Shown: positions 1 to 64,000 of the stretch, in pieces
Numbering within the stretch: the stretch's first letter is position 1
Layout of the letters: each line of letters starts with the position of its first letter
IMG/VR virus record: IMGVR_UViG_3300034092_001898
Coordinates: 1-64,000 of that record
DNA from: a virus
Length of the DNA stretch: 64,000 nt
Reading direction: 5' to 3' (one strand)
Program-made: the position numbers and the translations under genes
Notes under the pieces: generated by a model
The model's input: only the letters and a program-made list of their open reading frames with translations
Told to the model about the DNA's origin: nothing
Databases searched by the model: none

Positions 1-1
1 G

Positions 2-142
2 CACAATACGGGCTCCTGTTCAGACTGCGGCGGATCTGGTCAACAGGTCCAATCCGTTGGAGCCAGCGGCACTACTTACCGGGATTGCTCCACTTGTGGC
101 GGTTCAGGATTGGCGATGCACTGCCGCAAGGTGACGAAATGA
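2..142 (+). CDS. zinc-ribbon protein, C-terminal fragment
   Basis: The window opens inside this gene; an open frame runs from base 2 to a TGA at 140-142. About 46 residues are visible, with two DnaJ-type half-sites, CSDCGGSG and CSTCGGSG, spaced as in a four-cysteine zinc ribbon. The role is unknown; such mini zinc ribbons are common in phage early regions and may bind nucleic acid or protein. It overlaps the next gene by ATGA, so the two are probably translationally coupled. Confidence 0.6.
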   Translation, partial: HNTGSCSDCGGSGQQVQSVGASGTTYRDCSTCGGSGLAMHCRKVTK

Positions 143-390
143 CTTTCGCTGCTCGCCTTGCGGCAGGTTCGCCGATTGCCACCCCCACCTGGTCCCAGTT
201 CAAGGCCGTTCCCTACGGACCCCAGGTCGCTGCCGTTGCTGCAGCACTCGGCCATCCCGAGATCCCGCCTGAGGGTAGGTCCAGCACCTTCCAATCTCCC
301 AACCTCATCATCACCCGCGGCGCCATCTGGCCGGTGACGGTCGCCATCCGCATCACTCGCGCCGTGCGGCGGGGGGTGCAGCGTGGCTGA
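139..390 (+). CDS. hypothetical protein, 83 aa
   Basis: The start is the ATG at 139, which overlaps the upstream stop as ATGA; a longer in-frame start at 85 would lie inside the neighbour. The product is Ala/Pro-rich with an internal TWSQFKAVPYGPQVAAVAAALG stretch and a basic tail. I see no recognisable domain. Its place in an ATGA-coupled series supports it being translated. Confidence 0.5.
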   Translation: MTFAARLAAGSPIATPTWSQFKAVPYGPQVAAVAAALGHPEIPPEGRSSTFQSPNLIITRGAIWPVTVAIRITRAVRRGVQRG

Positions 391-589
391 TCTGAGCCCT
401 GCCGCTCGCTGGATCGACATTCCCTACGGCTGCAACGATTGCGGCTGCGGGCTGCAGGTCAGCACCAGTGAATCCGATGGATCTGCCACTGACGGTGATC
501 CAGTCCGCTGCCCGTTCTGTGGTGCAGATGGACACTTTAACTCGGACGCGGAAGGCGTCTATGACCCGCTGATGAATTACCTGCAATGA
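383..589 (+). CDS. small zinc-ribbon protein, 68 aa
   Basis: It starts at GTG 383 and overlaps the upstream gene by 8 bases. Two cysteine pairs are visible, CNDCGC near residue 17 and CPFCG near residue 43, typical of a compact zinc ribbon. The function is unknown. It ends in an ATGA overlap with the next gene. Confidence 0.6.
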   Translation: MADLSPAARWIDIPYGCNDCGCGLQVSTSESDGSATDGDPVRCPFCGADGHFNSDAEGVYDPLMNYLQ

Positions 590-777
590 CTAAACCTTTC
601 ATGCGGTTTGACAGCCTCGGCGGTTACATTGGCCGCCTTGCATGGTGGAACACATTCGACACACAGGACGTGGCCTTCGACACACAGGACTTGGCCCCTA
701 GATGTCCTGCTAACGTACGCATCTGGGGAAAAGGCCCCTTCTTGCTCAAGGGCAAGGGCTGGGGCAATGCCAAATGA
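586..777 (+). CDS. hypothetical protein, 63 aa
   Basis: It begins at an ATGA overlap with the previous gene and ends in an ATGA overlap with the next. A short duplication, FDTQDVAFDTQD, lies mid-protein, and the C-terminus is Gly/Lys-rich. No family is recognised; support comes only from the overlapping gene train. Confidence 0.45.
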   Translation: MTKPFMRFDSLGGYIGRLAWWNTFDTQDVAFDTQDLAPRCPANVRIWGKGPFLLKGKGWGNAK

Positions 778-1373
778 CCACCACTAACTCGCCCAAAATA
801 CAAACTACCGCGCCTTTTCCCATCACCACCAGCCTGAACCGCATCTTTGCGGCTAATCCTTGCCGCCGTGGCAAGCTCAGGGCGCTGGGCCTCACGGTAA
901 AGGGGGAGCCGGACGATGAACCGATCTTCTTTAGCGAGATCGTGCGTGCTGCCGGACTGCAGGATGCACTCTGGTGCTGTCGCGCAGAGCCGCAGCACTT
1001 TCGCCTCTGGCGGCTTTATGCCGTCTGGTGCGCCAGGTCAGTGCAGCACCTGACGCGGGACCAGCGCAGCATCGACATTCTGGACGTTGCTGAGCGCCAT
1101 GCGTATGGCCTGGCCACGGACGAGGAGTTGGCTGCCGCATGTGCCGTCGCATGGGCCGCACGGCCCTTCCTAGAGGGCGCATGGGCCGTGGCATATGCCG
1201 CTGCAGGGGCCGCCGCATGTGCCGCTGCAGGGGCCGCCGCATATGCCGCTGCAGGGGCCGCCGCAGATTTCGCTGCATTAGCCGCCGGAGATGCTAGAAA
1301 CGCCCAGCGGGCGGCCTTCCTGCAACTCGTTTCCACCGGCACGCTGCCGGACCATCCACCCCTAATCCAATGA
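774..1373 (+). CDS. alanine-repeat protein A, 199 aa
   Basis: Residues 1-130 form an ordinary domain containing WCCRAEPQHFRLWRLYAVWCAR and VAERHAYGLATDEEL. Residues ~130-175 are a low-complexity array of AAAYAAAGAA units encoded by tandem 24-bp repeats, and a short normal tail follows. The gene at 15218-15832 is a clear paralogue (shared DDALWYCRAEPQHSRLWRLY-type core, same alanine block). The alanine block is probably one long helix. Function unknown. ATGA overlaps on both sides. Confidence 0.65.
   Translation: MTTTNSPKIQTTAPFPITTSLNRIFAANPCRRGKLRALGLTVKGEPDDEPIFFSEIVRAAGLQDALWCCRAEPQHFRLWRLYAVWCARSVQHLTRDQRSIDILDVAERHAYGLATDEELAAACAVAWAARPFLEGAWAVAYAAAGAAACAAAGAAAYAAAGAAADFAALAAGDARNAQRAAFLQLVSTGTLPDHPPLIQ
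1191..1262 (+). repeat. three tandem 24-bp repeats in alanine-repeat gene A
   Basis: Units at 1191, 1215 and 1239 differ at one base (GCATATGCC or GCATGTGCC followed by GCTGCAGGGGCCGCC). They encode the Ala-rich block and also leave long but meaningless open frames on the other strand. Confidence 0.85.
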
Positions 1374-1606
1374 CAAGTGAAATTAACCATTGGGAGCAGC
1401 CATTTGAACCACTATTCCCCATTGATGTTGATTGCCATGGAGGCAACATTGGTAGGTTTTATTGGCAAAACCAGCAAACCTTAATCGTTGAACAATGGGG
1501 AGACAATTTTCACGAAAAAACCATCGCCACTGTGCCTGGCTATTGCGGTTGGCTGTTCAATAAGGCTTGTTGGATTGGCTGGTGCATGGGCGGCTTCTGC
1601 CACTAG
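1370..1606 (+). CDS. hypothetical protein, 78 aa
   Basis: It starts by ATGA overlap. The product is Trp/aromatic-rich (HWEQPFEPLF, IGWCMGGFCH), with a hydrophobic C-terminus too short and polar to be a clear membrane segment. No family recognised. Confidence 0.5.
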   Translation: MTSEINHWEQPFEPLFPIDVDCHGGNIGRFYWQNQQTLIVEQWGDNFHEKTIATVPGYCGWLFNKACWIGWCMGGFCH

Positions 1607-1624
1607 CTTGACTTTAATTTTTCC

Positions 1625-1659
1625 AGCGCCTTCCGCGCTTTGGTAACACTGAGAGTGTT
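1625..1659 (+). promoter_or_regulatory. two small inverted repeats ahead of a micro-gene
   Basis: AGCGC-cttcc-GCGCT lies at 1625-1639 and AACACT-gag-AGTGTT at 1645-1659. The first could be a weak terminator of the upstream gene train and the second an operator-like palindrome. No convincing sigma-70 promoter is visible. Interpretation is open. Confidence 0.3.
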
Positions 1660-1667
1660 GGGGCACC

Positions 1668-1805
1668 ATGAACTTGCCGATGCCATTGCACCACTTCGCT
1701 AACTACGGCAGAAACTACGCAAGAAACTACGGAAGAAACTACGGAAGAAATTGCGCAAGGCGATATGGTACTCGATGGAGAAAGAGGCAATCCTTGCCGA
1801 CGTGA
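1668..1805 (+). CDS. 45-aa basic peptide with NYGR repeats
   Basis: An ATG at 1668 opens a 45-codon frame ending with TGA at 1803-1805. The peptide contains four tandem tetrapeptides (NYGR NYAR NYGR NYGR) followed by a very basic tail (RRYGTRWRKR). The arginine-rich composition would suit nucleic-acid binding, but this is inference. The repeats at DNA level (gaaactacg) could also be the selected feature, so coding status is uncertain. Confidence 0.35.
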   Translation: MNLPMPLHHFANYGRNYARNYGRNYGRNCARRYGTRWRKRQSLPT

Positions 1806-2043
1806 CATGACATGATAGCCTTTTTCATTGTGCCGGGGCTTGCGCTCCTTTCTCCATGCCCATCTTGCCGTTCTTTATTGCCCTCTGGCTGCCCCTCCAA
1901 GGCGCCCTGCCCTTGCCTCTGCCATGCGCTGCTTTGCAAGGGACGTGCGCGTCTGAGCCCGCTCAGCCCATTGCGTGAGGATCTGCTGACTAAGTATTGC
2001 TACTCAGCCAGGCAGAGCCTACGATTGGGGCGCATGAGCCGGG

Positions 2044-2067
2044 GGCTTCCTAGCGGAAGCCTCTTTT
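2044..2067 (+). terminator. Rho-independent terminator
   Basis: Stem GGCTTCC (2044-2050), loop TAGC, stem GGAAGCC, then TCTTTT. It closes the first gene train. The interval 1806-2043 holds only a Cys/Leu-rich open frame that reads through this hairpin and that I do not accept as a gene. Confidence 0.75.
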
Positions 2068-2086
2068 CCTGCCCGATCCTACCCCA

Positions 2087-2115
2087 TTGACACCAATGCG
2101 CAGAGACTCTAAGCT
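2087..2115 (+). promoter_or_regulatory. sigma-70-type promoter
   Basis: A perfect -35 TTGACA at 2087-2092, a 17-base spacer and a -10 TAAGCT at 2110-2115. It sits just after the terminator and 22 bases before the start of the membrane-protein gene at 2137, so it probably drives the 2137-2991 unit. Confidence 0.55.
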
Positions 2116-2136
2116 GAACAGGCGCCCCTTCGCTCC

Positions 2137-2343
2137 ATGAAAGCCTCCGTGAACATTCCGCTTTGGCCTGCCATTGCCTCAGGTCTGCTTTATGCAGCCT
2201 CGCTCAATGGCATTGTCATTCCGACATGGCTTATCCTGCTTCCGTTGTTTCCTTATGCAATTCTTGCTGCTGCCGGTCTCGCCATTCTGGTTCTAACTAT
2301 CGTCATAGCCTTGATTGAATCCTACCAAAATCTTTCCAAATGA
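2137..2343 (+). CDS. small two-helix membrane protein, 68 aa
   Basis: Two hydrophobic segments are visible, about residues 8-28 and 30-60 (WLILLPLFPYAILAAAGLAI and onward), leaving a short polar tail. Function unknown; holin-like or superinfection-exclusion roles are possible but nothing decides this. It overlaps the next gene by ATGA. Confidence 0.55.
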   Translation: MKASVNIPLWPAIASGLLYAASLNGIVIPTWLILLPLFPYAILAAAGLAILVLTIVIALIESYQNLSK

Positions 2344-2819
2344 ATCAAGTTTTTCTAACATTCACTTTCAAGTCTGACTCTGGCCATTTTTTGCTGGTGC
2401 AGACAGTGAAAGGAGCAAGAATCATTTTTAACGACGATAATCAGATCATTGCTTTTGATCAGATTGACTCTTTGATTGACGCCCTCAAGGCACTCCAGGC
2501 TAATGCCACAAAGTCGGAGGTAAAATCCAGTGAAGTTGATTCAATAGTGCCTCGCAATGGAGGCGAAGAGGTGCTTAGCTCGGGTCAGATTCTGCCCCCC
2601 TTCAATTTTGATAGCAACGACAAGCTATCAGCCCTTGTCGGACGAAAGGTTCGCCTTAGGAACGGGAATGTTACATCCGTTTATACAGTAGACTTGGACT
2701 GCAGTAAGGACGAGGAGAAGATTCGGCACTCAGAGGGATGGGTGTATAGGGATGGAACTTTCCACCTGGGTTGCGAAGACAGGTACGACATCGTTGAGGT
2801 GTGTCCAGTAAATGAATGA
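2340..2819 (+). CDS. hypothetical protein, 159 aa
   Basis: ATGA overlap with the upstream gene. It has a beta-rich N-terminal part (HFLLVQTVKGARIIFNDD), a polar linker, and a C-terminal part resembling small SH3-like barrels (LVGRKVRLRNGNVTSVYTVD, then GWVYRDGTFHLGCEDRYDIV). The SH3-like reading is a guess. It precedes and overlaps the HicA-like gene but does not look like HicB. Confidence 0.55.
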   Translation: MNQVFLTFTFKSDSGHFLLVQTVKGARIIFNDDNQIIAFDQIDSLIDALKALQANATKSEVKSSEVDSIVPRNGGEEVLSSGQILPPFNFDSNDKLSALVGRKVRLRNGNVTSVYTVDLDCSKDEEKIRHSEGWVYRDGTFHLGCEDRYDIVEVCPVNE

Positions 2820-2991
2820 CATTATTGGACTTTGCGAGAAGCATGGTTTCTCTCTAAAAAGGTCACGCAAGCATCTCGTCTTTGCTCATCCTTCTGGTGC
2901 TCACTTGACCACCAGTAAAACTGCTAGTGATAATCGCGCCCTACGAAACATTGAACGAGACATTAAAAGGCTACTAAAAAGCAGGGACTAA
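2812..2991 (+). CDS. HicA-like (YcfA-type) small protein, 59 aa
   Basis: ATG 2812 overlaps the previous gene by 8 bases; stop TAA 2989-2991. The fold signature is HicA-like: an N-terminal helix, then GFSLKRSRKHLVFAHPSG with a central His, then a TSKTASDNRALRNIERD segment. HicA proteins are dsRBD-fold mRNA interferases, but phage members of this KTxSDxRALxN subtype often stand alone and may only bind RNA. No HicB-like antitoxin is adjacent. A Rho-independent terminator follows 4 bases later. Confidence 0.55.
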   Translation: MNDIIGLCEKHGFSLKRSRKHLVFAHPSGAHLTTSKTASDNRALRNIERDIKRLLKSRD

Positions 2992-2995
2992 ACGA

Positions 2996-3016
2996 GGGGC
3001 CAGTAGGCCCCTTTTT
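2996..3016 (+). terminator. Rho-independent terminator
   Basis: GGGGCC-agta-GGCCCC followed by TTTTT, directly after the HicA-like gene. It ends the 2137-2991 unit. Confidence 0.85.
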
Positions 3017-3021
3017 CGTTG

Positions 3022-3276
3022 GGGACTAAATGAAATCGCAGTAGAGGGAGGGACTAAGGGACTAGCAGGATTGCAGTAAAGACTAGGGGCAAAAGGACTA
3101 GCCGGATTGCAGTAAAAGGGACCAATGGACTAAGGGACTAAGGGACTAGCCGGATTGCAGTAAAAGGAGCTAAGGGACTAGCCGACTCGCCGTAAAGGGA
3201 CTAGCCGACTCGCGGTAAAAGGGACATTCGACTCGCGGTAAAAGGGACATTCGACCTTCGGCAAAAAGGACAGCCG
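3022..3276 (+). repeat. degenerate tandem repeats, non-coding
   Basis: About eight imperfect copies of a unit built from GGGACTAGCCG, ATTGCAGTAAA or ACTCGCGGTAAA, with spacing drifting between roughly 20 and 35 bases. No gene is present. A related motif (GGAGCCAGTAAAGGG) recurs at 6282-6345. The following bases, 3277-3476, show nothing I can call. Confidence 0.7.
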
Positions 3277-3476
3277 GATCATCAAGAGCCAGGCTGTGTG
3301 CTGCCATGCGTATTTTGGCGGCCAATAGCCAGGCTACTGAGAAGTGGCGTTGGCCTTGTGCCACTAGGCGCACTGTCTACTGGTCCGGGCTGTGGGCTGT
3401 GGGCTGTGGCAATAATTAGGCCACGCGGACCGCTACGGTTCCGCGCACCTTCAACCTTCCTCCATTGCCTCCTTCC

Positions 3477-3674
3477 ATGGAAAATGTCCATTTTCACCTA
3501 GGCCGCTGGATAGTCGCCTGCCAATCCGACCGGGGGGGATACCAAACCCCCACCCGAGATGGGGACACCGTGTTTAGCAGATCCCCGGATCTTTTTACGG
3601 GTTGGCATTACGCCAACAGGAAAGATGCTATCAAGCGTGCTAACGCTATTTATGGTGCGCACAATGACGGCTGA
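3477..3674 (+). CDS. hypothetical protein, 65 aa
   Basis: I choose ATG 3477, preceded by the CCTTCC pyrimidine context seen at many starts here; a TTG at 3465 is an alternative. The product is soluble with a typical small-phage-protein look (YANRKDAIKRANAIYG). No family recognised. Confidence 0.5.
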   Translation: MENVHFHLGRWIVACQSDRGGYQTPTRDGDTVFSRSPDLFTGWHYANRKDAIKRANAIYGAHNDG

Positions 3675-3882
3675 GCTTCCCATTTTCGCAAAGCCAACCA
3701 GTGAACAAATGGCCGCCGATTATGTAATCTCTATTTCAATGGCCCGGACGAGTTGGCTTCGTCTATTGTGGGCTGCCGACATTCTGTGTCAATTCCTTTC
3801 TATGGTGCCTTCCTTCCCGGTTGATTCACTGGCCCGGATTAGGCATTCTGTTAAACTTCTCCACCTTGCGCTAGAAAAATGA
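3664..3882 (+). CDS. hypothetical protein, 72 aa
   Basis: Start ATG 3664, inside the end of the previous gene (11-base overlap). The protein is helical and moderately hydrophobic (SMARTSWLRLLWAADILCQFL) and could be an amphipathic helical bundle. No family recognised. ATGA overlap with the next gene. Confidence 0.5.
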   Translation: MTAELPIFAKPTSEQMAADYVISISMARTSWLRLLWAADILCQFLSMVPSFPVDSLARIRHSVKLLHLALEK

Positions 3883-4529
3883 TCGAACTTCCGACCATTG
3901 CGCTCCACATCGCGGCGCAGTTCTGCCCTAAAAAGGCAGATTTTAGGCCGACGCTAGAGGGTATCAGGGTTAGGCCATGTTCCGATCCTTCTAGGGTGGA
4001 GCTTTTGGCCGCGAATGGCTTCATTGGCGCTTCTCTGTCTTTTCGGCATTCCCATGATCTAGTGCCGATTCAAGAGGACATCCCATCGTCGCCGTTCGTG
4101 AAACTAAAAGACGGAGGATGCACTATCACTCAACAAAACCCCCATCTGTATGATGTGGAAATTGTCCACAATGGCAAGCAAACGTTAACCGTGGAGAGTT
4201 GTCATAAGTTGCCCGACCATTTTCAACAAGTGTTAGGGATTGGGGAGGCTTTCGATAATCAAATGGTGGGAGATTTTAGCCGCTGGATGCTTGATCCGGC
4301 GCCAATGATGGTTCCGCTCAAGATTGCGCAAAAGTGGGGCGATGGTAAAGTCTTGTGCCTGCGATCATTCCGTAATCAGTCTTGTTTGTTTCAGGCAAAC
4401 TTGGACCTTCCGCTCATCACAGATGCCGTGCTGCAGTGGGTAATCATGCCGATTTCGGCGGCAGATTCTGCCGCCTACTGCGACGATCCGCACGCAAACT
4501 ATTCAGCCGCCAGGAAAGAAGATGCGTGA
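3879..4529 (+). CDS. hypothetical protein, possible sliding-clamp-like fold, 216 aa
   Basis: An internal GIRVRPCSDPSRVELLAANGF stretch and a C-terminal VLQWVIMPIS recall the LxGVRV...VELxATDG and YVLMPM motifs of DnaN-type clamp domains. A full three-domain clamp is about 370 residues, so this would be shortened. The similarity is weak and visual only; the protein may be unrelated. It overlaps both neighbours. Confidence 0.35.
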   Translation: MIELPTIALHIAAQFCPKKADFRPTLEGIRVRPCSDPSRVELLAANGFIGASLSFRHSHDLVPIQEDIPSSPFVKLKDGGCTITQQNPHLYDVEIVHNGKQTLTVESCHKLPDHFQQVLGIGEAFDNQMVGDFSRWMLDPAPMMVPLKIAQKWGDGKVLCLRSFRNQSCLFQANLDLPLITDAVLQWVIMPISAADSAAYCDDPHANYSAARKEDA

Positions 4530-4785
4530 TTCTGCGACCTTGGCGCATCGTTTGCTGTCAATTAGTGGCAAAACCACCTTGGGGGATTTTGTCACTACTT
4601 TGCCGGACGGTCAGCCCGTCCTGATCCCGCGCCATCAGCCGCGAGAATACAGGGAAATCACCCCCGCTTTTGCAGGCAGAGCATGGCCGCTGTCAAGAGA
4701 CGAAGCCCGGCGAGTCCGGCAAGCCGACTGGGCCAGTTTATTCCCTGGCACATTCTCGGCCCGGACCGTCTCCTGCTCCGCCTAG
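4522..4785 (+). CDS. hypothetical protein, 87 aa
   Basis: ATG 4522, overlapping the upstream gene by 8 bases. A central PDGQPVLIPRHQPREYREI segment is followed by a charged helix. Two other open frames cover 4670-4922, but this one continues the overlapping train and is preferred. Confidence 0.4.
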   Translation: MRDSATLAHRLLSISGKTTLGDFVTTLPDGQPVLIPRHQPREYREITPAFAGRAWPLSRDEARRVRQADWASLFPGTFSARTVSCSA

Positions 4786-4836
4786 GATTCCGTCAAGCGG
4801 GCAAGCCCGCACCATCCCACGATCTAATTCGTTCCC

Positions 4837-5298
4837 ATGGAAACACTCAACAGAGCTTTAGACAATGCGCAAGCGTGGGCAGAATCAATCGCCCATCTTC
4901 ACGAAGCCCATCTCTTTTGTAACGATGACTCAATCGAAGCACGAGAAATCAGCCGGGAAGCCCGCAGTTTGCTAAGGAAGGGGTTTGATTTCGATGGCTG
5001 CAATCGCGGCGAAGTTTTGGGTGCTATTGAGGATCACAGCCGGGAGTCGGTTTTATGCGTGGAAGTGCGCCAAGACTGGCACGCGCCGGGACTATCTGCA
5101 GATCTGTTAGATTTCTCCATCCTCCTTTCTACCGGGGGACCAGCCCTAAGGCTGCGGGGAGACCTTACTTCATACTGCGAACCGCGCCGCGCCTGGCTGG
5201 AATATCAAGACTGGTATACGCCATGGAGGGAATACCACGGGGGCGAGCTTGACGCTTTGCTGTGGTTTGCTTCCCTGTTTTGGTACGGGGAAGGCTGA
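4837..5298 (+). CDS. phage protein with STGGP / LEYQDW signature, 153 aa
   Basis: ATG 4837 in a CCCATGG context. The C-terminal half carries ILLSTGGPALRLRGDL and AWLEYQDWYTPW, a signature I recognise from a widespread family of unknown function in tailed phages of many hosts. The N-terminal half is a charged helical domain. Its biochemical role is not known. Confidence 0.65.
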   Translation: METLNRALDNAQAWAESIAHLHEAHLFCNDDSIEAREISREARSLLRKGFDFDGCNRGEVLGAIEDHSRESVLCVEVRQDWHAPGLSADLLDFSILLSTGGPALRLRGDLTSYCEPRRAWLEYQDWYTPWREYHGGELDALLWFASLFWYGEG

Positions 5299-5306
5299 TT
5301 AACAAC

Positions 5307-5327
5307 GGGGCGAGCAATTCGCCCCTA
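5307..5327 (+). terminator. probable terminator hairpin
   Basis: GGGGCGA-gcaat-TCGCCCC, followed by a pyrimidine stretch rather than a pure T run. The same stretch serves as the pyrimidine leader of the gene at 5373. Confidence 0.5.
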
Positions 5328-5372
5328 CTCTCTCTCTTTGTCTCCTTTTCCTTTCCACACGCACCGCAAGCC

Positions 5373-5567
5373 ATGATCAGCCTTGAGAAGATCGGCTACA
5401 GTTCCACCATCTACAGCAACAACGAAGCCGGCAAAGCTCGCGCCGAAGCTACCTTGGCCGTTGCAATCGAAACAGCCTGCCCCGGTGAAACCTTCGATCT
5501 GTTTCACAACGGCCGCGGCTGGGTTGTCCGCATGTTTGAGGATGGCGACTTCGTTCAGACCATCTAA
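5373..5567 (+). CDS. hypothetical protein, 64 aa
   Basis: I place the start at ATG 5373, after a roughly 40-base C/T-rich leader without Shine-Dalgarno; the open frame extends upstream but without coding character. The product is a small acidic alpha/beta protein (YSSTIYSNNEAGKARAEA, GRGWVVRMFEDGDF). Confidence 0.55.
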   Translation: MISLEKIGYSSTIYSNNEAGKARAEATLAVAIETACPGETFDLFHNGRGWVVRMFEDGDFVQTI

Positions 5568-5585
5568 CCCCCCCCCCACAGGCCC

Positions 5586-5614
5586 ACCGGGAGCCTATCC
5601 CGGTAGTTTCTTTT
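5586..5614 (+). terminator. hairpin before gene 5631, possible terminator
   Basis: ACCGGG (5586-5591) pairs with CCCGGT (5599-5604), followed by AGTTTCTTTTC. It closes the 5373 gene and flows into the pyrimidine leader of the next one. Confidence 0.5.
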
Positions 5615-5630
5615 CCTTTGCTTTCCTATC

Positions 5631-5996
5631 ATGCTGTGTTTTCCCGTTTCGCTGCCTCTTGCCTTGATTGAATGGCAAGATCTTTCTAGAGGATTTCATG
5701 GAGGCTTTCTACAGTCCGAAACTATCGCCATTCAAGAAGAAGAAGGGGAACCGATAGGAATAGAAATCGCCGTAAAAGAGTACACATCAGACAGTGAGGA
5801 TTACTTCGGCGTTAGCTGCCCCGCGTGGGAAGTGTTGGTCACTATTTACGATGAATTGTCTCCTAGTGGAAGATCTTACCATTGCGGGGACGATTTCACA
5901 TCCTCGGACAATGCCAGGGAGTATGCCGCCTATATTGTGTGGCAATTTAGAAAGGGGCATAGGCTGTCTTGCGTTCCTTCTCAACTGATCGACTAA
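5631..5996 (+). CDS. hypothetical protein, 121 aa
   Basis: ATG 5631 follows a pyrimidine-rich leader. The protein is acidic in its first half and ends in a helical segment (SSDNAREYAAYIVWQFRKGH). No family recognised. It overlaps the next gene by TAATG. Confidence 0.5.
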   Translation: MLCFPVSLPLALIEWQDLSRGFHGGFLQSETIAIQEEEGEPIGIEIAVKEYTSDSEDYFGVSCPAWEVLVTIYDELSPSGRSYHCGDDFTSSDNAREYAAYIVWQFRKGHRLSCVPSQLID

Positions 5997-6271
5997 TGAC
6001 GTTTTCCCCGCTTCGTTATTTGACTATCAGCGACGCACAAGCGCTAGATAGTGCCGCCGAAAGATTCTGTGAACGCCATGGAATCAGCCTACATCTAGGC
6101 TTCAGCGTCGAAGAAAGACCCTATCTTGCCCTAGATTTGTATTTGTTTTTCCACCACGATAAGGCTCTAAAAAGACTTTGGCAGGCTTGCTTCTGTAGGG
6201 CATTAAAGGTTAAGCCTGCGGCCAATGTGTGCTTGGCCCATGGTTACGTGGGCCATACAGTTAAGGGCTAG
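5996..6271 (+). CDS. hypothetical protein, 91 aa
   Basis: ATG 5996 overlaps the upstream stop (TAATG). The sequence reads as a small alpha/beta protein (AAERFCERHGISLHLGF, LALDLYLFFHHDKALKRLW). No family recognised. Confidence 0.5.
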   Translation: MTFSPLRYLTISDAQALDSAAERFCERHGISLHLGFSVEERPYLALDLYLFFHHDKALKRLWQACFCRALKVKPAANVCLAHGYVGHTVKG

Positions 6272-6281
6272 GGACTCGCTA

Positions 6282-6345
6282 GGAGCCAGTAAAGGGACAA
6301 AACGGGAGCCAGTAAAGGGGACAAAACGGGAGCCAGTAAAGGGGA
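6282..6345 (+). repeat. three direct repeats GGAGCCAGTAAAGGG
   Basis: Copies begin at 6282, 6305 and 6329 (period 23-24) and are separated by ACAAAACG. They share the CAGTAAAGG core with the repeats at 3022-3276. Non-coding. Confidence 0.75.
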
Positions 6346-6381
6346 TGGGGTGGCAATCATAAAAGGGGGAATTGGCGGGCT

Positions 6382-6465
6382 GCTATTGAGAATCATTTGC
6401 AATAGCTCTTGCTATTGAGAATCATTTGCAATAGCTCTTGCTATTGAGAATCATTCTCAAATAGC
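6382..6465 (+). promoter_or_regulatory. three tandem 29-bp Fur-box-like palindromes
   Basis: Units start at 6382, 6411 and 6440. Units 1 and 2 are identical: arms GCTATTG and CAATAGC flank AGAATCATTTG. Unit 3 contains a perfect 8-1-8 palindrome TTGAGAAT-C-ATTCTCAA (6444-6460), whose TGAGAATnATTCTCA core has the 7-1-7 layout of a Fur/PerR-class box. The array lies in the 367-base gap before the gene at 6639. It may bind a host or phage regulator, or act as RNA hairpins. Confidence 0.55.
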
Positions 6466-6596
6466 TTCCTGCTCTACCCTGGCTTGTGACGATCCGCAGA
6501 CTGGCACAGGGAACTGCGCTAGGTTGCCGATGGGGCGCCACTATGGGAGAGCCTGATGGTTCCGCAACTACGGTTCCAACGGATGACCAACGGCCC

Positions 6597-6615
6597 GCCC
6601 GGAGCCCATCCGGGC
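6597..6615 (+). other. hairpin GCCCGGA-gccca-TCCGGGC in leader
   Basis: A perfect 7-bp stem 24 bases before the start codon at 6639. No T run follows, so it is either a weak terminator or a structured leader. The rest of 6466-6596 shows nothing else. Confidence 0.5.
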
Positions 6616-6638
6616 ATCCATCCCATCATTTCATTGCC

Positions 6639-7001
6639 ATGTCCTATTTCAATTCCCATGATTTCGCGGAGAAGATCGACGCGGTCAGCGTCGCCGCGTC
6701 GCAAGCAGCGCTTCCCGGCAGACTGGAGTCCGCGCTATTCATTGCGCGTCTCAGAGCTTATGCTCTTGCCGTCAGCCTGGCTGATTCCCCCTTTGCGTGG
6801 CCTGGAGGGTATCCACGCTATGGCATTTTGTCCGATTGTGAGGCATTGTGTCCTAATTGCTGTCGTACTGAGATCAGTAGCATTATGAATGCTGACTTTC
6901 ACGATGGATGGCTGCTAGTGGACTCTACCGTGAACTACGAAGACGGCGAGCTTTGCTGTGGCAACTGCAACGCACAGATTCCCGCGGCTTACGCTGAATA
7001 G
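6639..7001 (+). CDS. zinc-ribbon phage protein, 120 aa
   Basis: I choose ATG 6639 because the frame upstream lacks coding character. The N-terminal half is helical (IARLRAYALAVSLAD); the C-terminal half has CPNCCRTEI and ELCCGNCNAQ, two cysteine pairs forming a probable zinc ribbon with an intervening DGWLLVD strand. This arrangement is common among phage proteins of unknown role. Confidence 0.6.
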   Translation: MSYFNSHDFAEKIDAVSVAASQAALPGRLESALFIARLRAYALAVSLADSPFAWPGGYPRYGILSDCEALCPNCCRTEISSIMNADFHDGWLLVDSTVNYEDGELCCGNCNAQIPAAYAE

Positions 7002-7047
7002 TTGCAATCTCCCTTCCCTTTGTTCTCACCTTCCCCCCCCTCTTCCC

Positions 7048-7557
7048 ATGGCAGACCCTAACATCGACTTCGCCGACTTCCTGGACAGGTACCAAGACCA
7101 CACACCCACGTCATTTGATCGTCACATTTGCTCCGAATTGGACGGATTCTTTATGGGTCCATGCTCGCTAAACCGGGATTCTGGCATCCTGCAGACTGTA
7201 AACTTCGGGATTGCCGCTGAGCTAATCATGAAATCCTCAAATCATGAAGAGACGGCGGTCCATAGGTTCGGCCATTGGGCTTGTGGCTGGTATGAAATCC
7301 TCCTAATTCATCCTGACGACATCGAAGCATTAAAAGTCGCGGCAAGCCTAGCATCCTCGCTGGCAGATTATCCAAGTCTGGATGATGAGGCATTCTCTGA
7401 AGCTGAATTTGAAGCGGCAAGCGTAGCGTGGGAAGGAATGCGAATCTCGGACAGGATTGAAGCCTGTAGCAGGTACCGCGTCTCTATCTTTGCCGCGCGG
7501 CGTGACACAATCCCAGAATCTCCGACCGGAGAATTAGTGTCGTATCTGGCAGAATAG
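7048..7557 (+). CDS. conserved phage protein with FGHWACGWYEI signature, 169 aa
   Basis: ATG 7048 follows a C-run pyrimidine leader. The sequence HRFGHWACGWYEILLIHP, then LADYPSLDDEAFSE, and finally SIFAARRD, matches a widespread phage and plasmid family of unknown function that I recognise by these motifs. Length is typical. Confidence 0.65.
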   Translation: MADPNIDFADFLDRYQDHTPTSFDRHICSELDGFFMGPCSLNRDSGILQTVNFGIAAELIMKSSNHEETAVHRFGHWACGWYEILLIHPDDIEALKVAASLASSLADYPSLDDEAFSEAEFEAASVAWEGMRISDRIEACSRYRVSIFAARRDTIPESPTGELVSYLAE

Positions 7558-7599
7558 CTGCAATCTCCCCCCCCCTTTTTTTCCCCTTTTTTTTCTCCC

Positions 7600-7926
7600 A
7601 TGATTCCCCCACGCAAGCATCTGATCGCCTTCCGACGTGACCTTGAAAGGCTACTTAAAGAGCTTAAGCCTACTATCGGCGACGATTGCCGTACCCATAA
7701 AGAGGCTACGCTTCCGGGTATTGCTGTTACTATCGGGGCCGAAATCATGCCGGACGGCATAGCCTGGGGCTACCAAACGGGTGACAATAGCTACACTGGC
7801 GGAGCCTATGGCTTCCGCGACTGGGGAATCGTTGACCTTTATAGGCGGGATAATTCTCGTAAGCTTGCGGAAGAAATTGTTGAGCAGTTTCTGGAGATTT
7901 GGGCGCAACATGGAATCCTAGAGTGA
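7600..7926 (+). CDS. hypothetical protein, 108 aa
   Basis: ATG 7600 after an unusually pure C/T tract (7561-7599). Small alpha/beta protein with a Gly/Tyr-rich centre (YQTGDNSYTGGAYGFRDWG) between two helices. No family recognised. Confidence 0.6.
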   Translation: MIPPRKHLIAFRRDLERLLKELKPTIGDDCRTHKEATLPGIAVTIGAEIMPDGIAWGYQTGDNSYTGGAYGFRDWGIVDLYRRDNSRKLAEEIVEQFLEIWAQHGILE

Positions 7927-8002
7927 CAAGGGGCGACGGTTGGATATGGCAGGCAAACGGCCCACTAGCCTGTATGGCTTGCTAGGGGAAAATAGGTTAG
8001 TC

Positions 8003-8021
8003 CTTAACACAATCTTAACAT
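8003..8021 (+). promoter_or_regulatory. CTTAAC direct repeats spaced 11 bp, Pho-box-like
   Basis: CTTAACAC-aat-CTTAACAT: two 8-mers separated by 3 bases, the spacing of cyanobacterial Pho boxes (consensus PyTTAAPyPyT/A). The seventh base of each copy does not fit, and only two copies are visible. It lies 86 bases before the start at 8107. Confidence 0.25.
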
Positions 8022-8106
8022 TCTCCAGTCTTTCAACCGTCACACACCGCCGGCCATGCCAGCCCGTCCGTCCTATTGTTCCATTGTCCTGATTCCCCCC
8101 CGTCCC

Positions 8107-8313
8107 ATGTTCCCGGAAATCCTTACTGAAACCCTGGCCACACTGCTACGATTCGACCCTAACGGCGACTGGCACCTTCCCAGTGTGCCCGATAGCGACG
8201 CCACAATAACAGATTGGGAAGTTTTCTATGAAGAATTAGCGAGCCTAGCGGCTGCAGCGGAAGACGCCATGGCGAGAATCAGATTCGTTGCGAAACGTAA
8301 CCAGCAACCATAG
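8107..8313 (+). CDS. hypothetical protein, 68 aa
   Basis: I choose ATG 8107, preceded by a pyrimidine run like its neighbours; ATG 8056 is an in-frame alternative adding 17 residues. The product is acidic and helical (WEVFYEELASLAAAAEDAMAR). No family recognised. Confidence 0.45.
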   Translation: MFPEILTETLATLLRFDPNGDWHLPSVPDSDATITDWEVFYEELASLAAAAEDAMARIRFVAKRNQQP

Positions 8314-8323
8314 CGCAGTAACG

Positions 8324-8362
8324 GGCTCCCCAGGGAGCCTGCATGTAGGGCTACCCCCTTTT
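8324..8362 (+). terminator. two consecutive hairpins, possible terminator
   Basis: GGCTCC-ccag-GGAGCC (8324-8339 area), then GTAG-gg-CTAC followed by CCCCTTTT. Placement after the gene at 8107 and before a new promoter suggests termination, though the T run is short. Confidence 0.4.
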
Positions 8363-8439
8363 AGAAGCGGCGTCATTTTTCATGCGAAATTAGCGGGATG
8401 GGAACCATGGCAAAGCATTGATGAGGAGCGCTTAGGCTG

Positions 8440-8468
8440 TTGACAAGGAGAAGCCAAGGCAATAGGCT
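8440..8468 (+). promoter_or_regulatory. sigma-70-type promoter
   Basis: -35 TTGACA at 8440-8445, 17-base spacer, -10 TAGGCT at 8463-8468. It is 45 bases upstream of the start at 8514, which has a GGAGG-like Shine-Dalgarno, unlike the pyrimidine-leader genes before it. Confidence 0.55.
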
Positions 8469-8513
8469 ATCGAGGCTCTGAGAGGAGCTTTTTTCTTTAC
8501 TGGAGGACTAGCA

Positions 8514-8834
8514 ATGAATGGTGAACTAAAAGCGAAGTGGCTGGAGGCTTTAAGGAGCGGGTGGTATAAGCAAGGGCAAGGTCGTTTAAGGGACGAGAAC
8601 AATCAGTTTTGTTGTCTTGGTGTGTTGTGTGATGTTGGTGGGCTAGGAACATGGAGGATGGACCATGGAGGATACTCCTATGAGGTCAATGGCTGTAAGT
8701 CTTCTTTCCTGCTTCCTGCGCAAGATGCTACTATTGCCCGCCACACAGGCGATTTAATGATGTTGAATGATGGGTACCGCCTGTCATTCAAAGAAATTGC
8801 CGATTGGATTGAGGAGAACATCGAAGATAACTAA
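8514..8834 (+). CDS. CCLGVLCD-family protein 1, 106 aa
   Basis: ATG 8514 with ACTGGAGGACT upstream as Shine-Dalgarno. The family pattern is KWLEALRSGWYKQG, then FCCLGVLCDV, then a variable middle, then LSFKEIADWIEENI. It occurs in many phages and some bacteria; function unknown. Paralogues lie at 10457 and 10849 in this window. Confidence 0.65.
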   Translation: MNGELKAKWLEALRSGWYKQGQGRLRDENNQFCCLGVLCDVGGLGTWRMDHGGYSYEVNGCKSSFLLPAQDATIARHTGDLMMLNDGYRLSFKEIADWIEENIEDN

Positions 8835-8873
8835 TTCTTAACCACTATTCATTTCCCCCATTGTTTTTTGATC

Positions 8874-9116
8874 ATGAGCGCATTGTATTCTGAAAGCACA
8901 TTGTTGATTAGTTTTCCTGGTGAGGAGCAAGGAATTGCGTTGCCTTGCATTGAAATGGAGATTAAGCCCCATGTGGAAATGCGAGGCGTTATTCAAAGTG
9001 AGGGAGTAGGTCGTATTGAAGTAGAGCTAAAGATTAAGACGAATAACCATGAGCTATTGTCAGCATTGTCCTATGACAACACAGCAGTTGCGATTTGCAT
9101 AGGTAGGAAAGACTAG
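8874..9116 (+). CDS. hypothetical beta-rich protein, 80 aa
   Basis: ATG 8874, preceded by a T-rich leader (the TTG at 8868 is less likely). Alternating hydrophobic strands (LLISFPGEEQGIALPCIEMEI, RIEVELKIKT) suggest a small all-beta protein. No family recognised. Confidence 0.5.
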   Translation: MSALYSESTLLISFPGEEQGIALPCIEMEIKPHVEMRGVIQSEGVGRIEVELKIKTNNHELLSALSYDNTAVAICIGRKD

Positions 9117-9129
9117 CTTTACATAGGCG

Positions 9130-9198
9130 GGAAAGAGGCCCAATAGTCAGAGCCCATAAGGGCGATAGTTACAGGGCCTCCTTTCCAGGGGGCTTTTT
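9130..9198 (+). promoter_or_regulatory. candidate attenuator: exclusive long stem versus terminator
   Basis: Terminator form: GCCTCC (9176-9181) pairs with GGGGGC (9188-9193), then TTTTT. Alternative form: 9130-9141 pairs with 9174-9186 in 12 bp with one bulged C, enclosing a GCCC-ataa-GGGC hairpin (9152-9163). The two forms share 9176-9181 and cannot coexist. This is the architecture of an attenuator or riboswitch expression platform, although the long upstream stem would form first and favour read-through. No ligand or leader peptide is visible. Confidence 0.45.
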
Positions 9199-9292
9199 AT
9201 TGTCGTTTTGCCTTTAACTGTACTTTCCTCCATTGTGCCTTTGCTTACTTTTAGAGAACCTTCGCCTCCCATAGCCTCTTGCCCATTGATTC

Positions 9293-9829
9293 TGTATCAA
9301 GCGATACATTTGCTAGTCGGGGCCACACTACGCCCTTGGTATAGGAGCGTCCTTTGATTGATTTTCTGAATAGAAGCCTTTAAGCGGGAGCCCGTCTAAG
9401 CCCTTGAGGGGCCTGGCTGATGCTCCCGCTTGCTGAATAATTGAAAGGGAGCTTGTTGAGAGGAAAGCCCATTGCTGTTCGCCCTTGAGGGGCTCTGGCC
9501 GATAGGGCTTTCCAGCAGAGGCTTCTTAAGCCAGAGGGGCCTGAGAGGGAACTTGAAGGAGCGGAGCTAAGGATAAAGCCCCCTTGAGGGGGCTCAGGCC
9601 AAAAGCTCCTCAGGCAGACACTGAACCTGCTTCAGTGTCGGAACCATGTCGGTTCCCTCTCTTAAGCATAAATCGTTAGGCAAGCCCTCTTTATGTTTGC
9701 TTAAGCATTAAAAAGCTAGTGGTAGCAAGGAATGTCAAGGAAATGACCAGAAAACGAGGGCTTGGAGCAGCCTAAAATTGCAGTATTTCTTAACAATTGC
9801 AGGCAATGGGCTAGGAGGCTTGACAAGCC
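9293..9829 (+). ncRNA. candidate large structured RNA with three repeated modules
   Basis: No credible ORF lies in 9117-9872. Hairpins are dense: TGTATC/GATACA (9293-9308); module 1, 10-bp stem 9382-9391/9422-9431; module 2, 9-bp stem 9462-9470/9505-9513; module 3, 6-bp stem 9563-9568/9604-9609. Each module encloses a GCCCTTGAGGGGC-type inner hairpin, then CTGG or CAGG and a purine run. A 10-bp stem (9543-9552/9652-9661) encloses module 3 and a 9-bp hairpin (9617-9639). More hairpins lie at 9661-9705 and 9817-9829. RNA function, ends and strand are inferred. Confidence 0.55.
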
Positions 9830-9872
9830 AGGTACTTAGCCTTACCGTAGTGGAGCCACCGTTTCGAGCCCC

Positions 9873-10043
9873 ATGGGCAAAAAGAACCTAGTTGTGCTCT
9901 TGGCCATGCTTGTGCTATCAGCACTAACAATTATCTCCCTATTTGCTCTATGCTCTATGGATATGCAACAGCGTTTCATCCTGAAATGCACCACTGAACT
10001 TGGCAGTAACAACATTGAACTTTGCTCTTCCATCGCCAAATGA
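9873..10043 (+). CDS. 56-aa membrane-anchored peptide
   Basis: ATG 9873, stop 10041-10043. MGKKN is followed by a single hydrophobic helix (VVLLAMLVLSALTIISLFAL) and a polar tail with three cysteines, so it is either an N-terminally anchored membrane protein or carries an uncleaved signal. It overlaps the next gene by ATGA, which supports translation. No Shine-Dalgarno is seen; the start follows the structured-RNA block. Confidence 0.5.
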   Translation: MGKKNLVVLLAMLVLSALTIISLFALCSMDMQQRFILKCTTELGSNNIELCSSIAK

Positions 10044-10294
10044 TTAGCGTTCCCGTGACTCCTGAAATGCCCACCAGTTCCCCTCTCCGCTTTGAGGATT
10101 GGTTTAACATTGCTAATTGCGCCACTCAGCGTTTCTCCATGGCTCTCTTTGATGATCAAAACTTTGATCGTGCAATGGGCGAAGCTGAATCAATGAGCCA
10201 TGCCACTTGTCGTGCTTTTGACGAAGCCTTTTCCGAATTGACCATGATGAATGTCCTGGCTGCCCTGGCTAATGCGGAGGCTGATAATGATTGA
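10040..10294 (+). CDS. hypothetical helical protein, 84 aa
   Basis: Start ATG 10040 by ATGA overlap. Mostly helical, acidic (FDDQNFDRAMGEAESMSH, FDEAFSELTMMNVLAALANAEA). No family recognised. It overlaps the next gene by 8 bases. Confidence 0.5.
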   Translation: MISVPVTPEMPTSSPLRFEDWFNIANCATQRFSMALFDDQNFDRAMGEAESMSHATCRAFDEAFSELTMMNVLAALANAEADND

Positions 10295-10472
10295 GTTTTA
10301 CACCATTGGCTTCTGGGGGACTGCGCTCACGCTTGTGCGGCCCAATCGGGCAAATAGCGTGAAGGAATGGACAATGGCCTTTGCTGGGGGCTTGCTTTGG
10401 CCCATCGTCTTGCCTTATTCTTGGACTCGACACATCATTCGTATCTGGAGGAAATCATGGAAAAGGCGCTGA
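10287..10472 (+). CDS. small membrane protein, 61 aa
   Basis: ATG 10287. A hydrophobic N-terminus and a second segment (WTMAFAGGLLWPIVLPYSW) are followed by a strongly basic tail (RIWRKSWKRR), which fits positive-inside anchoring. Function unknown. Its end overlaps the start of the next gene by 16 bases. Confidence 0.5.
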   Translation: MIEFYTIGFWGTALTLVRPNRANSVKEWTMAFAGGLLWPIVLPYSWTRHIIRIWRKSWKRR

Positions 10473-10852
10473 AGGAGAAGTGGCTTGAGGCTTTGAGGAG
10501 CGGGCAGTATAAGCAGACCATAGGAGTGCTAAAGATGCAATCCGAAAACGGAGATTGCCGTTACTGCTGCCTAGGTGTGCTGTGTGATGTTAGTGGCGAA
10601 GGTGAATGGGTAGAGGGTGAATGGATAGAGGGTGAATGGATAGAGAGTCCACTGCCAGATGCCTGGTTTTGTGAGTTTGGGTACACGTTCGTGGACGCCA
10701 CAATGACAGGTGCTCTATCTCCAGAGTTCAGGAAAAGGCATGGAATACCTCTCAAGACACGGGATCTGTTAATCGGAATGAACGACAACAAAGGCATGTC
10801 ATTTAAGGAAATAGCCGATTGGATTGAAACCAACATCAAAGAGGAAGCATGA
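10457..10852 (+). CDS. CCLGVLCD-family protein 2, 131 aa
   Basis: ATG 10457 with GGAGG six bases upstream. It shares KEKWLEALRSGQYKQ, YCCLGVLCDV and MSFKEIADWIETNI with its paralogues. A family-specific insertion at residues 49-63 is three tandem copies of GEW(V/I)E, encoded by 15-bp repeats at 10601-10645. ATGA overlap with the third paralogue. Confidence 0.65.
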   Translation: MEKALKEKWLEALRSGQYKQTIGVLKMQSENGDCRYCCLGVLCDVSGEGEWVEGEWIEGEWIESPLPDAWFCEFGYTFVDATMTGALSPEFRKRHGIPLKTRDLLIGMNDNKGMSFKEIADWIETNIKEEA

Positions 10853-11235
10853 ACTTTTTTCCCGATTCCATGGAAACACAACCTATGGACCCTGCAATCA
10901 AAGAGCAATGGACAAAAGCCCTGAGGAGTGGTGAATACAAGCAAGGCAAGCGAAGGCTTAATACATTGACACTCCCCGAGGGCACTGTTTATTGCTGTCT
11001 CGGCGTCTTATGTGACTTGCACAATAAAACAACTGGAGAGGGACAGTGGAGTGATTCCATTGAGAAAATGGTAGGCCACATGGTACGCCAATACGATTGT
11101 GAACGCAATTACCTCCCCGATTCTGTGCAAAGCTGGGCTCAACTGTCCTGCGTAGCGGAAATGGCTTTATCTGAGGCCAATGATGATGGGGCTGATTTTT
11201 CTGCCATTGCCAATTGGATTGAGGAGCACTTGTGA
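10849..11235 (+). CDS. CCLGVLCD-family protein 3, 128 aa
   Basis: It starts by ATGA overlap; ATG 10870 is an alternative that would remove a divergent leader. Family motifs: KEQWTKALRSGEYKQG, YCCLGVLCDL, and the closing FSAIANWIEEHL. Unlike paralogues 1 and 2 the central part is longer and contains a predicted helix. Function unknown. Confidence 0.65.
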   Translation: MNFFPDSMETQPMDPAIKEQWTKALRSGEYKQGKRRLNTLTLPEGTVYCCLGVLCDLHNKTTGEGQWSDSIEKMVGHMVRQYDCERNYLPDSVQSWAQLSCVAEMALSEANDDGADFSAIANWIEEHL

Positions 11236-11669
11236 TGACAACAATCAATGACACCGGCACTCAACTTTTTGTCAAGAAAGGGAGGCGCTACGTACCGTGG
11301 GGCCATGCAAATGATTGGAGGCATGACGATGACTTAATGGAAGCAGGCTCTTTTCGTCTTGTCCATTGCATTTCCGATGGTCACACTCGCACTTACATGA
11401 CTATTGAGCCTGACTATGCCACCTTCTTGGCTGCCGCTTCCGTAGCTCAAGTGGCCATGGAAAAGGCCATGGAGGAGGCTGCTAAAGGCAAGCCCATGAA
11501 GCAGGATCAGCCTTACACGGAAGAACAGCAAAAGCTCATTCAAGACTTTCGTGATGCCATGGCCAACACCGGAGCTTTAGTGCCATCATTTTGGAGCCAT
11601 GGCTGTGCTAGTGACATTGCCAGGGCTGGTATCACGGCAGTCAAGAAAGCAATGGAGGAAAGCCAATGA
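11235..11669 (+). CDS. conserved phage protein (KKGRRYVPWGH), 144 aa
   Basis: ATG 11235 (a GTG three bases earlier is in frame). The N-terminal LFVKKGRRYVPWGHANDW is a signature of a phage family of unknown function; the C-terminal half is a coiled, charged helix (VAMEKAMEEAAKGKPM) and a Cys-containing tail. ATGA overlap with the next gene. Confidence 0.55.
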   Translation: MTTINDTGTQLFVKKGRRYVPWGHANDWRHDDDLMEAGSFRLVHCISDGHTRTYMTIEPDYATFLAAASVAQVAMEKAMEEAAKGKPMKQDQPYTEEQQKLIQDFRDAMANTGALVPSFWSHGCASDIARAGITAVKKAMEESQ

Positions 11670-12079
11670 GCAACAACGAACAACTGCCAACCATCGACCC
11701 CAACAGTATGACCAGCGCTTCGCCAGTCCCCTTTCCATCGCCCCAGCCTGAGCATCCCTCCTTGGAGGAGGCTCTACAAGCCCTTAATGCCCTCGCCATG
11801 GGCGGTCAAACGCTAATGGAAGTCAGGAGCGACTACATCACTGTCAGGGATGCCCTGTTGGCCCTTAATGTTGATGCTAGGCGCTATCGCTGGATCAGGG
11901 AACAAAGCGGCAGGCCCTTTGAGCTTATCGGTAGCGGAGTGCCATGGTTTGATGAAAATGGAAAACGCTACACTTGCGCATTTGATCTTCACATAAGGCA
12001 AGTGGGCTATCATGGGCGCGAGCGTCTTGACGACTTAATGGATGAAGTAATGGCAGATTTTCCAATGGAGGCGGGATAA
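11666..12079 (+). CDS. phage protein with DARRYRWIR motif, 137 aa
   Basis: A Pro/Ser-rich N-terminus precedes a helical region (SLEEALQALNALAMGG) and a DARRYRWIREQ segment, seen in many short phage proteins, followed by RLDDLMDEVM. Function unknown. It shares one base with the next start. Confidence 0.55.
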   Translation: MSNNEQLPTIDPNSMTSASPVPFPSPQPEHPSLEEALQALNALAMGGQTLMEVRSDYITVRDALLALNVDARRYRWIREQSGRPFELIGSGVPWFDENGKRYTCAFDLHIRQVGYHGRERLDDLMDEVMADFPMEAG

Positions 12080-12357
12080 TGTATCACATTGTTCTCACCC
12101 CGGAGGAACTACGAAGCATCCTTAAGGGGGAAACCACTTACCGCAAGTGTCCTGACTGTCAAGGCGAAGGAGAGGCATGGTTTATTGAGTATGCTCTTAA
12201 GGAGCGTCCGCATGATGATTTGCAAAGGCCATGCTCGGCTCAGGAGGGTTCCGATTTTGTCATTGACGATTGGCCGGATTATGCTTATGGCATAGTGGGC
12301 CACGAACCTTGCGAGACTTGCGACAGTGTTGGCTATGTGCCTTCTATTGATGGGTGA
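12079..12357 (+). CDS. DnaJ-type zinc-finger protein, 92 aa
   Basis: CPDCQGEG (residues ~24-31) and CETCDSVGY near the end make a CxxCxGxG-like pair separated by about 45 residues. It is probably a small zinc-binding protein like the one truncated at the left end of the window. Function unknown. Confidence 0.6.
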   Translation: MYHIVLTPEELRSILKGETTYRKCPDCQGEGEAWFIEYALKERPHDDLQRPCSAQEGSDFVIDDWPDYAYGIVGHEPCETCDSVGYVPSIDG

Positions 12358-12389
12358 ATGTGATGGCAATGGTTAAAATGGCTACACAA

Positions 12390-12395
12390 TATAAT
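12390..12395 (+). promoter_or_regulatory. perfect -10 box TATAAT
   Basis: TATAAT at 12390-12395, 39 bases before the start at 12434. No good -35 is present 16-18 bases upstream, so it would need an extended or activator-assisted mode. Confidence 0.3.
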
Positions 12396-12433
12396 TGACT
12401 AGAGCCCTTACAATAGATCAAAGCCTTTTGCCA

Positions 12434-12625
12434 ATGATTCCTTTTTCGCAATACGTTGATCCATGGTACATTGGCAAGATTAAGGTGTGGCCTTGCTATA
12501 GTCGCCCTGGCTTCCAGTGGTTTATTGCCTACGAAGGCAAGCCCTACTGGTTCAGGAGCAAGGCCGAGGCCATGCTATTTGCTAAAGACAAGTTAGACGC
12601 ACCGGAAGATGGCATTTGCAACTGA
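12434..12625 (+). CDS. hypothetical protein, 63 aa
   Basis: I choose ATG 12434; the frame opens further upstream through the -10-like sequence. The motif FIAYEGKPYWFRSKAEAMLFAKDKL reads as a compact strand-helix protein. No family recognised. A terminator follows. Confidence 0.5.
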   Translation: MIPFSQYVDPWYIGKIKVWPCYSRPGFQWFIAYEGKPYWFRSKAEAMLFAKDKLDAPEDGICN

Positions 12626-12657
12626 GCTTTGATGCTAGGCTACCTTTGTTCACCCCT

Positions 12658-12677
12658 GGGGCCTTGAGGCCCCTTTT
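12658..12677 (+). terminator. Rho-independent terminator
   Basis: GGGGCC-ttga-GGCCCC followed by TTTT, seven bases before the nrdA start. The CCTTGAGG top is the same as in the repeated hairpins at 9.4-9.6 kb. Confidence 0.8.
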
Positions 12678-12683
12678 CTGTCT

Positions 12684-14081
12684 ATGGCGCTCAAAGACAA
12701 TGCCCTCTGCCTGCCCATTGCTCGCACTGGTCGTGTGCAGGATTGGATTGATGATCCATCAGGTCGCCTGCCAGTTTCGTGTACTGTTTTCGTAGTTAAT
12801 GACGGCATGGAAGACGAAGATGGTATTGAAGCGTCATGGCGTTTCGTCTCGCATGGTTTGCGGAATGGTGCTGGAGTTGCTATTCATTTGTCTAAACTGC
12901 GCCCCGAAGGTAGTGACAATGGAAAAGGACTTATCGCTAGTGGCCCCGTTAGTTTTGGTATGATTTATAGCAAGCTCAATGAAGTGTTGCGTCGTGGTGG
13001 CAAGTTCAAAAATGGAGCAGTGGTGTTGCATCTTGACTACTCCCACCCTGATGCCATTAAGTTTGTATCAGCGCCACGAGCCTTGTTTCCATGGGCGAAA
13101 CGCTGCTTGAATGTTGACAATCATTTCCTAGACAAAGCATCACCGGAATTGATTGCCGCCACGATTAAGGGTATCACAAATGGCGACGTTTGGCTGACAA
13201 AGATTAAGACTGATGATAGTGGCTCCCGCATTTACGGGAATGTTTGCCTGGAAGTATTGCTTCCCCATCGCGGCACTTGCCTCTTGCAGCACGTCAACCT
13301 CGGCGCATTGTCCATCATGCAGCCTGAACAGTTTATCAATGCGTTCAAGCAAGGCATGGGGCAACTGTGTGAACTGCACGGCAAGACTGGTGTTGGCAAC
13401 ACTGGCGAATACCTACCTCCTTCCATTGATCGTCAAGTGGGCCTTGGTCTGTTGGGATTGGCGAATTGCCTTGCCATTCATGGCATTAGCTATGCGGACT
13501 TTGCCAATGCCTTGGAGGGTGGCCCTGACAATGCAGACGCCAACCGCCTAGTTGACCTGATGCGCTCAGGCATTAACGAGGCTGCGCAAATTGCTCGCGC
13601 CAACGAAATGGAACGTGCTTTTTGCATTGCTCCCACTGCCTCTTGTGCCTATCGCCACCTTGACAGCAAAGGTTTCACTACTGCCCCTGAAATTGCACCG
13701 CCCATTGGTCGTATTGTTGACCGCGACAGCGGCACTTTCAACGTAGAGCCTTTCAATCATGGTGAAGTGGAAATTGCATCAGAAGTGGGGTGGGATGTTT
13801 ACAAGCGCGTCGCCAATGGCATTGTTAGCATGATGCAAGCGACTGGTCTGTTCCACGGTTATTCCTACAACTGGTGGTCAGACATGGTTCAATGTGACGA
13901 AGCGTTCCTTCGTGATTGGCTGGTCAGTCCACAAACCAGCCTATATTATGCCCTGCCTGTAATGCCAAATGTTCAAGCAAAAGATGATGCCTATGTGGCA
14001 TTAGATGACGAGTTCAAGGAATTGCTTGGCTTGCAAGACGAATTGCCGCAAGGGCAGCAATGCACATCCTGTAGCGAATAA
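12684..14081 (+). CDS. nrdA: ribonucleotide reductase class I alpha subunit, short form
   Basis: Reduces ribonucleotides to deoxyribonucleotides with NrdB. Key residues are visible: C33 in PVSCTVF (E. coli C225), N186/C188/E190 in NVCLE (N437/C439/E441), C199 in TCLLQHVNLGA (C462), the tyrosine pair in SLYYALP (Y730/Y731) and a C-terminal CTSC (460-463) for re-reduction. At 465 aa it lacks the ~190-residue N-terminal region including the ATP-cone, so overall allosteric control is probably absent. Short alpha subunits of this kind are known in cyanophages and were once taken for class II; the NrdB neighbour argues for class I. Confidence 0.9.
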   Translation: MALKDNALCLPIARTGRVQDWIDDPSGRLPVSCTVFVVNDGMEDEDGIEASWRFVSHGLRNGAGVAIHLSKLRPEGSDNGKGLIASGPVSFGMIYSKLNEVLRRGGKFKNGAVVLHLDYSHPDAIKFVSAPRALFPWAKRCLNVDNHFLDKASPELIAATIKGITNGDVWLTKIKTDDSGSRIYGNVCLEVLLPHRGTCLLQHVNLGALSIMQPEQFINAFKQGMGQLCELHGKTGVGNTGEYLPPSIDRQVGLGLLGLANCLAIHGISYADFANALEGGPDNADANRLVDLMRSGINEAAQIARANEMERAFCIAPTASCAYRHLDSKGFTTAPEIAPPIGRIVDRDSGTFNVEPFNHGEVEIASEVGWDVYKRVANGIVSMMQATGLFHGYSYNWWSDMVQCDEAFLRDWLVSPQTSLYYALPVMPNVQAKDDAYVALDDEFKELLGLQDELPQGQQCTSCSE

Positions 14082-14104
14082 TACAGGCTCCCGTTATTAA
14101 CCAT

Positions 14105-14130
14105 GGGGGCTCTAATCCGGCCCCCTTTTT
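14105..14130 (+). terminator. Rho-independent terminator between nrdA and nrdB
   Basis: GGGGGC (14105-14110), loop tctaatccg, GCCCCC (14120-14125), then TTTTT. It separates nrdA from nrdB, so partial read-through could set the subunit ratio. Confidence 0.75.
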
Positions 14131-14152
14131 AGTCCCTATTGCTTTTTCCATC

Positions 14153-14893
14153 GTGACTTCTTCTGCTTTGGCTTCCCCTTATTTCAACATGATTAGCAAA
14201 AAGCGGCCATGGTCTGCAGTGGCCGTGGACAAAGGCACCGTGAAGGAAGGTGCTAGCGACACGTTGTTTCGTGCTTTGGCCCTGAGAGCCCTGGAACTGC
14301 CCGTAGCTGAGCTTTTGGAGCAAGGTATGGCAAAAGAGCTTCCTGCTACGCCAGGCGTCGTAGAGGCGCTACTGAGCAATCAAGCAGACGAGGAGCGGCA
14401 CGATGAAGCCTTGAACTACGTTGCTCTTGCCCATGGCACCAATGAAGCAGCAGAGAGGGAAGTTGCATCCATTCGTAAGGCTTGGATGGATCATCCTGCC
14501 CATCCAATTCTTAAGGCTGCAATTTTGGAGCGGTCCATCTTTTTCGTGGCACTACCATTCTTTCGTTTCAATGGCGACATTGGCATGAGGACTGTCAGCC
14601 AAGACATTAGCCGTGATGAGCAAGTGCATGTGGGCGTCAATAGCTTGCTGGCCACAGAACTGAACGAAGCGACAACGAATAGTCTCAATCGCTTGCGGCG
14701 TGCCACTGCCTTATGGCTTTTTGATGGCCTTACTGCCAATGCTGATAAGTGGCTGGATAAAGATTTTTGGCTGCAGCAAAGTGATAGCCTGTACGAGAAA
14801 GGCAAAGCTCCTGACATGGCTGAATCGCGTGCGAGTCGGATGATTGCGTTTTTTGAGTCGCCATCCACTTCGCAACCAAGTTACGGGCGGTGA
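14153..14893 (+). CDS. nrdB: ribonucleotide reductase beta subunit, no Tyr at radical site
   Basis: A ferritin-like helical bundle of 246 aa, shorter than bacterial NrdB (~375). GTG 14153 is preferred because PYFNMISKKRPW follows; ATG 14189 is alternative. Metal ligands can be assigned as E48, E80, H83 (EERH), E126 (LERS), E156 and H159 (DEQVH). The residue four after H83, the radical Tyr in class Ia, is L87; a Tyr occurs only at 89. This points to a radical type other than the classical tyrosyl one, as in class Ic and other Tyr-less subclasses. A pyrimidine-rich leader precedes it. Confidence 0.85.
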   Translation: MTSSALASPYFNMISKKRPWSAVAVDKGTVKEGASDTLFRALALRALELPVAELLEQGMAKELPATPGVVEALLSNQADEERHDEALNYVALAHGTNEAAEREVASIRKAWMDHPAHPILKAAILERSIFFVALPFFRFNGDIGMRTVSQDISRDEQVHVGVNSLLATELNEATTNSLNRLRRATALWLFDGLTANADKWLDKDFWLQQSDSLYEKGKAPDMAESRASRMIAFFESPSTSQPSYGR

Positions 14894-15217
14894 GCTACAA
14901 TGGCTTGCGATAGAGGCTGATCCTCTGTGTCTATTGGGCGCATAGCCCAAAAGGCGGCACGATCGGTCCATCGCCATTCTTGCTTGCAAGCCCCAAGCAG
15001 TGCTATGATTGTGGGCCATAAGGGACGCCTTATGTCAGTTGGTCCACTGGTGAGCCCTCGACCCATTTGGCAAGCTCAACGGACTACGGTATGGGTTCCA
15101 CCGACATGGACTTTCGAGCCCCTCTGAAACGGACCCTCCTACGCTTTCTGGCGCTGCTGCCGCAATGGTTCCTTTGGCGCAGGCGCTTCACCGGAACCGC
15201 CACTTCACGTTGACGCA
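14894..15217 (+). other. hairpin-rich intergenic region with a possible promoter
   Basis: No convincing gene. Hairpins: AGAGG-ctgat-CCTCT (~14915), TTGGGC-gcata-GCCCAA (~14934), CATAAGG-gacg-CCTTATG (15017-15034), and a spaced pair ACCCAT/ATGGGT (15061 and 15091). A promoter-like pair, TTGCTT (14980) and TATGAT (15004) with 18-base spacing, would give a ~200-base leader for the gene at 15218. Confidence 0.45.
15091..15213 (+). CDS. possible 40-aa hydrophobic peptide
   Basis: ATG 15091 to TGA 15211-15213, four bases before the next gene. MGSTDMDFRAPLKRTLLRF then LALLPQWFLWRRR: a basic, amphipathic short peptide. No Shine-Dalgarno; the ATG lies in a potential stem. Could be a leader peptide or chance. 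Confidence 0.2.
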   Translation: MGSTDMDFRAPLKRTLLRFLALLPQWFLWRRRFTGTATSR

Positions 15218-15832
15218 ATGACGTTTCCCATCACCACCACTCTCCGCCGCATCTTTGAGGCAACTCCTTGGGAAGCAGGCAGGCAGCAGGCGCTGGCTGC
15301 TGCTAGCAAGACTGAGCCAGACGACGAACCGATTACTTTTTCAGCAATCGTTGAAACCGTAGATTTTGATGACGCGCTCTGGTACTGCCGTGCTGAGCCG
15401 CAACATTCTCGCCTCTGGCGACTCTACGCAGTCTGGTGCGCGAGGCAGGTCCAGCATCTAATGGTCGATCCTCGCAGTTTTGCGGCCATAGACGTGGCCG
15501 AACGCCATGCCAATGGCATGGCCACGGATGAGGAGTTGTGCACCGCATGGTCCGACGCAGATGACGCCGCATGGGCCGCATATGACGCCGCATGGGCCGC
15601 CGCAGACGCAGCCGCAGACGCAGATAAAGTCGCAGGTGACGCCGCATGGGCCGCATATGACGCCGCATGGGCCGCCGCAGAGGCCGCCGCAAATGACGCC
15701 GCATGTGCCGCTGCATATGCCGCCGCATGGGCCGCCGCATCGGACGTTGAACGGACCGGCCAGCGCTCCGTCTTCGTCCAACTGGTGACAACTGGCACGC
15801 TGCCGCCAGTTAAAGAGGAGACGTACGAATGA
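15218..15832 (+). CDS. alanine-repeat protein B, 204 aa
   Basis: Paralogue of the gene at 774: same opening (FPITTTLRRIFEATPW), same WYCRAEPQHSRLWRLYAVWC core, same AERHANGMATDEEL, then an Ala/Trp/Asp block (residues ~110-185, DAAWAAYDAAWAAAD-type units) and a closing FVQLVTTGTLP shared with its twin. The repeat block is diverged and acidic here, Gly-containing there. Function unknown. ATGA overlap with the next gene. Confidence 0.65.
   Translation: MTFPITTTLRRIFEATPWEAGRQQALAAASKTEPDDEPITFSAIVETVDFDDALWYCRAEPQHSRLWRLYAVWCARQVQHLMVDPRSFAAIDVAERHANGMATDEELCTAWSDADDAAWAAYDAAWAAADAAADADKVAGDAAWAAYDAAWAAAEAAANDAACAAAYAAAWAAASDVERTGQRSVFVQLVTTGTLPPVKEETYE
15562..15681 (+). repeat. 45-bp direct repeats in alanine-repeat gene B
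   Basis: Identical 45-base copies at 15562-15606 and 15637-15681, 75 bases apart, each made of two TGACGCCGCATGGGCC modules. They code for DAAWAAYDAAWAAA. Confidence 0.85.
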
Positions 15833-16203
15833 CCTACCCCTTGATCACCGTTGCCATGCAGGTTCGCGGCAAGGGTCGGCGCAACGTGAGAATCACGCCT
15901 TGTTGGGCCGGTGAGGGCCTCGCTGTCCATAAGTCTGTGACCCTCGACGGCAACGACAATCCCGTGTTCGTTGACATCGGCCCTAACATCTGGACCCTAA
16001 CCCACGTTCACACAGGCATGAGGGCGGGAATGTTTCACGGCAACGTCGATCAAGCAATAGCTTTCGCCCGTCAATGGGATCAGGCGTTTGCTGCAGTGAC
16101 CACCACCGAGGTTCCGCAACTGCTGGCCCGAAACTATCGGGAGGCGCTCTGCCAGGCGCAAGATGAACCCAGCGTGGCGGACATTTTTGAGTCGGGAGTC
16201 TGA
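15829..16203 (+). CDS. hypothetical protein, 124 aa
   Basis: ATGA overlap. Beta-rich N-terminus (LITVAMQVRGKGRRNVRIT) with a TLTHVHTGMRAG segment and a helical C-terminus. A second partner in the alanine-repeat unit; no family recognised. Confidence 0.5.
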   Translation: MTYPLITVAMQVRGKGRRNVRITPCWAGEGLAVHKSVTLDGNDNPVFVDIGPNIWTLTHVHTGMRAGMFHGNVDQAIAFARQWDQAFAAVTTTEVPQLLARNYREALCQAQDEPSVADIFESGV

Positions 16204-16206
16204 GCT

Positions 16207-16302
16207 ATGCTTAACCCCGACTTCTACCCCACTCCACTGTCCACCATCCGCCCCATGGTTCTTCCCATTTCCCCCTCCACCCAGTCCGAGCTAACAGGAT
16301 AA
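16207..16302 (+). pseudogene. 31-codon remnant resembling a methyltransferase N-terminus
   Basis: MLNPDFYPTPLSTIRPMV recalls the opening of phage DNA methyltransferase-type proteins (xDFYPTPxxxIxxMV), but the frame stops after 31 codons inside the tRNA-like element. It may be a truncated gene or simply a short peptide; recognition is by motif only. Confidence 0.3.
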
Positions 16303-16352
16303 GACGGTTCCGCCGCTGCGGAACGATGCAGGTTCAAGTCCTGCTTGGGTGC
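16278..16352 (+). tRNA. degenerate tRNA-like element
   Basis: 75 bases with a 7-bp acceptor (CACCCAG with TTGGGTG) and a perfect T arm (GCAGG-TTCAAGT-CCTGC, 16328-16344). The D arm pairs poorly and the anticodon position is a 7-bp/4-nt hairpin (GTTCCGC-cgct-GCGGAAC, 16307-16324) without U33 or a 7-base loop. It cannot decode normally: a decayed tRNA, an attachment-site remnant or a tRNA mimic. A terminator follows at 16410. Confidence 0.45.
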
Positions 16353-16409
16353 TATGATTCTCCAGGACAGGGATCTCCTCCATCCCCGGTTCGTTTTGAC
16401 AGAACCTCA

Positions 16410-16441
16410 GGTCTCGGGATTCCAGTCCCGGGGCCTTTTTT
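16410..16441 (+). terminator. strong Rho-independent terminator
   Basis: Ten-pair stem (16410-16419 with 16426-16435, two G-T pairs), loop TTCCAG, then TTTTTT. It ends transcription after the tRNA-like element. Confidence 0.85.
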
Positions 16442-16495
16442 GTTGCGCCCCAGCCCTTTGTATGGTATCCTCGTAAGGCATACCGAAACAAGGCA

Positions 16496-16954
16496 ATGGT
16501 GAAGTTTGGCAAGGACACTTTGAAACTAGGACAGCAATGGAAACGGGCTGATGGGCAAGTGGCTATTGTTAAGGTCATTGAGGATGATAAAGCTAAGCTT
16601 GAGTGCGAAGACGCCTATCTTATCGACTACCATTATGCTGATGGCGGCCAAAGCCAATTTCATTGCACCATGCCAGGCAGTAAACTTGTCCAGCCTATAG
16701 ACGACGGAGAACCTAAAAGTGCTCCAGTTGGTGATAGCATTGAGGACGGCGTTGTCCCTGCCGAAGAAGAGCCAATCGTACTAGAACAAGAAGTGATTGT
16801 TAATACCGCCCTCAGTAATATCATTGGGAATTACCCCGGCATTGGCTATGCAGTGGTGCGAATTGCAGGCTTGCAAATTGAAGTGGACTTTGAAGAACGC
16901 TCCCTAACAATTCAAGACAACCCCAATCCCCATGACGCTTTTCCTAATATCTGA
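16496..16954 (+). CDS. hypothetical acidic protein, 152 aa
   Basis: ATG 16496. An N-terminal small beta domain (LGQQWKRADGQVAIVKVIEDD) is followed by an acidic linker (VPAEEEPIVLEQE) and a beta-rich C-terminus. No family recognised. Its end overlaps the phosphoesterase start by 23 bases. Confidence 0.55.
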   Translation: MVKFGKDTLKLGQQWKRADGQVAIVKVIEDDKAKLECEDAYLIDYHYADGGQSQFHCTMPGSKLVQPIDDGEPKSAPVGDSIEDGVVPAEEEPIVLEQEVIVNTALSNIIGNYPGIGYAVVRIAGLQIEVDFEERSLTIQDNPNPHDAFPNI

Positions 16955-17468
16955 TACACATTTCGGCCACGCCAAAGCCTGCTCTTTCCTGGACGCCAAT
17001 GGCAACAAGACACGACCATGGGATACCGCAGAGGCCATGGATGAGGCAATGGTAGAACGGTGGAATGCAGTTGTCAAACCGCAAGACACTGTGTATCACC
17101 TAGGCGATGTTGCAATTCCGCGAAAGTCACTTCAGATCCTTGGTCGTCTTAATGGCAAGAAAGCATTGATCCGGGGAAACCACGACATTTTCAATCTTTC
17201 CGACTACACCGCTTTCTTTTATGAGGTTCGGGGAGCCTTCGTAAACAAGGATCACTACCTATTCTCCCATATTCCTTGCCATCGTGGCTCAGTAGAGCGG
17301 TATCGTGGCAACATTCATGGCCACCTGCATACAGGACGAATTACACTACCTGACGGCACCATTGATCCGCTTTACTATTCGGTGTGCGTGGAGCACACTA
17401 ATTTCACGCCAATCGCCTGGGAAGTAGTGAAGGCCGAAATGGAATCCCTCCAGTCAGATTTGAACTGA
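16932..17468 (+). CDS. calcineurin-like metallophosphoesterase, 178 aa
   Basis: All metal-binding blocks of the MPE family are present in order: SDTHFGH (residues 7-13), HLGDVA, RGNHD, FSHIPCH and HGHLH. A dinuclear-metal hydrolase of phosphoesters; the subfamily resembles small phage and bacterial phosphoesterases whose substrates are unknown. Possible roles are nucleotide or RNA-end processing. The last 24 bases overlap an antisense tRNA gene. Confidence 0.85.
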   Translation: MTLFLISDTHFGHAKACSFLDANGNKTRPWDTAEAMDEAMVERWNAVVKPQDTVYHLGDVAIPRKSLQILGRLNGKKALIRGNHDIFNLSDYTAFFYEVRGAFVNKDHYLFSHIPCHRGSVERYRGNIHGHLHTGRITLPDGTIDPLYYSVCVEHTNFTPIAWEVVKAEMESLQSDLN

Positions 17469-17518
17469 CACTATGCGCCTTTTAAGGGCGCTGCCTCTTC
17501 CGGTTGGGCTATGGAGGG
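17445..17518 (-). tRNA. tRNA with anticodon UAA (Leu codon UUA), short variable loop
   Basis: Read on the minus strand from 17518: acceptor CCCTCCA/TGGAGGG, D arm GCCCAACCGGAAGAGGC, anticodon arm GCGCC-CTTAAAA-GGCGC, variable loop ATAGT, T arm GTCAG-TTCAAAT-CTGAC, discriminator A; 74 nt, no encoded CCA. Anticodon TAA reads UUA. Bacterial leucine tRNAs normally have a long variable arm; this one has 5 nt, so its charging identity is uncertain. The 3' half lies antisense to the end of the phosphoesterase gene. Confidence 0.85.
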
Positions 17519-17645
17519 GAAAGTTGTTCGGTCCAGTACACTGCGGCCCCAGCAGCCAAAAGCCGCCGATTCAATCTAATTGCTTCACGAGTGGGCAGGC
17601 AAGCCTCATAACGCTTGCCTTGCAACGAATAGCAAAGCCTGACCA

Positions 17646-17882
17646 TCAGCAGTCGTAAATCCGACATTCAATCATAGTGGGATCTTCCCTACACTTTCTG
17701 TCCCAAAACAAGTCCCTATCGTTTTCCTCCATTGCTCGATGATAGTCCGCAAGGCATTGCGAATACTCGCTGGTCAGGTGGAAAGACGGGTTGCCACTAT
17801 CCACGTTATCGCAAGTGTCATAAGCAGCATCAACAAGTTCAAGCCAGGCTGCTTCTGCTTTTGCGCTGAGCATCTGGATCAT
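17646..17882 (-). CDS. hypothetical protein, 78 aa
   Basis: I choose ATG at 17882, just after the upstream small gene ends; the frame opens further (to 18035) but would overlap that gene. Helical, acidic, Cys-containing (AEAAWLELVDAAYDTCDN, YHRAMEENDRDLFW). Last gene of the terminase unit. A 7-bp hairpin GGCAAGC/GCTTGCC lies about 45 bases beyond the stop, and nothing else is visible before the tRNA. Confidence 0.5.
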   Translation of the reverse strand: MIQMLSAKAEAAWLELVDAAYDTCDNVDSGNPSFHLTSEYSQCLADYHRAMEENDRDLFWDRKCREDPTMIECRIYDC

Positions 17883-17910
17883 GGGAAGCGGCGAGTCGTT
17901 CAGCCGTAGT

Positions 17911-18084
17911 CTAGCCTGCCTCTGCAGCCTGACGCCGCGCCTCTCTTTCAGCTTTTCGTAACTTAGGCAAAAGTTTGGGTTCATAGAAATGATCCGCTGC
18001 CAGCAGTTGCAATGCTGTTTGCTTGTCGGCATCAAGCAGTGCCAGCAGAAAAGTGATTTCTTTTGCCTCTAAGTCAACAAGCAC
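17911..18084 (-). CDS. 57-aa helical protein next to terminase
   Basis: GTG start at 18084, 35 bases after the terminase stop; TAG at 17911-17913. DLEAKEITFLLALLDADKQ then a Lys/Arg-rich coil (LLPKLRKAEREARRQAAEA). Amino-acid composition is typical of a real small coiled protein. Position beside TerL might suggest packaging, but no evidence beyond that. Confidence 0.5.
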   Translation of the reverse strand: MLVDLEAKEITFLLALLDADKQTALQLLAADHFYEPKLLPKLRKAEREARRQAAEAG

Positions 18085-18119
18085 CTTACCACAGGAAAAC
18101 TATTGCCATACTAATGGCA

Positions 18120-19499
18120 TCAGCGAACCAGAGAATTGATCCAGTCAATATCATCGCCTTCCGATGCCACCATGATGGCGGCAGCCAATGCAAAGGGAAA
18201 GTCGTCTACGTTTGCTTCCTTACCACCAGTCACTGTCCATTGCCCCGATTGGCGATACACCACGCTAAGGTTTTTGATTTGCTTGATTGCGACTTCGTGA
18301 GGGTACAGGCTAATCAGGCCAGCATTAAACAACTGCCGCATCTTGCTAAAAGCCTTCATTTTCGTAGAAACGCTCCAGGTTAGTTCGCTAATTGGAAAGC
18401 TCTCCGCAAGTGTTTGAATGGTGGAGGCACTATTGAATTGATCAAGAACGATCTCTTTGAAGCCGTAAGCCTTATGGTGCTCCACAATCCATTGCTCTAC
18501 ACCCTTAATGTTGACTTCTCTTTTGCCATTGATTTCAAAGTCGGCATCAAAAGAATGAAACTTGTCCACGATTAGCATTTCGCCTTCATAGTGAACAATG
18601 GCCGCAGTGTAGTTGTCGCGGCCAACACCACCTTTAGCAGGGTCTAGAGCCAAGTAGTAGGTGCTTTGAAAGTCGCGTTGTGGCAGTAAGATACCACGCT
18701 TTTTGTCTACGGCAGCCTCCACCACTTCTGGAGCCAGCAAGGCGGATAGATTCTTGGAGAACTGAGCACCATATTCCACCCAAAACTTTTCCGGGTCGCG
18801 TTTAAGTTCTGCCTCCAAGAAGCTACAGCCCCATGGCAAGTTGGGATTGATTTCCCATGTTGGAATGTTGATGGCCTGCATGAACTTGTATTCACCACTT
18901 TGCGCCTCGCAGTAGTGTTCATAGAACAGGCCGTCCGTGAGCCACGGGGATGAAAGTTCTAGGATTCGTCCATTGTCACCAAATTGGGCAATCGAGGGAG
19001 AGAGAGCAGTGTAAATGGCCTTGGCTCCACGGTTGGCGTCACCTTCAATGCTGAACGCAAGTTCATCCATGATGACCATGACCACGGCTTTACCGCGAGA
19101 AGCACGCGCTGAAGCTGGGATTGCCTGGAACACGCAACCATTGCTAATTTCAATCTCAGTGGCCGTTTCCCTGATGATTTCTTTGGCGAACTGGCTGTCA
19201 ATCAGCAGTTGTCGAATGTTGTTCAGTGCGAGCTTGGCTTGGCTTTGGTCGTTGGCAATGGTGACAACATACCATTTTTCCTTTTTTCTTACCTTGCGCC
19301 TGTAGCGTTCCTCTAGGGCAAAGCAAACGTAGAGGGCTGCCACGGCGGCAAGCAGAGTTTTGCCTGATCTGCGCCCAAGAGCCCAAACACCATGCGTTTT
19401 AGTGCCATTAAAGTATTCGTCAACAATCTCCTTTTGCTTGTCCCACAAGGTAAGACCTAGTGCGTATTCAGCAAACTGCGAGCACTTGAGCATTGTCAA
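18120..19499 (-). CDS. terL: terminase large subunit
   Basis: Packages DNA into the prohead. Walker A GRRSGKT (residues 42-48), Walker B VVMVIMDE (139-146), a C-motif region (ILELSSPW), then an RNase H-like nuclease domain with acidic residues in LALDPAKGG (D286), VLDQFNS (D353) and VDDFPFALAA near the end. At 459 aa it has normal length. It is on the minus strand, opposite to the structural genes, with a nuclease-like gene just upstream and overlapping by 32 bases. Confidence 0.92.
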   Translation of the reverse strand: MTMLKCSQFAEYALGLTLWDKQKEIVDEYFNGTKTHGVWALGRRSGKTLLAAVAALYVCFALEERYRRKVRKKEKWYVVTIANDQSQAKLALNNIRQLLIDSQFAKEIIRETATEIEISNGCVFQAIPASARASRGKAVVMVIMDELAFSIEGDANRGAKAIYTALSPSIAQFGDNGRILELSSPWLTDGLFYEHYCEAQSGEYKFMQAINIPTWEINPNLPWGCSFLEAELKRDPEKFWVEYGAQFSKNLSALLAPEVVEAAVDKKRGILLPQRDFQSTYYLALDPAKGGVGRDNYTAAIVHYEGEMLIVDKFHSFDADFEINGKREVNIKGVEQWIVEHHKAYGFKEIVLDQFNSASTIQTLAESFPISELTWSVSTKMKAFSKMRQLFNAGLISLYPHEVAIKQIKNLSVVYRQSGQWTVTGGKEANVDDFPFALAAAIMVASEGDDIDWINSLVR

Positions 19500-19977
19500 A
19501 GGTGGCTATTGGCGATAGTGCGGACTGTGGAATAAAGTATGCCTTGCGGCCTTGCCTCGGAGTGTAGGCGTATTGTGGCTGCATAGCTTTTTCGCTGTTA
19601 ATCCAGCCATGAATGAACAACTGCTCGGGATTCATCCAAGTAACTAGAATATAGCGCTTACCTGGCTTGTCAGAAAGTTGCACGATTAGGTCCCGATCAT
19701 GACCTTTGCGTGTCTTAACGTCAATGTCTGGTGGTAGGTCAATGGAGTCACGCTTAGCCTCTATCTCCTGATAAAGAAAGTCTTTTAGCCCTAGGTGCTT
19801 GGCTACTGCCATTTCGCCCATGGCGCCAATGATGTGCATTTCAAGGGCCTTGTCTCCGGTTCTAGCCCCACCATTCCTCCCCCATAGGCCCTTGGCTTCA
19901 TTTGTTGCCTGGCGTCGATTGGCCTCCGCGATGGCGTCAGCGACCTCTTCTTCAGTCAGAACGATTGACAGGGGCAC
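19468..19977 (-). CDS. PD-(D/E)XK-like nuclease fold protein, 169 aa
   Basis: GTG 19977 is preferred (PLSIVLTEEEVADA follows); the frame opens to 20073 but would cross the portal start. GAMGEMAVAKHLGL supplies an early Glu, and PPDIDVKTRKG supplies a D-x-D-x-K-like strand as in restriction-endonuclease folds. Companion of terminase in several phages; a DNA-end processing role is possible. The fold assignment is by eye. Confidence 0.5.
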   Translation of the reverse strand: MPLSIVLTEEEVADAIAEANRRQATNEAKGLWGRNGGARTGDKALEMHIIGAMGEMAVAKHLGLKDFLYQEIEAKRDSIDLPPDIDVKTRKGHDRDLIVQLSDKPGKRYILVTWMNPEQLFIHGWINSEKAMQPQYAYTPRQGRKAYFIPQSALSPIATFDNAQVLAVC

Positions 19978-19998
19978 GAAAAAAGCGCAACCGCCATT

Positions 19999-20004
19999 AT
20001 CATA
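19999..20004 (-). promoter_or_regulatory. -10 box in the divergent terminase/portal interval
   Basis: On the minus strand TATGAT, 22 bases before GTG 19977, with a weak TTGTTT 19 bases upstream. The interval between the divergent starts is only 61 bases. Confidence 0.35.
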
Positions 20005-20038
20005 ACGGGAACTAGAGTGGGAGAAACAAGCCAACAAT

Positions 20039-22123
20039 ATGACCACACTAAACACAGCCAACGGTGGCCCCATTGTGCCCCTTGGGCACTTTGATGGTGA
20101 CGGCTATAGGGCTGACGGCCTTGCAAATGTCTTTACTGGCATGGGAACCAGTCGGGATAAGTCGCAAGCCACCACAACTCAGCCAATCATTTTCTTGACA
20201 CAAGAAGAACTGGAAGGGTTGTATGGAGAATGGATACCGCGACGAGTGGTGGATATTGTTGCCGATCAATCCACTCGCAAAGGCTTTCGCATCCTCTTTG
20301 GCGGTGATGGCGTTAAAGCCAAGGAAGTGGTGGGGATGGAGCAGGTTATTGAAGACCTAATGATCCTGGAGCACTTTAACCTCGCCAGCAAAAACGAAAG
20401 ACTTTATGGCGGGGCAGCAATTCTGCTCTACATCAACGATGGTCGGAGCGCTGATCAGCCTGTCAACAAGAATGGCATCATAGAAGTGGAAGGAATGGAA
20501 GTGCTTGACCGCTATCAAATTGCTCCAGTAATTAGCGAAGACAGTCTCTACGACTACGCGAAAGCCACTCATTACCAAATCATTTCAGGCGACCTCATTC
20601 AACAGCCATCGCTCTTAAGGATTCATAAAGATCGCATTTTGCGTTTTGATGGCATGTGGCTCCCATACCGGATTCGACAGAGGAACTATGGGTGGGGCCT
20701 GAGCAGTTTGCAGCCAATTTACGATAGCTTTCGCCACTACTGGACTGGCATTCATTCATCGTCCATGCTTTTAAGTGAGTTTGACATCTTTGTCCACAAG
20801 ATCCGCAACTTGTCTCAAATGCTTGCCAATGGCAAAGAGGCTGACGTGAAAAATAGGCTAATCCTGAATGACATGAGCAAGAGCGTGTATCGGGGATTTG
20901 CCATTGACGCAGAAAAAGAGGAGCTTGAGTTTATCAGTCGGCAATTCTCTGGCATTGGAGAAGTATTAGAGAAACTGCGAGTAGACATTATTGGCGCTTC
21001 GCAGATTCCCCATACGATCCTGTTTGGTGAAAGCCCAAGTGGAATTGGGGCCACTGGCCGCAGTGAGGAGCGAGATTTTGCCAAGCTCTTGGGCGACTAT
21101 CAGAGCAGTCACTTCCGCCGCCCATTGAAAAAGCTCATGGAATACCTTTTGCTCAGCAAGCAAGGTCCGACCAATGGGCAAATCCCCGATTCGTGGCGGA
21201 TTAAGTTCAATGATCTGTTTGAACTAAACGAACGGGAGAAGGCTGACGTAAGAGCGCGAGTGGCCGCCGTTGATGGCCGTTACATCCAACTTGGTGTGCT
21301 GCATCCCAAGGAGGTGGCTGATGCCCGATATGGCGGCAGCGAATGGACAATGGAACTGACGCTTGACCCATCGCTACCTCGTGAACTGCCTCAGGCGACA
21401 CAAGGCAAGCCTGTACCGCCTGGTGGTCGTGATCCGTTGAATGAGGAAAATGGTACGTTGCCAATGGACGGAAGCCGGGAGGTGCAAGACAGTGAAGCTG
21501 GTTTGTTCATGCCACGGGACTTAGAGGAGCGACGTGGAGACGTGAAGTTCACTGACGAGAGCCTGCACAGTCAAGCCGTATCGGCAGCAAAAAGCAAGTT
21601 TAAGGTTTGGCCATCGGCCTATGCGAGTGGCTATGTCGTTCAACAATACAAAGTTCTCTATAAGAAAAAACACGGTTCACTCTCAGGCGCTTTCAAGGGG
21701 GACGATGGTGAAATCCATGCCGATGACCTTGATAAGTGGTTTCAAGAGAAGTGGGTGAGGATTGGTGGCAATGGTGAAATCATGGGGCCTTGTGGTGGTC
21801 GCAGCGAAGGGGAAGGCAAGCCCAAGTGCCTCCCAAAAGCAAAGGCCGAAGCGATGAGCCAGGAGGAGCGTCAAACGATTGTTTCTCGCAAACGCAAAGC
21901 CGATCCCGACCCAGGAAGGAAAGGGGCTGCGCGAATGGTGAGCAGCAAGGTTGACGCCATTGATCCATTGAAGGTGGAGGGCACCATTATTGGCGGCATT
22001 GACGAAGCCGCCCTGATCGAGGAGGCCGACATTCGGGCGGCGCTGGAGGAATGGAAACAAGAGGCGCCGGAGAGGTACAAAACGCTGCTGGAAGCCACTG
22101 ATCTTGACCCGCAGCAACAATGA
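20039..22123 (+). CDS. portal protein (DUF1073-like) with C-terminal DUF5872-like domain
   Basis: Residues ~30-450 form the portal: IPRRVVDIVADQSTRKGF, a long central part with IIGASQIPHTILFGESPSGIGATG, and helical stem. Residues ~505-645 form a separate domain: KFKVWPSAYASGYVVQQYK, DLDKWFQEKWV, CGGRSEGEGKPKC and a Lys-rich tail, which I recognise as the DUF5872 type found in phages and large viruses, with a possible metal site from the two Cys. The tail (~650-694) is an acidic helix. At 694 aa it is ~200 longer than a plain portal. Confidence 0.85.
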   Translation: MTTLNTANGGPIVPLGHFDGDGYRADGLANVFTGMGTSRDKSQATTTQPIIFLTQEELEGLYGEWIPRRVVDIVADQSTRKGFRILFGGDGVKAKEVVGMEQVIEDLMILEHFNLASKNERLYGGAAILLYINDGRSADQPVNKNGIIEVEGMEVLDRYQIAPVISEDSLYDYAKATHYQIISGDLIQQPSLLRIHKDRILRFDGMWLPYRIRQRNYGWGLSSLQPIYDSFRHYWTGIHSSSMLLSEFDIFVHKIRNLSQMLANGKEADVKNRLILNDMSKSVYRGFAIDAEKEELEFISRQFSGIGEVLEKLRVDIIGASQIPHTILFGESPSGIGATGRSEERDFAKLLGDYQSSHFRRPLKKLMEYLLLSKQGPTNGQIPDSWRIKFNDLFELNEREKADVRARVAAVDGRYIQLGVLHPKEVADARYGGSEWTMELTLDPSLPRELPQATQGKPVPPGGRDPLNEENGTLPMDGSREVQDSEAGLFMPRDLEERRGDVKFTDESLHSQAVSAAKSKFKVWPSAYASGYVVQQYKVLYKKKHGSLSGAFKGDDGEIHADDLDKWFQEKWVRIGGNGEIMGPCGGRSEGEGKPKCLPKAKAEAMSQEERQTIVSRKRKADPDPGRKGAARMVSSKVDAIDPLKVEGTIIGGIDEAALIEEADIRAALEEWKQEAPERYKTLLEATDLDPQQQ

Positions 22124-22797
22124 TGCAAGAGCTATCTCCCGTTTCTCTTTTCGCTGATTCCATTGCCCTTAGCGCCAGGCTTGACGAGGAATGGTCCTAC
22201 GATCCGCGCACAGGTCGCTACAGGGCTGCCAATGGCCGCTTCCTAAGCGGGGCCACCGTTGAGGCACTTGTTGATGGAAGGATTCGTAAAACCAAAAGTG
22301 ACTTGAGGGCCTTAACTGCATCTTTGGCCGATGGCACTTTAAGCATAGAGCAATGGCAAGTGCAAGCAAGGGCTGAAATCAAGCGTGCTCACATTCAGGC
22401 GGCATTGGTCGGGAATGGTGGTATGCAGGGGATGGATGCGGCAGCGTGGGGCCGTGTTGGCTGGCGACTTAGGGAGGAGTACCGCTATCTAGAGGGCTTT
22501 GCCAAGGACCTCCTAGAGCAGAGAGTGTCAGTGCCAATGGCCTTGGCTCGAATCAGCCTCTACGCCGATAGTGTCAGGGGCTCGTATTGGACCGGCACCA
22601 CTATTCGCCAGGAAAAGCAGGGCTATACGCTGATGAAACGCATTCTCGATCCACAGGCCCAGCATTGCGAAGACTGCCTTCGCTATGCCGCTGCGGGAAT
22701 GGTGGCCCTGGGGGCACTGCCAATGCCAGGACAGCGTTGTGAATGTAAGGCGAGATGTCGTTGCAGCATTCGGTATTATCGTTCGCAAATGCCGTAA
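22120..22797 (+). CDS. MuF-like head morphogenesis protein
   Basis: ATGA overlap with portal. The C-terminal block HCEDCLRYAAAGMV...LPMPGQRCECKARCRCSIRY matches the cysteine-rich end of Mu gpF / SPP1 gp7 proteins, which sit on the portal inside the head. The N-terminal half (YDPRTGRYRAANGRFLSG) may be a peptide tag or nuclease-type extension. 225 aa, compact for the family. Confidence 0.8.
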   Translation: MMQELSPVSLFADSIALSARLDEEWSYDPRTGRYRAANGRFLSGATVEALVDGRIRKTKSDLRALTASLADGTLSIEQWQVQARAEIKRAHIQAALVGNGGMQGMDAAAWGRVGWRLREEYRYLEGFAKDLLEQRVSVPMALARISLYADSVRGSYWTGTTIRQEKQGYTLMKRILDPQAQHCEDCLRYAAAGMVALGALPMPGQRCECKARCRCSIRYYRSQMP

Positions 22798-22831
22798 AGA
22801 CCACTACTATGGTGGCAGTTATTCATTCCTT

Positions 22832-24052
22832 GTGGCACGGATTCTCTATTGCGGCGACATTGGCGCCCAGACAGGTTTTGGGCGTGTAGCAGAGGAGCTT
22901 ATTCCTCGCTTGACGGATAAGCATGAAATCTATGGCCTAGCCGTGAATTGGCATGGCGATCCGTCGCCCATGCAGCAGTATTGCCGCATGTATCCTGCCC
23001 ATGCTGGCGGGCCTGATCCATTTGGCTCCCATCGGATCGCAGACTTGGCCGCAGCCATCAAGCCGGATCTTGTGTGGATGACTAACGATCTGTGGTGCCT
23101 GCCCCCTCTGCTTTCGGCATTGAAGCCAGTACGGGAGCAAGTGCCAATGAAAGTGTATGGCTATGTGCCCATTGACTCTTACGGTATCTTTCCGGAGTTC
23201 ATGCCACATCTTGACGGGCTTGACGGCCTCGGCACTTATACGCAGTTCGGCAAAGAGGAGATCGTAAAAGCTGGATACTCTGGCATCATTGACGTGATTC
23301 CTCATGGCGTAGACCGTTCCAAGTTCTTTCCATTGGACCGCAATGAAGCTCGACAAGCCATGGGCATTGGGAAAGATGACTTTGTGGTCTTTAATGGCAA
23401 TCGCAATCAGCCGCGCAAGCGCATTGACATTACCATTAAGGGCTTTATTCGTTTTGCCAAGAACCGCCCTAATGCAAGGCTGTGGCTTCACATGGGAACC
23501 AAGGATCAAGGGTGGGACATTATCCCCTTGTTCAATCGTGTGGCGCGAGACTATGGGTATGATCCGGCTGGTCGCCTGATCCTGACCAATCACAACTTCA
23601 GCGTTAACAACTGCCTGTCCATTGCCGACCTTAACCGGGCGTACAATGCCGCTGATATTGGTGTCAACACTTGCATTGCTGAAGGCTGGGGGCTTGTCAA
23701 CTTTGAGCAGGCTGCTACTGGTGTAGCACAACTTGTGCCGGATCACACCAGCCTGAAGGAGATTTTCTATGGCGTCAAACGCATTGATTGCCTTGAGGCC
23801 GAGACTGATCGTGGTTATGGATTGGAGCGCCCCATTCCATCTGCTGTAAGCATGGCCGAGCGGCTTGCGGAATACTATGAAAATCCTCAGGCACTGCAAG
23901 ATGCGGGAGAATGGTGTTTCAGTCGTGCCACTGATCCAGCTTATGACTGGAATACGATTGTTAAGCAAATGACTGGCATCATTGATCGCTGTCTGAACGA
24001 ACAGCCAACACCTATTTTCAAGGGCTTTGGCACTCCCGTGAGGCTGGGATGA
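22832..24052 (+). CDS. GT-B family 4 glycosyltransferase
   Basis: GTG 22832 gives ARILYCGDIGAQTGFGRVAEEL, a typical GT4 N-terminus; upstream frame overlaps the head gene. The C-terminal Rossmann domain has FNGNRNQPRKRIDI and an EX7E motif, E284 to E292 (EGWGLVNFE). It should transfer a sugar from a nucleotide-sugar donor. First gene of a four-gene surface-modification cassette inserted between head genes; overlaps the next gene by ATGA. Confidence 0.85.
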   Translation: MARILYCGDIGAQTGFGRVAEELIPRLTDKHEIYGLAVNWHGDPSPMQQYCRMYPAHAGGPDPFGSHRIADLAAAIKPDLVWMTNDLWCLPPLLSALKPVREQVPMKVYGYVPIDSYGIFPEFMPHLDGLDGLGTYTQFGKEEIVKAGYSGIIDVIPHGVDRSKFFPLDRNEARQAMGIGKDDFVVFNGNRNQPRKRIDITIKGFIRFAKNRPNARLWLHMGTKDQGWDIIPLFNRVARDYGYDPAGRLILTNHNFSVNNCLSIADLNRAYNAADIGVNTCIAEGWGLVNFEQAATGVAQLVPDHTSLKEIFYGVKRIDCLEAETDRGYGLERPIPSAVSMAERLAEYYENPQALQDAGEWCFSRATDPAYDWNTIVKQMTGIIDRCLNEQPTPIFKGFGTPVRLG

Positions 24053-24765
24053 TGCAAGTTTCACAGATTTTTCTTAATGAAGCGAATAGCCTTGAGCTAT
24101 CGCCTCAGTTGCAATACGCAACGGGTACGGTCAAGGCTTTGTTTCCTGGTGCTGATTACAGGCTCTACGGAAAAGAAGACCTGCGCAGTTTAATCAAGAG
24201 CCATTACGACGAAGAAGTGCTGTGGGCATTTGACACTCTCCGCCCCTATTCATATAAGGCTGACCTTGGCCGCTTTTGTATCTTGAACGCTTTGGGCGGC
24301 TGGTATTTTGACATTGGAGTCAGGGGCGCTGCTCCGGTTGAGATTGGCGAGAGGATCAAGTTCTTGGCCTTTCGTGACATTCAGCGCTTTAGCTTTACGA
24401 GCTTTGCTTGTGCTACTACCGTTCTTTATTCCCAACGCAACAATCATGCCCTGTCCATTGCGATTCGTCAAATCGTAGAGAATTGCAAACGGGAATACTA
24501 TGGCATCACTCCATTGTGCCCCACTGGCCCGACGCTGCTTGGACAGGCACTTGCCAGGCATGGTAGCGATGCGGACTATGTGTTTGGTGATTACATGGAG
24601 TTGACGCCTTCGCATGAGCAAAAGAATCGTGCTTTCGTGCTGCCTAATGGCACAATTATGGCTTGGAGCAAACCTGCCGGTGGTGGCGACCTGACCGCTC
24701 TTGGAGCCACTGGTGTCAATAATTACAACGAGCTTTGGGCCGCACGCAAGGTGTACGCAGCATGA
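24049..24765 (+). CDS. GT32-like sugar transferase (GT-A, altered DXD)
   Basis: KADLGRFCILNALGGWYFDIGV matches the ASDxxRxxxLxxxGGxYxDxD block of GT32 / capsule-type transferases; the second acidic residue of DXD is Gly here (DIG), so metal binding may differ. PTGPTLLGQAL is the second family motif. 238 aa. ATGA overlaps at both ends within the cassette. Confidence 0.7.
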   Translation: MMQVSQIFLNEANSLELSPQLQYATGTVKALFPGADYRLYGKEDLRSLIKSHYDEEVLWAFDTLRPYSYKADLGRFCILNALGGWYFDIGVRGAAPVEIGERIKFLAFRDIQRFSFTSFACATTVLYSQRNNHALSIAIRQIVENCKREYYGITPLCPTGPTLLGQALARHGSDADYVFGDYMELTPSHEQKNRAFVLPNGTIMAWSKPAGGGDLTALGATGVNNYNELWAARKVYAA

Positions 24766-25415
24766 ACCATCTAACTGAACTCGCCAACAGCTACAACAGC
24801 GACAAAGGTAACGTCTACAAATGCGCCCATTATTACACTCAGCACTACGAAAAAGTATTTAATAAGTATAAAAATAAGACTGACTTTTCTTTGTTGGAAA
24901 TCGGGCTAAATCGTGACGATTGCAGTGAAGTACCGTCGCTTCGCATGTACCGAGATTACTTTGGGAAAGAGGCCAAATTGTCAGGCTTTGATATTCGCCC
25001 AGAATTTAAAGCTTTTGAAAGCGCAGGCTTTGAAATCTTTACAGGCGACCAATCTTCACCAGATAGTCTTAGCCAATGCTTGATTAATCAATATGACATC
25101 ATTATTGACGATGGCTCCCATGCATCTTCGCACCAACAAATTAGTCTTCGTGAGCTATGGCAAGCAGTGAAACCAGGGGGTATTTATGTGATTGAAGATT
25201 TGCACTGGCAGCCTTTTTCTGAATCGTGCTCTAGGACTGTGGCAGTGGCGGACCGCTGGAGTGCGGGCGACTTGAAACCTTCTACATTTTTTCCATTGCA
25301 ATGGATGGATCAATTCAAAAAAGATTTAAAGCACATTGAATTGCTTCCTTCCGCGAGCCCTCTGCATCCTGCTGATCTCACTCAAAAAGCTCTCCTCTTC
25401 CTTTGGAAACAATGA
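24762..25415 (+). CDS. class I SAM-dependent methyltransferase, sugar type
   Basis: ATG 24762 (ATGA overlap). Motifs: HYYTQHYEKVF, SLLEIGLNRDDC (SAM motif I region), GFDIRPEF, DIIIDDGSHASSHQ and KPGGIYVIEDLHW, the pattern of macrolide/sugar O-methyltransferases. It probably caps a sugar made by the neighbouring transferases. Confidence 0.8.
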   Translation: MNHLTELANSYNSDKGNVYKCAHYYTQHYEKVFNKYKNKTDFSLLEIGLNRDDCSEVPSLRMYRDYFGKEAKLSGFDIRPEFKAFESAGFEIFTGDQSSPDSLSQCLINQYDIIIDDGSHASSHQQISLRELWQAVKPGGIYVIEDLHWQPFSESCSRTVAVADRWSAGDLKPSTFFPLQWMDQFKKDLKHIELLPSASPLHPADLTQKALLFLWKQ

Positions 25416-26710
25416 CAACTAGCTGGGACTGTTTTGACACCTTGGTAACAAGGGCTCGCTTTGATCCCTTGACAGTCTTTGACTGGATGGGGGAGGAATA
25501 TAGCCTTGCAAATTTTACGCAACGGCGAAAAGCAGCAGAGAGTAGGGCGCCCAATACCTTGTCGTCTATCTATGAAGAACTGGCTAAAGATTTTCAATGG
25601 ACGACAGAGGAGAAAGAATATTACAAACAGAAAGAAATTGAAGCTGAATTGAAGCATTGTCTTCCCATTGAAGAGAATTTACGAAATGTGAAAGATGGGG
25701 ACTTAATTGTCAGTGACATGTATTTGCCTCGTGAGGCAATCGAAGGTATTCTGAGAAAGAATGGCATGGATAAAGCCGTTTCTTTCTATGTGAGCACTGG
25801 AGGTAAAAGCTCTGGCACCATTTGGCCACATCTTCCGCCTATTGATCTGCACGTAGGGGATAATGTTCACTCGGACGTGAGCAGTCCTCGCAGTCATGGC
25901 ATCAATGCCTTGCACTACACAGACATGCATTTCTCTCCCCACGAGCAAGCGGTGGGTGGAGAGCTAGCCCTGCTAATGAGAGTGGTGCGCCTTGCCAATC
26001 CTTACACCCCATGCACTGACTTCCATCGTCTCTGGTTTGAGCAGGCGCAGCTTAATGTGCCAGCGTTGGTACTAGCAGCAGCCTCGTTGCCTAAAGAAAA
26101 CCTAGCTTTTGTCTGGCGTGACTGCGTGCATTTGCAGCGTATTCACCAGCAATTGCATGGCACCCACAATGTTCAGTTTCATTGCTCAAGAGTGGCAATG
26201 GCAAGCGGAGGAGCCGAATGGAAGAAATATGCAGAGAACACCGCTAAAGGGAGAGTCATTGTTGACTTGCAGGGCAGTGGCAGGAGCGTTGTCCAATATT
26301 GGCGCGATAATTTCCAAGAAGCGCCGCAGTTGCTTTACATAACGGGAATGATGACACATGGTCATGCTTTAATTACAACTCCCACCGATGTGATTGAAAG
26401 GTTTAATTCTTCCTCCCTTGGGTCAATGGCGCAGTTTCCTGAGCGCTTTAAAAATGAGTTTGAAGAAGAGTTTTTGCAATGCCAAAAGAAAGCCATCGAC
26501 AAGGCTATAGAGTACATGCCATTCTTTAATTTAAAAGAAGAAAATCTTCCTCTTCTGGGCTCCATCATTCAACTGATGTATCATTCAAAAACTCCTTTGT
26601 TGACACCCCATCAAAGCAATCATTGTTCTGGCCATAAAGAGATGGACTGGCCCGCCGATAGATACTTGGACGATAAGATGGCTATATCAAGAGTTTTTGG
26701 TCATGACTAA
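25412..26710 (+). CDS. HAD-superfamily hydrolase-like protein, 432 aa
   Basis: ATG 25412 overlaps the methyltransferase stop. Motif I SWDCFDTLVTR, motif II-like IVSDMYLP and motif IV HVGDNVHSDV are those of HAD proteins often found beside capsule or LPS glycosyltransferases. The C-terminal half (from ~200) is a separate helical domain with VDLQGSGRSV, of unknown role. Last cassette gene; a reverse-strand homing endonuclease follows. Confidence 0.75.
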   Translation: MTTSWDCFDTLVTRARFDPLTVFDWMGEEYSLANFTQRRKAAESRAPNTLSSIYEELAKDFQWTTEEKEYYKQKEIEAELKHCLPIEENLRNVKDGDLIVSDMYLPREAIEGILRKNGMDKAVSFYVSTGGKSSGTIWPHLPPIDLHVGDNVHSDVSSPRSHGINALHYTDMHFSPHEQAVGGELALLMRVVRLANPYTPCTDFHRLWFEQAQLNVPALVLAAASLPKENLAFVWRDCVHLQRIHQQLHGTHNVQFHCSRVAMASGGAEWKKYAENTAKGRVIVDLQGSGRSVVQYWRDNFQEAPQLLYITGMMTHGHALITTPTDVIERFNSSSLGSMAQFPERFKNEFEEEFLQCQKKAIDKAIEYMPFFNLKEENLPLLGSIIQLMYHSKTPLLTPHQSNHCSGHKEMDWPADRYLDDKMAISRVFGHD

Positions 26711-26740
26711 TAAGCAAAAACAAGCCAAAGTTGCCAAGGT

Positions 26741-27262
26741 TTAGTCCTGATCTGCGACAATATGATTCCATTGCCGATTTTTTTCAATATGACTAATTGT
26801 TGTTCGTGTTACGTTTATTGCTTTTGCAAGCATGTTTCGGGACAGGGACGGATTGGCAAGTAATATATTTTTAATGGCGGCTACTTGTTCTTCTGATAAT
26901 TTGCTCCGACCATTGTTGATTCCTTTATGAGTGCCATGAAGAATAGAATCTTGGCAATTCTTCTCTGGCGTACCCCAAATTAAATTAATGGCTCTATTGT
27001 CGTAGCGATTGCCATTCAAATGACGAACAACTTCAAAGTCTTTGGGCTTGCCATGAAAAGCTTCGCAAACAAGCCTGTGAACCTGTCGAGTTAACCCAGA
27101 TACGCCGCTGGGATAAAGACCTACCTTTCCGTAAGGACCAGAAAAATTCACCTTAAGAAGAATCCGCCTGTCGTCTTTGTACTTACAAACGCGACCTTCA
27201 CTGCTGACCTCATAGAGTCCGTCGGTTTCCGCTATGGGCATCCAGGTTTCCTCGTTAGACAT
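26741..27262 (-). CDS. free-standing HNH homing endonuclease
   Basis: NUMOD4 domain (WMPIAETDGLYEVSSEGRV, residues 7-25), HNH core (VHRLVCEAFHGKP...VRHLNGNRYDNRAINLIWGT, ~62-98) and a C-terminal helix-turn-helix for DNA recognition (KLSEEQVAAIKNIL, RTTISHIEKN). Selfish element on the minus strand in an otherwise + oriented structural region; 30 bases after the HAD gene and 42 before the next gene. Confidence 0.9.
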   Translation of the reverse strand: MSNEETWMPIAETDGLYEVSSEGRVCKYKDDRRILLKVNFSGPYGKVGLYPSGVSGLTRQVHRLVCEAFHGKPKDFEVVRHLNGNRYDNRAINLIWGTPEKNCQDSILHGTHKGINNGRSKLSEEQVAAIKNILLANPSLSRNMLAKAINVTRTTISHIEKNRQWNHIVADQD

Positions 27263-27304
27263 TGAATCGTCTTGCTAGAATTAAAGAAAGTATAGCATGG
27301 AACA

Positions 27305-27544
27305 ATGAGTTCAAGGAAGCAAAGGCAAAAAATTGCTCGTGTTTTGCGCGAGTTCAAGGCTGGTACGCTCAAAAGCAGTACCGGAGAGAAAGTGGCCAAT
27401 CAGCGTCAAGCGATTGCCATTGCCCTTTCCGAGGCTGGCATGAGTAAGGAAGGCAAAAGCGATGAATACTGGGATTCTTACGTCCTAACGCTCGCGGAGG
27501 AGGAGGAAGAGGAGGAAGAGGAGGAATACATCCCAAAGGACTGA
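27305..27544 (+). CDS. DUF6496-like small protein, upstream part of a frameshift pair
   Basis: ATG 27305. KIARVLREFKAGTLKSSTGEKVANQRQAIAIALSEAG is the DUF6496-type signature. A Glu run (residues ~65-74) ends the protein. Four bases before the stop lies C_CCA_AAG; a -1 shift there would extend the 79-aa product into the next frame, giving a 195-aa protein. Confidence 0.7.
   Translation: MSSRKQRQKIARVLREFKAGTLKSSTGEKVANQRQAIAIALSEAGMSKEGKSDEYWDSYVLTLAEEEEEEEEEEYIPKD
27532..27538 (+). other. candidate -1 frameshift heptamer C_CCA_AAG
   Basis: In the upstream frame the codons are ATC CCA AAG GAC TGA; slipping back one base gives CCC AAA GGA CTG and opens the downstream frame. An AGCC-ttgacgc-GGCT hairpin lies just 3'. 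The same heptamer is at the tail-chaperone junction (34148). Confidence 0.6.
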
Positions 27545-27891
27545 GCCTTGACGCGGCTAGCTTTGCCCCTCCATCGTCCGTGAGGGCTGCAGCGCGTCGA
27601 GGCCTGGAACTACGCAAGAAGCACGGCAAGGGCGGATTGACCACGCAAGAGGCTGGTGAGCAAGGAATTGGCAGTGGAGTGGCACGAGCCACGAGTTTAG
27701 CCAATGGAGAGGCGCTGAGCTACGAAACCATTAAGCGCATGGCGGCCTTTTTTTCGCGGCATGAGAAGAACAAAGGGGGAGGGGAGGATGATGCTGGTTA
27801 CATTGCCTGGCTTTTGTGGGGCGGTGATTCGGGAAGAGTGTGGGCCAATCGCGTCATTGGGCAACAGGAAAGGAAGCGGGCCGCCCGTTAA
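27541..27891 (+). CDS. downstream domain reached by -1 frameshift, ~117 aa
   Basis: The frame reads SLDAASFAPPSSVRAAARRG, then LELRKKHGKGGLTTQEAG, GIGSGVARATSLANGEALS and WLLWGGDSGRVWANRV, a family common beside phage portals and capsids. Conserved-looking sequence begins before the first GTG (27580), and no ATG exists in frame; the only in-frame candidate at the junction is CTG 27541. This supports expression as a fusion to the DUF6496-like protein. If initiated at GTG 27580 it would be 103 aa. Confidence 0.6.
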   Translation: MSLDAASFAPPSSVRAAARRGLELRKKHGKGGLTTQEAGEQGIGSGVARATSLANGEALSYETIKRMAAFFSRHEKNKGGGEDDAGYIAWLLWGGDSGRVWANRVIGQQERKRAAR

Positions 27892-27917
27892 GATGGCCTC
27901 AATCATCCGTCGTTGCA

Positions 27918-28232
27918 ATGGAAAGTCCTGACCTTGACTATTTTGACGATGGCGAGGATGAGGATTTTAGTGTAGAAGACGCCTTGCGTGTTCTGAGCCT
28001 CAATTCTCACCGCAATACAACGCGATGGGCAGTGGTCAGCAAGCAACTGTTTGTCAATGGTCGTGCCACTGAGGATCAAAACTATGTGGAACCACAGTAC
28101 GAAAGGCCAGATCCTGAGTTTGAGGAGCACCATCGCATGTTGATCTTTGAGGCAATCGCAGTGGCCAAAGCCTACATCATGGCCGGGATTGAAGCCGAGA
28201 TTCAGCAGACGAGGGAATCTTCAGGGCTATAA
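27918..28232 (+). CDS. hypothetical acidic protein, 104 aa
   Basis: ATG 27918; a longer frame from 27840 overlaps the previous gene. N-terminus very acidic (DLDYFDDGEDEDFSVEDAL), C-terminus helical. Unknown; probably an accessory head gene. Its end overlaps the convergent XRE gene by 56 bases. Confidence 0.5.
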   Translation: MESPDLDYFDDGEDEDFSVEDALRVLSLNSHRNTTRWAVVSKQLFVNGRATEDQNYVEPQYERPDPEFEEHHRMLIFEAIAVAKAYIMAGIEAEIQQTRESSGL

Positions 28233-28494
28233 AGTTTGGATAGCCGAGAAGCCATAGCACAGACATCGTGAAAAGGCCACTCAAGGTGGCAATTTGCACT
28301 GCACTGGGCTCCAGGTCTCCGCTTTCCATCCGAGAGTAGGAGGACTGACTAATTTCCAGCCTTGCGGCCACATTGCGTTGTGAGAGGCCGCTATTGAGCC
28401 GTGCTTGCTTGATGCGAGACGCAACGGCAATGCGCCGTTGGGAATGGGGCAACTTGAGCAAATTGACTTGGTGATTCTCCATTGCTTGATTCAC
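28177..28494 (-). CDS. XRE-family HTH transcriptional regulator
   Basis: 105 aa with a Cro/CI-type helix-turn-helix (RIKQARLNSGLSQRNVAARLEISQSSYSRMESGDLEPSA, residues ~27-65) and a short hydrophobic tail. ATG 28494, or 28482. Minus strand, divergent to the protease-scaffold gene 50 bases away, with an inverted repeat covering its start, which suggests autoregulation. Confidence 0.85.
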   Translation of the reverse strand: MNQAMENHQVNLLKLPHSQRRIAVASRIKQARLNSGLSQRNVAARLEISQSSYSRMESGDLEPSAVQIATLSGLFTMSVLWLLGYPNFIALKIPSSAESRLQSRP

Positions 28495-28515
28495 TATTGA
28501 ATCATGTTAATAGTG
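28492..28515 (+). promoter_or_regulatory. inverted repeat, probable XRE operator
   Basis: CACTATT-gaatcatgtt-AATAGTG, half-sites centred 17 bases apart, over the XRE start codon and 29 bases before the protease start. A second overlapping palindrome GATTCA-ctat-TGAATC begins at ~28488. Confidence 0.5.
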
Positions 28516-28543
28516 GTGATGCTAGTTTGCATAGGATTGTTAT

Positions 28544-29731
28544 ATGAGCAATACTTCTTTTCGCTACGACGTAGCGCCGATTGAGAAGTACGAGCTAACC
28601 CCCGAGGGTTATCTGCGGCTTCATGCCACAATCGCTCGCACTGGCGTTCAGCATTACTCCAATGCTGACGGTTCAATTCGGCGTGAATATCGTGCCGCTG
28701 AAGATGTGGCGCTCCCTGAAAGTCTTGCTTCTTTTGCGGGCAAGAGCGTAACTGACGAACATCCCCCGGTCCTGCTTGATAGCGCCAACACCACAAACTA
28801 TCAAAAGGGCTTCACTGGCTCTGAGATTGTTTATGACAATGGTTTTGTCCGAGCAGTTATGACAATTACAGACCAAGAACTGATCGACAAGATTCAACGG
28901 GGTGATGCTACGGAAGTTAGCGCAGGCTATCGAGTGTCCTTTGATGCCAACCCTGGCACCACTCCTGATGGTGAACCGTATGACGGTCGCCAAAAGGAAA
29001 TCATTGGCAATCATGTAGCCGTTGTTAAGACCGGGCGAGCAGGCCCGCAAGTGAAATTGCATCTTGACCGACAGGATGCCGCCGATCCTTCTCTTCTCAA
29101 TTCTGGAGATTCTCTTATGACTACCGCAAAGGTGGTCTTTGATGGCGCTGACTTTGAAGTGAGTGAGGGCGTTGCCCTTGCTGTCAACAAAGAACGCGCT
29201 GATGCAAAGACCTCTTACGAGGCCATGAAAAAGCAGTACGACGAAATGTGTGGCAAAGCCTCCAAACTTAAGGAGGAAATGGATGCCATGGAAAAGGAAA
29301 TGAAAGGCAAAATGGATGCCGCTGATGGTCGTGCTGATGCCCTCGCTGTTGAAACTGAATCGCTCAGGGCTGAACTGGAAGCGGCTAAAGCCGTGAATGT
29401 TGACAGCCTTGTCGAAGAGCGCATTGCCCTGATCGAAAAGGCCAAGCCTGTCCTTGACAGCGCTTATTCCTTTGCTGGCAAGTCCGCTCGTGAAATCATG
29501 GTCGATGCCGTTAAGGCAGTTCGTGGTGATTCCATGAATCTGTCTGAACGGTCTGACGACTACGTTCAAGCCGCTTTTGACACCATTTCCGTTGACGACC
29601 GTAAGGATTCGTCTACTGGTCCTCTGCGCAATGCCGTCGCATCCGTGATGGCAACCATTCCCCAGGACACGTATCAGGAAACGGTGGGAAAAGCCTACCT
29701 CCGTCCTCTCACCGCTTCTAAAGGAGCCTGA
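28544..29731 (+). CDS. DUF2213 prohead protease fused to scaffold
   Basis: ATG 28544 with AGGA upstream. Residues ~1-175 are the DUF2213 maturation protease (LRLHATIARTGVQHY, VTDEHPP with candidate His, EVSAGYRVSFD, GNHVAVVKTGRAGP). Residues ~192-395 are a long charged coiled coil (MKKQYDEMCGKASKLKEEMD) typical of a scaffold, with a C-terminal QDTYQETVGKAY. One ORF thus provides protease and scaffold, as in phages with nested scaffold genes. Confidence 0.85.
   Translation: MSNTSFRYDVAPIEKYELTPEGYLRLHATIARTGVQHYSNADGSIRREYRAAEDVALPESLASFAGKSVTDEHPPVLLDSANTTNYQKGFTGSEIVYDNGFVRAVMTITDQELIDKIQRGDATEVSAGYRVSFDANPGTTPDGEPYDGRQKEIIGNHVAVVKTGRAGPQVKLHLDRQDAADPSLLNSGDSLMTTAKVVFDGADFEVSEGVALAVNKERADAKTSYEAMKKQYDEMCGKASKLKEEMDAMEKEMKGKMDAADGRADALAVETESLRAELEAAKAVNVDSLVEERIALIEKAKPVLDSAYSFAGKSAREIMVDAVKAVRGDSMNLSERSDDYVQAAFDTISVDDRKDSSTGPLRNAVASVMATIPQDTYQETVGKAYLRPLTASKGA
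29117..29731 (+). CDS. nested scaffold protein by internal in-frame start
   Basis: ATG 29117 (Met192 of the protease gene) is preceded by CTGGAG with 9-base spacing and marks exactly the protease-to-coiled-coil boundary. It would yield a 204-aa free scaffold, as lambda Nu3 does within gene C. Inferred from position and Shine-Dalgarno only. Confidence 0.5.
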   Translation: MTTAKVVFDGADFEVSEGVALAVNKERADAKTSYEAMKKQYDEMCGKASKLKEEMDAMEKEMKGKMDAADGRADALAVETESLRAELEAAKAVNVDSLVEERIALIEKAKPVLDSAYSFAGKSAREIMVDAVKAVRGDSMNLSERSDDYVQAAFDTISVDDRKDSSTGPLRNAVASVMATIPQDTYQETVGKAYLRPLTASKGA

Positions 29732-29734
29732 CCC

Positions 29735-30295
29735 ATGGCCGTTGCTTTCACTGCGTCTGGCACCCCCACTGTGGGCGGTGTGCAGACTTCCTATCCCCTC
29801 GTTCACGACGCCTTCCTGGAAGGTCAACTGGCCGATGCCCGCAACAAGGTGATTGACTCTTTCGTCAATGAAACCTCTGGCGTGGTGGCTTTCGGCAACC
29901 TGCTGGTTTGGAATAGTGGCAGCACTACTGCTGATTCCGCTCGCACCATCTCCGGCACCACTGGCACTGTTGTTGGCCTGAACATTCTCACTTACGTTGA
30001 CGAAACTGCCCGTGACGCCAATAGCCGCCCCGGCGCGAAAGATCGTCAACTGATGAACGTTTTGCGTCAAGGTGCTGCTGTGGTTTATGTCCATGGCGCC
30101 GTTGATCCTTCTACTCCTGTTCGTGTCATTCACACCGCTTCCGGTGTGCAGTATGCCGGTCAATTCTCGGCTTCTGCCGTTAGTGGCCGCACCGCCACTC
30201 TTTCTAATGCCGCCTACCTGTCCAAGACCACTGGCAGTGGACTGGCAGTGCTGGAACTGAATGGCCCCACTTTCACTCTCACCGCCAACACCTGA
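29735..30295 (+). CDS. head stabilisation / structural cement protein
   Basis: 186 aa, Ala/Thr/Gly/Val-rich all-beta protein placed between scaffold and capsid genes. Segments VDETARDANSRPGAKDRQLMNVLRQG and VYVHGAVDPSTPVRV resemble phage cement proteins of the P22 gp24 type. It likely decorates the capsid. Four bases after the scaffold stop. Confidence 0.7.
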   Translation: MAVAFTASGTPTVGGVQTSYPLVHDAFLEGQLADARNKVIDSFVNETSGVVAFGNLLVWNSGSTTADSARTISGTTGTVVGLNILTYVDETARDANSRPGAKDRQLMNVLRQGAAVVYVHGAVDPSTPVRVIHTASGVQYAGQFSASAVSGRTATLSNAAYLSKTTGSGLAVLELNGPTFTLTANT

Positions 30296-30302
30296 GGTAA
30301 CT

Positions 30303-31217
30303 ATGTCTGATTATCGTATGGACGAGGCGGGACTGTTTCTTCAGCGCCAACTGGAGTACATTCGCCCGCAAGTGTTTGAGACGGCTTACGCCGACATCAA
30401 ATACCCCACCCTTTTGCCTGTCACCAGTGAGGCTGGCCCCGGCGCCCAGCAGTTCACCTATCGGGTGATGGACAGCACCGGTAAGTTTGACTTCATTGCT
30501 GACAATGCTGATGACCTGCCGCGCTCTGACGTGAGCCAGGTCGAGAAGTCAATCTACTTCCGCTCCATCGGTGGTTCGTTTGGCTACACCGTCCAAGAAC
30601 TGCGTGCCGCTCAAATGGCCAACGTGGCTCTTGAGTCGCGTCGTGCTGCAGCGGTTCGCCGGGCTTACGAAGAGAAAGTGGAAGACATCGCCATGTTTGG
30701 TGATGTTTCCACTAATCTCACTGGCTTCTTCAACAACCCCACTGTGGATGTTGTGACTGCCGACAAGTGGTTTGACACCGCAAGTGTCACCACCACTGAA
30801 ATGCTTGAACTGCTGAACTATGGTTCCACTGCCATTGTGAATGGTTCAAACATGAAGGAGCAGCCTGACACCCTGCTGCTTCCTTGGGTTGACTATCAAA
30901 AGGTCTCCTCCACTCGCAACAGTGATTCCAGTGATCTCACCGTCCTGGAATACTTCCTGCGCACCAACCCCTACATCCGCAACATTGAGCCCATCCTGCA
31001 ACTGGACAACAGCAAGACCACGGGCAAGCTCAACACCCGTCGGATGGTGTTCTACAAGCGGGACCCTGAAAAGCTCCAACTGCACATTCCGCAGCCCCTG
31101 GAACTGTTCCCGCCCCAGCAACGCAACCTGCAGTACATCGTTCCCGCCCATGCTCGCGTGGGTGGCGTAGCGATTTACTACTCCAAGAGCGTTGTCTACG
31201 TGCAGCGCAGCACCTGA
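30303..31217 (+). CDS. major capsid protein, DUF2184 type
   Basis: ATG 30303 with GAGG upstream; the ORF opens earlier but this start fits. 304 aa. FLQRQLEYIRPQVFETAYADIKY, FRSIGGSFGYTVQELRAAQMAN, YEEKVEDIAMFGD, GFFNNPTVDVV and the C-terminal PQQRNLQYIVPAHARVGGVAIYY are the DUF2184 (HK97-fold) signature. No delta-domain needed because the scaffold is separate. Confidence 0.9.
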   Translation: MSDYRMDEAGLFLQRQLEYIRPQVFETAYADIKYPTLLPVTSEAGPGAQQFTYRVMDSTGKFDFIADNADDLPRSDVSQVEKSIYFRSIGGSFGYTVQELRAAQMANVALESRRAAAVRRAYEEKVEDIAMFGDVSTNLTGFFNNPTVDVVTADKWFDTASVTTTEMLELLNYGSTAIVNGSNMKEQPDTLLLPWVDYQKVSSTRNSDSSDLTVLEYFLRTNPYIRNIEPILQLDNSKTTGKLNTRRMVFYKRDPEKLQLHIPQPLELFPPQQRNLQYIVPAHARVGGVAIYYSKSVVYVQRST

Positions 31218-31241
31218 TCCCTGCAAGGGGCGTTAAGCTAA

Positions 31242-31652
31242 TTGGTGACTGTTTCTCCCAAGCAAATGCTGATTGCCTATCGCCCCGAGCTTGAAAACCC
31301 CCCGCGAGAAGGTGGCTTTGGTGTCATCGTAGATCAAGGGTTAGTACAACTGGCTCCTGGTCTCAATGCAGACGTACCTGAGCAAGCATGGCAGCAAGCC
31401 CGCAATAATGCAGAAGTTAAGCGACTGATGCGCATTGGGGCAATCGAGGAAGTAGTAGAACAAGCAAACGTGCCTGAGGTCAGCGACAACGTGGAACTGC
31501 TTTCCAATTTGCCACTGACTGAAGCCCTGCGAACCATTGAGCTAATCCATGATGCAGAACTGCTGCTGAACTGGAAAAAGCAAGAAGGTCGGGTGCGAGT
31601 GCGGAACGCAATCGTCCGTCGTCGTACTGCCATCGCTGAAGGTCGTGCCTAA
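31242..31652 (+). CDS. head-proximal structural protein, 136 aa
   Basis: GTG 31242. LVQLAPGLNADVPEQAWQQARN and RLMRIGAIEEV resemble a conserved small protein that follows capsid genes in several phages; role unknown. Shares one base with the next gene. Confidence 0.55.
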   Translation: MVTVSPKQMLIAYRPELENPPREGGFGVIVDQGLVQLAPGLNADVPEQAWQQARNNAEVKRLMRIGAIEEVVEQANVPEVSDNVELLSNLPLTEALRTIELIHDAELLLNWKKQEGRVRVRNAIVRRRTAIAEGRA

Positions 31653-31957
31653 TGGTCACTTACTCCGGGTTTTTGGATCGGTTTCCCGAGTTCATCCCCC
31701 ATCCATCGGGGATTGTCCTCGGGGCTATTGCGGAAGCCTCGGCGGATGTTAGCGAAAGCGTGTTTGGCTCACAGTCAGATCGCGCCATCAAGCATCTTGC
31801 AGCCCACATCATTGCCTCGCAACTTGTCCAAATGGGAGCGCAAATTGGTGCCACTGACGGCAAGGTCTATGGGAAAGGGCTAGAGGCAACGCAATATGGA
31901 CAGGAGTATCTAAGGATGCTCAACAGTTGTTCTTCCACCATTGGTTTTGTTGTGTGA
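31652..31957 (+). CDS. head-tail connector, DUF4054-like
   Basis: 101 aa. FLDRFPEFIPHPSGIVLGAIAEASADVS, then DRAIKHLAAHIIASQL: the DUF4054 adaptor pattern (FxxxFPEF near the start, LxAH mid-protein). It should bind beneath the portal ring. Confidence 0.75.
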   Translation: MVTYSGFLDRFPEFIPHPSGIVLGAIAEASADVSESVFGSQSDRAIKHLAAHIIASQLVQMGAQIGATDGKVYGKGLEATQYGQEYLRMLNSCSSTIGFVV

Positions 31958-31961
31958 AGAG

Positions 31962-32348
31962 ATGAATGGACTATCGCCACTGGCAAACGCAACCCTTATC
32001 TGGGAAGTGGCTAGTGGCTACGCCCTAGATCCTTTCACTCAAAACTATCGCCCGGTTTCCAGTGGTGTGGTGTACTACGCCACCCTCAAGCAAAAGAACA
32101 ATCCACGGTATGACTACCTTTTAGGTGCTGATCATACTGCTGTGTATATGGAAGGGCGCTTGACTGGTCCATTGGCACTTTCGGGAGTTAGTGCTGGTGC
32201 TTCAGCCAAAGCAACAATCAATGGAAGGGAAGGACGATTTGAACTACTGCCTAACGAACATCTTGTGGAACACTATTGGCAGTTTCTAGGACAACCAATC
32301 AGGGGAGTGTTTAGACTGATTGGTAAAGGAAGCGTCTTGAACGCTTAA
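31962..32348 (+). CDS. head-tail joining / neck protein, 128 aa
   Basis: ATG 31962, four bases after the connector stop. Beta-rich (YALDPFTQNYRPVSSGVVYYATLKQ, GREGRFELLPNEHLVEHYW). Position between connector and tail tube suggests a stopper or neck role; no family recognised. Confidence 0.55.
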   Translation: MNGLSPLANATLIWEVASGYALDPFTQNYRPVSSGVVYYATLKQKNNPRYDYLLGADHTAVYMEGRLTGPLALSGVSAGASAKATINGREGRFELLPNEHLVEHYWQFLGQPIRGVFRLIGKGSVLNA

Positions 32349-32380
32349 CCATTTTCCCCCTCCTTTGTTTTTTTAAGACA

Positions 32381-32959
32381 ATGCTCTTCCATCCGACTGA
32401 ACTGGTTAAGAGCCAAGACGTTATCCTGCGTGTTGGCTCCATCACCGGCACCGCCCGTCCTATCATCACTCAATCTGGCGCCACTTTCACGGTTAGCGGT
32501 GCTCCCACTCTCTATACGCTCCAGGCTGCTACTACTGCCAGCATTGCTTTCAATGATGGCAATACCGAGTTTTATCTTCTCGGCGGCGGTGGCTTCTCCG
32601 ACAGCGTGATTGTCACTGCTGGCTTGACTGTTTCCGTCACTTCCTATTTCCAAAAGGACGTTGATGGCACCACGTTCCTGCCGAATAGCTTTGATGAGGC
32701 ATTCCAGATTGTTACCACTGCCCGGTACGACAAGAACGCTGAAGTCTACTTTGAAATCAACAAAGAGCTTGGCGCTTCTGGCACTACGTTCTACTACGAC
32801 CGAGTGGCTGGCGTGTCGCGGGTGATGAACTACAACGAAAGCTATCCTGCAGACAACCTTGTCGAAGTCACCTTTGACCTTGTGAGCCGCAGCCGCTACG
32901 GCATTCACCAGTCTGCGACCAGCAGTGGCAGCATCATTCCGATCGCTCCCAACTCCTGA
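32381..32959 (+). CDS. major tail tube protein
   Basis: 192 aa beta-rich protein with an Ig-like-poor Ser/Thr composition; last tail gene before a strong terminator and the chaperones, the usual tube position. FYLLGGGGFSDSV and DKNAEVYFEINKELG are notable. The leader is a C/T tract without Shine-Dalgarno despite expected high expression. Confidence 0.65.
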   Translation: MLFHPTELVKSQDVILRVGSITGTARPIITQSGATFTVSGAPTLYTLQAATTASIAFNDGNTEFYLLGGGGFSDSVIVTAGLTVSVTSYFQKDVDGTTFLPNSFDEAFQIVTTARYDKNAEVYFEINKELGASGTTFYYDRVAGVSRVMNYNESYPADNLVEVTFDLVSRSRYGIHQSATSSGSIIPIAPNS

Positions 32960-32985
32960 TAGTCCTTTCCATCGTTCCTTTGTTA

Positions 32986-33010
32986 GCCTCCCCATAGCGG
33001 GAGGCTTTTT
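32986..33010 (+). terminator. Rho-independent terminator after tail tube
   Basis: GCCTCCC-catagc-GGGAGGC then TTTTT. It would separate the abundant head and tube genes from the less abundant tail genes. A TTG start lies only a few bases beyond. Confidence 0.85.
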
Positions 33011-33013
33011 ATT

Positions 33014-33421
33014 TTGACCAATCTTGAACTACGGCAAAAGCTAGAGGCAGTGTTAAGTTGTCCACCTAACCTCATTGGCACTTACACGCTGCCCAATGGC
33101 CAAGCAATTCCGGCTATCTACATGACAGGAACGCAAGGTGTACCGGCAGACTGGAAAGTGCAGGGCCTTGAAGTGACAATGGAGGAAATGCCAAGGCGAT
33201 CACCAATGGCGGGAGTGGGAATCGTCGTCAGCCGTATGGCATGGGTGGTGATGCTAGTGAACTACAATGGCGGCACCAATGCGTTGGATCAGGCAGTGAG
33301 CAGGCTAGAGCGAGTGTTTCCCGATGCCACTTTCTCTCCATCGCCCGAAACGGACATTGCATATGGTCAGTATCGAATTGTCATCCCTGATGTGCAAGTG
33401 AGACCAGTGCTGCGGCCATGA
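33014..33421 (+). CDS. tail-completion-like protein, 135 aa
   Basis: TTG 33014 sits in the T-rich tail of the terminator. LELRQKLEAVLSCPPNLIGTYTLPNGQAIPAIYM and LEVTMEEMPRRSP form a conserved phage pattern near tail chaperones. ATGA overlap with the next gene. Confidence 0.6.
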   Translation: MTNLELRQKLEAVLSCPPNLIGTYTLPNGQAIPAIYMTGTQGVPADWKVQGLEVTMEEMPRRSPMAGVGIVVSRMAWVVMLVNYNGGTNALDQAVSRLERVFPDATFSPSPETDIAYGQYRIVIPDVQVRPVLRP

Positions 33422-33639
33422 AAATGCTGTCAAGCGATTGCGGTAGCGCATGGCTTTTCAATGTAAAGAGAGAAGAGGATCAGCTAGTTGCTGGCCTTGC
33501 CTGCTTCGTCAGCAATTCTCCGGAGCAAGTCATTGTGCAATGGAGAGGCGAAAGGCTAATCCTTGGACTTCCCCATCGTGCCGTGTCTAATCCCATGCCG
33601 TGTCGTGTGCTGAATGCTAGACTTGCGCTGCTTAATTGA
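33418..33639 (+). CDS. hypothetical protein, 73 aa
   Basis: ATGA overlap. Small beta-rich protein (LVAGLACFVSNSPEQVIVQWRGERLIL). No family recognised; in a tail-assembly context. Confidence 0.5.
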   Translation: MKMLSSDCGSAWLFNVKREEDQLVAGLACFVSNSPEQVIVQWRGERLILGLPHRAVSNPMPCRVLNARLALLN

Positions 33640-33644
33640 TTTTC

Positions 33645-34166
33645 ATGAGCCAATACAGCGAGTTTTTCTTGATTGGCAGCCCAAAGTATGCTGCCATTGC
33701 TGCTGCTTTGCGGCTTCGCAGTTACGGCAGTTGGCTGACTGAGGAACTGTGGCTGCGTGATGCGCAGACCAAAAAGCGGGCTGGGTTTTCAATGAAGGCC
33801 ATTCGTTTGGCGCGACGCATTGCGGCACAGAAAGGCATTAGCGAGGACGATGCGTTTGACCTCCTTCAGTCTGATGGCCCCGAAAGGCAAGAGGTGCTGG
33901 GGGACTTTGCAGAAGAAGCGGCAGCGTTGTTTGCTCTCCTTCCATCGCCTCAAGAGCAATTTGAGGAACTGGTGACAAAGTTCTTCCAGAATCGCGGGGA
34001 GGTGAAAAAGGGCACGGAATGGACCTCTACGCCCGACTGGAGCCGGGAGGACACTGGCAAGCTCACCAAGACCATGCTCGATGCCGTAGAGGCTTTCATG
34101 GCCCAGGAGGAGGGCTCTAGCAATACTGAGACCGAAGAGGACGACGCCCCAAAGGAACAAGGCTAG
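33645..34166 (+). CDS. tail assembly chaperone (G-like)
   Basis: ATG 33645. 173-aa helical protein, acidic C-terminus (EEGSSNTETEEDDAPKEQG), between tube and tape measure where lambda G lies. C_CCA_AAG four codons before the stop allows a -1 shift into the next frame to make a G-T type fusion of about 308 aa. Confidence 0.8.
   Translation: MSQYSEFFLIGSPKYAAIAAALRLRSYGSWLTEELWLRDAQTKKRAGFSMKAIRLARRIAAQKGISEDDAFDLLQSDGPERQEVLGDFAEEAAALFALLPSPQEQFEELVTKFFQNRGEVKKGTEWTSTPDWSREDTGKLTKTMLDAVEAFMAQEEGSSNTETEEDDAPKEQG
34148..34154 (+). other. -1 frameshift heptamer C_CCA_AAG, tail chaperone
   Basis: Zero-frame codons GCC CCA AAG GAA; after slippage CCC AAA GGA ACA. Lambda uses G_GGA_AAG at the same place, so this is the expected G/GT recoding site. 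Confidence 0.8.
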
Positions 34167-34570
34167 AGCGGCTAGAAAGATACACTGAAGCCACGTTAGC
34201 CCAGTCCACGGATTGGGCTGCGTTGTATTGCCGCATTCAGGCACTTGCCATTGCCGATCCCATGTTTCATGCGGAGCGGTTTGGGAAGGTGCCAATCAAG
34301 TTGTTGCAAGCCATGCTGGAGCAGGCCAGCACAGAGCAGCAACGCCTAATTAACGCCCACAGCATGAGCACGGCCAAGCTCGCCGTAACAGTTGTTCGGG
34401 CACTAGGCGGGAAAACGGCACAAGCTAAAGTGGATGACTTCTTGCCATTTGAGCAAGCTAAGCCTAATGCCATCAGTAGCGAAACCAAGGAGGCCCTGCA
34501 ATGGGCGCTGAAAACTCATAGGCTTCCCCCTGTTATCGTGGGACTAATTGGGGCGGAACTAGCACGCTAA
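34151..34570 (+). CDS. tail assembly chaperone T-part (via -1 frameshift)
   Basis: The -1 frame after the heptamer reads TRLERLERYTEATLAQSTDWAALYCRIQALAIAD and continues to 34570 without any ATG near its beginning. Helical, like lambda T. It binds the tape measure during tail assembly by analogy. Shares one base with the next gene. Confidence 0.75.
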   Translation, partial: KGTRLERLERYTEATLAQSTDWAALYCRIQALAIADPMFHAERFGKVPIKLLQAMLEQASTEQQRLINAHSMSTAKLAVTVVRALGGKTAQAKVDDFLPFEQAKPNAISSETKEALQWALKTHRLPPVIVGLIGAELAR

Positions 34571-35076
34571 TGGCACGCAATAATTACGACTCCATGCGCA
34601 TGATCGCTAAGACCATTTCACTACCGAGTGAAGTGTTCAAAGAGCTTATGGATAGGGTATCAGTGGAGTTTCAAGGGGCATTTGAGCTTGACTATTCTTA
34701 TGATCGCCCAGAAGGGATTAGCGTGATCCGAGAGAATGGAGTGCCAAAGATTGTTAGGGGCAGCACGGGAACGTTAAGGGAAAATGGCGACCACTTGTCA
34801 GAAGAAGGCGATTTGCCTTATGCTCCACGCGACATTGTGGACTTGGGCGCATTGCAAGATAGCCAACAGCGCATCGACATGCCCAATGCGACGCTGTTTC
34901 GATGGACAGGCAATGGAGAAAGAGACTATGCCTTGTTTGTGCATGATGGCTATACGCCAAAGCTACTGGGCAGAGATTGCAGGCCAGTGCCAGGAAGGCC
35001 GTGGACTTTGCCAGTGCTGCTTAGAATGAGAACAACGATTGCCGAAACCAAAAAGCGGCGACTTAGAGGAGGCTGA
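34570..35076 (+). CDS. tail completion protein, HK97 gp10-like
   Basis: 168 aa. YALFVHDGYTPKLLG with the following PGRPWTLPVLL resembles the VHxG...PARPF motif of gp10-type tail completion proteins. It lies unusually after the chaperones and just before the tape measure. Confidence 0.55.
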   Translation: MARNNYDSMRMIAKTISLPSEVFKELMDRVSVEFQGAFELDYSYDRPEGISVIRENGVPKIVRGSTGTLRENGDHLSEEGDLPYAPRDIVDLGALQDSQQRIDMPNATLFRWTGNGERDYALFVHDGYTPKLLGRDCRPVPGRPWTLPVLLRMRTTIAETKKRRLRGG

Positions 35077-35078
35077 TT

Positions 35079-38000
35079 GTGCCTAACGCGGGATACGAAG
35101 TTTTATTCACTACCAATGCCCAAAAGGTAGAGCGGGAGATTAAAAGCCTGCATCGGCAAGTTGGAATGCCGATCGTTCCGAAGGTAGAGCGGGAGATTAA
35201 AAGCCTGCATCGGCAAGTTGGAATGCCGATCATTCCGACTGTTGACCTTTCGGAACTCAAGGCGCTCAATGCTGAGCTTGATCTAAAGCAACGTCACCTT
35301 CGCCAGACCATTGCGTATTTCAAGCAGAACCAGATCAAAGCGAGCATGGATTTGTCCATGCCTGCTCTTACGCCAGCGGCACTACAGAAAGCGCTGCCGT
35401 CTGCTGAAATCAAGAAAGTCGCTCAGCAACAAGCCAAGCAACTTCAGGACGCCTTTCGATCTGTTGGTGGGCAATCAGCAGTTATTGATGTTGAAATTAA
35501 AGACTTAAGCCCTGCGAGTATTGAGGTTGTCAGGAAAAGGCTCGTCCAGTTAACTCAGCTTACAAAGCGGCGGAGGACAGAGCTTGAGCAAATGGCCGCT
35601 GTTGCGCAAGAAAAAGGGATTGCCCTTCCAAGTTTGCAAGGTGTTGCAAAGCCAACAATTAAGCAATTCCAACAAGCCTTGACGCAAGGCTTCCAGGAAG
35701 CGGGAGATGATGCGCTTATTGGTTTTGTCAATAGCTTGGCTGCGGGGAATACAAAGGCGGGAAAGGCAGCGGCAGGTCTTGGCGCGGCAGTGCTGCGAGA
35801 GCTTAAACAAGTTCTCAGGATTCAATCACCGTCAAAAGAGACAGAAGAGGATGGGCGGAATGTCGTTGACGGACTGACCCTGGGTATCAGCAGGCAGGCC
35901 GACAAAGCAGTTCAAGCGGCCCGTAACTTAGCCAAAGAAGTGGCTGCGGCTATGGACCCAGCCAACATCCCGCAAGGCCCTCGGCGGCAGGCTGCTGCCG
36001 CAGCAATGCGCACACCGGACCTCTCTGGTTCGTGGTTCTCTCAACCTGCACCGCCGCGTCAGATCGCTGATCCATGGGCCGATGCTCCGCTTTCGAGAAG
36101 AGAGCGTGAAGCTCAAATGCGAGCACAATTAAAGGCTATTGGGATTGTGCATCTTGAGCAGAAAGCTCTTGATGACCTTGCTGCTTCCTACAATCGCGTA
36201 ACCAATGCTAAGGCCAATACTGCTACGGCGGGTAATCAAGGAATTGCAGGGTTATTGCCTGCTGCTGGGCAATCTTCTGCGTCTCGGATGATTTCTGACG
36301 GCCTAGCTGGAACTTTCTTGCGGGCGCCAGACATTTCCAAGCTCAAGGCAGACGCCAAAAAGATTGAGGGAAGTAATCGCTCTTTACTTGAGTTAGGTGA
36401 TCGTCTTGCCGCGACCACCATGCGGCCTGGATATTACCGTCGCGCCATTCGTCGGGTTGGCATTGAGAACTTGCCAGTTGACATTGTAGGGGCAGCGAAT
36501 GAGCGATCCGAAAAGCCCGTAGAAGCGATGGTGAGGCGAATCATTGGCCAAAAGGGCGAATTGGAACGAGCGCTGGATCAAGCGTTTAAGTCGCCAGGGA
36601 AGGCGATTGCCAATAATGGGGCAAAGGCTGGAAAGGACTTTGCAGAAAAGCTTGCCGATGGTATTAACAGTGGTGTTGCCAATGTCGTAGCGGCGGCAAG
36701 GAGACTTTCTGGCCGACTGAACACCGCAGCGGGGGGAAGTGGTGCTGGTGGTACTGGTGGTGGAACGGGCGGGCGCGGGGGAGGCGGCGGAGGGCAAGGC
36801 CCGCAAGGTCCAGGCGACAGCGATTTACCCTTCCTCCCTGGGCGCAGACTGGGCGATGTGAGAGTGAGTGGCCGCAGGATTAAAGGCTTGTATAGCGAGC
36901 TACAGCAAATAGATCGACTAATTAACAAGACTCCCATTACAGACGATCTTTTCTCTAGGCTACAAGCTCGTGCCGGTGTTACCCAAGGCCAGATTGAGCG
37001 TGCTCAAAACATTGGGCAAGTGCAGCGACTGCGAACAAGCTCTGAGTTCTTTGAGGAAGGTTCGCTTATTCGTGTTAATAAGGCACTTCAAGCCTTGCAG
37101 ATTGAGGCGTCTGAAATCAAGCCGAACACGAAAGAATGGAATGAATATCAAAAACAAATTGCCGCATTGGGTCGTCACCTAGAAAAGACTGGAGAATCCG
37201 CACGACTTATCTCGCTGAATGAGCTTAGCAAGTCAGTTCCCCAAGCTTCTCTTACTGCATTAAGCAGCAAGCTAGAGGCATTACGGCTTCAAGTGAAAGA
37301 CTTAGAACCCAATACTGAACCTTGGCGAAGAATACAAAATCAAATCAATCAGACCACGCTGGCCTTGGAAAGGGCGAATAGAGCGGAACAGCGAAGCATG
37401 TTGATGGCGCGAGAGCAATCCGCCCCCGAAGGTTCAGTGGCGCAACTGCAAGCAAGAATTGCAAGGCGTCAAATGGTCTTGGAACGTCTCTCTCCAGACA
37501 CGGCCAAGTATTCTGGCTTCTCCCGAAAAATCCAACAGGATGAATTGCGCGTAGAACGCATCACCCGCAAGCCTCTCACGATGGGAGAGAGGAGCGGCGC
37601 TGCGGCTGGCGCGGTACTGTACGGTGGTGGCCTTGCCGGAAGCCCGCTGAGCGCTGTTGGCGGTCTTGCTGGCGGTCTTGCTGGCGGCATTCCCGGTTCA
37701 TTTACTGGTGCCGCTATTGGCCAAACGGCTGATCAACTTGTCGCCGCTGCCAGTGCCTCTGCCACCTACGCGGCTTCGTTGTCTCGCCTTAGGATTGCTC
37801 TTGCTGGCGTCAGTGGTAGTTTGGAAAACTACCAAGCCAACCTCAAGGCTATCAATAGCATCAGCAATACGTTTGGCATGAGCCTTGACAAGGTGATTCA
37901 GCCTTATACCAAACTGCAAGCCTCTGTGTTGGCGGCAGGCTATAGCGCACAAACTACAAAAGAAATCTTTGAAGGCGTTACTGCCGCCTCCATTGCAACT

Positions 38001-41000
38001 GGCGGTAGTGCAGAAGACCTTGAAGGCTCCATGCGTGCCGTTACGCAGATCTTTGCAAAAGGCACTGTCCAAAGCGAAGAACTTGTCGGTCAGTTGTCGG
38101 AGCGCATTCCGGGTGCGTTTGCTTTGTTTGCAAAGTTCAACAACATGAGTACGGCTTCGCTCAAGGAAGCATTAGAGCGAGGGCAAGTGGGGCTAGACAA
38201 TTTCATCAAGTTCAACAAGGGACTACTTGAAACCTATGGGCGGTCGGCACGAGAAATTGCCAAAGGTCCTGAATACGCTGGGCAGCGTTTAGAGGCTGCC
38301 TTGAAAAGGCTCCAAGCCTCTGTTGGTGCAGCGCTTGCCCCGACTGGCGCCGCCTTTCAGGACTGGGCCGCTGGTGTTGTAGATGCCTTTGAGCGCGTCA
38401 TCAAGAAAGCGCAAGAGTATAAACTGCTGAGCAGCCAACTTTCGCCCGGCGGCATTGTCGAAGAAATCTTGATAGGAAAGCGTACCGAGCAAAGCCTGCT
38501 TGATGACATCAAAAAGGCAAGGGCTCAACTTAAAGCAATGAAGGAAGAACTCAAGGCAACTACCCCTGGGCTTTCATACGGGCCTTTTGGTGTTATCAAG
38601 AGTCCCTACGATGTAAAGAAAAATGAAGTTACGGAAAAAGAGAAGCAACTTACCACCCTGAGCGCAGCGGAAGCAATGTTAAGGCGCCAAGAGGAACTGA
38701 CTAGGAATGAAGCAAAAGAACAGGTCATAGCGGCGGCTGAGGAGCGCAAAAAGCAATTCGCCTCCTTGGCTCAAAGCTATGGCGAATTGATGAGCCAAAG
38801 AGACAAGGATTTAGCGCAAACCAGAAAGGATCACGAAAACGACTTGCAAGAATTGAGAAAGAATCATGCAAAAGAAATGCTTGATTTTGAGGACACGCTT
38901 GCGGAGGAGCGGCGATCCACTGAGCTTGAAATTGCAAGAACTCGTCGTAGTATTGAAAATGATGCCTATGACATTGCCGCGCAAGAGCAAATCTTACTGG
39001 CAAAAGCAAGAGGTGAAGATACCGCCGTCATGGAGAAAGAGCAAACTTTTAGGCAGCGAGTGCGTGCAGACAGGGAAGCAGTACTTCAACTAGAAGAAAG
39101 TCAGATCACAAAGCAGGAAAACCGCCAAAAAGCTCTTGATAAGATGCGTAAGCAAAATGCCGAAGAAATCAATCAACGGGCGGAAGCACATGCAAAGCGA
39201 ATTAAGAGCATAGGCGAAGAATACGCAAAAAACGTGTCCAAGTTTCTCACAAAAGCAGCCGTTGATAGTGGGCAAACACTAGAGAAAACCACCCAAAGGA
39301 TTACGCTGCAACACATTATGTTGCTCATGGCCACGCAGCGGGTGCAGGGCGGCCTACATCCTTACAAAGACGCTAGTGGCAAAATTGCCGACGAAATCCA
39401 GCGCCTACAGAATAAAATTGACGAATTAGGCGGCGACTTCAAGGCTTTTCGCTCGCCCGCCCCATCGGACACTTCACCCAAGCAACTGGGCCAAGGCGGC
39501 CCGGACATGCCTGACTGGGTAATAGCGCAGGCTCAAAACAAGCCAGTCCCTGAATCCTCAAAGTTGTACCCCGCTGACAACAGGCAATACACTCCGCATC
39601 CCTATGCTATTGCAGGGCGAGATGCCAGCGGAAGGCTAATCATTGGCCCTAGGCCAGGCGCGACTCCTCCGACGCCAGGGATGGAGCAAACGAGGGCCAC
39701 TGATGCGCAACAACTGCAAAATGAAAAAGAATCACGGACCAGTGCTCGCACGAAAGACCTGATGCAGAGGTATAATGACTTGCTGGAGCCGCTAGTGCAA
39801 GCCAAGAAAACGACTGGCGAGCAAAATGATCTTATTGATATTCAAGCGGATCTTCTACATAGAGGTGTCAATCCAGCGCTGATTGAATCTCTATCTATTT
39901 CCATGCAGCAAGGCAGGCAAGCGAGAGAAGGGATTAGACAAGAGCAAGAAGACTATGCAAAAAAGTTGGCCAAGGGCGATCTTGACCAACAGCAATATGG
40001 AGAATTGATGCAGCTTGCAAGCAAGCTGAACGAGACACTAAAAGAGACGCTGGCATTGTCCGATCAAGAAATAGCCAAAAACAAGCAAATCGGAGTTGCA
40101 CTTAGGACTAATCTGGATATAGCCCAAAGAAGTGCATTGTTACGAGCAGCACCTGGCCTGCAAACAAAAACAGCGGAATTGATGCTGGAGGGCATGTGGG
40201 ATTCGGGGAAAGCCTCAAGGTTCGCCAAGGTTTTAATGAACCTAGAAGGGAATGAGCGCATTAAGGCTCAATTCACCAATCTTGGAGAAACACTTAATTC
40301 GACACTCGGAAATGCCATCGTGAATGTGACTGCAGATTGGGGTAATTTCTCTGAGGCGCTTCAAGACTCCGCAAAAACGTTACAGGATGCCTTCAAGCAA
40401 CTTGCGAATGCAATCATTAACGAAATGACTCGCGCATTGGTCAACAAGGCTGTTGGGTGGCTTATGCGAGTTGCTGGTTTTGGGGCACCATTGGTGGGCG
40501 AAGGTCTTCGTGGCGACACCGGCATTGACTTTTCGCAGTTCATGCCTCGTGGCGACACCGGCATTGACTTTTCGCAGTTCATGCCTCGTGGCGACACTGG
40601 TATTGATCTGTCACAGTTTATACCTGGTGGCGACACTGGCATTGACTTTTCGCAGTTTATACCTGGCGGCGACACCGGCATTGACTTTTCGCAGTTTATG
40701 CTTGACAATCAAAAGGCTTTTAAGTTTGCCAATGGAGGAATTGTTACTGGCCCGACTCTTGGCCTTATTGGTGAGGGGCGCTACAACGAAGCCATCATTC
40801 CAATGCCCAACAATCGGGCAGTGCCAGTGGACTTAAAGGGAAGTGTCGGCGGCAATTATTCCACCTCCATTGCAGTCAATGTCAACAATTCTTCTACTGG
40901 CGCTACTGCCGAATCGCAAATCACTGGCGATCAAGGCAATAAGCTTGCTGGAGTGCTGGATAAAGCCGTCAAGCAAGCTATCCTTAGTGAACAACGGCCT

Positions 41001-41024
41001 GGAGGACTCCTATATCGCCAATGA
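35079..41024 (+). CDS. tail tape measure protein, 1981 aa
   Basis: GTG 35079. It sets tail length and carries DNA-ejection functions. N-terminal coiled region with a duplicated 19-residue unit (16-53), Gly-rich linker ~560, a hydrophobic Gly/Ala stretch (~838-885), the tape-measure core (~888-1060: LRIALAGVSGSLENYQANLK, SMRAVTQIFAKGTVQSEELVGQLSERIPGA), a long Lys/Glu/Arg coiled coil (~1200-1400) and five 13-residue repeats near the C-terminus. At about 0.15 nm per residue the tail would be near 300 nm. Confidence 0.92.
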   Translation: MPNAGYEVLFTTNAQKVEREIKSLHRQVGMPIVPKVEREIKSLHRQVGMPIIPTVDLSELKALNAELDLKQRHLRQTIAYFKQNQIKASMDLSMPALTPAALQKALPSAEIKKVAQQQAKQLQDAFRSVGGQSAVIDVEIKDLSPASIEVVRKRLVQLTQLTKRRRTELEQMAAVAQEKGIALPSLQGVAKPTIKQFQQALTQGFQEAGDDALIGFVNSLAAGNTKAGKAAAGLGAAVLRELKQVLRIQSPSKETEEDGRNVVDGLTLGISRQADKAVQAARNLAKEVAAAMDPANIPQGPRRQAAAAAMRTPDLSGSWFSQPAPPRQIADPWADAPLSRREREAQMRAQLKAIGIVHLEQKALDDLAASYNRVTNAKANTATAGNQGIAGLLPAAGQSSASRMISDGLAGTFLRAPDISKLKADAKKIEGSNRSLLELGDRLAATTMRPGYYRRAIRRVGIENLPVDIVGAANERSEKPVEAMVRRIIGQKGELERALDQAFKSPGKAIANNGAKAGKDFAEKLADGINSGVANVVAAARRLSGRLNTAAGGSGAGGTGGGTGGRGGGGGGQGPQGPGDSDLPFLPGRRLGDVRVSGRRIKGLYSELQQIDRLINKTPITDDLFSRLQARAGVTQGQIERAQNIGQVQRLRTSSEFFEEGSLIRVNKALQALQIEASEIKPNTKEWNEYQKQIAALGRHLEKTGESARLISLNELSKSVPQASLTALSSKLEALRLQVKDLEPNTEPWRRIQNQINQTTLALERANRAEQRSMLMAREQSAPEGSVAQLQARIARRQMVLERLSPDTAKYSGFSRKIQQDELRVERITRKPLTMGERSGAAAGAVLYGGGLAGSPLSAVGGLAGGLAGGIPGSFTGAAIGQTADQLVAAASASATYAASLSRLRIALAGVSGSLENYQANLKAINSISNTFGMSLDKVIQPYTKLQASVLAAGYSAQTTKEIFEGVTAASIATGGSAEDLEGSMRAVTQIFAKGTVQSEELVGQLSERIPGAFALFAKFNNMSTASLKEALERGQVGLDNFIKFNKGLLETYGRSAREIAKGPEYAGQRLEAALKRLQASVGAALAPTGAAFQDWAAGVVDAFERVIKKAQEYKLLSSQLSPGGIVEEILIGKRTEQSLLDDIKKARAQLKAMKEELKATTPGLSYGPFGVIKSPYDVKKNEVTEKEKQLTTLSAAEAMLRRQEELTRNEAKEQVIAAAEERKKQFASLAQSYGELMSQRDKDLAQTRKDHENDLQELRKNHAKEMLDFEDTLAEERRSTELEIARTRRSIENDAYDIAAQEQILLAKARGEDTAVMEKEQTFRQRVRADREAVLQLEESQITKQENRQKALDKMRKQNAEEINQRAEAHAKRIKSIGEEYAKNVSKFLTKAAVDSGQTLEKTTQRITLQHIMLLMATQRVQGGLHPYKDASGKIADEIQRLQNKIDELGGDFKAFRSPAPSDTSPKQLGQGGPDMPDWVIAQAQNKPVPESSKLYPADNRQYTPHPYAIAGRDASGRLIIGPRPGATPPTPGMEQTRATDAQQLQNEKESRTSARTKDLMQRYNDLLEPLVQAKKTTGEQNDLIDIQADLLHRGVNPALIESLSISMQQGRQAREGIRQEQEDYAKKLAKGDLDQQQYGELMQLASKLNETLKETLALSDQEIAKNKQIGVALRTNLDIAQRSALLRAAPGLQTKTAELMLEGMWDSGKASRFAKVLMNLEGNERIKAQFTNLGETLNSTLGNAIVNVTADWGNFSEALQDSAKTLQDAFKQLANAIINEMTRALVNKAVGWLMRVAGFGAPLVGEGLRGDTGIDFSQFMPRGDTGIDFSQFMPRGDTGIDLSQFIPGGDTGIDFSQFIPGGDTGIDFSQFMLDNQKAFKFANGGIVTGPTLGLIGEGRYNEAIIPMPNNRAVPVDLKGSVGGNYSTSIAVNVNNSSTGATAESQITGDQGNKLAGVLDKAVKQAILSEQRPGGLLYRQ
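35124..35237 (+). repeat. 57-bp tandem duplication in tape measure
   Basis: Copies 35124-35180 and 35181-35237 differ by one base (GTT/ATT), encoding KVEREIKSLHRQVGMPI(V/I)P twice. The near identity indicates a recent in-frame duplication. Confidence 0.9.
40512..40706 (+). repeat. five tandem 39-bp repeats near tape measure C-terminus
   Basis: Period exactly 39 bases: GDTGIDFSQFMPR twice, then GDTGIDLSQFIPG, GDTGIDFSQFIPG and GDTGIDFSQFMLD. Residues 1812-1876. Confidence 0.92.
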
Positions 41025-41722
41025 CGCTTGCTCCTAGTGGCATCATCAACGAAGCACGGAGTCTTGTTGAGGATACCCGCCTAGACCTTTTCATTATTGA
41101 TGGATCTGCCGTGTTCCCTAGCGCCGGTCCCGCTATTCAGTATCTTGTCAGCCCTGAGCAATCTGGCGGCCAGACCATTGAATACGTGGACGATGGCGGC
41201 ACACTTCGCACTTACCTTCCCGTGCCAATTTCTGCCGCTGGCTTTGAGCTAACTGGCAGTAACCGCCTCCCCTCTCCATCGCTCACGATTGCCAATGTTG
41301 ACCGCGCTTTTACCGTTCTTTCGGAAAGCTACGATGACTTGCTTGGATTTCGCTTTGTGCGGCTTTCTACTTACGCCAAGTTTGTCCGTCGCATTGGTGG
41401 CGGAGCGGTACAGGGTTCCTATGATGCGAGTGCGCATCATGCGCCAGACGAATGGTACATCAATCGCAAGGCAGAAGAAACCAAATTAACAATCACCTGG
41501 GAATTGGCCTCTGTGTTCGACAATGAGGGGATAACTATTCCGCGACGACGCATCTATGCCAATTATTGCCCATTCGTTTATCGCGGTCCAGAGTGCCAAT
41601 GGGCGGGAGCAGAGCCTGGCGGGGAATCAACCTGCAATAAGAGCTTAGAAGCGTGCGAGCGTAGGTTTGGAAATGCTGGGCTACGATTGCGGTTTGGGGG
41701 ATTCCCTACGGCACAGGTTTGA
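41021..41722 (+). CDS. minor tail protein, lambda L-like
   Basis: 233 aa, ATGA overlap with the tape measure. The C-terminal cysteine cluster CPFVYRGPECQW...CNKSLEACERRFG is the L-family metal/Fe-S site. Tail-tip component between tube and J-like protein. Confidence 0.85.
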   Translation: MTLAPSGIINEARSLVEDTRLDLFIIDGSAVFPSAGPAIQYLVSPEQSGGQTIEYVDDGGTLRTYLPVPISAAGFELTGSNRLPSPSLTIANVDRAFTVLSESYDDLLGFRFVRLSTYAKFVRRIGGGAVQGSYDASAHHAPDEWYINRKAEETKLTITWELASVFDNEGITIPRRRIYANYCPFVYRGPECQWAGAEPGGESTCNKSLEACERRFGNAGLRLRFGGFPTAQV

Positions 41723-41724
41723 CC

Positions 41725-42069
41725 ATGGAGATTACACCGACCATTCTTAAGGCCATTGCAGCACATGGTCAAGAGGATGCACCAAATGAGGCGTGTGGCG
41801 TGTTAGCGAATGAAATGGCTATCCCATGTATCAACACTTCTCCATGGCCAACCAAGCGCTTTGAGATGAATCCAACGGTTTGGCTTGATTATGACGTAGA
41901 GGGTTTTTATCACAGCCATCCAGAAGGAGAGCAAGGCTTTAGTGAGCAGGATTTGCAAATGGCCAAGTTCCTTGGTATTCCCTCCATCGTCTACATCGTT
42001 ATCACTGATACAGTGGAGATACTTAGTGAAGACGGCAGTTTTTCACGAATTGAGGGAATCAGCCAATAA
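41725..42069 (+). CDS. tail tip JAMM/Mov34 peptidase, lambda K N-domain-like
   Basis: ATG 41725 (TTG 41719 possible). EACG supplies the Glu, and YHSHPEGEQGFSEQDLQMA supplies H-x-H-x7-S-x2-D of the JAMM zinc site. Lambda K has an additional NlpC/P60 domain, which is missing here (114 aa). Confidence 0.85.
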   Translation: MEITPTILKAIAAHGQEDAPNEACGVLANEMAIPCINTSPWPTKRFEMNPTVWLDYDVEGFYHSHPEGEQGFSEQDLQMAKFLGIPSIVYIVITDTVEILSEDGSFSRIEGISQ

Positions 42070-44630
42070 TGAAAATTGTTCTAAAGGGCATTGCTGGCGA
42101 ACGGTTTGGGGCGGAGCATAGCCTGAATGTACGCACACCGCAAGAAGCGTTGCAAGCCCTGTCAATTCTGGTGCCAGGTTTTCGCAATTTCTTAACAGTA
42201 AGCCATGAACATGGCATCTACTGGAAAGTATTGACGAACCATTGGGGGCAGGGCATTGAATATGGCCAACTGACCATGCAATGCAGCGAAATGGTGCTGG
42301 TGCCCATTATTAGTGGTGCAGCACCTGGAGGCTTCTTTGATAGCAGCCTAGGGCGGATTCTGACTGGCGCAGCACTCGTGGTCACGTCATTCCTGCTGGC
42401 CCCTGCAGCGGCTGGTACGGCTGCCACGTTAATCAAGAGCGGCCTATTCACGTTGGGTGGCTCCATGGTCCTCGGAGGCATTGTGCAAGCCCTCACGCCT
42501 GGAGTGCCGCAACGCAAGACCAGTAGCTCTGGAGAGCGCAAGGACACAGACGCAGTGGTGTTTGATCGTGCTGCTGATACCACGTCTCAAGGCGTGCCAA
42601 TCCCCGTGCTTTATGGAAGGTACTTAGTGAGGAGTGCGCCCGTATTATCCTCTTATGTTTCAGATGACAATAAGGGCTATTGGCTGGGGCTGGTATCAGA
42701 AGGGCCAATCAAAGGCTTTGTTGGTGTTGGCCCCATCGCAGACAATGTTTATGTTAATGGCGCCAGATTTTCTGGCTTTGCTGGCTACAACGCGCAGTTT
42801 GTTGACGGCAATCAATCTTCCAGTGGTGATTACATTACGCTGGTCAAAAGTGCTGGCTTCCACATTCCAGTGCAGCAAGACTTTGTGGCGGGCAATTATG
42901 CACCAACTGTTCGCAGTTTCACTCAAAAATACGCAGATCGAATCAGGCTTAGATTTCGCTATGGTCCGGTGTATGCACAAGTTACGCGAACTACTGGTAT
43001 TAACACCAACAATGATGTTGTAACCAAGATCTCCTACTTGCCCGTCAATGGCAGCAGCGACATCACTTGGACGCCCATTGGATGGAATGTCAAACTACTT
43101 GCAAATGGTGTGCCATTTAGGGATGATAACTATTACGAAGCCGGGCCAGCTTTGGCCACTAAGATTCGCAACATTTCGTATGATTGCACGGGACGGGACA
43201 TGCCAATCTCATTGTCAGTGCAGCGCATTGACACTCCAATTCCCGAAGGACAGGAAACTAGCATCACCACTGGCAAGACCAGTAGCACTCAAGTCAACCT
43301 GACCAAAGGAGATTTTCAATGGGTGAGTGCTGATGTGGAATGGGACGAAAGACTGCTGTATCCCACGTCCGCATTGTTGGCACTGGAGTTCAACACAACG
43401 GACTTTACCAGTATTCCGCAAATTGGCATCTTGGCCGAAGGGCGCATTGTTCCCACCATTGATTCCTCTCTCAACGTTTCATACGAATACAGCAATAATC
43501 CGGCCTATGTACTGCTGGACTTACTCACTAATCCTCGCTTCGGCCTTGGTGGAAGGTCTTATACACTTGCTGGCACTGGAACAGTAGTGAATCAGCCTGG
43601 CATCAAAATGACTAATGTGAGCTTGGCCGCATTCAAGAAGGCTGCTGACTATTGCGACCGCAATAACGTACGCTTTAATGCCTATCTAGATAGTGATGCC
43701 GATTCCTATGAAGTGGTACAGAATGTTGCATCAATGTTTCAAGCGCAGGCTTTCTATGCTGGCAATTCCATTTTCCCGACCGTTGATGATGTGGTCAATG
43801 ATGAAGACTTTAGGTTATTTTCTGAGGCCAATGTCCTGCAGGAGGAGAGCGATGGTGAAATCACAACTCCAGCATTCCGCTATGAAGGCACTGCAAGAGC
43901 GGCGCGGCAAACTGCCGTGCAGGTTAGCTACAACGATGAGCGCGACTTCTTTGCTGAAAAGAAAGTATTGGTGGAAGATCGTGAAGCTATTGCCCGCTAT
44001 GGCTATCGCCTAACCGAAATCCGGGCATTCGGAGCCACCACAATTCAACAAGCCGAACGAGCGGGCAGGTATTTTCTGGCCACCAATTTGGCCAATGGTG
44101 AAACCGTATCGTTTTCGCTGTCCAGTGAAGGCGCTTTGCTTTTGCCTGGCGACCCCATTTTGATTGCCGATCCATTGAAGCATGGTTCTCGTCTTGGAGG
44201 GCGAATTATTAGCGCCACGGCATCTTCAATCGTCATTGATGGCGACTTGCCAGGTGGACTTACGGGCTATAACCTTTGGACCTATGGCAGCACTGGCGTA
44301 GCACAGCGCGTACCTGTTGCGTCAATCGTTGACCGTACGATCACTACCACCCAGCCCTTTCCATTGCTCCCTACCCCGCAGCAGAATTGGCTCATTGCTC
44401 GTGATCGTTCTGACGCAATGTTTAGGGCATACAAGGTGCAATCCGTTAAGGAAGGCGCCGGCGGGTCCTATGACGTGGTGGCAATTCGATACGATGAGGC
44501 CAAGTTTGATTATGTGAACAATGGTCAAGGTAGCCCAGCATCGGCGCAACGTGCTGCACTACGTCGCCACGATACGGACAACCTTGCGATAGCAACAAAC
44601 GACATTAGCTTTACGATCAAAGCACAATGA
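42069..44630 (+). CDS. tail tip protein: I-like domain fused to J-like
   Basis: 853 aa. Residues ~1-75 are an I-type ubiquitin-like domain (GERFGAEHSLNVRTPQEALQAL). A Gly/Ala-rich hydrophobic hairpin (~100-150) is the usual membrane-like segment of gpI. From ~165 it is a J-type tip protein (TTSQGVPIPVLYGRYLVRS, LALEFNTTDFTSIPQI, GLGGRSYTLAGTG). Lambda encodes these as two genes. The C-terminal host-recognition part of J is absent or short; fibres downstream may replace it. Confidence 0.85.
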   Translation: MKIVLKGIAGERFGAEHSLNVRTPQEALQALSILVPGFRNFLTVSHEHGIYWKVLTNHWGQGIEYGQLTMQCSEMVLVPIISGAAPGGFFDSSLGRILTGAALVVTSFLLAPAAAGTAATLIKSGLFTLGGSMVLGGIVQALTPGVPQRKTSSSGERKDTDAVVFDRAADTTSQGVPIPVLYGRYLVRSAPVLSSYVSDDNKGYWLGLVSEGPIKGFVGVGPIADNVYVNGARFSGFAGYNAQFVDGNQSSSGDYITLVKSAGFHIPVQQDFVAGNYAPTVRSFTQKYADRIRLRFRYGPVYAQVTRTTGINTNNDVVTKISYLPVNGSSDITWTPIGWNVKLLANGVPFRDDNYYEAGPALATKIRNISYDCTGRDMPISLSVQRIDTPIPEGQETSITTGKTSSTQVNLTKGDFQWVSADVEWDERLLYPTSALLALEFNTTDFTSIPQIGILAEGRIVPTIDSSLNVSYEYSNNPAYVLLDLLTNPRFGLGGRSYTLAGTGTVVNQPGIKMTNVSLAAFKKAADYCDRNNVRFNAYLDSDADSYEVVQNVASMFQAQAFYAGNSIFPTVDDVVNDEDFRLFSEANVLQEESDGEITTPAFRYEGTARAARQTAVQVSYNDERDFFAEKKVLVEDREAIARYGYRLTEIRAFGATTIQQAERAGRYFLATNLANGETVSFSLSSEGALLLPGDPILIADPLKHGSRLGGRIISATASSIVIDGDLPGGLTGYNLWTYGSTGVAQRVPVASIVDRTITTTQPFPLLPTPQQNWLIARDRSDAMFRAYKVQSVKEGAGGSYDVVAIRYDEAKFDYVNNGQGSPASAQRAALRRHDTDNLAIATNDISFTIKAQ

Positions 44631-44977
44631 AAACAGTCACGATCACTTGGCAGCCTCCATCGTTCCTGCCCTACACGGTCCTGTCCAATGTCATGCCTGG
44701 CGCAGTGTGGGCTGCAAGCACTGCAGATCCCAGGATTGGTAGTTACATTGTTGAACGTCGCTATCGACTGAGTGATGATTTTGAACGAGTAGGCGAGGTG
44801 ACAAGTCCTTCTATTGACATCTCATTAGAAGATGCCTACGAATTGCAGGTAAGGGTGCAGACCGTGTTGGTGAATGGAGATAAAACCAGTTTTGCAACGA
44901 CTGGCTTGCGGCCTATCATGGGAATGGAGGCTTTGTTTAAGGAGCCTACCAACGTCTTTCTATTGGCCATTGTCTAA
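44627..44977 (+). CDS. FN3-like tail protein, 116 aa
   Basis: ATGA overlap with the J-like gene. TITWQPPSFLPYTVL and GSYIVERRYRLSDDF with ELQVRVQTV look like a single fibronectin type III sandwich, the kind usually found inside gpJ C-termini. It may be a detached domain of J. Confidence 0.55.
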   Translation: MKTVTITWQPPSFLPYTVLSNVMPGAVWAASTADPRIGSYIVERRYRLSDDFERVGEVTSPSIDISLEDAYELQVRVQTVLVNGDKTSFATTGLRPIMGMEALFKEPTNVFLLAIV

Positions 44978-45639
44978 TGACTGCTGTTCTTTCACTGGGC
45001 GTGGAATATGGCCTGACCGTAAGGAAGGAATATCAAGCGCGTGTTTTTACGATTGCGCAATCGTCTGGCACCACTCCGGCAGAAGTGTTCAAGGAGGGAC
45101 GGCAATACGAAATCAAAACCGTGCCAATTCCTGATGCGGCAGCAGTCAAGTTGGATGAGCAACTGGCGGCGTTGAATGGCGGGCTGTTCGTATCCCAATT
45201 TTTCATGGACGAAGTGCCGTATTACTACCGCCTTGATCCTGATGAATGGTCGTGGCAAACGATTGGACCGAATGCAAACATTGTCTCTTTCGCCGCAAAA
45301 CGATATTTTCCTGAAGCCTACGAAGTGACAGTACAAGGTAGCGCTACGCTGAGGATAAGGCGTGCCGGTTTTGGGGATGGCTACGAGCAAATCAGTAGCG
45401 ATGGCATCAATCCGAGAGGGCAGGCCTATGAGATTACTACTGTCCCACTAATTGAAAGCCATGCTCAAGCCCTTGATGCTGCACTGTCCAGTCTTAATGG
45501 CTCTTATTTCTGGAGCCGGATTGGCAGCGACACTCAGCCTTGCAAATACCGTCTTGATCCTTTCTCCTGGAATACCGGCTATGAAGGCCCCAATCGCACC
45601 AGTTTTACTTTTAAGGTGAAGCGAGCTTTTGACCCATAG
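44977..45639 (+). CDS. minor tail protein, lambda M-like
   Basis: 220 aa with two related halves; RRAGFGDGYEQISSDGINPRG is the FGDGYEQ motif of M-type minor tail proteins, and each half ends in a YRLDP segment (residues ~79 and ~190). An internal duplication of the domain is likely. Confidence 0.7.
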   Translation: MTAVLSLGVEYGLTVRKEYQARVFTIAQSSGTTPAEVFKEGRQYEIKTVPIPDAAAVKLDEQLAALNGGLFVSQFFMDEVPYYYRLDPDEWSWQTIGPNANIVSFAAKRYFPEAYEVTVQGSATLRIRRAGFGDGYEQISSDGINPRGQAYEITTVPLIESHAQALDAALSSLNGSYFWSRIGSDTQPCKYRLDPFSWNTGYEGPNRTSFTFKVKRAFDP

Positions 45640-45672
45640 GCTTGTTACAATCAGCATTGACAGTGAAAGATT

Positions 45673-46077
45673 ATGCCTCCTCTCTACGGTCGTGATGCCA
45701 ACGGCAATGATGCCTATATCAATGCGGCTGGGAGCGGCACGGCAAGTTCTCCGTATTCCACGGTGCATGATGCCGTGGCATTTGGCCTGCTGAGCGCTCA
45801 AGTTGATGGTGCGGCCAGCGCAGACGTAGTGACAGCCGTGAGCGGCTACAAGGTGCGAGTGCTGGGACTGGCCCTAACGGCTGATGCGCCGTGCTCTTTG
45901 CGGTTCCAGACGGGCGGAAGCGGCAATCTGACTCCACGGTTGCGAGTGCCTTCGGGCGGTACCGTCACCATCAGTAACGACTTGGGGCTTTTTGATACCA
46001 CGGCGGGCGACAAGTTGAACGTGGTACTGAGCGGTGTTGCCAATTATGGCGTTCTTTGCACCTACCGCTTGATTTGA
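45673..46077 (+). CDS. minor structural protein, 134 aa
   Basis: Beta-rich, Gly/Ala/Ser/Thr-rich (LTADAPCSLRFQTGGSGNLTPRLRVPSG). Resembles small phage adhesin or decoration domains; similar in style to the gene at 57434. No firm family. Confidence 0.5.
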   Translation: MPPLYGRDANGNDAYINAAGSGTASSPYSTVHDAVAFGLLSAQVDGAASADVVTAVSGYKVRVLGLALTADAPCSLRFQTGGSGNLTPRLRVPSGGTVTISNDLGLFDTTAGDKLNVVLSGVANYGVLCTYRLI

Positions 46078-46079
46078 TT

Positions 46080-46784
46080 ATGAGCACCTTCCTGCCATTG
46101 CGGGACATTCCGCAAATTGACATTACGCTGTTTGAGCGTGATTACTTTGATGGCATTGGTTTTGTGTTGCAGGATGACAATGGAGACCCTATCGACCTTT
46201 CCAGTGCCACAATTTGTGCCTCAATTTATCAAACTACGGCTTCTGGAACCAGCAGCATTGTCACGTCGTTTAACGTGCAAAAGGAGGAGCCATTCACAAA
46301 TGGAGCCTTGAACCTGTGGCTTTCGTCGGCTCAAACGCAGACCGTATGGTCAGCCTATCAAGGTTACACGACTGGCAACTACCACTTGTTTGTTCCATCG
46401 GCTTATGCCAATGAGCAAAGCACAATGGAGCAAACCAACTTGACTTGGGACTTGCGAATTGAGGTGCCGGAGAAGGCGGCAGATCTTTTGGCCGTTGCTA
46501 GTGGTGTTTTTACAGCACAAACTGCGCCACGCATCGCCTCTACAGATCGTTTGGCTTTTAGCGGCACCACATCCTCGGGACTGAATTGCAACTTCACCAC
46601 TGCGAGCCCATTGTACTCTGGGGCCACAAGTGTCAGCCAAGTGTCTCCCTATCGCTTTACCATTGCTTCTCTTTCTGGTACCACGAATAGTGCATTGGGC
46701 GGAGCTTTGTATAAGCTGAAGCAAGACACGGTTATAGTGGGAAAGATAGTGGTCGCACAGACCGTCTCTAACTGTTTTGCATAA
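46080..46784 (+). CDS. baseplate/tail protein with BppU-like N-terminus
   Basis: ATG 46080. ITLFERDYFDGIGFVLQDDNGDPIDLSSATICASIY follows the pattern of the BppU-type N-terminal domain (xxxGDDFxxxVxxxDxxGxPIDLTGxT). The rest is a Ser/Thr-rich beta region. 234 aa. Confidence 0.6.
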   Translation: MSTFLPLRDIPQIDITLFERDYFDGIGFVLQDDNGDPIDLSSATICASIYQTTASGTSSIVTSFNVQKEEPFTNGALNLWLSSAQTQTVWSAYQGYTTGNYHLFVPSAYANEQSTMEQTNLTWDLRIEVPEKAADLLAVASGVFTAQTAPRIASTDRLAFSGTTSSGLNCNFTTASPLYSGATSVSQVSPYRFTIASLSGTTNSALGGALYKLKQDTVIVGKIVVAQTVSNCFA

Positions 46785-46786
46785 CC

Positions 46787-48526
46787 ATGGCTGATTTGAG
46801 GGAAGGCATTAGCGTTGTCACGGTAGGAAGAACGACGCCCATCCCTCCAGGGCCTCAGCCTGCCGCCAAGAGCCTTCCGGTGGTGCTGGCCACGGACACT
46901 GAGGCTGTGCCAGTGCGAGTGGCGAACCAGCAGATCACAGAGGTTTCGCTGAGTCTGCTTGGTGTCCCCCGCTCAGAGGTGGCGCTTGGAATCTTCGCGG
47001 ACGTGACCACCTATGACATTAACCAAAACGAATGGCAGAGCCGAGGTGGACTTGGCACCATTGCGAGCGCAGGAACCACCACGCATATTCCCGCTGAAAG
47101 CGCAGCCAAAGTTGCCTGTAGCGCTGCCACGACGCCACGCAATCAACTGCTGAGCAGCAAGCGCTTCTTCCGCTATCAGCCTGGCCGTGTGAGTAGCTCC
47201 ACGTTTGGCGTGAGGATGACGATTAGTGCCGACGGTGGTGACATTAAGAAGTGGGGATCATTTGACAGCAATGATGGTTACTACTTTGAAGTGCAGGGAG
47301 GCTCACAGACTGGCACCGATAAGGAGACAAACTTTTATGTGGTGAGACGAACAAGCGCTTTTGCGTCTTACTCAACACTGGCGCCCAATACTGCCGCTGG
47401 AGAGATTGGCACGATTGGCAGCAGCCTGGTCATCAAGCGTGATGGTCTCACCTATGTTCATGCAGGGCTCTACGACGAAAGCCTGCGAGTGGCTGGCGGG
47501 ACTGGCGGCAGCACCATTGAAACAGGTTCTGCATTGTCCTTCTCTGTGCCTGCAGACTATCGCTACACCTATGAGTATCGAGTACCACGAAAGTATTTCT
47601 CCTCTGACCGCATGGACGGTCTTACCAGCACTCAATACTATGCCGACGAAGTGCCCGGCAAGGCATCGTTTGGCCTGACGTTTGGTGGCACGGCTAGCGC
47701 ACCAATTCCGAATTACACCAATGGCGACGTGGTGGAAGATGAGGATGGCAATGTAGTTGCCGATGAATCGCTCTGGGATTTGAACTTCTCACGAGTGACC
47801 ATGTATAAGATTGAATACTCGTGGTACGGTGCCGTTGGTGCCAAGTTTCTAGCCTATGTTCCCGACAAGGACGATCCGTCTCAGGCGCGATGGGTGGCCA
47901 TTCACCACCTTCGCGTCAGCAACCAAATCATCACCCCGAGTCTGGGTAATCCCACTCTGCCTCTGAGTTACTACGTTCAGAAGCAAAGCAGCGCCAATGA
48001 AGTAGCGTTGTTCAAGTATGGCGCAAGTTACTACATTGATGGTGGCGACAAGGGGACTATTGTTGCTCGTTCCATCGCTAATTCTGCCGACCGCGCCATT
48101 ACGGTATCTGGCGAAGCGCTGATTGCGTTGCAGGTTAAGAATGCCATCAATTCCATTCGCAATCGGATGCAGGTATATCCCACTCGACTGAGTGTAGGGG
48201 TGAATGGAAGGGCCGTAGTTTCGCTGGTCAAGAATCCAACGCTCGTGTCCGGCGTCCCAACCTTTACTAGCGCCAATGCTTTGAGTCCAATCAACACTTT
48301 CATAGGCACCAGTGTTCCGATCGTAAGTGGCGGCACAACTGTTGCCACGTTCTATGCAGGCGATGGAGGGAACGAATACGACCTTTCGCCTTATTTTGCG
48401 TTTAACAAGGACTACCTTTCTTTCCCATTGGCTGCCACTTCTGGCGATACGCTGTATGTTTTTGTTCGTGGTGCTGCGGCTACCATTAGTGGCAGTGCTG
48501 CTATCACTTGGGAAGAGCAGGTGTGA
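46787..48526 (+). CDS. tail structural protein, FRYQPGR family copy 1
   Basis: 579 aa. Motifs: LLGVPRSEVALGIFADVTTYD, RFFRYQPGRVSSSTFGVRM, DGYYFEVQGG, NFYVVRR, RVTMYKIEYSWYGAVGAKFLAYVP and YYIDGGDKGT. The next gene is a paralogue with the same order. I recall this family from cyanophages, probably an adhesin or fibre component. Overlap GTGTGA with the next gene. Confidence 0.65.
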   Translation: MADLREGISVVTVGRTTPIPPGPQPAAKSLPVVLATDTEAVPVRVANQQITEVSLSLLGVPRSEVALGIFADVTTYDINQNEWQSRGGLGTIASAGTTTHIPAESAAKVACSAATTPRNQLLSSKRFFRYQPGRVSSSTFGVRMTISADGGDIKKWGSFDSNDGYYFEVQGGSQTGTDKETNFYVVRRTSAFASYSTLAPNTAAGEIGTIGSSLVIKRDGLTYVHAGLYDESLRVAGGTGGSTIETGSALSFSVPADYRYTYEYRVPRKYFSSDRMDGLTSTQYYADEVPGKASFGLTFGGTASAPIPNYTNGDVVEDEDGNVVADESLWDLNFSRVTMYKIEYSWYGAVGAKFLAYVPDKDDPSQARWVAIHHLRVSNQIITPSLGNPTLPLSYYVQKQSSANEVALFKYGASYYIDGGDKGTIVARSIANSADRAITVSGEALIALQVKNAINSIRNRMQVYPTRLSVGVNGRAVVSLVKNPTLVSGVPTFTSANALSPINTFIGTSVPIVSGGTTVATFYAGDGGNEYDLSPYFAFNKDYLSFPLAATSGDTLYVFVRGAAATISGSAAITWEEQV

Positions 48527-50997
48527 CTGTTTCGGGGTACTACCAAATTGCAGAAGATCAGCAGCCAGCAGGCTATGGGCTTGTTGACTCTGAACTGATT
48601 GACTTCACCACGGGCGATACGCTTATCGACTTGGACGATGGCCTGCCGCTAACTGGAGACACGCAAGAAACTGTCATTAGCGCATCTGGAGCTTTTCCGG
48701 TAGCCCTGATGAACAGTGCTGCCATTCCAGTGGAGGTGGTGAACCAGTCGGTTAGCGAGGTGGAGATTGGCCTGCTGGGTGTCCCTAGGGCTGAAACGGC
48801 ACTTGGCATTTTGGGACTGGTCAACACTTATGGCTTGGACCTGACTTTATGGGGGCTTGCGCCAGGCGGTCTATCGCTGTATCAGTATTTCCGCGATCCA
48901 AACACTTGGACTTTTCAAGTGAAGGATGGCATTGAGTATGGCTGGTTTGCGCGACACCTTCCCAAGGAAGCGGCTTTACAGGTTTATGCTTTGCCTCCAG
49001 AGAAGAGCTACGAATATCTAGAAGATGATGGTACTGGCCGGTATCCTGGAGGCTACACCGATGGGGTGATTACAAACTACATTGAAAGCAAGCGCACGTT
49101 CAGGTATCAGCCCGGTCGGATTACTGGTGTGACGATGGGCGTACGAATGTCCACTGATAGTAATTGGCCTGGAGAATCCATCTCTTGGGGGTGCCGCAAT
49201 TCCTACGGCGATGGCTATTACTTTAGGCTGGACAAGGGTACTGATTTGTATGTGGTCAGGGAATCACCGGGCTTGCCAACACTTGTAGTACCAAGAGAAC
49301 AATGGAATGGCGATCCTGTCACTGTTGAGGCTGGCGATACGGGGTGGAATCTTGACGTGTCAAAAGTGACAATGTTCAAGATTGAGTTTGGCTGGTATGG
49401 CGCCATTGGAGCCACCTTGTTCGCCTATGTGCCTATTGACCATGACAATGCACGATGGGTGAAGTTACATTCATTTAGAGCAGAGAACCAGAACACTGTA
49501 CCGAGCCTGAGAAGTCCGTATCTGAGGATTTTTATTCAGGCAACACAAACTGCTGGTGCAAGCACTCCGGCCTTCGTTAACTTGTACGGTAGTAGCGTCT
49601 ACATTGATGGTGGCGATGATGGCACACTACAAACCGCCAGTGCTTCAACACCAACAGCAGCAACAATCACCAATCAGGCTCGTTCAATTATTGGCCTACT
49701 GCCTGCCACTAGGATCAATGACATTCCGAATCAGAAAACACTATTCCCGACATCGCTATCATTTTCCTCCGACTTGCCAGCCAGGCTTGATCTGATGGTC
49801 GTGAATCCTGGAATTGGCAATAGTGAAAGCTATGGCTATGGCCATGGTACGACGATTAGCCGCCCTGCTGCAAGTGGCTTTGCAGTGGTGCGCACTAACG
49901 CCACCACGTTGACTGGTGTAATCCCCACTGGCCTACCATTTACGCCAGCCACTGCCCATGGCTATTTGTATTCTGGCTATCCAGTGAAAGTGGTGGCTAG
50001 TGGGCTGAACAACTATTTCGCCACTACGCTAAACGCTACAACGATTGGCACCAACCGCAATGTACCAGCAGGCACCACATCTGTTGCTTTAGCCGCTTTT
50101 GACGCCTATGCCATTGGCAATAATGCTGAAATTGTGAGTGGCGATGGAGTGGACCTAGGGGGTTCTAGGCAATATACCGGCAAGCTCTACTTCACTCGAC
50201 CCAGCGGCAATACTGGCGGCATCTATTGGCGTCTTGGGCTGTGGTTAAATGCCAGTGGCACGTACCTGCCTGGAGTGTCCACTGTTTCTTGGCTCGCCAC
50301 GGCTTTCCCTGGCATTGATTACACGCTGTCTGGTGAAGAGATTGGGGAAGTGGCATTGCCGCCAGAGACTTTCCGGCAAGTTAGCTTTTCGATTGTTGAA
50401 AGTGGAGGAGTGGCGACTGTGCGGGGACGACTGTTCCGACAGTTGGCTGCGTCTCCTCCTCCGGTTACGATTACAGGCTCACCATTTCCTATAAAGGTCG
50501 TAGCCGAACTCTACCCTGGCTCTTCACTGAGCGACGTGGTTCTGTCTATGGCTGCCATGCCAGACGGCTACTTAGGGCTGGCCGGAGAAGATTTCGCCAA
50601 TGCCTATGATCGCTTTGCTGTGGTGCCAGGATCAGGGCGAACTTTAGCCATTTCGGGCTGGACGACAAGTGGCAATATCACTCAATCCGCTGTTGGTGGA
50701 GCCAATTATGTTGCCAACAAGTTTGAAACGCCACTAAATCTTCCCTTGACTGGCGCCCTCGTGGACCTGCAAGGGCGCCGCACGCCCTACAGCCTCTCTT
50801 CCATCGCATCGTTCTTTGCCGCCAGTGGAGAGAGCCGTACTGTGCCATTGTCGGCTTATTTTGGCCCGGATAAAACATTCCTTGCTGGCGGTGCTGACAC
50901 TCCTTATGGCCTAGGGGCATTGTTCGTTGTGGCATCTGCGAGAGTGTCAGGCCAGACTGGTAATGTATTTGCATCAATTAACTGGAGCGAACAATGA
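48523..50997 (+). CDS. tail structural protein, FRYQPGR family copy 2
   Basis: GTG 48523. 824 aa: an N-terminal half homologous to the previous gene (EVEIGLLGVPRAETALGIL, TFRYQPGRITGVTMGVRM, KVTMFKIEFGWYGAIGATLFAYVP, VYIDGGDDGT), then an extra ~350-residue beta-rich region absent in copy 1. The extension may carry receptor specificity. ATGA overlap downstream. Confidence 0.65.
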   Translation: MTVSGYYQIAEDQQPAGYGLVDSELIDFTTGDTLIDLDDGLPLTGDTQETVISASGAFPVALMNSAAIPVEVVNQSVSEVEIGLLGVPRAETALGILGLVNTYGLDLTLWGLAPGGLSLYQYFRDPNTWTFQVKDGIEYGWFARHLPKEAALQVYALPPEKSYEYLEDDGTGRYPGGYTDGVITNYIESKRTFRYQPGRITGVTMGVRMSTDSNWPGESISWGCRNSYGDGYYFRLDKGTDLYVVRESPGLPTLVVPREQWNGDPVTVEAGDTGWNLDVSKVTMFKIEFGWYGAIGATLFAYVPIDHDNARWVKLHSFRAENQNTVPSLRSPYLRIFIQATQTAGASTPAFVNLYGSSVYIDGGDDGTLQTASASTPTAATITNQARSIIGLLPATRINDIPNQKTLFPTSLSFSSDLPARLDLMVVNPGIGNSESYGYGHGTTISRPAASGFAVVRTNATTLTGVIPTGLPFTPATAHGYLYSGYPVKVVASGLNNYFATTLNATTIGTNRNVPAGTTSVALAAFDAYAIGNNAEIVSGDGVDLGGSRQYTGKLYFTRPSGNTGGIYWRLGLWLNASGTYLPGVSTVSWLATAFPGIDYTLSGEEIGEVALPPETFRQVSFSIVESGGVATVRGRLFRQLAASPPPVTITGSPFPIKVVAELYPGSSLSDVVLSMAAMPDGYLGLAGEDFANAYDRFAVVPGSGRTLAISGWTTSGNITQSAVGGANYVANKFETPLNLPLTGALVDLQGRRTPYSLSSIASFFAASGESRTVPLSAYFGPDKTFLAGGADTPYGLGALFVVASARVSGQTGNVFASINWSEQ

Positions 50998-52199
50998 CAC
51001 TTCCTGGCTTGGTTCGAGCTAACAATTTATCTGACCTCACGAATGTCAGTGAGGCGTGGGACAATCTAGCCCAAGATCTTGACTATTCATACAATGCGCA
51101 GAGAGCCAATTACGTTAACAATTCTGCCGTAATTCGACAGGACGAAAAAAGTAACGTAACAGTGGCACAAGCCAGTGGTATTCCATTGAGCCATGGCGGG
51201 CAGTATGTCTACAAGATCACAGAACAGGCTGGCACTGCGATTCCTTTTCCGTTTGGCTATCTTCGCGCTGCGGCAACAAGTGCAAATTACGCAAACCTTG
51301 ACTGGCGACTCAATGTAAGCAATGGGCCAGTAGTGGGATCAATTTTGCTTAAGGCAGGCACGCATAGCTTTGTTGGCATGGCGTTGCGACCTGGGAATGG
51401 TGGCAACTTCTTCAAGGACACCAACTATCCCTTTTTTGGTATTGACTTGCTTACGGGCAATCGCCAAGATTGCTTTGGTACCGGCAAGCCCTATGAAATC
51501 ATGGGAGCCGTAGAAGAGGAGGACGGATGGTGGCGAGTGTCCATGAGCAGCATTTGCCAGCAAGCGTATGGCACTGCTTCGATTGACTTAATCTTTTTGC
51601 AGCAGGGCAATTTAGCAGTGGTGCCCAATGCGTCATCCACTGATGGCAGCAAGTTCTTTTATGCGGCATTGCCACAGATTGAAACTGGCCACGAACCATC
51701 GCCAATCATTATCACAGTCAGTGAGCAGCCAGTATCACAAGCGACTGTTGCAACGTCGGCCAGTGGCTTGAGCTTTGGTGGAGAGGACATTAGTGCCATT
51801 CGTGGTCTAAGCAATGTTGGCACCACCAATCTTTTGCTGGCATCATCATTGCTCAGAGCAGCGCAACCACGCATTAGTCAACTTCAAGCGTCAGGCCAAG
51901 CGGCAGTTGCTTCGGGGGCTAATTGCCTGCCCATTGTTTCTCCGTCGTCTACTGGCAATTACGTCGTCAGCGGTCTTGTCGCCAGCGGCTATAGCGTCAA
52001 TGGAAATGCAATCAATACCGTATCTGTTAGCCCTTTGTCTGGCACAACAGCCACTGTGCCACTGCAAGTTGATGGCCTCATTCCTCAGGCATGGAAGGCC
52101 GATACAGCATTTGCGTCAGGCAGTCTTTCGTCGCCAAGTCTTGCAATTCCCATTGAGTATGATGGTTTTTACGTGGCCATCGTTGTGGGGCAAGCATAA
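50994..52199 (+). CDS. fibre protein, GLVRANNLSDL family, 401 aa
   Basis: N-terminus LPGLVRANNLSDLTNVSEAWDNL is repeated in the gene at 55238 (RGLVRANNFSDLTDKDQAVTNL) and is probably an attachment peptide. A carbohydrate-binding-like beta sandwich follows (~70-240), then an ASG/SGL-rich C-terminus. Likely fibre or adhesin. Confidence 0.6.
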   Translation: MTLPGLVRANNLSDLTNVSEAWDNLAQDLDYSYNAQRANYVNNSAVIRQDEKSNVTVAQASGIPLSHGGQYVYKITEQAGTAIPFPFGYLRAAATSANYANLDWRLNVSNGPVVGSILLKAGTHSFVGMALRPGNGGNFFKDTNYPFFGIDLLTGNRQDCFGTGKPYEIMGAVEEEDGWWRVSMSSICQQAYGTASIDLIFLQQGNLAVVPNASSTDGSKFFYAALPQIETGHEPSPIIITVSEQPVSQATVATSASGLSFGGEDISAIRGLSNVGTTNLLLASSLLRAAQPRISQLQASGQAAVASGANCLPIVSPSSTGNYVVSGLVASGYSVNGNAINTVSVSPLSGTTATVPLQVDGLIPQAWKADTAFASGSLSSPSLAIPIEYDGFYVAIVVGQA

Positions 52200-53545
52200 T
52201 GGCAAGACGCTATGGACTGAGAGCCAGTTCTAATCTTGCAGACGTTGCCAATAATACGCTTTGCGTTGAAAATCTCAACCTTCGTATTGCTGACTTTGTT
52301 TCTATTGCTGGCATCAGCGCTACTGGCGTTACTCCTAGCGATTTCGCTGCACTGCAGGGGCTTCGTGCGCCACTAGAGGCTCAGATCACGGGGTTCGCCC
52401 CTATTGCTGCAGCGCTTCTATCGGGACTGGCCTTGAAAGCCCTGCGGACTGGAGATTACATCAGTGGCACGCTCACCGTTAATGGGATTGTCTCTGGGGA
52501 CCGGGCCTTCATTCGCACCACTGGCAGTGGGGCTGTCTACAGTGCTGCATCAGGGAGTTTCTTTTCGCCCATTAGTGGCAGTACGTTTTCCGGCGGTGGC
52601 TTTTACCTTTCTGGCCCAACACGGATTAGCGGCCTCAACACTGGCAGTGGCTTGGGCAACTACACTGGCACCACTTTTTCATGGCAGCCTCATTACGAAG
52701 ACTACAAAGTGTATCAGCGCATCACCAATAGCTCTGACACTCTTTTCGCTATTCGCACCAAACTGCCTCCTCCGACTGTTTTTAGTGGCTGCCAACTGTG
52801 GCTTGATGCTGAGAAAAGTTCGGTTTCGTACTTTGCGGCCAATCGGATTAGCCAATGGAATAGCCTGATTAGTGGTGGACCAAGCGCAGCGCAATTAACA
52901 AGCGGCAATGCTCCGTACTATCTGGTTTCTGGCATCGTTGACAGCGGCATCCTGAAACCCGGCATCAACTTTACTGGCACTGACTTTTTCTCCCTAAGTT
53001 CACTTGGCGGATTCTTTCCCGATGGGGCTACGGTTGTCATCATGGCCCAAGTTGAAGATGCAGACTACTGCTTGTTAGGTAACAACTCAAGCAATGCCGG
53101 ACGTTGGCGCACCACTTCGGGCAATGGCACTTGGCCGCTATTTTGCGCTTCGCCCATTGATCGCTTCCCTGCAGTTATGCCTGCCAATGGAACATTTGTG
53201 TTTGGTATTAGAGCATCACAAGCCTACGGGTTAGAAATTAGGAGCAATGGACAGCGGTTAGATTATGCCTCCCCATCAGGTTTTGAATATCAAGCCAGTG
53301 GAGAATACCTGCTAGGTACTGCTCCTGGTGGCGCCGGACGTTTCGGGGGAAAGGTGTTCGCCGTGGTGGCCTTTAATCGAGTGCTGCCAGATAGGGAATT
53401 GCGCACCGTGGAGGAGTATTGCCTGTGGCGCTATAATTCAGTCTATAACCCTGATGCCACGCAAACTTTGCAGTTAGAGGATGGTTCCTTCCTGCAACTT
53501 GAAACTGCATCTGGTACCACTGATTTCGTCGTAGATCTAGGCTGA
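52199..53545 (+). CDS. fibre protein with LamG-like domain, 448 aa
   Basis: N-terminus related to the fibre family (RASSNLADVANNTLCVENL). FSGCQLWLDAEKSSVSYFAANRISQWNSL to FNRVLPDRELRTVEEYCLWRYN is a LamG/concanavalin-type jelly roll (residues ~190-425), suggesting glycan binding. Confidence 0.65.
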   Translation: MARRYGLRASSNLADVANNTLCVENLNLRIADFVSIAGISATGVTPSDFAALQGLRAPLEAQITGFAPIAAALLSGLALKALRTGDYISGTLTVNGIVSGDRAFIRTTGSGAVYSAASGSFFSPISGSTFSGGGFYLSGPTRISGLNTGSGLGNYTGTTFSWQPHYEDYKVYQRITNSSDTLFAIRTKLPPPTVFSGCQLWLDAEKSSVSYFAANRISQWNSLISGGPSAAQLTSGNAPYYLVSGIVDSGILKPGINFTGTDFFSLSSLGGFFPDGATVVIMAQVEDADYCLLGNNSSNAGRWRTTSGNGTWPLFCASPIDRFPAVMPANGTFVFGIRASQAYGLEIRSNGQRLDYASPSGFEYQASGEYLLGTAPGGAGRFGGKVFAVVAFNRVLPDRELRTVEEYCLWRYNSVYNPDATQTLQLEDGSFLQLETASGTTDFVVDLG

Positions 53546-53934
53546 TGACAAAACTGAGCCAACTAGCAGTGATTTCCGGCTCGGCATTAGCCGATAACGA
53601 CCTGCTGTTTGTCAATGATGTAAGTGATGCGTCATTACCGAGCAAGGCTTTAACGATTAGCGGCCTGAAGCAAGCGATTGCTTTGGCTTTTGTGGGCACC
53701 AATCCTGAGGACATTCCCCTCAATCAGCATCTTGGCGATCTTGCGTTTCTTGACACCTTCCAGCCCACGATTGTTAGTGGCCTTAACGTAAGCTCTGACG
53801 TAGCCTCTAGCGGTGTTCGCACAGCCACCTTCACTGCCACTAATGCTCCAGGGGCTTCTAACGTCGTGGTAAGGCAATGGTTGCCAGTAGTGATCACTGG
53901 CGTCACTCATTACCTTCCATTGTTTGCTCCTTAA
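53545..53934 (+). CDS. short fibre-associated protein, 129 aa
   Basis: KLSQLAVISGSALADNDLLFVNDVS is a fibre-attachment-type N-terminus (KLSxLxxxSxxxxxDxxxVxD). The rest is Ser/Val-rich. TAATG overlap with the next gene. Confidence 0.55.
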   Translation: MTKLSQLAVISGSALADNDLLFVNDVSDASLPSKALTISGLKQAIALAFVGTNPEDIPLNQHLGDLAFLDTFQPTIVSGLNVSSDVASSGVRTATFTATNAPGASNVVVRQWLPVVITGVTHYLPLFAP

Positions 53935-55241
53935 TGCCTGCTGGTTATCCTACGGTTAGGCCACTGCAAATGCTTGATTACGCAAATCAAGCAAACATTG
54001 ACTCGCGCTTTGTTTTTACGCGATCTACAACTGGCTCTTACGTTGATGCTTCTGGCATTCAACAAGTTGTCGGAGTCAATGAACCGCGACCATCGTACCA
54101 TCCGCTAACGGGAGCCTATCAGGGCTTGCTACTGGAAAGCGCAGGCACCAACTTGCTGCCATGGAGCAATGACATTACAGCATCTGGCTGGTATTACGCT
54201 CCGCAAAATGGCGCTATTGGTTCAGGGTACACGGGCATTGGGGGGCTTCCCACGGCTTATCGTGTTGCGGAAGGCAGTGTACCTGGGACATGGTTTATTG
54301 CCACTTCTGTTGCCATTAGCGGCCAAACTAATTATGGAGTATCGGCGTTTCTGAAAAGCGATGGCGTGAGCCGTGGCTATTTGCAGTTTGTTGGTGTTGA
54401 TGCAAGCGGAGTGGTGAAAGGCAATGTGGTGGTTTATTTTGACCTACGCCGAGAGCTTGTATTCCCAGAAAACTATGGCGTCAACACAGATACAGCGCTG
54501 CTAGAAAAACGCAAAAATGGGTGGTTTCGCGTAGGGGGAACTGGCCCAATCGCATCCGGCGCGGTACTGGGAGTAGTGAACTTAGTGCTGCAACGTGACG
54601 ATGGAAGCCTATTTTATCAAGGGAATGGACAAGGCTTGCTGACGGATGGTTTTCAAGTGGATGCCAATGGCAGCAATGCCTACATTTCTTCGTTCATTGC
54701 CACGTCAGGAACGGCTCTTACTCGCGCTGCAGATGCCATAACAAGCGCCAGCAATCAACTTGATGATTGGTACGTTCAGAGCGGAGCCACTTTTTATCAA
54801 GATGCCTTGGTACTGAATGACGACTTTTATGGCAGTGGGCGTTACATTTTTCAAGCACTTGCAGTCGCCACTTCAGCAAGAGCAGAATTACGTATTAACG
54901 CTGCCTCCAATGGAGCGCGAATCGCCGGAATAGTCGCTAGTGGAGTTGTTGCTGATTTTTCGATTGGTTCTTTTGCTCCTGGCAATGGCCTTGAATCATG
55001 GGAAGCGCCAGCATCAGGCTCCGGGACAAGCCGAACCATTGCCACTCGCTCTGCATTTAGCTTTTCTCCATCGGGACTTTTCTTGGCCTTTAATGGCCAA
55101 TCTGTTACAACGTCTGGCCTTGTTCCATCTGGCGTTAATCGACTTAGCTTACAGCCCGCTAATGCCGGGAAAGTTATTCTACGTCGTGCTACCATCTACC
55201 CATTGCTCACCAATAGTGAGGCGCTACTGTTAACACAATGA
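53934..55241 (+). CDS. fibre protein with FTRSTTGSYVDASG domain, 435 aa
   Basis: ATG 53934. SRFVFTRSTTGSYVDASGIQQV, EPRPSYHPLTGAYQGLLLESAGTNLL is a very common phage tail-fibre/receptor-binding motif, followed by a beta-sandwich (~70-240) and a second one to the end. Probable glycan-binding adhesin. Confidence 0.7.
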   Translation: MPAGYPTVRPLQMLDYANQANIDSRFVFTRSTTGSYVDASGIQQVVGVNEPRPSYHPLTGAYQGLLLESAGTNLLPWSNDITASGWYYAPQNGAIGSGYTGIGGLPTAYRVAEGSVPGTWFIATSVAISGQTNYGVSAFLKSDGVSRGYLQFVGVDASGVVKGNVVVYFDLRRELVFPENYGVNTDTALLEKRKNGWFRVGGTGPIASGAVLGVVNLVLQRDDGSLFYQGNGQGLLTDGFQVDANGSNAYISSFIATSGTALTRAADAITSASNQLDDWYVQSGATFYQDALVLNDDFYGSGRYIFQALAVATSARAELRINAASNGARIAGIVASGVVADFSIGSFAPGNGLESWEAPASGSGTSRTIATRSAFSFSPSGLFLAFNGQSVTTSGLVPSGVNRLSLQPANAGKVILRRATIYPLLTNSEALLLTQ

Positions 55242-57025
55242 CAAGGGGACTTGTACGAGCCAATAATTTTTCGGACTTGACCGACAAGGATCAGGCCGTT
55301 ACAAATCTCGGCCTATCTTCCGTTGATTATGCCGCCTTAAAAGGACTCTATACCACGGCAGGAATTGATTTTGCCGTGATTGGCGAGATTGGCAATAGCC
55401 AAGGCAACTATCAAGCACAACTCGATGGAGTGTCCAGCACGTTTTCTGGTATCGTCCTGTCAGGTTATGTTAATCGCTCTGGCAATAGCGCCATTACTGG
55501 TAACTGGTCCCATAGTGGCATTATTGATATTGTGAGCGGCCTGCCCAGCGGTTATCCAGCCTCAACAGACAGCCTGTTTTCCCTTTCCATTGAAAACGGA
55601 GAGGCAGTTATTGTTGCGTCCGGATTGATTGCAAGCGGACTATCGTATAATGGAGTGAGACAATCAAGCTCAACCGTACAACGAGCACTTCCACCAAGCG
55701 GCTTTAGTCCATTGCATTTGATTCCTTTACAAGTTGGTGGCCAAGGGTATTTCGCGGAAGCGGGAGAAAGCCCTAGCTTTCATATTGCCCCGGCTCGACT
55801 TGGCCATGCTCTTGACCTTGTTACTGGCAATTTGATCGGCACCTACAACTCAGCATCCCCGGCTATGGCCGTCGGTTCCGACGGGCTGCTGTTCACCCCA
55901 GCAGCGAATGCGCCGGTCATTGAATACAACCCCGTGACTCGGGCGTGCCTGGGAACGAGGATCTGGGGGGTGGTGACGAATCAGATCCGCAACAATACGA
56001 TGGTCGGCGCGGCAACGGGAATACCGGGAACGATGCCGATTAACTGGAGCGATGTCCCGACCAGCAATGGATTGAGTCGGCAAATTGTCGGGATCGGAAC
56101 AGAGGCTGGAATCACCTACATAGCCATCCGATACTCTGGAACAACAACGGCAACGGCAAGCACCGTTCTGCAGCCTGAATTAAGCGCCGTTGTTGTAGCC
56201 GCAACCGGTCAATCATGGACTGCAAGTTCATGGCTTGCATTAGCTGGCGGCTCAGCGAATGGACTGACAATAGTTCAACGGGTTACCGGCCGCTCCTCTG
56301 GCGGTAGCTTCCTTGAGAACACTGATACAACAATAACGCCGAGTTCGACACTGACTCGCTATGCAGCGTCAAAAACAATGACGAATGCGTCAACATTAAG
56401 AGTTTCCTGCGACATTGTCCTTTCCTACAACTCTGGCGCCGCCATTGACATCACCCTCCGCATCGGCCTGCCTCAGCTAGAGCAATCGGCAACCATGGGG
56501 CCAGTGGTGCCGACGTCAGGACTTATCGCCAGCAGCACCGCCGATGTGTGGTCAATCACGGGCGCGGATTTCAACAGGATCTACAATCAATCGGCGGTGA
56601 CGTTCTACTTTGACGGATCCTACGTTCAGGCCGGCCCCTCATCGTTTCCCAGGATGATTGCCGCAGTGGGATCAAACCCTAACACTGATGAGGTTAGTAT
56701 TTATGGCCGCGTCAATACTGGCAGTGGGGATGGTCGCTTTTACGGCAGTTCTACAATTGCTGGGACAAGTCAATTCACGCTTGGCGAGTTCACATCCCCA
56801 GTGATGAATAGCGGCAAAGCGGCGGCGGCTTTCGCCTTGAATGATGCCGCTATGTTCGACGGCCAGGTGTTAACGACTGACAACACCGGGACTCTGCCAG
56901 TAGCGCAGGAGCTACGGATTATGGGCCAAGCACGTTTTCAGCCAATGCCCAACGGCTACATCCGCGAGCTTGCAATTTTCCGCAGCCGTCGGCCTAACGC
57001 CAACCTCCAGGCGCTGACAACATGA
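55238..57025 (+). CDS. fibre protein, GLVRANNFSDL family, 595 aa
   Basis: Same N-terminal peptide as the gene at 50994, then SGYVNRSGNSAITGNWSHSG and an ASG-rich neck. From ~residue 180 a DLVTGNLIGTYNSASPAMAVGSDG beta sandwich begins, encoded by noticeably more GC-rich DNA with different codon choice (~55.85-56.66 kb), then a second domain. The body looks acquired, fitted to a resident N-terminus. Confidence 0.65.
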   Translation: MTRGLVRANNFSDLTDKDQAVTNLGLSSVDYAALKGLYTTAGIDFAVIGEIGNSQGNYQAQLDGVSSTFSGIVLSGYVNRSGNSAITGNWSHSGIIDIVSGLPSGYPASTDSLFSLSIENGEAVIVASGLIASGLSYNGVRQSSSTVQRALPPSGFSPLHLIPLQVGGQGYFAEAGESPSFHIAPARLGHALDLVTGNLIGTYNSASPAMAVGSDGLLFTPAANAPVIEYNPVTRACLGTRIWGVVTNQIRNNTMVGAATGIPGTMPINWSDVPTSNGLSRQIVGIGTEAGITYIAIRYSGTTTATASTVLQPELSAVVVAATGQSWTASSWLALAGGSANGLTIVQRVTGRSSGGSFLENTDTTITPSSTLTRYAASKTMTNASTLRVSCDIVLSYNSGAAIDITLRIGLPQLEQSATMGPVVPTSGLIASSTADVWSITGADFNRIYNQSAVTFYFDGSYVQAGPSSFPRMIAAVGSNPNTDEVSIYGRVNTGSGDGRFYGSSTIAGTSQFTLGEFTSPVMNSGKAAAAFALNDAAMFDGQVLTTDNTGTLPVAQELRIMGQARFQPMPNGYIRELAIFRSRRPNANLQALTT

Positions 57026-57414
57026 GCCACTATTTCACGCTACATTTTGCCTCAGAAGAAGACGCCATTCAAGCCGTGGCAGGCTTAAACTTGCTGCCAT
57101 TGGAAATAGTTGATGGCGCTACAACTGAACTGCCAGACTCAATAGTCATCTCTCAAGCCGGAGGGCGCTTGCGTGGAGCGGCTCGTATCATCTCTGGTGT
57201 TGCCATTCCCGGCGAATACAACCCAGAAACTCAAGAGGAAATGAAACCGCCTATTCCTATTCCTGGTACGTTTGTGGATATTGTCCTCAACCGCAACATC
57301 CTCCCATCACAACTCAAGCCCTATCGCGTGCCTTATGGCAGTGCAGGACACGTTTGGGCTAATAGCACGATGGAGGAAGGGGCATGCCCCCCCCTCTTGC
57401 CTCGGCTAACATAA
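57022..57414 (+). CDS. hypothetical tail-region protein, 130 aa
   Basis: HYFTLHFASEEDAIQAVAGL and VPYGSAGHVWAN. It shares the layout (YxFxxExxA at start, PYRV-P near end) with the gene at 57949; the two are probably distant paralogues. Role unknown. Confidence 0.5.
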   Translation: MSHYFTLHFASEEDAIQAVAGLNLLPLEIVDGATTELPDSIVISQAGGRLRGAARIISGVAIPGEYNPETQEEMKPPIPIPGTFVDIVLNRNILPSQLKPYRVPYGSAGHVWANSTMEEGACPPLLPRLT

Positions 57415-57433
57415 ACAAAACAGGACTTGCATC

Positions 57434-57949
57434 ATGCTTCGCATTAGGAACGGGGAACAACTGGAGCGTCAGTTAATGACCAGCGATGGTCAAGAGGCGA
57501 GAATCGCTTTTAGTCGCCCTGGCACTACTTTCACTTATTCTGGCAACGTTGTTGTTGGCTCTACGGCATCTGGCGTATTTGAAGTGGTGACGAGCGGCGA
57601 AGCGAACATGAGCTTGTTCGTGACCAATGCTCGCGTAAAAATGGTCCGTAGCGGTGTGCCATCGGGGTATTCGGCAATGCGACTGCATTGGTTCAATGCT
57701 GCACCATCAGGTATTAACGATGGATCGGCGCTAGTAGTTAGCAGTGGCGATAGTGAAAAGTACAAAGGCTACAGCGACCTCATTGGTGTAGTAGATTTGG
57801 GGCAAACGATTGTATCTCAAGGCGCTTTGCTGAATAAGCAGATCTTGCTCAACAGTCCTTCGGTGTGGCTGGCCCTCACTCCTGGCACGGTGTTTGCTGC
57901 AGCCTCTGGTACGCCTTATCAAGTGGAACTTGACTACTTTATAGTTTGA
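57434..57949 (+). CDS. minor structural protein, 171 aa
   Basis: Beta-rich, with TFTYSGNVVVGSTASGVFEVV and VKMVRSGVPSGYSAMRLHWF. Style similar to phage adhesion or decoration proteins. No firm family. Confidence 0.5.
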   Translation: MLRIRNGEQLERQLMTSDGQEARIAFSRPGTTFTYSGNVVVGSTASGVFEVVTSGEANMSLFVTNARVKMVRSGVPSGYSAMRLHWFNAAPSGINDGSALVVSSGDSEKYKGYSDLIGVVDLGQTIVSQGALLNKQILLNSPSVWLALTPGTVFAAASGTPYQVELDYFIV

Positions 57950-58227
57950 TGGAAGATCAATACTGGCGGTTTGCTACTGAGTCGGAAGCCATTGGCGCTT
58001 TAATGCAAGCCAGGATTATTGCTAGCGGCTCTACTGCCGCCACGGTTGGCGTCTTGGATTTTGTGGGGACGATTGCTTATGGCGGAAAGTTTGACTACGA
58101 AGCTCGACGTTTGACTTCCCCTCCATTGGCCTTTTCTGGCTATCACGTTAATTATCGTGGGCCAGTCGTAGCAGGTCTCGCTAAGTATCGCGTGTTTCCC
58201 TCTGCTCCATCGCGGAAGTTTGCATAA
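57949..58227 (+). CDS. phage tail-region protein, 92 aa
   Basis: ATG 57949 overlaps the upstream stop. QYWRFATESEAIGAL, FSGYHVNYRGPVVAGLAKYRVFPSAP matches a short conserved phage family (YHVN ... PY/KYRVxPxxPxRxFA). Shares one base with the next gene. Confidence 0.55.
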   Translation: MEDQYWRFATESEAIGALMQARIIASGSTAATVGVLDFVGTIAYGGKFDYEARRLTSPPLAFSGYHVNYRGPVVAGLAKYRVFPSAPSRKFA

Positions 58228-58565
58228 TGGAACCAGCCTGCTTTCCAATTACCATCACTCAAGGCGCCACTTTTGATTTGGAAGTGGCGTGGCAAGATTC
58301 CAATGAAATTGGCATCAACATGTCAGGCTGGACGCTAAAAGCTGATCTTTACAATCGCCTTGGCACGCAAAAGCTCGCCTCCTTTGTTTTGCCATGGTCC
58401 AATCAGGCCAGTGGTATTTTTAGGCTCACCATGGCAGCCAGCACTACAAGTGGCATTACTGAAAACGGCCAATACGATGTTTTTGCCACTGATCCATCTG
58501 GGCGAGTGTATTGTCCCCTGGAGGGCTCTGCCCATCTCAATCCCAGCCTTTCGTTTCGGCCATGA
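58227..58565 (+). CDS. BppU-like N-terminal domain protein, 112 aa
   Basis: FPITITQGATFDLEVAWQDSNEIGINMSGWTLKADLY: the same domain as the start of the gene at 46080, as an independent protein. Possibly a baseplate adaptor for fibres. Confidence 0.6.
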   Translation: MEPACFPITITQGATFDLEVAWQDSNEIGINMSGWTLKADLYNRLGTQKLASFVLPWSNQASGIFRLTMAASTTSGITENGQYDVFATDPSGRVYCPLEGSAHLNPSLSFRP

Positions 58566-59077
58566 CCATCATTGCTAACGTTACAAACAACAGCGTAGTA
58601 TTGCGGGAGCCAGGGCCTGCTGGCGCTCAAGGGATACCGGGATCCAGCGTTAGGTATCAAGCGCAAATTATTCACCTTCCCATTGTTACAATTTCCGGCA
58701 TAGTGCAAAACGTTTATAGCCCAGTGGCTATGAGTGGTACGTTTGACTCAGGGGTGGCCAGTGGTATTGTTGTAGGATCAGGCTTTAGCTTGCGCAATAA
58801 CACTAACGCCACACTCATTTTCAATGCTAGTGCAGTAGCGGAAGCCACTGCTAACAACAACGAAAACCTAGGCTTGCGCCTCACTAAGAATGGTGTCACC
58901 ATTGCCAATAGTGAAACCAGTGCTCACGTTAGCAATTCGAGTGCTGCGTCTTTGCTGATTGTCCCATCCTTTTACTTGGAGCTTGCCCATGGCGATGAAG
59001 TAGGATTGGCCGTGACCAATTTTTCGGCTAACGTCAATATCAGCCTGCAGCGAACACGGCTAACCCTTAGCGTTTAA
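58562..59077 (+). CDS. short fibre with collagen-like turn, 171 aa
   Basis: ATGA overlap. Residues ~17-28, EPGPAGAQGIPG, form a minimal collagen-type segment, followed by a beta-rich C1q/TNF-like domain (FNASAVAEATANNNENLGLRL). Probably a trimeric tip fibre. Its stop overlaps that of the convergent endolysin by 4 bases. Confidence 0.6.
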   Translation: MTIIANVTNNSVVLREPGPAGAQGIPGSSVRYQAQIIHLPIVTISGIVQNVYSPVAMSGTFDSGVASGIVVGSGFSLRNNTNATLIFNASAVAEATANNNENLGLRLTKNGVTIANSETSAHVSNSSAASLLIVPSFYLELAHGDEVGLAVTNFSANVNISLQRTRLTLSV

Positions 59078-60171
59078 TAGTCCCAGCGCACGCGAGGACG
59101 ACCGGGCCTAATGCCAAGGTGGACAAAGCCTTTCGGCGCACCATAGCCCAGGCTGTAAGGCCAGTTGCTATCGCACCAATCTTGCACAGCGTAAATACTC
59201 TTGCCAGTCACGAGGAAGTCCACGGCGCCAGTATCCGGGGCATCGTATAGATGTTCAGACTGGCTGGCTCCTCCGACGGCACGATTGATGGCCAGAGGGC
59301 GATAACCTGATGTGATCTCGATGGGCGCACCAAACTCAGCCCGCACTTTCTCTAAGAACTCAGCAATCAATCGCGCTGTGGCACATTGATGACTGGCCAC
59401 GAACCGTCTTGCTTCCTGATACAATGCAAACTCGCCATAGGTGACATGAGGCGTGATTTGCATGGTGAAGGGGCTGGACGGCACAAAGGCTGCAGGAGCC
59501 GCTTGGGGCGGGGCTGGAGGCTTGGGCAGCCCCTGACTCCATAGATCTCCCTCTGCTGCCCTACGACGCCTCAGGCCAGCCTCTGTGGACGTACCCGGAT
59601 TCACATAAAGAGCCATTGCCGCTGGCACTTTGTCCCACGCAAAATCAGCAAGTCGTTTTGTGATCGTCTCAAATCCAACGAGCCCATAGAAGTTCCAGCC
59701 AACGTTATAGGCAAAACTCATTAAGGCTCCCTTTTGACCATCGTTCATTTTGTCCCAACCTGGAATGGTGCGCTTCAAGGTGGGCAGTACAAAGTTCTCT
59801 AGGGTATTGCTCAGCATGGCATCGGCTACGTTTTGCGTGATGCGGTCGCCTTTCTTGACTGGAGCACCATCGAAATGCTTTGTGTTGCCCCAGCCAATCG
59901 TCCACACCCCCACCCCATCGTCGTAAGCCTCAAGCTCACAACCCTCAAACTCCTGCACTAGCGCCAGCCCTTTAGCCGGGATAGTGGAGGGAGAAGGGTT
60001 GGGGGCTGTTTGCTTGCCAGCACTAGACCATGTGGCAAACCATGGCTGGCTCCTATCCATTGGATTAGGGGCGCCTTTAGCCAGCGCTTCATCAAGCTCT
60101 ACAAGGGCTGCATCCTGAAGAGGCAGCCCCTTGTAGAACCGGACAATATCACGCACCAATACCCGAGACAT
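59074..60171 (-). CDS. two-domain endolysin: GH24 lysozyme plus M15-like peptidase
   Basis: Residues ~65-215: T4-type lysozyme, FEGCELEAYDDGVGVWTIGWG with the E-D-T triad E76, D85 and T91. Residues ~240-365: PSSPFTMQITPHVTYGEF, ITSGYRPLAINRAVGGASQSEHLYD, AVDF and GFVHLGIR, a peptidase M15-type zinc fold (His and Asp ligands). It would cut both glycan and peptide of the wall. No signal peptide seen, so a holin is needed; two small membrane proteins lie upstream. Confidence 0.88.
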   Translation of the reverse strand: MSRVLVRDIVRFYKGLPLQDAALVELDEALAKGAPNPMDRSQPWFATWSSAGKQTAPNPSPSTIPAKGLALVQEFEGCELEAYDDGVGVWTIGWGNTKHFDGAPVKKGDRITQNVADAMLSNTLENFVLPTLKRTIPGWDKMNDGQKGALMSFAYNVGWNFYGLVGFETITKRLADFAWDKVPAAMALYVNPGTSTEAGLRRRRAAEGDLWSQGLPKPPAPPQAAPAAFVPSSPFTMQITPHVTYGEFALYQEARRFVASHQCATARLIAEFLEKVRAEFGAPIEITSGYRPLAINRAVGGASQSEHLYDAPDTGAVDFLVTGKSIYAVQDWCDSNWPYSLGYGAPKGFVHLGIRPGRPRVRWDY

Positions 60172-60317
60172 CAGCGACGATACGGGGCGAACAGGGCTTT
60201 GGCAACAGCGATAATCAATTCCACTTGCGAATTGGGCTTGATCGGCAGCATTGCAATGATGGTTTCAATGGCGCCAACAATTACGGCACCAATGGCCATG
60301 TATTCAAGGGCAGTCAT
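60171..60317 (-). CDS. 48-aa membrane protein, holin candidate
   Basis: ATG at 60317; its TGA overlaps the endolysin ATG (TGATG). One hydrophobic helix (MAIGAVIVGAIETIIAML) and a basic end (APYRR). Size and coupling to endolysin suggest a holin or antiholin. Confidence 0.5.
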   Translation of the reverse strand: MTALEYMAIGAVIVGAIETIIAMLPIKPNSQVELIIAVAKALFAPYRR

Positions 60318-60341
60318 TAGAAAGACGCAACTACCAATAGC

Positions 60342-60593
60342 TTAGCGCTTAATCTCCAAGATTCGCACTCGATCTATTAGGTTATCAACGTCAACAGAAT
60401 CAGCCTTGCCATCCACCTTGCCAGTTAAGGCGTCTACGAGCTTCGTGATTGTTTCGATTTGAGTGTTAATCCTGACTTGCTGTTGTCCCACAGCAATTAA
60501 AGTGCCGCCACTAGCCAGCAAAATGGCTGCTGTGACAGTGCTTGTCAAGGAGCTTAGCCATTCCTGCCATGACTTGTCGGTAGGGTCTGCCAT
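60342..60593 (-). CDS. membrane protein with coiled coil, lysis-associated
   Basis: 83 aa: a cytosolic N-terminus, one transmembrane segment (TVTAAILLASGGTLIAVG, ~20-37) and a coiled coil (INTQIETITKLVDALTGKVDG). Resembles phage holin or i-spanin-like proteins. First gene of the minus-strand lysis unit. Confidence 0.55.
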   Translation of the reverse strand: MADPTDKSWQEWLSSLTSTVTAAILLASGGTLIAVGQQQVRINTQIETITKLVDALTGKVDGKADSVDVDNLIDRVRILEIKR

Positions 60594-60673
60594 TGCCGCA
60601 TTTCCATTCCTCCATTCTATCTGAAAGTTGCCCTTTAACTTTGTTGTAGGCTAAGGGCAGTGGCGAGGATTCA

Positions 60674-61123
60674 ATGGAAGTGGCCTACCACCCTGACGAT
60701 TTGCTCAACAACTTGATTGAACTTCGTCCAGGTGATGCCCGTAAGCGATTCCGCAAAGCTATTTTTGACGACTATCCTTTGCGTGGTCCGTTGGGCCATT
60801 GCTGTTGCGCTTATTGCGGCAAGTGGAATGAAAAGCTAACGCTAGATCACGTCATTCCCAAAAGCAAAGGCGGTCCTCATTATTCTCGCTATAACCTTGT
60901 GCCTGCCTGTAATCGCTGCAATGTCATCAAGGCTAGTGATGATGTTTTGGAGTTTTGGCGCCCTCAGGAATGGTGGTCGGCTGAAAGGGAAGCCGTTTTG
61001 TTTCGATGGGTGATGGTTAATTCGTGGATGGCCGGACGGCTGGCGGAGGCAGATGATCTGCCTCCAGCGCAGCCACTAATCATTCCATTCCCTGTTCCGC
61101 CATTTGATCAATTAAGCGATTGA
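60674..61123 (+). CDS. HNH endonuclease
   Basis: 149 aa. CCCAYCGKWNEKLTLDHV followed by IPKSKGG, then NLVPACNRCNVIK: a classical zinc-supported HNH (two CxxC pairs and DH). Frequent in cyanobacteria and their phages as a mobile or packaging-associ­ated nuclease. On the + strand between minus-strand genes; its end overlaps the convergent DUF3310-like gene by 44 bases. Confidence 0.85.
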   Translation: MEVAYHPDDLLNNLIELRPGDARKRFRKAIFDDYPLRGPLGHCCCAYCGKWNEKLTLDHVIPKSKGGPHYSRYNLVPACNRCNVIKASDDVLEFWRPQEWWSAEREAVLFRWVMVNSWMAGRLAEADDLPPAQPLIIPFPVPPFDQLSD

Positions 61124-61316
61124 GATACCAACGCGCTTTTTCTGCATCTTGCCTTGGCTTGCCTTTATACCAAAGCCTTAGAAGGTACTTCAGGACTTGG
61201 CCGTGGAGGAAAGCCAGGTTGGCCAAGGGGGCGACTTTGATTGCATCTTCGATTGTGATAATTGCCTCTTGAGAGCCTTGCTTGTAGTGACTGGGATGAT
61301 TAACGGGATCGCTCAT
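61080..61316 (-). CDS. DUF3310-like nucleotide-kinase-type protein
   Basis: ATG 61316. NHPSHYKQG at the start, IEDAIK, FLHGQVLKYLLRL and DAEKARWYLNRLID are the DUF3310 pattern (known in T7 gp1.7-like contexts). 78 aa, four bases after thyX; probably linked to nucleotide metabolism. Confidence 0.75.
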   Translation of the reverse strand: MSDPVNHPSHYKQGSQEAIITIEDAIKVAPLANLAFLHGQVLKYLLRLWYKGKPRQDAEKARWYLNRLIDQMAEQGME

Positions 61317-61320
61317 GGAA

Positions 61321-62034
61321 TCAGACGTTGATGGGGCTGTTGGCCACAAGGGCAAAAACGTGGGGGAACCGAGACGCGGCAAGTTCTGTGAGGGCTTTGG
61401 CATACTGTTGAATTTCGTACTGAGCACCATCTTCTTGACGTAGGGCAATGAAATGCAGCAGTGCTTGCAGGGAGCAAGTCCAAGTGAAACTTGTGTAGAG
61501 ACATGCTGGCAGTACAGCGCGAGCCTGTTCTTTTGCTACCCCCATTTCAATGAGATTAACGTAGCTTTCAACAGCAATACCAACGGCACGACTATAAAGA
61601 GCACTCGCTTTGTGTTGCGCGTCGATTTCACCATTGCTTGCCTGCTTATTGTTTGTGGATTGAGCGCGAAACACCAATGGTGCATAGTATTCGTTGTCCT
61701 TTGCTTGACAGTAGCGAAAGCTTTTTTCGTTCCAGCCAAGTTGATCATCAACATAAGTGCAGGCAACAACGTGCTTCCACCATTGACGGGCAATGAATAG
61801 TGGTGCCTTAACATGAAAGCGCAAAACACTTCCTCGCAACGGGGAAGTGTGGTTATTGGTTAGAAGGAATGAAAGAAGCCCCTGCTCCTTTTCCCCAAAG
61901 TGTTGCGAATGGCGATCATAGCTTTGCTTGGCATCATTCACAATCGCCAAGTCGTCGCCCATTGCGTCTAGCAATTCCACTTTGCCAATGCCGTCCCCTA
62001 GCGGGAACCGCTGATCTCCCCTTTCACTAGCCAT
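61321..62034 (-). CDS. thyX: flavin-dependent thymidylate synthase
   Basis: Makes dTMP from dUMP. VELLDAMGDDLAIVNDAKQS and LLTNNHTSPLRGSVLRFHVKAPLFIARQWWKH are ThyX hallmarks. The signature RHRxxSxNExSxRY is split: KH at 87-88, an insertion of about seven residues, then NEKSFRY (102-108). 237 aa, normal. Complements NrdA/B and the Dcd-like enzyme. Its start lies inside the upstream gene by 37 bases. Confidence 0.88.
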   Translation of the reverse strand: MASERGDQRFPLGDGIGKVELLDAMGDDLAIVNDAKQSYDRHSQHFGEKEQGLLSFLLTNNHTSPLRGSVLRFHVKAPLFIARQWWKHVVACTYVDDQLGWNEKSFRYCQAKDNEYYAPLVFRAQSTNNKQASNGEIDAQHKASALYSRAVGIAVESYVNLIEMGVAKEQARAVLPACLYTSFTWTCSLQALLHFIALRQEDGAQYEIQQYAKALTELAASRFPHVFALVANSPINV

Positions 62035-62369
62035 AAAGGCCGAATGCGTTGCAATGGCACGATAGCACTAATCCGCACTCCATTGCTCCATCTGACCGTG
62101 GCACAACGCCTATTCCCGTGTTTCTCCAGCCCTTCTAGCGTGCCTTCAATGGCAGTGGCCATCCATCCTGCGGCAGTCCACTTCACCATCACTACAGCCT
62201 CTCCTGGCGTCCACTGGTAGCCCTTGGGTGATGGCGGGAGGTAGTGGCGGCGGGCAATCCACCCATCCGGTTTCGGTCCCCCCGCATTATCCACATGCTC
62301 AATTCTGTAGCAATAATGTGCCCTTCTGTCTAGCCTAGTCGTGTAGACCAAGCGTTTCTCAATCGTCAT
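61998..62369 (-). CDS. hypothetical protein, 123 aa
   Basis: ATG at 62369. Basic protein with beta-type segments (GYQWTPGEAVVMVKWTAAGW, RCATVRWSNGVRISAIVPLQRIRP), possibly an SH3-like fold. Start codon overlaps that of the divergent gene at 62368 within CATG. Confidence 0.5.
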   Translation of the reverse strand: MTIEKRLVYTTRLDRRAHYCYRIEHVDNAGGPKPDGWIARRHYLPPSPKGYQWTPGEAVVMVKWTAAGWMATAIEGTLEGLEKHGNRRCATVRWSNGVRISAIVPLQRIRPLWLVKGEISGSR

Positions 62370-62721
62370 GGCCTTTACGTTTCCCGTTGTGGCTAGTTAC
62401 AATGGCCGCAAGCTTCTAATTACCATGGGTCCTTTTGATCACACCGTCGAACGCGAGTTTTCCTTGGCCGCAGCCAAGACCGCAGTGGATAATTGCACTG
62501 ACTTTAACGGCTTGAAGCAAAAAACCAAGGATCTCGTTGATGCCTATGGCGCTTTGCAAACTGCTTTTCAAGGGCTGATGCTTGAAAACATCAGGTTTCG
62601 CCAGACGATTGAATCACAGGCTGCTGATCTAGCGGCGGCAGATGCTCTACTCCAGGAATGTGCTTCCCGGAACGGCTCAGGATGGTGGCGGCAATTAGCT
62701 CGTACCATCTTCGCTCGCTAA
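62368..62721 (+). CDS. hypothetical coiled-coil protein, 117 aa
   Basis: FPVVASYNGRKLLITMGPFDHTVE then a helical, coiled tail (KTKDLVDAYGALQTAFQ, QAADLAAADALLQE). Its last 131 bases are antisense to the nuclease-like gene. No family recognised. Confidence 0.45.
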   Translation: MAFTFPVVASYNGRKLLITMGPFDHTVEREFSLAAAKTAVDNCTDFNGLKQKTKDLVDAYGALQTAFQGLMLENIRFRQTIESQAADLAAADALLQECASRNGSGWWRQLARTIFAR

Positions 62722-63067
62722 CCATTCGTGGCGTAACCAAAAAGATTACCCATCCATCAGCAGATGCCAAGTTGTACTTAGTGGCATCACGCTCATAGCC
62801 CATTCCCTGTACGTGGCGGCCTCCCGTGTAGATGCCGCCTTGGATTTCAATTCCAACTTTGCTTTCTTCGTGGGCAAAGTCCAGGCGATAGCGACGGCTG
62901 CGTTTACTTTTCCTTAATCTTTGCGCATAGTCATCCTCCCATGTTGGAATGTCGTCAAACTCGCTCAGTAGAGGAATGTTAGGAAAGTTGTAAGTCCATG
63001 CGCCCCAAAACTTTCGCTCTAAAGAACTTGCCTTGCTAGGTAGTGTCGGAGAGTTTTGCCTGGGCAC
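62591..63067 (-). CDS. PD-(D/E)XK nuclease-like protein, ~158 aa
   Basis: GTG 63067 is my choice; a TTG at 63100 would place the start in the terminator arm. Core: RRYRLDFAHEESKVGIEIQG then GGIYTGGRHVQGMGYERDATKYN, and GWVIFLVTPRMV, the RxDFA...xxIEIQGG-x-GRHxxGxGxxxDxxK pattern of phage endonucleases of the DUF559/resolvase type. Confidence 0.65.
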   Translation of the reverse strand: MPRQNSPTLPSKASSLERKFWGAWTYNFPNIPLLSEFDDIPTWEDDYAQRLRKSKRSRRYRLDFAHEESKVGIEIQGGIYTGGRHVQGMGYERDATKYNLASADGWVIFLVTPRMVSERRWYELIAATILSRSGKHIPGVEHLPPLDQQPVIQSSGET

Positions 63068-63098
63068 GGGCTGCAAATAACTTCTTGATAGTCTAAAC

Positions 63099-63120
63099 AA
63101 AAAGAGGGCCAGAGGCCCTC
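63099..63120 (-). terminator. Rho-independent terminator (minus strand)
   Basis: Read on the minus strand GAGGGCC-tct-GGCCCTC then TTTTT, 15 bases after the stop of the Dcd-like gene. Confidence 0.8.
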
Positions 63121-63135
63121 AGTCATCACTTGCCT

Positions 63136-63717
63136 TCAGACCGTGGCTACCATCAGCGACTTTGCGCCCTGATACTGCCCCTCATACGGCTTTGCCACTT
63201 CTCCGCAATCGGCCATTACGATCTGGGCAATGCCTTCATTGGCCCAAATCCGGGCAAACATTGGCGTGGGGTTGACAATCGAAATCGTCAAGTGGCCACA
63301 CCATCCCGGCTCGATGGGCGTGATATTGGCAATGATGCCAAGGCGGGCATAGGTGGACTTGCCGAAACCAAACGCCATGACGTGTGCGGGCATGGTAAAT
63401 AGTTCCACAGAAGCCCCCAAAGCCGAACAATGGGGAGGCAGCCAGAAAAAGCTCCCTTCATCGGTGGTTTGCAGTTCTGCCGTGACTGGCTCAATCATGT
63501 GCCCAAGTTTGGGGCACAAAAACACCGGATAATCCTCCGGGGGCGTAAAGACAAGAAACCGCTCAGGGGACAACGTGATGTCATAGCCCGCTTGGCTCAG
63601 GCCAAAAGATACTGCCTTTTGCCCATTGTCATTCGTGCGCCGCTTCTCTCCATGGAAAGGAAAAAACACATCCTTGTCGTCCTGCAAGGCTTGCAGGGCT
63701 TTGTCGTTGTAGATCAT
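63136..63717 (-). CDS. dCTP deaminase / dUTPase-fold protein, catalytic Glu replaced
   Basis: 193 aa. SFGLSQAGYDITLS, GKSTYARLGIIANITPIEPGWCGHLTISIVNPTP and IWANEGIAQIVM are the Dcd/Dut family blocks. In Dcd the segment after PGW carries an essential Glu (xVLEFxN); here it reads TISIVN, so the Glu position is Ser. The Asp of dUTPases (GVID) is Glu here. It may act only on dUTP, have a changed reaction, or be regulatory. Gene is in the thymidylate-supply group. Confidence 0.75.
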   Translation of the reverse strand: MIYNDKALQALQDDKDVFFPFHGEKRRTNDNGQKAVSFGLSQAGYDITLSPERFLVFTPPEDYPVFLCPKLGHMIEPVTAELQTTDEGSFFWLPPHCSALGASVELFTMPAHVMAFGFGKSTYARLGIIANITPIEPGWCGHLTISIVNPTPMFARIWANEGIAQIVMADCGEVAKPYEGQYQGAKSLMVATV

Positions 63718-63726
63718 GGTGAAGAA

Positions 63727-63999
63727 TTAAAGACTTTGGACTTTGTGCTTAAACTCAACCCATTCGGGCTCATGCCAGCAGTGGCTGCCTTTGCGCATTT
63801 CGTCGTCCATTACATAGTCTTTGGCTTCCTGCAAGGACGAAAACCAGCGAACGCCATTCTCAAGGCTGTTGATCAATTCATCAATTTCGGCGTAAGTTCC
63901 GCAAGCCTGCAGAGCATCGCAAACACAGCATGATCCAAAGCTGAAAACTAAAAAGCCAAAGCCTTTAGCGTCGTCTTGAAGGATTGCAACTGTGTCGCC
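63727..63999 (-). CDS. hypothetical protein, C-terminal part
   Basis: A frame enters from the right window edge and ends at TAA 63727-63729; about 90 residues are visible: LVFSFGSCCVCDALQAC, SLQEAKDYVMDDE and HCWHEPEWVEFK. The FxxGSCxxCDxxxAC pattern occurs in unknown phage proteins. Ten bases upstream of the Dcd-like start. Confidence 0.6.
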   Translation of the reverse strand, partial: GDTVAILQDDAKGFGFLVFSFGSCCVCDALQACGTYAEIDELINSLENGVRWFSSLQEAKDYVMDDEMRKGSHCWHEPEWVEFKHKVQSL

Positions 64000-64000
64000 T

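Follow-up and report, generated by a model that had tools for sequence, protein, structure and literature searches.

Strand-polar two-stem hairpins upstream of the ribonucleotide reductase gene as a candidate replication origin in freshwater cyanosiphoviruses

The replication origins of environmental tailed phages are, to our knowledge, rarely known. Among large phage RNAs, those of the GOLLD and ROOL classes are abundant transcripts which form homo-oligomeric nanocages and are often found near tRNA islands, while the origins of IncQ plasmids carry iterons. The oriV of the IncQ plasmid RSF1010 possesses ssiA and ssiB, hairpins of approximately 40 nt, one per strand, which are initiation sites for the plasmid's own primase (PMC4434180). 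For pRN1, which has its own primase-helicase, a stem-loop origin has been proposed whose structure is conserved despite low sequence conservation, and an origin of this type has also been proposed for phage BIP-1 (PMC4234260). DUF3854 is a domain of CyRepA, the Rep proteins of cyanobacterial plasmids (PMC10079941).

Genomic setting of the block

The window, the whole stretch of DNA analysed here, comprises 64,000 nucleotides of a 77,245-bp IMG/VR virus record. By its RNR (ribonucleotide reductase, 66%) and terminase (62%), the closest annotated phage is the Synechococcus siphovirus S-CBS4. The block under study (9117-9872) is situated upstream of the RNR gene, as are its counterparts in many freshwater cyanobacterial viruses. 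An earlier note, made from the sequence alone, had described it as encoding no plausible protein, and it contains no ORF of at least 60 aa, the largest being of 41 and 49 aa; a coding reading was ruled out, as single-base indels relative to the homologous contig L002 disrupt every frame. The block stops, as the same note stated, just before a small gene, a 56-aa ORF beginning at 9873, of which a recognisable homologue is also present behind the L002 block. Gene direction is mostly the same on both sides of the block. Three paralogues of the uncharacterised small phage protein phrog_18067 (8514-8834, 10457-10852 and 10849-11235) surround the block.

The block of L002 is a 77%-identical homologue with nearly all stems kept. 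Alignment of the two shows the block to be a real conserved element, albeit in two pieces and not of the single extent first drawn, these being a conserved island (9282-9865) and a separate conserved hairpin (9132-9198), with diverged sequence between and beyond them. There is also a second intergenic stretch (8313-8389, corresponding to L002 401-477; GGGCTACCCCCTTTTAGAAGCGGCGTCATTTTTCAT...) which is 95% identical between the two contigs and adjoins the GC-skew minimum of the window (8210); its last ~27 nt are present twice in L002.

A two-stem module on both strands

The stems which the earlier note had described are real, but the repeated unit they belong to is a module occurring on the minus strand too, which is invisible to the eye on one strand. 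This module is approximately 50 nt in length, possessing an outer stem of 7-12 bp with free sequence, an unpaired 5′ strand, an inner hairpin GC(n)C-UUGRG-GGC and a 3′ strand which ends near CUCGUA, after which the outer stem closes.

The first copy, module D (9132-9183), is inverted, lying on the minus strand with the outer stem GAGGCCC/GGGCCTC and the inner hairpin GCCC-TTAT-GGGC. With the second of two covariance models (CM R2) it scores 37.0 bits (E-value 2.7e-7) on the minus strand versus 10.0 bits on the plus strand, and 46 nt of it are identical in L002. A T-run follows it on the plus strand; a riboswitch with a terminator overlapping the stem was considered and dropped, since conservation showed D to be a module of the minus strand. 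Another candidate hairpin, also conserved (AGTGCGYACTGTCCGAACG...GAGGACACT), lies upstream of module D in four contigs (L015, L159, L167, L194). The spacer between D and the direct copies (9184-9380) is T/C-rich immediately after D (purines 0.33), diverged at 9201-9280 and conserved from 9282.

On the plus strand, module A (9381-9432) is a weaker direct copy, detected by a descriptor scan and as direct repeat D1, with a perfect outer stem of 10 bp (9382-9391/9422-9431), the inner hairpin GCCC-TTGAG-GGGC and the 3′ strand CTGGCTGAT; it is assigned by resemblance, since its score lies under the CM threshold. Module B (9462-9513) has the outer stem GGAAAGCCC/GGGCTTTCC, with a perfect 9-bp stem at 9462-9470/9505-9513, the same inner hairpin (GCCC-TTGAG-GGGC) and the 3′ strand CTGGCCGATA, scoring 31.2 bits with CM R2 (E-value 1.1e-5) on the plus strand versus 9.5 bits on the minus strand. 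After module B the consensus fold of window and L002 has a plus-strand stem (9519-9542) in which the pair 9524/9537 changes from U-G to C-G, and a hairpin resembling this stem is present in several relatives. The perfect 10-bp stem 9543-9552/9652-9661, kept in L002 with a G-C to G-U change at 9545/9661, does surround, as claimed, further structure on the plus strand (9543-9661), namely module C and two more hairpins. Module C (~9554-9612, plus strand) has a 7-bp inner stem AGCCCCC/GGGGGCT and is of divergent form in the window lineage, CM R2 picking up its inner hairpin only (E-value 2.8); relatives have clear C copies. Two adjacent perfect plus-strand hairpins (9617-9639, with the 9-bp stem 9617-9625/9631-9639, and 9640-9657) are identical in L002, with a DNA fold z of -6.2. 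The 3′ part of the conserved island (9661-9865, plus strand) is ~75-80% identical in L002 and of weaker structure.

With 79 further cyanophage contigs gathered via RNR alignment, a search with the block profile found weak but syntenic relatives in the same orientation, 1-2 kb upstream of RNR. A first covariance model, seeded with four module copies, yielded 27 matches across 1.23 Mb of cyanophage loci, all within this block, and recovered non-seed minus-strand copies in L051, L070, L046, L044 and L002, the window copy being marginal; CM R2 gave 43 matches in the same 1.23 Mb, nearly all in this block. Fifteen more contigs came from scanning viral contigs for a pattern; three of them have a single detected module, a D-like inner hairpin without outer stem being seen by eye in these. 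Twenty-six contigs (18 clusters at 90% identity) carry the complete element, which adjoins RNR wherever the contig extends that far. Its order is the same in 26/26, namely one minus-strand D, a spacer of 103-282 nt and then one to three plus-strand copies, which counts in favour of an origin.

Outside these contigs, blastn of the block against annotated phages returned one chance match and with the blocks of two relatives none. Exact patterns from the 5′ conserved part found only L002 and the near-identical contig L003, the remainder being chance, and a pattern scan of genome contigs gave four matches, none of which is a module by CM. In S-CBS4, the nearest isolate, no block was detectable upstream of RNR and there was no significant CM match, which counts against an origin. 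S-CBS4 does have a minus-strand hairpin with a GCCCC-TTGGG-GGGC core (L025 ~16060-16160, S-CBS4 ~61.06-61.16 kb), ~0.45 kb downstream of its primase-helicase gene, which is module-like by eye only, with no CM match. Six other contigs (L027, L033, L035, L037, L038, L043) possess, 0.6-1.5 kb upstream of RNR, simple palindromes and different two-level hairpins whose UUGAG/UUUGG loops are similar to those of the module; these may represent an analogous element in a sister group.

Folding, covariation and the case for a transcript

The single-sequence fold of the block gave z values of -3.1 (plus strand) and -4.6 (minus strand) against only 20 shuffles per strand. The window/L002 consensus fold of 9270-9868, scored against column-shuffled alignments, gave -6.4 and -6.3 respectively, and that of 9520-9665 gave -7.5 on the plus strand, while the flanks (9201-9275 and 9880-10030) had no folding signal in this fold. 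Its pairs comprise 145 unchanged, 16 with one-sided changes, five with double changes and none broken, counted with a fold optimised on the same two sequences.

Clear compensatory changes are seen in homologues, the opposite of what the earlier note would have taken as refutation. The outer stem of the module has a covariation score of 0.575 versus 0.210±0.018 in shuffles, with 102 cells changed on both sides versus four on one side, and 98.3% of cells are paired versus at most 51.5% in slid controls; in newly fetched contigs the score is 0.526 versus 0.182±0.019. The size of this effect is inflated, because the structure guided the alignments and a good many copies are related to one another, yet the slid controls still collapse. 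Within one genome B, C and D have outer stems of different sequence, so that what is conserved is a fold rather than a binding site in duplex DNA. G-U pairs make up 4/396 (1.0%) of the pairs in module stems versus 52/830 (6.3%) in 40 tRNAs encoded at these loci (Fisher p 7e-6), and this scarcity of G-U intermediates favours DNA over RNA, if not conclusively. Against an origin, many of the window/L002 changes outside the modules are one-sided and of the G-U type (16 versus 5 double in the whole fold), which gives an RNA-like look.

The earlier note likened the block to a large ornate phage RNA recalling GOLLD and ROOL, which it does resemble in size range, phage setting and ornate fold; that it is non-coding, large, strongly structured and conserved stands, but an RNA of the GOLLD/ROOL kind is unsupported. 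Rfam, searched over the window at gathering threshold, gave chance matches only, with no match to GOLLD or ROOL, and over 8800-10050 at E≤10 neither these nor any other family rose above noise. The only tRNA in the window, a tRNA-Leu (17445-17518), is 7.6 kb from the block, which thus lacks a nearby tRNA island, and the architecture is odd for a single transcript, in that one module copy invariably sits on the other strand, extra copies elsewhere run antisense to the adjacent genes and the covarying stem is nearly free of G-U.

A large structured non-coding RNA of a new cyanophage class, transcribed from the plus strand (~9275-9868) with module D as terminator of the upstream gene, would be consistent with a non-coding island conserved at the level of structure, its ROOL-like size, the one-sided G-U type changes, the T-run after D and the detection of D as terminator-like. 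However, D is conserved as a minus-strand module (37 versus 10 bits) and not as a plus-strand hairpin, the minus-strand fold scores equal those of the plus strand, further minus-strand modules are antisense to operons, the module stems are nearly without G-U and the short spacer has no consistent promoter, so that we consider such an RNA unlikely. The folded units are oppositely directed on the two DNA strands, and therefore a start of replication is more likely than a large RNA.

A candidate bidirectional origin

On the structure, the polarity, the low G-U content, the partial agreement with GC skew and the precedents for hairpin origins, we lean, if only slightly, towards the block being a replication origin of an S-CBS4-like cyanosiphovirus group, with strand-polar hairpins that would act in single-stranded DNA, in preference to an RNA, divergent leaders or another polar DNA site. 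Three larger contigs (G001, G002 and G004) have extra modules 11-15 kb left of the block. Relative to RNR, all of these are on the minus strand, and they lie in gaps beside oppositely running genes, downstream of the primase-helicase gene by 0.3-2.2 kb (2.2 kb in G004), a location not shared by the main block. Minus copies are thus found to the left of the spacer and plus copies to its right, the pattern expected for lagging-strand-template sites of forks leaving the spacer, although among a few weak module matches (E-values 0.1-1.3) this polarity rule is not always obeyed.

The cumulative GC-skew minimum of the whole contig lies 17 bp from the spacer midpoint in G001 (73 kb, rotated on the assumption of circular permutation) and 25 bp from it in G002 (60 kb), and within 520 bp in 10/18 clusters. 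With the block masked the minimum is still within ~1 kb in 8/14 loci, part of the sharp minimum being the block's own composition. As genes are mostly co-directional on both sides, transcription does not account for the skew flip. Several features count against an origin: the skew minimum of the window is at 8210, ~1.1 kb left of the block, with further disagreement in L002, L046, L063 and others; no initiator binding site was identified; the window's modules A and C are of divergent form; and the window has no TGAGAC repeats or iterons. TGAGAC/GTCTCA repeats do cluster in the block of seven relatives, partly ~11 bp apart and iteron-like. They are seen in the spacer and after module C in L032, L036, L055, L059, L067 and others.

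Two other readings bear on the same features. In all 26 contigs the purine fraction does not exceed 0.45 over the 40 nt that follow D and is 0.55 or more over the 40 nt preceding B, which counts for an origin; the symmetrical layout of purine tracts and modules on either side of the spacer would also suit divergent leaders or regulatory elements, with a promoter pair in the spacer and RNAs running both ways, each a purine-rich leader with the module as protein-binding hairpin. No promoter pair was found, G-U is low and a leftward RNA would be antisense, because most genes to the left of D are directed at the block, and we regard this arrangement as very unlikely. Hairpins for recombination, packaging or genome processing (Chi-like or cruciform-dependent) would likewise fit the strand polarity and strict Watson-Crick covariation, which suit any single-stranded or cruciform function, and the phage's Sak annealing protein and exonuclease, but appear very unlikely given copies that are few and concentrated in one intergenic place, terminase genes kilobases distant and, in several genomes, a position coinciding with the skew minimum.

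Besides Sak and the exonuclease, the phage encodes a primase-helicase with DUF3854 and AAA_25 domains, to which no solved structure was matched; no DNA polymerase was found in the subset of ORFs scanned. Like RSF1010, the block has hairpins of one family on both strands (26/26 contigs), with a putative role in initiation. It differs in having one minus and one to three plus copies, a two-level stem and, in the window, no iterons. The RSF1010 primase is of RepB' type (archaeo-eukaryotic); that of the phage is DUF3854/Toprim-like, matching DUF3854 and AAA_25. The second-site modules downstream of the primase-helicase gene are reminiscent of pRN1; in contrast, the main block lies 13-17 kb away from the gene and contains, in place of a single large stem-loop, several polar modules. 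With CyRepA replicons the phage shares a replication protein with a DUF3854 domain, the difference being that its helicase domain match is AAA_25.

If the block is an origin, the duplex would open in the spacer, and rightward forks would expose the plus strand and leftward forks the minus strand as lagging-strand template. The conserved form would then be carried by B and C (and A) on the exposed plus strand and by D on the exposed minus strand, and the hairpins may be loading or priming sites for the DUF3854/AAA_25 primase-helicase or a host primosome, such that both forks are primed. More tentatively, an undescribed family of strand-polar two-stem DNA hairpins may mark and prime a bidirectional origin in widespread freshwater cyanosiphoviruses, possibly with further fork-facing copies along the genome. 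If the block is indeed an origin, sequence alone would yield a testable origin across an entire group of uncultured cyanophages and a candidate element recognised by CyRepA-like primase-helicases, and would allow fork polarity to be predicted. A further caution is that a covarying intergenic phage structure is not in itself proof of RNA, and that orientation and G-U content can indicate DNA.
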